In this document: in pieces, positions 1 to 8,735 of the stretch
Position numbering within the stretch: the stretch's first letter is position 1
Layout: each line of letters begins with the position of its first letter
DNA from: a bacterium
GTDB taxonomy: Bacteria > UBP6 > JAFGXH01
Reading direction: 5' to 3'
DNA length: 8,735 bases
Assembly: GCA_027064085.1 (NCBI GenBank)
Contig: JAMOQH010000116.1
Location: forward strand, 1-8,735
Program-made: the position numbers and the translations under genes
Notes under the pieces: model-generated
Databases searched by the model: none
Told to the model about the DNA's origin: nothing
Seen by the model: the letters and a program-made list of their open reading frames with translations, nothing else

Positions 1-1
1 T

Positions 2-820
2 TTAAAAGAATTTAGAAAAGATTTACTTTGGAGTGTTAAACTCAAAGGTAATAAAATTTATTTTTATATTCACATAGAATTTCAATCAATACCCGATAGG
101 AAAATGCCTTTTAGATTTTTAATTTATGATAGCTTATTGCATATTGATATACTAAAAAACAGAAATAAGAATAATAAAGATAAAAAATTACCATTTATTT
201 TGCCTATATTATTTTATATAGGAGAGAATAAGTGGAATTTTGAATTTGATTTAAGTAAGTTAATAGAACAACCATTTGATAATGCAATAAATTATATAGC
301 TAAATTTGATATTTATAAAATAATGTTAAATGAAAAGAGTTTAAAAGACTTAAAAATGATAGATAATTTATTGAGTAATATTTTAGCTACGGATAATAAA
401 GAAATAAATCAAGAAGACTTAGATGAAATAATATTAAAAATAAAGCAAATATTATCAGGTTATGACAAAGAAAAAGAATTAATAATGCTTGATAAAATTA
501 ATAAATTTGTTAAATTAATATCAAGTGACAGAATAGATATTAAAGAAGCTCTGAAAACTTTAAATCAGGAGGATAAAATGGGTGGAATGATGAAACTAAT
601 TAATGAAATTGAAGAAAGAGGAGAAAAAAAAGGTATAGAAAAAGGTAAAATAGAAGGTAAAATAGAAGGTAAAATAGAAGGTAAAATAGAGGGTAAAATA
701 GAAACAGCAATTGAGATGTTAAAAGATGGTGCTGAAATTGCATTTGTACAAAAATATACTAAATTACCTATTAAAAAGGTTAAAGAATTACAAAAAGAGT
801 TAAATATAAAAAATAATTAA
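2..820 (+). CDS. rpn: Rpn family recombination-promoting nuclease / putative transposase (YhgA-like, PD-(D/E)XK), 5'-truncated by window edge
   Basis: The frame is open from base 2, so the ATG at 104 is internal and the true start lies upstream. In the 272 visible residues, residues 7-10 read DLLW and residues 25-29 read IEFQS. The Asp and the E-x-Q (Glu codon 77-79, Gln codon 83-85) are the active-site pattern of the Rpn/YhgA-like (Transposase_31) PD-(D/E)XK nucleases, followed by the usual D-R-x-M-x-x-R stretch. By comparison with E. coli RpnA, where this Asp is near residue 63, roughly 50-60 N-terminal residues are missing. The C-terminal third is a charged helix with GKIE repeats and an amphipathic tail. 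Family knowledge: Rpn proteins cleave DNA and the full-length forms are toxic and can act against phage. Despite the transposase label there are no terminal repeats or target duplications in view. An internal start (see the entry at 578) suggests this is the long, toxic form (RpnL). The family call is firm; the role is inferred. Confidence 0.9.
   Translation, partial: LKEFRKDLLWSVKLKGNKIYFYIHIEFQSIPDRKMPFRFLIYDSLLHIDILKNRNKNNKDKKLPFILPILFYIGENKWNFEFDLSKLIEQPFDNAINYIAKFDIYKIMLNEKSLKDLKMIDNLLSNILATDNKEINQEDLDEIILKIKQILSGYDKEKELIMLDKINKFVKLISSDRIDIKEALKTLNQEDKMGGMMKLINEIEERGEKKGIEKGKIEGKIEGKIEGKIEGKIETAIEMLKDGAEIAFVQKYTKLPIKKVKELQKELNIKNN
567..572 (+). promoter_or_regulatory. Internal ribosome binding site AGGAGG inside rpn
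   Basis: AGGAGG sits five bases before the in-frame ATG at 578. It is formed by the codons CAG-GAG in an N-Q-E-D motif. The other Gln codons visible in this gene are all CAA, and the second N-Q-E-D motif of the same protein (near 406-420) is written CAA-GAA. The synonymous choice that creates the ribosome site is therefore unusual for the gene, which suggests selection for internal initiation. Confidence 0.7.
578..820 (+). CDS. rpnS: Predicted internally initiated C-terminal protein RpnS (putative antitoxin), 80 aa, nested in frame within rpn
   Basis: An ATG at 578, in the same frame as the enclosing rpn gene, is preceded by a perfect AGGAGG at 567-572 with a 5-nt spacer. This is as strong as the ribosome site of the lipoprotein gene at 1056. 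The product begins MGGMMKLINEIEERG, continues through five GKIE repeats and ends with a helical tail LPIKKVKELQKELNIKNN. It lacks the nuclease domain entirely. In E. coli, Rpn genes encode such a separately translated C-terminal protein (RpnS), which dimerises, carries a variable number of four-residue repeats and blocks the toxicity of full-length RpnL. The position, size and four-residue repeats here match that arrangement. Direct observation: start codon, ribosome site, frame and repeats. Inference: that it is expressed and neutralises the long form. It could alternatively be a chance Shine-Dalgarno-like sequence. Confidence 0.7.
   Translation: MGGMMKLINEIEERGEKKGIEKGKIEGKIEGKIEGKIEGKIETAIEMLKDGAEIAFVQKYTKLPIKKVKELQKELNIKNN
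644..703 (+). repeat. Five tandem 12-bp units encoding GKIE repeats
   Basis: Five consecutive 12-bp units GGTAAAATAGAA occur at 644-655, 656-667, 668-679, 680-691 and 692-703; the fourth ends in GAG. Each encodes Gly-Lys-Ile-Glu, and the preceding G-I-E-K looks like a diverged unit. The units are in frame with both the long and the short rpn product. Because the unit is a multiple of three, gain or loss of copies keeps the frame. In E. coli Rpn proteins, four-residue repeats at the equivalent place lie in the dimerising helix and vary in number between strains. Confidence 0.95.
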
Positions 821-898
821 TATTATATTTTAAAACTTACCTTGTTTAAAATTCTTTTTTACGAATATTTCATCTTTTTTTATGAAACATTAAAAATC

Positions 899-959
899 CT
901 TATAATAGTATTAGGGGGTAATATATATATATTATAAGTTTTAAAAAGATTTTTTTTTT
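899..959 (+). terminator. Possible rho-independent terminator downstream of rpn
   Basis: CTTATAATA (899-907) pairs with TATTATAAG (930-938). Inside it TATTA (909-913) pairs with TAATA (919-923) around a GGGGG loop. An uninterrupted run of ten T follows at 950-959, about 11 bases after the stem. The stem is almost all A-T and the T run is not immediately adjacent, so this is a weak candidate. The G5 loop is conspicuous in an AT-rich gap. Confidence 0.35.
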
Positions 960-995
960 AAATTACGAATTGCAGATAATTTTATTTTTAATTTT

Positions 996-1023
996 TTGCT
1001 TTTTTTTTAAAAAATGTTATTAT
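996..1023 (+). promoter_or_regulatory. Candidate sigma70-type promoter with extended -10 for the lipoprotein gene
   Basis: TTGCTT (996-1001) is followed after 16 bases by TATTAT (1018-1023), which is preceded by TGT (1015-1017), an extended -10 element. The predicted start near 1030 would leave a leader of about 25 bases containing AGGAGG (1046-1051) four bases before the ATG at 1056. The -35 match is poor, the -10 good. Confidence 0.45.
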
Positions 1024-1055
1024 GTGAATATTATGTGATTTTTTGAGGAGGAAAT

Positions 1056-2825
1056 ATGAAAATGAAGATGTTTTTAATGCTTATTTTAGCAATGGCTTCA
1101 TTATTTTTTATAGCTTGTGGTGATAGTAATACTACAGTTAAAAATAAAAATTGTGCAAATTCTTGTGATAAAACATGGCAACAATGCAATGAAGAAACAC
1201 AAAAGTGTGAGCCTAAAGAAGGATTTTGTGCTACTGATGAAGCTTGTAAATCGGATGAAACTAAACCAAAATGTAATAATGAAACTCATGTTTGTGTAGC
1301 AGATAAGTGTTCAGATGAGCCTTGTAAGGATAATACTGAAGTTGGTAATACAGTTTGTAAACTTGATGCTTCAACAGAAGGATTTTCATGTGTATGTGAA
1401 GAAGGATTTGAATTAAAGGAAGACAAGTGTGTTGAAGTTATTACAAATCCATGTGATTCAGAACCTTGTAAAGATAATGCAGAAGGTAAAACTGTTTGCA
1501 AAGTAGATGAAAGTGCTACGGATGGTTATATCTGTGAAAAGCCTGCTACTGATGATTGTAACCCAAATCCATGTGAGAATAGTGAAACAGGAGAAACTAA
1601 ATGTAGTATAGCTGATAATACAGATGGATATACTTGTAGTTGTGAAGACGGTTTTGAACTTGTTGGTGGTAAATGTGTTGAACAAACATGTAATGGTACA
1701 AATGAATGTGATGATATTGATGCTACAAAATGTGATGCAGATAAGTTATTAAAATGTACAATGGATGATACAACATATTGTACTGTTTGGAAAGAAGTTG
1801 AAACATGTGACGCTGATAAATGTGTTGATGCTAGCGGAGGAGTACCTGCACATTGTGAAGTTGAATGTGATAATATATGTACCCTTGACGAGACAAAGTG
1901 TACTGGAGATAGAATTTTTAAATGTGTAACTGATGATGCAACATATTGTACTGTTTGGAAGGAAGAAGAGGATTGTGGTGCTGGCTTATGTACTGATAAC
2001 AACGATGGTGTGGCTTATTGTGAATGTCAAGAATGTGACCCTGATACTTTTGGTTCAACATGTAGTGAAGATTTAAAAAGCTTTCAATATTGTGATAATA
2101 CCGATGGTTGCTTTACAATTAAAACAATAAATTGTGAAGGTGCAAAACATTGTGCTACTAATGATAGTGGTAACTTAGAATGTGTAGAGAATACATGCAC
2201 AGATGATCCTGCGTGTACATCTGATGATACTAAAAAATGTGCAACAAGTGGTGGAGCTAGCATTTTACAAGGTTGTAAAACTAATAATGAAGGATGTTTA
2301 GAGTTGTATACACTTACTGATTGTAGTGCAAATAATATGACCTGTTCTGAATATGAGAGTGAAAATCAGTGTTTAGGTTCTACAGGAGAGCCTACATGCC
2401 AAAATAGTGGTGTAGGTAATGGAAGTAATGAAATTCTAATGAATGGAATTTGGGTAGGACACACTAAAAATCAAGATGATAACTATCAAGGCTGTGATGC
2501 TGATGATTTTGATGGACAAGATACTGTTTATATTATAACTGTAGAACAAGGAGCAAATCTTAATCTAAAAGTTAAAAAGTTAGAAGAAGAGTCAAGTATT
2601 TTTACTGTAACTCCTTCTATTTATGTTATAAAAGGGAATTGTAATAACTCAAATAACTGTAATTCATCACAAGCTGAAAATAGTGATAGTGATGCTTCTG
2701 CAAGTCTTTCTTTAACTAATATGGATGCAGGAACTTATCATGTTATTGTAGATAGTGATGAAGCTGGAACTATGATGACTACTTATGATACTTATAAGTA
2801 TGAATTAACAGTAGATTTGCAATAA
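1056..2825 (+). CDS. Cys-rich surface lipoprotein with EGF-like modules and PPC-like C-terminal domain
   Basis: The 589-residue product starts with a lipoprotein signal: Met-Lys-Met-Lys, a hydrophobic stretch to residue 20, and lipobox F-I-A-C with Cys21 as the predicted lipidated residue. A strong AGGAGG fixes the start. Residues 33-80 are a Cys-rich head. EGF-like modules lie at about 85-125 and 168-207 (C-x-x-x-P-C ... G-[FY]-x-C-x-C-E-x-G-F-E-L ... K-C), with a third at about 133-160 that lacks its last Cys-containing loop. Two closely similar Cys modules follow (about 211-268 and 270-323, sharing TYCTVWKE), then two more diverged ones (about 324-376 and 381-439). Residues 455-589 have no EGF character. 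Their pattern D-x-V-Y-x-I-T-V-x-x-G-x-x-L and L-x-x-x-D-A-G-T-Y-H-V-I-V-D-S resembles bacterial pre-peptidase C-terminal (PPC) beta-sandwich domains. It is probably anchored to the outer membrane and disulfide-bonded. The ligand or function is not recognisable. It is transcribed alone, convergent with the SpoIID-like gene. Confidence 0.85.
   Translation: MKMKMFLMLILAMASLFFIACGDSNTTVKNKNCANSCDKTWQQCNEETQKCEPKEGFCATDEACKSDETKPKCNNETHVCVADKCSDEPCKDNTEVGNTVCKLDASTEGFSCVCEEGFELKEDKCVEVITNPCDSEPCKDNAEGKTVCKVDESATDGYICEKPATDDCNPNPCENSETGETKCSIADNTDGYTCSCEDGFELVGGKCVEQTCNGTNECDDIDATKCDADKLLKCTMDDTTYCTVWKEVETCDADKCVDASGGVPAHCEVECDNICTLDETKCTGDRIFKCVTDDATYCTVWKEEEDCGAGLCTDNNDGVAYCECQECDPDTFGSTCSEDLKSFQYCDNTDGCFTIKTINCEGAKHCATNDSGNLECVENTCTDDPACTSDDTKKCATSGGASILQGCKTNNEGCLELYTLTDCSANNMTCSEYESENQCLGSTGEPTCQNSGVGNGSNEILMNGIWVGHTKNQDDNYQGCDADDFDGQDTVYIITVEQGANLNLKVKKLEEESSIFTVTPSIYVIKGNCNNSNNCNSSQAENSDSDASASLSLTNMDAGTYHVIVDSDEAGTMMTTYDTYKYELTVDLQ
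1686..2024 (+). repeat. Tandem duplication of a ~56-residue Cys module inside the lipoprotein gene
   Basis: Residues about 211-268 and 270-323 align with a period of 56 residues (168 bases): C-x3-5-L/I-D-x-T-K-C-x-x-D/G-x...K-C-x-x-D-D-x-T-Y-C-T-V-W-K-E. At DNA level 22 bases are identical between 1771-1792 and 1939-1960. This suggests a comparatively recent duplication or strong constraint. Two more diverged copies follow downstream in the same gene. Confidence 0.75.
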
Positions 2826-3830
2826 TTATCTAATTTCAACATTCTTAAAAAAGTATTTTATAATTTCTTTATAATTCATTCTTTGGTTTGCTAGTAAGAT
2901 TGCTTCTTTTATGCAAAAACCTACATTATGACCAAAGCCACTACCTTTTATTAGGTAATATGTTTTAAATTCTTTTATTGTAAATACATTTGACTTTATT
3001 TTATTCCAACCTAAGTTTTGATTTATTTTTCTTCTAAAATTTTCTCCATTTTTAACACAGCCATTTTTTAAAATAAGTTTATTTATAGCATTTTTACCAA
3101 CTATCCTTATTAAATCTTTTTTTGATAATTTATATTGCCATTTATCTAAAACAGAGTTTAATTTTTTACCTTTTAAATAAGGATAAGCCTTATTCCATAT
3201 TGTTTCAGAATCACAGGTATATTTTCCACAAGAAGAACTATATGGTGTAATTGCAAGGGTATTATGATAATATATTTTTTTATGAAATAATCCCCGTTCA
3301 TGTCGTAGGGGTGAATTTCTGTATTCACTCCTTGAATTCCCGTGTTTGCAACTATTGTGTTTTTTACTTATATAATATAGTTGACAATGTGCAATATCAC
3401 AAAAATCAGCACCGATTTTTTTGTGTCTTTTTAAATGAGTCAAACTATAATTTTTGATAATAAGATAAAACGCTTTTAATGCTTCAAGAGGTATTTTATC
3501 TATATCTTCTATCTCGGAGTTTAATACCCCTAAAACATAATCATTTAGTTCTAGTTTTTGAAATAAAAATAATTTGTCATTTATTTTCCTTATAAAAAAG
3601 CTACCATTTAATTTTCTTTTTATATTTTTTTTACCTGAATATCTTTTATTTTTAAAATTTACAAATATTTTAACACTTGAAACTCGAGGTAATTTGTAAT
3701 ATGGAGCTAAAAGATTTTTTTTATTTATATTAACAACCTTTTTACCTGATTCGGTAATTGCAATATTTTCTATATTGTATTTTGAAAATAAATTAACAGT
3801 TACCTGTAAAAAGATAACAATAAAATACAT
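2826..3830 (-). CDS. SpoIID/LytB domain protein, putative peptidoglycan lytic transglycosylase
   Basis: The 334-residue product is close to the length of B. subtilis SpoIID. Residues 93-120 carry the family core L-x-L-N-D-Y-V-L-G-V-L-N-S-E ... P-L-E-A-L-K-A; Glu106 corresponds to the catalytic Glu of SpoIID transglycosylases. Residues 144-150 (CDIAHCQ) match the C-x-x-x-x-C-Q-x-Y segment. Together with His136 they resemble the His/Cys zinc site known in C. difficile SpoIID. The closing segment G-S-G-F-G-H-N-V-G-F (296-305) and Y-K-E-I-I-K-Y-F-F (320-328) fit the family's G-x-G-x-G-H-x-V-G and final helix. The N-terminus (2-14) is hydrophobic but has no basic n-region, so export is uncertain. 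The start is fixed by an in-frame TGA just upstream; ATG overlaps the stop of the gene above (TAATG), implying coupled translation. The usual G-M-x-Q-x-G-A after GHxVG reads F-C-I-K-E-A, so the copy is divergent. Denuded-glycan cleavage is inferred from the family. Confidence 0.8.
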   Translation of the reverse strand: MYFIVIFLQVTVNLFSKYNIENIAITESGKKVVNINKKNLLAPYYKLPRVSSVKIFVNFKNKRYSGKKNIKRKLNGSFFIRKINDKLFLFQKLELNDYVLGVLNSEIEDIDKIPLEALKAFYLIIKNYSLTHLKRHKKIGADFCDIAHCQLYYISKKHNSCKHGNSRSEYRNSPLRHERGLFHKKIYYHNTLAITPYSSSCGKYTCDSETIWNKAYPYLKGKKLNSVLDKWQYKLSKKDLIRIVGKNAINKLILKNGCVKNGENFRRKINQNLGWNKIKSNVFTIKEFKTYYLIKGSGFGHNVGFCIKEAILLANQRMNYKEIIKYFFKNVEIR

Positions 3831-4306
3831 TAATCAACAGTTTTTATTGATCTTATAAATTCTACATAATGGTCAGGAAGAACATCTTTAGCCATAAGCA
3901 TATATTCAACATATTCTTTGGTTGGAGCAAGACCTTCTTTCGTTTTTGCAGGATTTGCCATATAAACCCATGCTTCAACTGTTCCTAAATCTTCTGTTTC
4001 TACTTCCATCATTAGTCTGCGATAATAATGAGGGTACATTTCATAGGAATCTAAAGAGTAAATTGCATTCATATTAACTTCGTAAAGTGCACCATACAAA
4101 TTAAAATCTTTATCATCAACAAAAGATGCATATCCTATTCTAGGGTCTTTTCTTGATTTTTTGTTAAATGCTAGTTTTTTTTCTTTTAAGACAGCTGGTC
4201 TTCTTGAAATATAAGTCTCTCCATCTCTAGCTAGTCTTTTTTTAATTCTTCTTGCACACATGTTGGAACCATATGCAAAATAATAAGTTTTAATTTTATC
4301 ACCCAT
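3830..4306 (-). CDS. Gamma-glutamylcyclotransferase-fold (AIG2/GGCT-like) protein
   Basis: The chosen 158-residue product starts MGDKIKTYYFAYGSNM. Y-F-A-Y-G-S-N-M (9-16) is the substrate-binding signature of the GGCT fold, G-A-L-Y-E-V (72-77) is the central strand, and Glu89 in L-D-S-Y-E-M-Y-P is the expected catalytic acid, followed by Y-Y-R-R. The family eliminates 5-oxoproline from gamma-glutamyl peptides or amines; which substrate applies cannot be told. An in-frame ATG at 4387 would add 27 residues of basic, Tyr-rich sequence unlike the family. ATG 4306 is preferred because AGGGG (4314-4318) lies seven bases upstream and a perfect TATAAT (4358-4363) falls within the extension. The protein appears cytoplasmic, with no signal. 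It is first in a two-gene unit with the SpoIID-like gene, whose ATG overlaps its stop codon by one base. Confidence 0.8.
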   Translation of the reverse strand: MGDKIKTYYFAYGSNMCARRIKKRLARDGETYISRRPAVLKEKKLAFNKKSRKDPRIGYASFVDDKDFNLYGALYEVNMNAIYSLDSYEMYPHYYRRLMMEVETEDLGTVEAWVYMANPAKTKEGLAPTKEYVEYMLMAKDVLPDHYVEFIRSIKTVD

Positions 4307-4357
4307 AATCTTACCCCTATAATATTGAAAATAACTAAAATACCTTTTACATTTTCT

Positions 4358-4363
4358 ATTATA
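4358..4363 (-). promoter_or_regulatory. -10 element (TATAAT) for the GGCT-like/SpoIID-like unit
   Basis: A perfect TATAAT reads on the minus strand at 4363-4358, about 50 bases before the chosen ATG at 4306. No good -35 is present: TTGTGG lies 20 bases upstream, too far for an ideal promoter, and it overlaps the dyad at 4385-4397. Confidence 0.4.
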
Positions 4364-4384
4364 GACAAAATCGTGTATTTTTTC

Positions 4385-4397
4385 CACAAACTTTGTG
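4385..4397. promoter_or_regulatory. Perfect 6-bp dyad, possible operator
   Basis: CACAAA-C-TTTGTG is a perfect inverted repeat with a one-base centre. It lies in the divergent gap about where the -35 region of the minus-strand promoter should be, a typical place for a repressor site. No regulator is encoded nearby, so the factor is unknown. Chance occurrence is possible. Confidence 0.3.
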
Positions 4398-4398
4398 A

Positions 4399-4432
4399 TT
4401 TTTATTAAAATTTTTACTTTTTTTAATAAAAA
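4399..4432. repeat. 12-bp perfect inverted repeat in the divergent intergenic region
   Basis: TTTTTATTAAAA (4399-4410) and TTTTAATAAAAA (4421-4432) are perfect inverted copies separated by 10 bases. Both arms are pure A/T, so chance is a real possibility in this composition. It could be a second regulatory site or an AT-rich upstream element for either divergent promoter. Confidence 0.35.
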
Positions 4433-4456
4433 AATATATAAATTAAGTAAAATTAA

Positions 4457-4486
4457 TTGTAGATACTGTGAATTTTATGTTAAAAT
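4457..4486 (+). promoter_or_regulatory. Candidate promoter for the thiolase gene
   Basis: TTGTAG (4457-4462) and TAAAAT (4481-4486) are 18 bases apart, and TGT (4478-4480) directly precedes the hexamer as an extended -10. The expected start is near 4493, giving a short leader with GAGGTG (4508-4513) five bases before the ATG at 4519. Confidence 0.45.
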
Positions 4487-4518
4487 TCCTTGTTTATTGA
4501 ATTTTATGAGGTGAAAAT

Positions 4519-5691
4519 ATGAAAGAAGTAGTAATTTTATCAGGAGCAAGAACTCCTATGGGATCATTTAATGGAAGTTTATCAACTGTTCCGGCTATTA
4601 AATTAGGGGCAATTGCAATTAAAGAAGCGGTTAAAAGAGCAAATTTAAAACCAGAATTAATTGATGAAGTTTATATGGGAATGGTATTACCTGCAGGTGT
4701 AGGGCAAGCTCCTGCTAGGCAAGCAGCAATATTTGCGGGGCTTCCTAATACTGTAACTTGTACAACCGTTAATAAAGTTTGTGGAAGTGGTATGAAGACA
4801 ATAATGCTTGCTGCTGCTCAAATTGCGTTAGGTGAAATTGATTTTGCTGTAGCAGGTGGAATGGAAAATATGAGCATAACCCCTCATGCTTTGCCTAATA
4901 GTAGAGTTGGTCATAAGATGGGTGATTTCTCTATGGTTGATTTAATGGTAAAAGATGGTTTATGGGATGTTTATAATGATTTTCATATGGGAATGGCTGC
5001 AGAAATGTGTGCAGAAAAATATAATTTAACAAGAGAAATGCAAGATGAATTTGCTGTTAATTCATATAAAACTGCAATCAAAGCTATAGAAGATGGAAAA
5101 TTTAAAGAAGAAATAGTTCCAGTTGAAGTGAAATCAAGAAAAGCTACTGTTATTGTTGACACCGATGAAGAGCCTAATAGAGTTAGATTTGATAAAATAA
5201 AAACTTTAAGGCCTGCATTTAAAAAAGATGGAACCGTTACTGCTGCAAATGCATCTTCAATTAATGATGGAGCAAGTGCCGTTATTTTAGCATCAAGAGA
5301 AAAAGCTGAAGAATTAGGGCTTCCTATTTTAGCAACATTAACAAATTGGACTTCTTATGCACATGAGCCAGAATGGTTTACAACAGCTCCTAGTCATGCA
5401 ATTAAGAAGGTATTAAAAAAAGCTAACTTAACACCTGATGATATAGATTTATATGAAATAAATGAGGCTTTTGCTGTTGTATCATTAATTACTAATCAAC
5501 TTGCAGAATTACCTGCAGAGAGAGTTAATCAAAATGGTGGAGCAGTTGCTTTAGGTCATCCTCTTGGAAATAGTGGAAGTAGAATTTTAATATCATTATT
5601 ATATGAAATGAAAAGACAAAATGCAAAAAAAGGATTAGCATCATTATGTATAGGTGGTGGAGAAGCTACTGCTGTTATTGTAGAAAGATAA
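4519..5691 (+). CDS. atoB: Acetyl-CoA C-acetyltransferase (biosynthetic thiolase)
   Basis: The 390-residue product matches the usual thiolase length (about 392). It contains the nucleophile Cys88 in V-N-K-V-C-G-S-G, His156-Met157 in F-H-M-G, which is characteristic of short-chain biosynthetic thiolases, Asn315 in N-E-A-F-A, His347 in G-H-P-L-G, and the acid/base Cys377 in C-I-G-G-G. All catalytic residues are present, one position before those of the Zoogloea enzyme at 88, 315, 347 and 377. The enzyme condenses two acetyl-CoA to acetoacetyl-CoA (or the reverse) in the cytoplasm, feeding butyrate, ketone, mevalonate or polyhydroxyalkanoate routes; no neighbouring gene reveals which. The ribosome site GAGGTG supports the start. 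It appears monocistronic: the next gene downstream is convergent. Codon use matches the AT-rich background. The substrate assignment is confident, the pathway is not. Confidence 0.93.
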   Translation: MKEVVILSGARTPMGSFNGSLSTVPAIKLGAIAIKEAVKRANLKPELIDEVYMGMVLPAGVGQAPARQAAIFAGLPNTVTCTTVNKVCGSGMKTIMLAAAQIALGEIDFAVAGGMENMSITPHALPNSRVGHKMGDFSMVDLMVKDGLWDVYNDFHMGMAAEMCAEKYNLTREMQDEFAVNSYKTAIKAIEDGKFKEEIVPVEVKSRKATVIVDTDEEPNRVRFDKIKTLRPAFKKDGTVTAANASSINDGASAVILASREKAEELGLPILATLTNWTSYAHEPEWFTTAPSHAIKKVLKKANLTPDDIDLYEINEAFAVVSLITNQLAELPAERVNQNGGAVALGHPLGNSGSRILISLLYEMKRQNAKKGLASLCIGGGEATAVIVER

Positions 5692-5812
5692 TCTTTCACT
5701 TCAAAATAGAATTTTATTTGGATAAAATAAATTTAGTTATTTAAACTTTTATATATTAAATTAATAAATCACATTATATCTTATGGATATGTAGCAAATG
5801 GAGATTATAAAA

Positions 5813-6601
5813 TTAAATCTTTTTAACTTCTGAATTTTTAACCCAACCAATATTGCCATTTGGTAGAGTTATTTGATACCAATTTTCTCTTTCATCTGTA
5901 ATTTGAACTTTTAAACCTTCGTGAATTTTGAAAATCTTTTTATATTCTTCGTCTGGACCATCAATAACATTTATTTCACTAACAACAGCAACTCCTAATT
6001 TAACTTTGTTAACAGAATAATAATTACCAACAATTAAAATAAAATTAAACAATGCAATTAAAGAAAATAAAATTGTTAGAAATGTATATGAATTTGATTT
6101 TAATTTATTAAATTTTTTCATGATTAAAATAAACCAAATAAATATCCATAAAAGTATAAAAATATAAATTAACATAGATGTTGATAGTGCTCTTAAGAAA
6201 TTATAAATTTCATTAACTCCTGCCATTTCAGCTTTGCCAGATTCATTTATGATTTTGTCTATATTTTTTTTATTGACTAACTTTAAGTTGTATTCTGCAT
6301 TGTTATTGTTAGGATTCAAAAATAAGGATTTTTCATAATAAAGTATTGCATAGCCAAATTTGTTCAATTTTGCATATGAATTTCCTAAATTATAATATAA
6401 TGAAGAGCTTTTATAGTCATTTTCTTCTATTAATTTATATGATTTTAAAGCTTTTTGATATTCACCTCTTTTATATAAGTTATTTGCTTTTTTAAAAATA
6501 TTATTAAAGTTATTATTTGCAGTTAATAAATTAGGTAAGAATATAAAAAATATAACAAAATATTTAAATCTATAAAATTTTTCTTTTTTTATTTGATTCA
6601 T
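5813..6601 (-). CDS. batE: BatE-like aerotolerance operon protein (TPR and SH3 domains)
   Basis: The 262-residue product has a basic N-terminus and a hydrophobic signal or anchor at 12-28. TPR repeats span about 32-98 (A-N-N-L-Y-K-R-G-E-Y-Q-K-A-L ... L-Y-Y-N-L-G-N-S-Y-A-K-L-N-K-F-G-Y-A-I-L-Y-Y-E-K-S-L-x-L-N-P). Two transmembrane helices lie at about 142-161 and 171-192. A C-terminal bacterial SH3 domain occupies about 200-262 (N-V-I-D-G-P-D-E-E-Y ... L-K-V-Q-I-T-D-E-R-E-N-W-Y-Q-I-T-L-P-N-G-N-I-G-W-V). This TPR-TM-TM-SH3 order is that of BatE. Its ATG overlaps the batD stop (TAATG), and GAGGTG (6606-6611) stands four bases before it. Bat proteins are membrane or periplasmic proteins first linked to oxygen tolerance in Bacteroides; their biochemical role remains unclear. 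This is the last gene of the unit in this window. Confidence 0.88.
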   Translation of the reverse strand: MNQIKKEKFYRFKYFVIFFIFLPNLLTANNNFNNIFKKANNLYKRGEYQKALKSYKLIEENDYKSSSLYYNLGNSYAKLNKFGYAILYYEKSLFLNPNNNNAEYNLKLVNKKNIDKIINESGKAEMAGVNEIYNFLRALSTSMLIYIFILLWIFIWFILIMKKFNKLKSNSYTFLTILFSLIALFNFILIVGNYYSVNKVKLGVAVVSEINVIDGPDEEYKKIFKIHEGLKVQITDERENWYQITLPNGNIGWVKNSEVKKI

Positions 6602-8382
6602 TATTCACCTCTATTTATATTTTCTATAATATTTCTTATTAAATTAATAGATTCTTTTTTATCTTCTGGACTTACTTCTACATTTGAATATCTAATATAT
6701 TGACTATTTTCTAAAGTATCAGTAAGTCCTTTTATATATTGCTCTTTAAGATTTTTTTCTTCTAAAAAAATTGCAATTTGATTAATAGTTAATCCTTTTG
6801 CTAAAATAGAAAACTTCTCCTCAATATAGCTTATAATTATAGAATGTAATTCTCCATATAATTCTTTAGTAGAAGGATTTTTTTTATCTAAGTTTTTGAG
6901 TGAGTTTATAGCTTTTTTATAAGCGTTTTTCATTAATAAGATGTCTTTATTGCTTATATGTTTATATCTTTGTTTAAAATATATGTATATAACAAAATAT
7001 AGTATAGGGAATAAGAATATAATAATAATTAAAATGCTGTAATCTAATACATAGGATTTATTTTTAATTAAATTACCTGGATTATCAGATATGGGTTTTA
7101 AAAAAACAGATATTTTATGATTATTATCTTCATTTTTATTTATTTTTTTATTATTGCTGTTATTATTTGAGTTATTAGAACTATTTGCTTTTCCTGTAAC
7201 TATAATTTCTAAATCTTTATAATCTATAGTTCTATATTTCTTAGTTTTAGGATTGAAATATTCAAATTTTAAATCAAAAGATTTAAATTTACCTGGCTTT
7301 TTGGCTTTTAAGGCAACTGATATAGATTTTTCTCCTTTAATTATTCCTTTATTAGTGATATTAACGGTTTCTGTTGGCTCATATACTTTAAAGTCTTTTA
7401 TATTTTTTAATTTAGGTAAAGTAACATTTTTAATATTACCCCTTCCCTTTACCTTCATATTAATTGTGAAAGGTTCATTTACTTTTACTTTATTTTTTGA
7501 AACAGAAACAGAGAATGAGTAGTTACCAATATTCCCACTAGGGAAATTTTTTGGCTTTCCTTTTTCTGGTAAGGGTTCCACTTTTAATTTTACTAAATTA
7601 GAAGTCCTTCTATATATTTTATTTGGAGATGCTCCAAAAGAAAATATATCTGATTTAAATTTTGCTTTAAATGGAGGAAGAGTTAGTTCACCCTCTTTTA
7701 TTGGAAACAAGGCCATTCTTGCTAATGGTGTAACTTTAAAATAATATCCCTTATAGATTTTTCTTTTACTTCTTCTAAAATTAGTTGTATCTAATTCTTC
7801 AAGCCAGAAATTCTTATAAGAAGGAATTACTGGCTGTTCTGCAAAATCAACATCAACTCTATGATATAATTCATAAGTAACAATTACTTGTTCACCTATT
7901 GTTACCTTAGACTTATTTACTTTTGCTACAATAAACAACTCTGTATCAAATGGATATTTGTAATCATCCTCTGTTACATTACTTATATCTTGATTTGACT
8001 TTGTTATATTTAATTTAAGAGTATTTGAAACAAATAGCCTTCCACGACTTTTTATCCTGATTGGACCCACTTTAGCAGTTCCAACTTTTAATGGAATATA
8101 ATTTAACTGATATGTCATTGTTGTAGTGCTTGAAGAAACCCCATTTATATATTGATAGTTTTGCATTGTGGAAGTTAACGGAGTACCTGTTAATTTTAAA
8201 TTCTTAACATCGGGCATATCATCAAGTCTGATTGTATGATCTGCTACAATTTTAACAGTAATATCAACAGTATCGTCAAGAGAATAAGTTTTAGAAGTTG
8301 AAGTGATTCTAATATATTGTCTAGCTCTAGCATATAAAAGATTAAATGAAATTAATATAAGTAAAATAACAATTTTTTTCAT
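6601..8382 (-). CDS. batD: BatD aerotolerance protein
   Basis: The chosen start is the ATG at 8382 (593 residues); a GTG at 8391 in frame would add three residues and overlap the preceding gene's stop. It begins MKKIVILLILISFNLLYARA, a clear signal peptide. Numbering below includes those three extra residues. Repeated beta-sandwich regions match the BatD family: about 25-130 (with Y-Q-Y-I-N-G-V-S-S-S-T-T-T-M-T-Y-Q-L-N-Y-I-P and V-G-P-I-R-I), about 150-275 (V-A-K-V-N-K-S-K-V-T-I-G-E-Q-V-x-V-T-Y-E-L-Y), and about 290-400. An Asn-rich linker (403-424) leads to a transmembrane helix (about 449-472) and a cytoplasmic helical domain of about 120 residues. The large periplasmic and small cytoplasmic parts are the family pattern. 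It lies two bases after the batC-like gene and overlaps batE by one base, so the three are almost certainly cotranscribed. Confidence 0.9.
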   Translation of the reverse strand: MKKIVILLILISFNLLYARARQYIRITSTSKTYSLDDTVDITVKIVADHTIRLDDMPDVKNLKLTGTPLTSTMQNYQYINGVSSSTTTMTYQLNYIPLKVGTAKVGPIRIKSRGRLFVSNTLKLNITKSNQDISNVTEDDYKYPFDTELFIVAKVNKSKVTIGEQVIVTYELYHRVDVDFAEQPVIPSYKNFWLEELDTTNFRRSKRKIYKGYYFKVTPLARMALFPIKEGELTLPPFKAKFKSDIFSFGASPNKIYRRTSNLVKLKVEPLPEKGKPKNFPSGNIGNYSFSVSVSKNKVKVNEPFTINMKVKGRGNIKNVTLPKLKNIKDFKVYEPTETVNITNKGIIKGEKSISVALKAKKPGKFKSFDLKFEYFNPKTKKYRTIDYKDLEIIVTGKANSSNNSNNNSNNKKINKNEDNNHKISVFLKPISDNPGNLIKNKSYVLDYSILIIIIFLFPILYFVIYIYFKQRYKHISNKDILLMKNAYKKAINSLKNLDKKNPSTKELYGELHSIIISYIEEKFSILAKGLTINQIAIFLEEKNLKEQYIKGLTDTLENSQYIRYSNVEVSPEDKKESINLIRNIIENINRGE

Positions 8383-8384
8383 AT

Positions 8385-8735
8385 CTACCACTCTTTTCCA
8401 GAAGAATCTTCATCAGTAAAATCACCATTGTACATTAAATCATAAAGTTTTAATGATTTATTATTTTTTTCTAAATTTTTCAACATTCTTTTTTCTTCCT
8501 TTGATAAATTATCTTTTTTATCCTTTGGACGAGTCGACGCCTCGTCCTTACTTTGGTCTTTTTTCTTATTATCTTTATCTTTCTTTTCTTTATTTTTATT
8601 GTCCTTTGGACGAGTCGACGCCTCGTCCTTACTTTGGTCTTTTTTCTTACTATCTTTATCTTTCTTTTCTTTATTTTTATTGTCTTTTGGACGAGTCGAC
8701 GCTTTGTCCTTACTTTGGTCTTTTTTTTCTTTATT
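8385..8735 (-). CDS. 3' end of the preceding Bat-operon gene, probably a BatC-like TPR protein, with repetitive Lys-rich tail
   Basis: On the minus strand a frame is open from the window edge (8735) to a TAG at 8385-8387, giving 116 visible codons. Visible residues are an extremely charged Lys/Asp/Glu/Asn region made of 27-residue repeats (K-D-Q-S-K-D-E-A-S-T-R-P-K-D-N-K-N-K-E-K-K-D-K-D), then a non-repetitive end, E-E-K-R-M-L-K-N-L-E-K-N-N-K-S-L-K-L-Y and a terminal D-E-D-S-S-G-K-E-W. An R-x-L-L-x-x-L-E segment and a final K-[DE]-W are typical endings of TPR-containing Bat proteins (BatC, or BatB fused to TPRs). The position two bases upstream of batD agrees with the order batB-batC-batD-batE. 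The TPR or VWA part lies outside the window, so BatC versus a BatB-TPR fusion cannot be decided. Reading frame and stop are certain; identity is inferred. Confidence 0.65.
   Translation of the reverse strand, partial: NKEKKDQSKDKASTRPKDNKNKEKKDKDSKKKDQSKDEASTRPKDNKNKEKKDKDNKKKDQSKDEASTRPKDKKDNLSKEEKRMLKNLEKNNKSLKLYDLMYNGDFTDEDSSGKEW
8522..8735 (-). repeat. Tandem array of 81-bp in-frame repeats (two full copies plus a partial third)
   Basis: Units begin at 8522, 8603 and 8684 with an exact 81-bp spacing; the third runs off the window. Copies 1 and 2 are nearly identical (for example Asn versus Ser at 8568-8570 and 8649-8651). The period is 27 codons, so copy-number change keeps the frame. 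Each unit has a GC-rich palindromic block followed by a Lys-rich AT-rich block. Confidence 0.95.
8527..8709. repeat. GC-rich 21-bp palindrome, three copies (8527-8547, 8608-8628, 8689-8709)
   Basis: On the plus strand each copy reads GGACGAG, then TCGACGC, then CTCGTCC: perfect 7-bp arms around a 7-base loop containing GTCGAC overlapping the left arm. Fifteen of 21 bases are G or C, in sequence that is otherwise mostly A/T. The third copy has TTTGTCC as its right arm, breaking two pairs and changing Glu to Lys. In the coding direction it gives D-E-A-S-T-R-P through codons GCG, TCG and CGT, which are rare in the neighbouring genes. Confidence 0.9.

Follow-up and report, generated by a model that had tools for sequence, protein, structure and literature searches.

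In E. coli, the RpnA and RpnB systems consist of a nuclease toxin, RpnL, and an inhibitor, RpnS, that is nested within the same gene (Zhong et al. 2023, PMC10327210; PDB entry 7TH0). The internal start of E. coli RpnA has been verified experimentally (Zhong et al. 2023, PMC10327210), and, besides those of E. coli, a nested Rpn antitoxin has been shown for one gene of C. difficile (PMC10327210). Here we describe a gene of the same type in the window, by which we mean the whole stretch of DNA analyzed, the 8.7 kb at the start of contig C116 in a 3.65-Mb, AT-rich genome assembled in 195 contigs (G+C content of coding sequences, 27.5%).

The rpn gene and its surroundings

The first gene of the window (2–820, plus strand, 272 aa) is of the RpnL type, with a PF04754 nuclease, a repeat helix and a C-terminal HTH-like domain. 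It matches PF04754 with an E-value of 3e-20 and 73.1 bits (curated cut-off 21) and the Rpn family TIGR01784 with an E-value of 9.6e-16 and 58.4 bits (curated cut-off 52.1). In a 20-sequence family alignment, its residues Asp-7 and Glu-26-Phe-Gln-28 align with the invariant Asp-67 and Glu-86; by codon arithmetic, this D...E-x-Q site spans 20–85 on the plus strand, with the aspartate codon at 20–22 and the E-x-Q codons at 77–85. The preliminary description, made from the letters of this DNA, had called an Rpn-family nuclease with an intact D...E-x-Q site, and both family and residues are as it said, but it overlooked that the 5′ end of the gene is absent. Compared with the complete paralogue L058, approximately 60 N-terminal codons lie beyond the contig edge, and contig C116 starts within the gene, which leaves the reading frame open at the 5′ end. 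The close paralogues L058 and L060 are both complete at this end.

Within the gene, the sequence tcAGGAGGataaaATGggt places a Shine-Dalgarno (SD) motif AGGAGG (567–572, plus strand) 5 nt upstream of an in-frame ATG (578–580), from which a nested RpnS-like reading frame (578–820, plus strand) runs for 80 codons plus a stop; the motif, the spacing, the ATG at 578 and the length of 80 residues, given already in the preliminary description, were confirmed in the window sequence. The nested frame contains 5.2 copies of a 12-bp tandem repeat (642–703, plus strand), translated into four-residue GKIE units that lie in the first helix of RpnS, and it ends in a three-helix, HTH-like domain (695–817, plus strand, limits approximate), a predicted specificity domain assigned from a structural model and from profile and fold matches. 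We consider it highly probable that this single frame specifies two proteins, an RpnL nuclease and an RpnS tail that acts as its nested inhibitor.

Profile annotation of the window found no defence genes among the neighbors of the rpn gene. The neighborhood is ordinary, with a BatE/BatD-like gene pair adjoining thiolase and gamma-glutamylcyclotransferase-like genes (5813–8391) and a lipoprotein that is rich in cysteine, contains EGF-like repeats and weakly matches the PPC domain at its C-terminal end (1056–2825). A SpoIID-domain gene carries the palindromic GGGGTGAATTTCTGTATTCACTCC (3303–3345), which keeps the frame and occurs once in the genome. The gene beside batD holds an 81-bp tandem repeat (8509–8726) with the G+C-rich palindrome GGACGAGTCGACGCCTCGTCC, for which we found 22 matches in the genome with up to two mismatches (on contigs C24, C56, C72, C80, C122, C138, C154 and C192) and 0 for its reversed control. 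This palindrome looks like a REP/RPE-type element within a coding sequence.

The tail and its nuclease-deleted copies

The tail of the window gene matched RpnA-S-type tails in profile-profile comparison with hhalign at 95.1% (E = 3e-8). The AlphaFold model of the tail had a mean pLDDT of 69, with the last 40 residues at 74–87, and a Foldseek search of 350,542 PDB chains with this model returned 7TH0, E. coli RpnA-S, as the top match (probability 0.96, TM score of 0.83 on the target, r.m.s.d. of 1.7 over 44 residues, with a weak E-value of 1.2). Small folds of the HTH kind are widespread. Alignment with VIA-align again gave 7TH0 first, with a Z score of 6.7. The RpnA-S match was obtained solely by profile-profile and fold comparison; searches of PDB sequences with phmmer and hmmsearch, using the window sequences as queries, gave no relevant match. 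As judged from these profiles and the predicted model, the window tail is homologous to RpnA-S and is a three-helix bundle with a repeat helix. In the full-length model of L058 (pLDDT 77), the internal start, at residue 253, falls inside a low-confidence linker (residues 251–261) between nuclease and tail; a fold search with this model gave no Foldseek match below an E-value of 0.001, and several nucleases were among the weak hits.

The repeat number varies among the paralogues, the repeat region ranging from 24 to 60 residues, and nuclease parts are often 93–98% identical in DNA where the tails are 66–78% identical; for L058 and L064, the values are 98 and 72%, respectively. Tail and repeat number thus change faster than the nuclease, in keeping with known Rpn systems, in which the specificity part, with its tail and repeat number, varies rapidly (PMC10327210).

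Three copies in the same genome, L071, L072 and L074, lack 116, 156 and 209 codons, respectively, between direct repeats of 9–11 nt. The deletions take out both catalytic residues and are in frame in all three cases, and each copy retains the promoter, the first start, the internal start and the tail. From their sequences, these copies look like solo tail genes. Separate rpnS genes occur in E. coli (Zhong et al. 2023, PMC10327210), and solo tail genes therefore have a precedent, although those of E. coli arise by duplication and those described here by internal deletion.

Tail-like sequences were also seen in phages. A prophage-like IMG/VR contig (L196, 2203–3619) has an rpn gene rich in repeats; a second ORF behind it duplicates the tail in a free-standing, rpnS-like form, with a smaller number of repeats and an unchanged context of the internal ATG. 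Apart from L196, the phage search for free-standing RpnS-like decoys gave no convincing locus. Two small PHROG families without an assigned function, phrog_5416 (66 aa) and phrog_12274, match the window tail (578–820). Proteins of this kind, carried by phages, might serve as Rpn decoys or inhibitors.

Could the small protein be made and yet be no antitoxin, serving the nuclease instead as an extra subunit or DNA-binding partner, or regulating its own gene? The tail does resemble HTH and Trp-repressor-like domains, and in Cas10d/Cas11d an essential subunit arises by internal initiation (cited in PMC10327210). The E. coli homologues, however, prevent toxicity, nuclease activity and induction of the SOS response (PMC10327210), and copies that have lost the nuclease and kept the tail suit a free-standing inhibitor better than a subunit. 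We regard such a non-antitoxin role as improbable and retain the nested inhibitor as the preferred reading.

Conservation of the internal start

To set a chance level, we scored the pairing energy with the anti-SD sequence at 2021 internal in-frame ATG and GTG codons in 271 other ORFs of the same genome (391 kb in 20 stretches), with a threshold of -10.2 kcal/mol. Only 2 of the 2021 codons reached this value or better, among the 271 ORFs a single one had a site of this strength in the C-terminal portion, and approximately 5% of ordinary gene starts reached it. The window site scores -10.3 kcal/mol, and most paralogues score -12.2 to -12.3. By this measure, and by the comparison of copies described below, the AGGAGG-N5-ATG of the window gene is not there by chance. 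A synonymous-codon shuffle of the window gene alone was not significant (p = 0.20), because its Glu-Asp residues themselves favor GGAGGA, and most other genes taken singly behaved likewise. We replaced the single-gene shuffle by a wobble test among paralogues and an alignment-column test, and the evidential weight lies on the comparison of paralogues and homologues. A scan for intragenic promoters gave 12 hits against 9.5 expected, none of them above chance, and the mRNA at the internal site was barely more open than at other ATGs in most copies.

A protein search of the genome gave 26 matching places, of which 24 were examined. About 20 of these loci form one close rpn family of dispersed copies. 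Near-identity among the copies interrupted the assembly, and many of them therefore run off a contig end. All 17 paralogues that cover the site have kept both AGGAGG and a start codon. When 20 paralogues were aligned by codon, 30 columns contained Lys, Glu or Gln exclusively; NAG codons make up 19% of the usage across them, and just two columns have NAG in every member. These two are the SD codons (17/17 each). At the first, the residue varies (Lys in 6, Glu in 6, Gln in 5) and the wobble G is constant. In one paralogue, L060 (73% identical), the methionine is replaced by a valine encoded by GTG, with AAGGAGG retained; in the wider comparison, the same change has occurred in a second lineage, L098, and L132 has TTG at this place. 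A fixed wobble G with a varying residue, and GTG in place of ATG, point to selection on the ribosome site rather than on the protein. On this codon evidence, the internal start is preserved by selection at the nucleotide level and not merely via the protein. The promoter TTGCAC-17-TATACT is also conserved before the long start in 9–10 copies.

The PF04754 relatives came from 386 genomes chosen by relatedness, mostly of other families and phyla, to which we added E. coli RpnA and RpnB, one plasmid Rpn and one Arsenophonus plasmid Rpn; iterated profile searching was used to gather the ORFs, a few of which are divergent and possibly not PF04754 proper. For each ORF, the strongest SD with ATG or GTG in the last 150 residues was chosen without reference to the alignment. 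In 52 of the 64 PF04754-type ORFs, this start lay within three alignment columns of the internal start of E. coli RpnA, and some of the exceptions have a weaker start or TTG at the RpnA column (L132, L148). After clustering at 50% identity, approximately 22 of 31 clusters, by hand count, have the start within that distance. The SD occupies all three codon phases (11, 9 and 4 clusters) and is therefore translated variously as Glu-Asp, Glu-Val, Gly-Gly or Arg-Arg. The alignment of homologues that had been proposed as a check on the internal site thus found it kept both among the paralogues and, in most of the relatives from distant bacteria, at or near the RpnA column. This bears out the generality beyond E. 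coli put forward in the preliminary description, although that was already known from C. difficile (PMC10327210).

AGGAGG-ATG could instead be a by-product of protein conservation in an E-D-x-M linker motif, with no small protein made, since Glu-Asp codons readily yield GGAGGA and the shuffle of the window gene is not significant. Against this, the codon before GAG encodes Lys, Gln or Glu and yet is always NAG, although NAA is approximately five times commoner; the SD of other families lies in another codon phase and is translated as EV, GG or RR; and the methionine itself gives way to a GTG-encoded valine or to TTG. We hold a mere by-product to be highly improbable.

The sister branch PF12784 behaves differently. 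The genome of the window has at least 9 usable PF12784 ORFs, with best internal-start energies of 0 to -3.4 kcal/mol, and an internal SD with a start was found in none of 9 paralogues; overall, 4 of 28 sampled PF12784 ORFs reach -9 kcal/mol or better. Some PF12784 members carry a closely similar repeat-plus-HTH tail and yet the site is absent, so the tail by itself does not bring an internal start. The suggestion that the nested arrangement is ancient and general accordingly stands for the PF04754 branch and falls for PF12784. A wider proposal, plausible but short of probable, is that the PF04754 branch has had the internal start since its ancestor and kept it by selection, that PF12784 lacks it, and that some of the copies without a nuclease (L071, L072 and L074) are maintained as resident immunity genes needing the tail alone.

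On another view, these genes are mobile nucleases in decay ("Transposase_31") that recombination has dispersed, and they form no functional toxin-antitoxin pair here. This would suit the roughly 20 dispersed copies, the several fragments (L077, L078) and an assembly broken at many copies, but is very improbable given invariant active-site residues, a promoter and both ribosome sites conserved across copies, and three large deletions that all keep the frame.

Proposed mechanism and comparison with known systems

The nested RpnL/RpnS layout proposed in the preliminary description is upheld by the nucleotide-level conservation of start and SD, by the alignment with the E. coli RpnA start, and by the homology and fold of the tail. 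RpnL would begin with a DNA nuclease of the PD-(D/E)XK type, continue through a linker and a helix lengthened by the repeats, and end in a small HTH-like domain. Ribosomes would also initiate at ATG 578 to give the 80-residue tail, RpnS, which, by analogy with E. coli, may be made in excess over RpnL and would most likely use its repeat helix to bind the identical tail within RpnL. Pairing would block DNA cleavage and hold the nuclease inactive; phage infection or some other signal would then set RpnL free. For the antitoxin and phage-defence roles in the source organism, we infer from E. coli.

Nested Rpn antitoxins being known, what this analysis adds is the selection at the nucleotide level, the near-absence of the site in PF12784 and the three in-frame nuclease-deleted copies. 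The sequence evidence that the internal start is kept by selection across distant bacteria is independent of expression. Wobble fixation, together with SD conservation irrespective of phase, offers a simple test for other genes-within-genes, and the PF12784 contrast predicts which Rpn-like genes should escape nested self-inhibition.

Like E. coli RpnA and RpnB, the window gene has the PF04754 nuclease with its D/E-x-Q residues, an SD with an in-frame start codon that falls in the homologous column, and a three-helix tail whose first helix carries four-residue repeats. It differs in protein identity (20–27%), in the length of the tail (80 residues here and 49 in E. coli), in the presence of approximately 20 copies in one AT-rich genome, in a stronger SD, and in the retention of nuclease-deleted copies. 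The PF12784 (PDDEXK_2) branch of Rpn/COG5464 has the nuclease superfamily in common, and in some members a similar tail, and differs in the near-absence of the internal site. The C. difficile rpn gene, compared here through its published description, is alike in that this distant bacterium, too, produces RpnS by initiation within the gene (PMC10327210).
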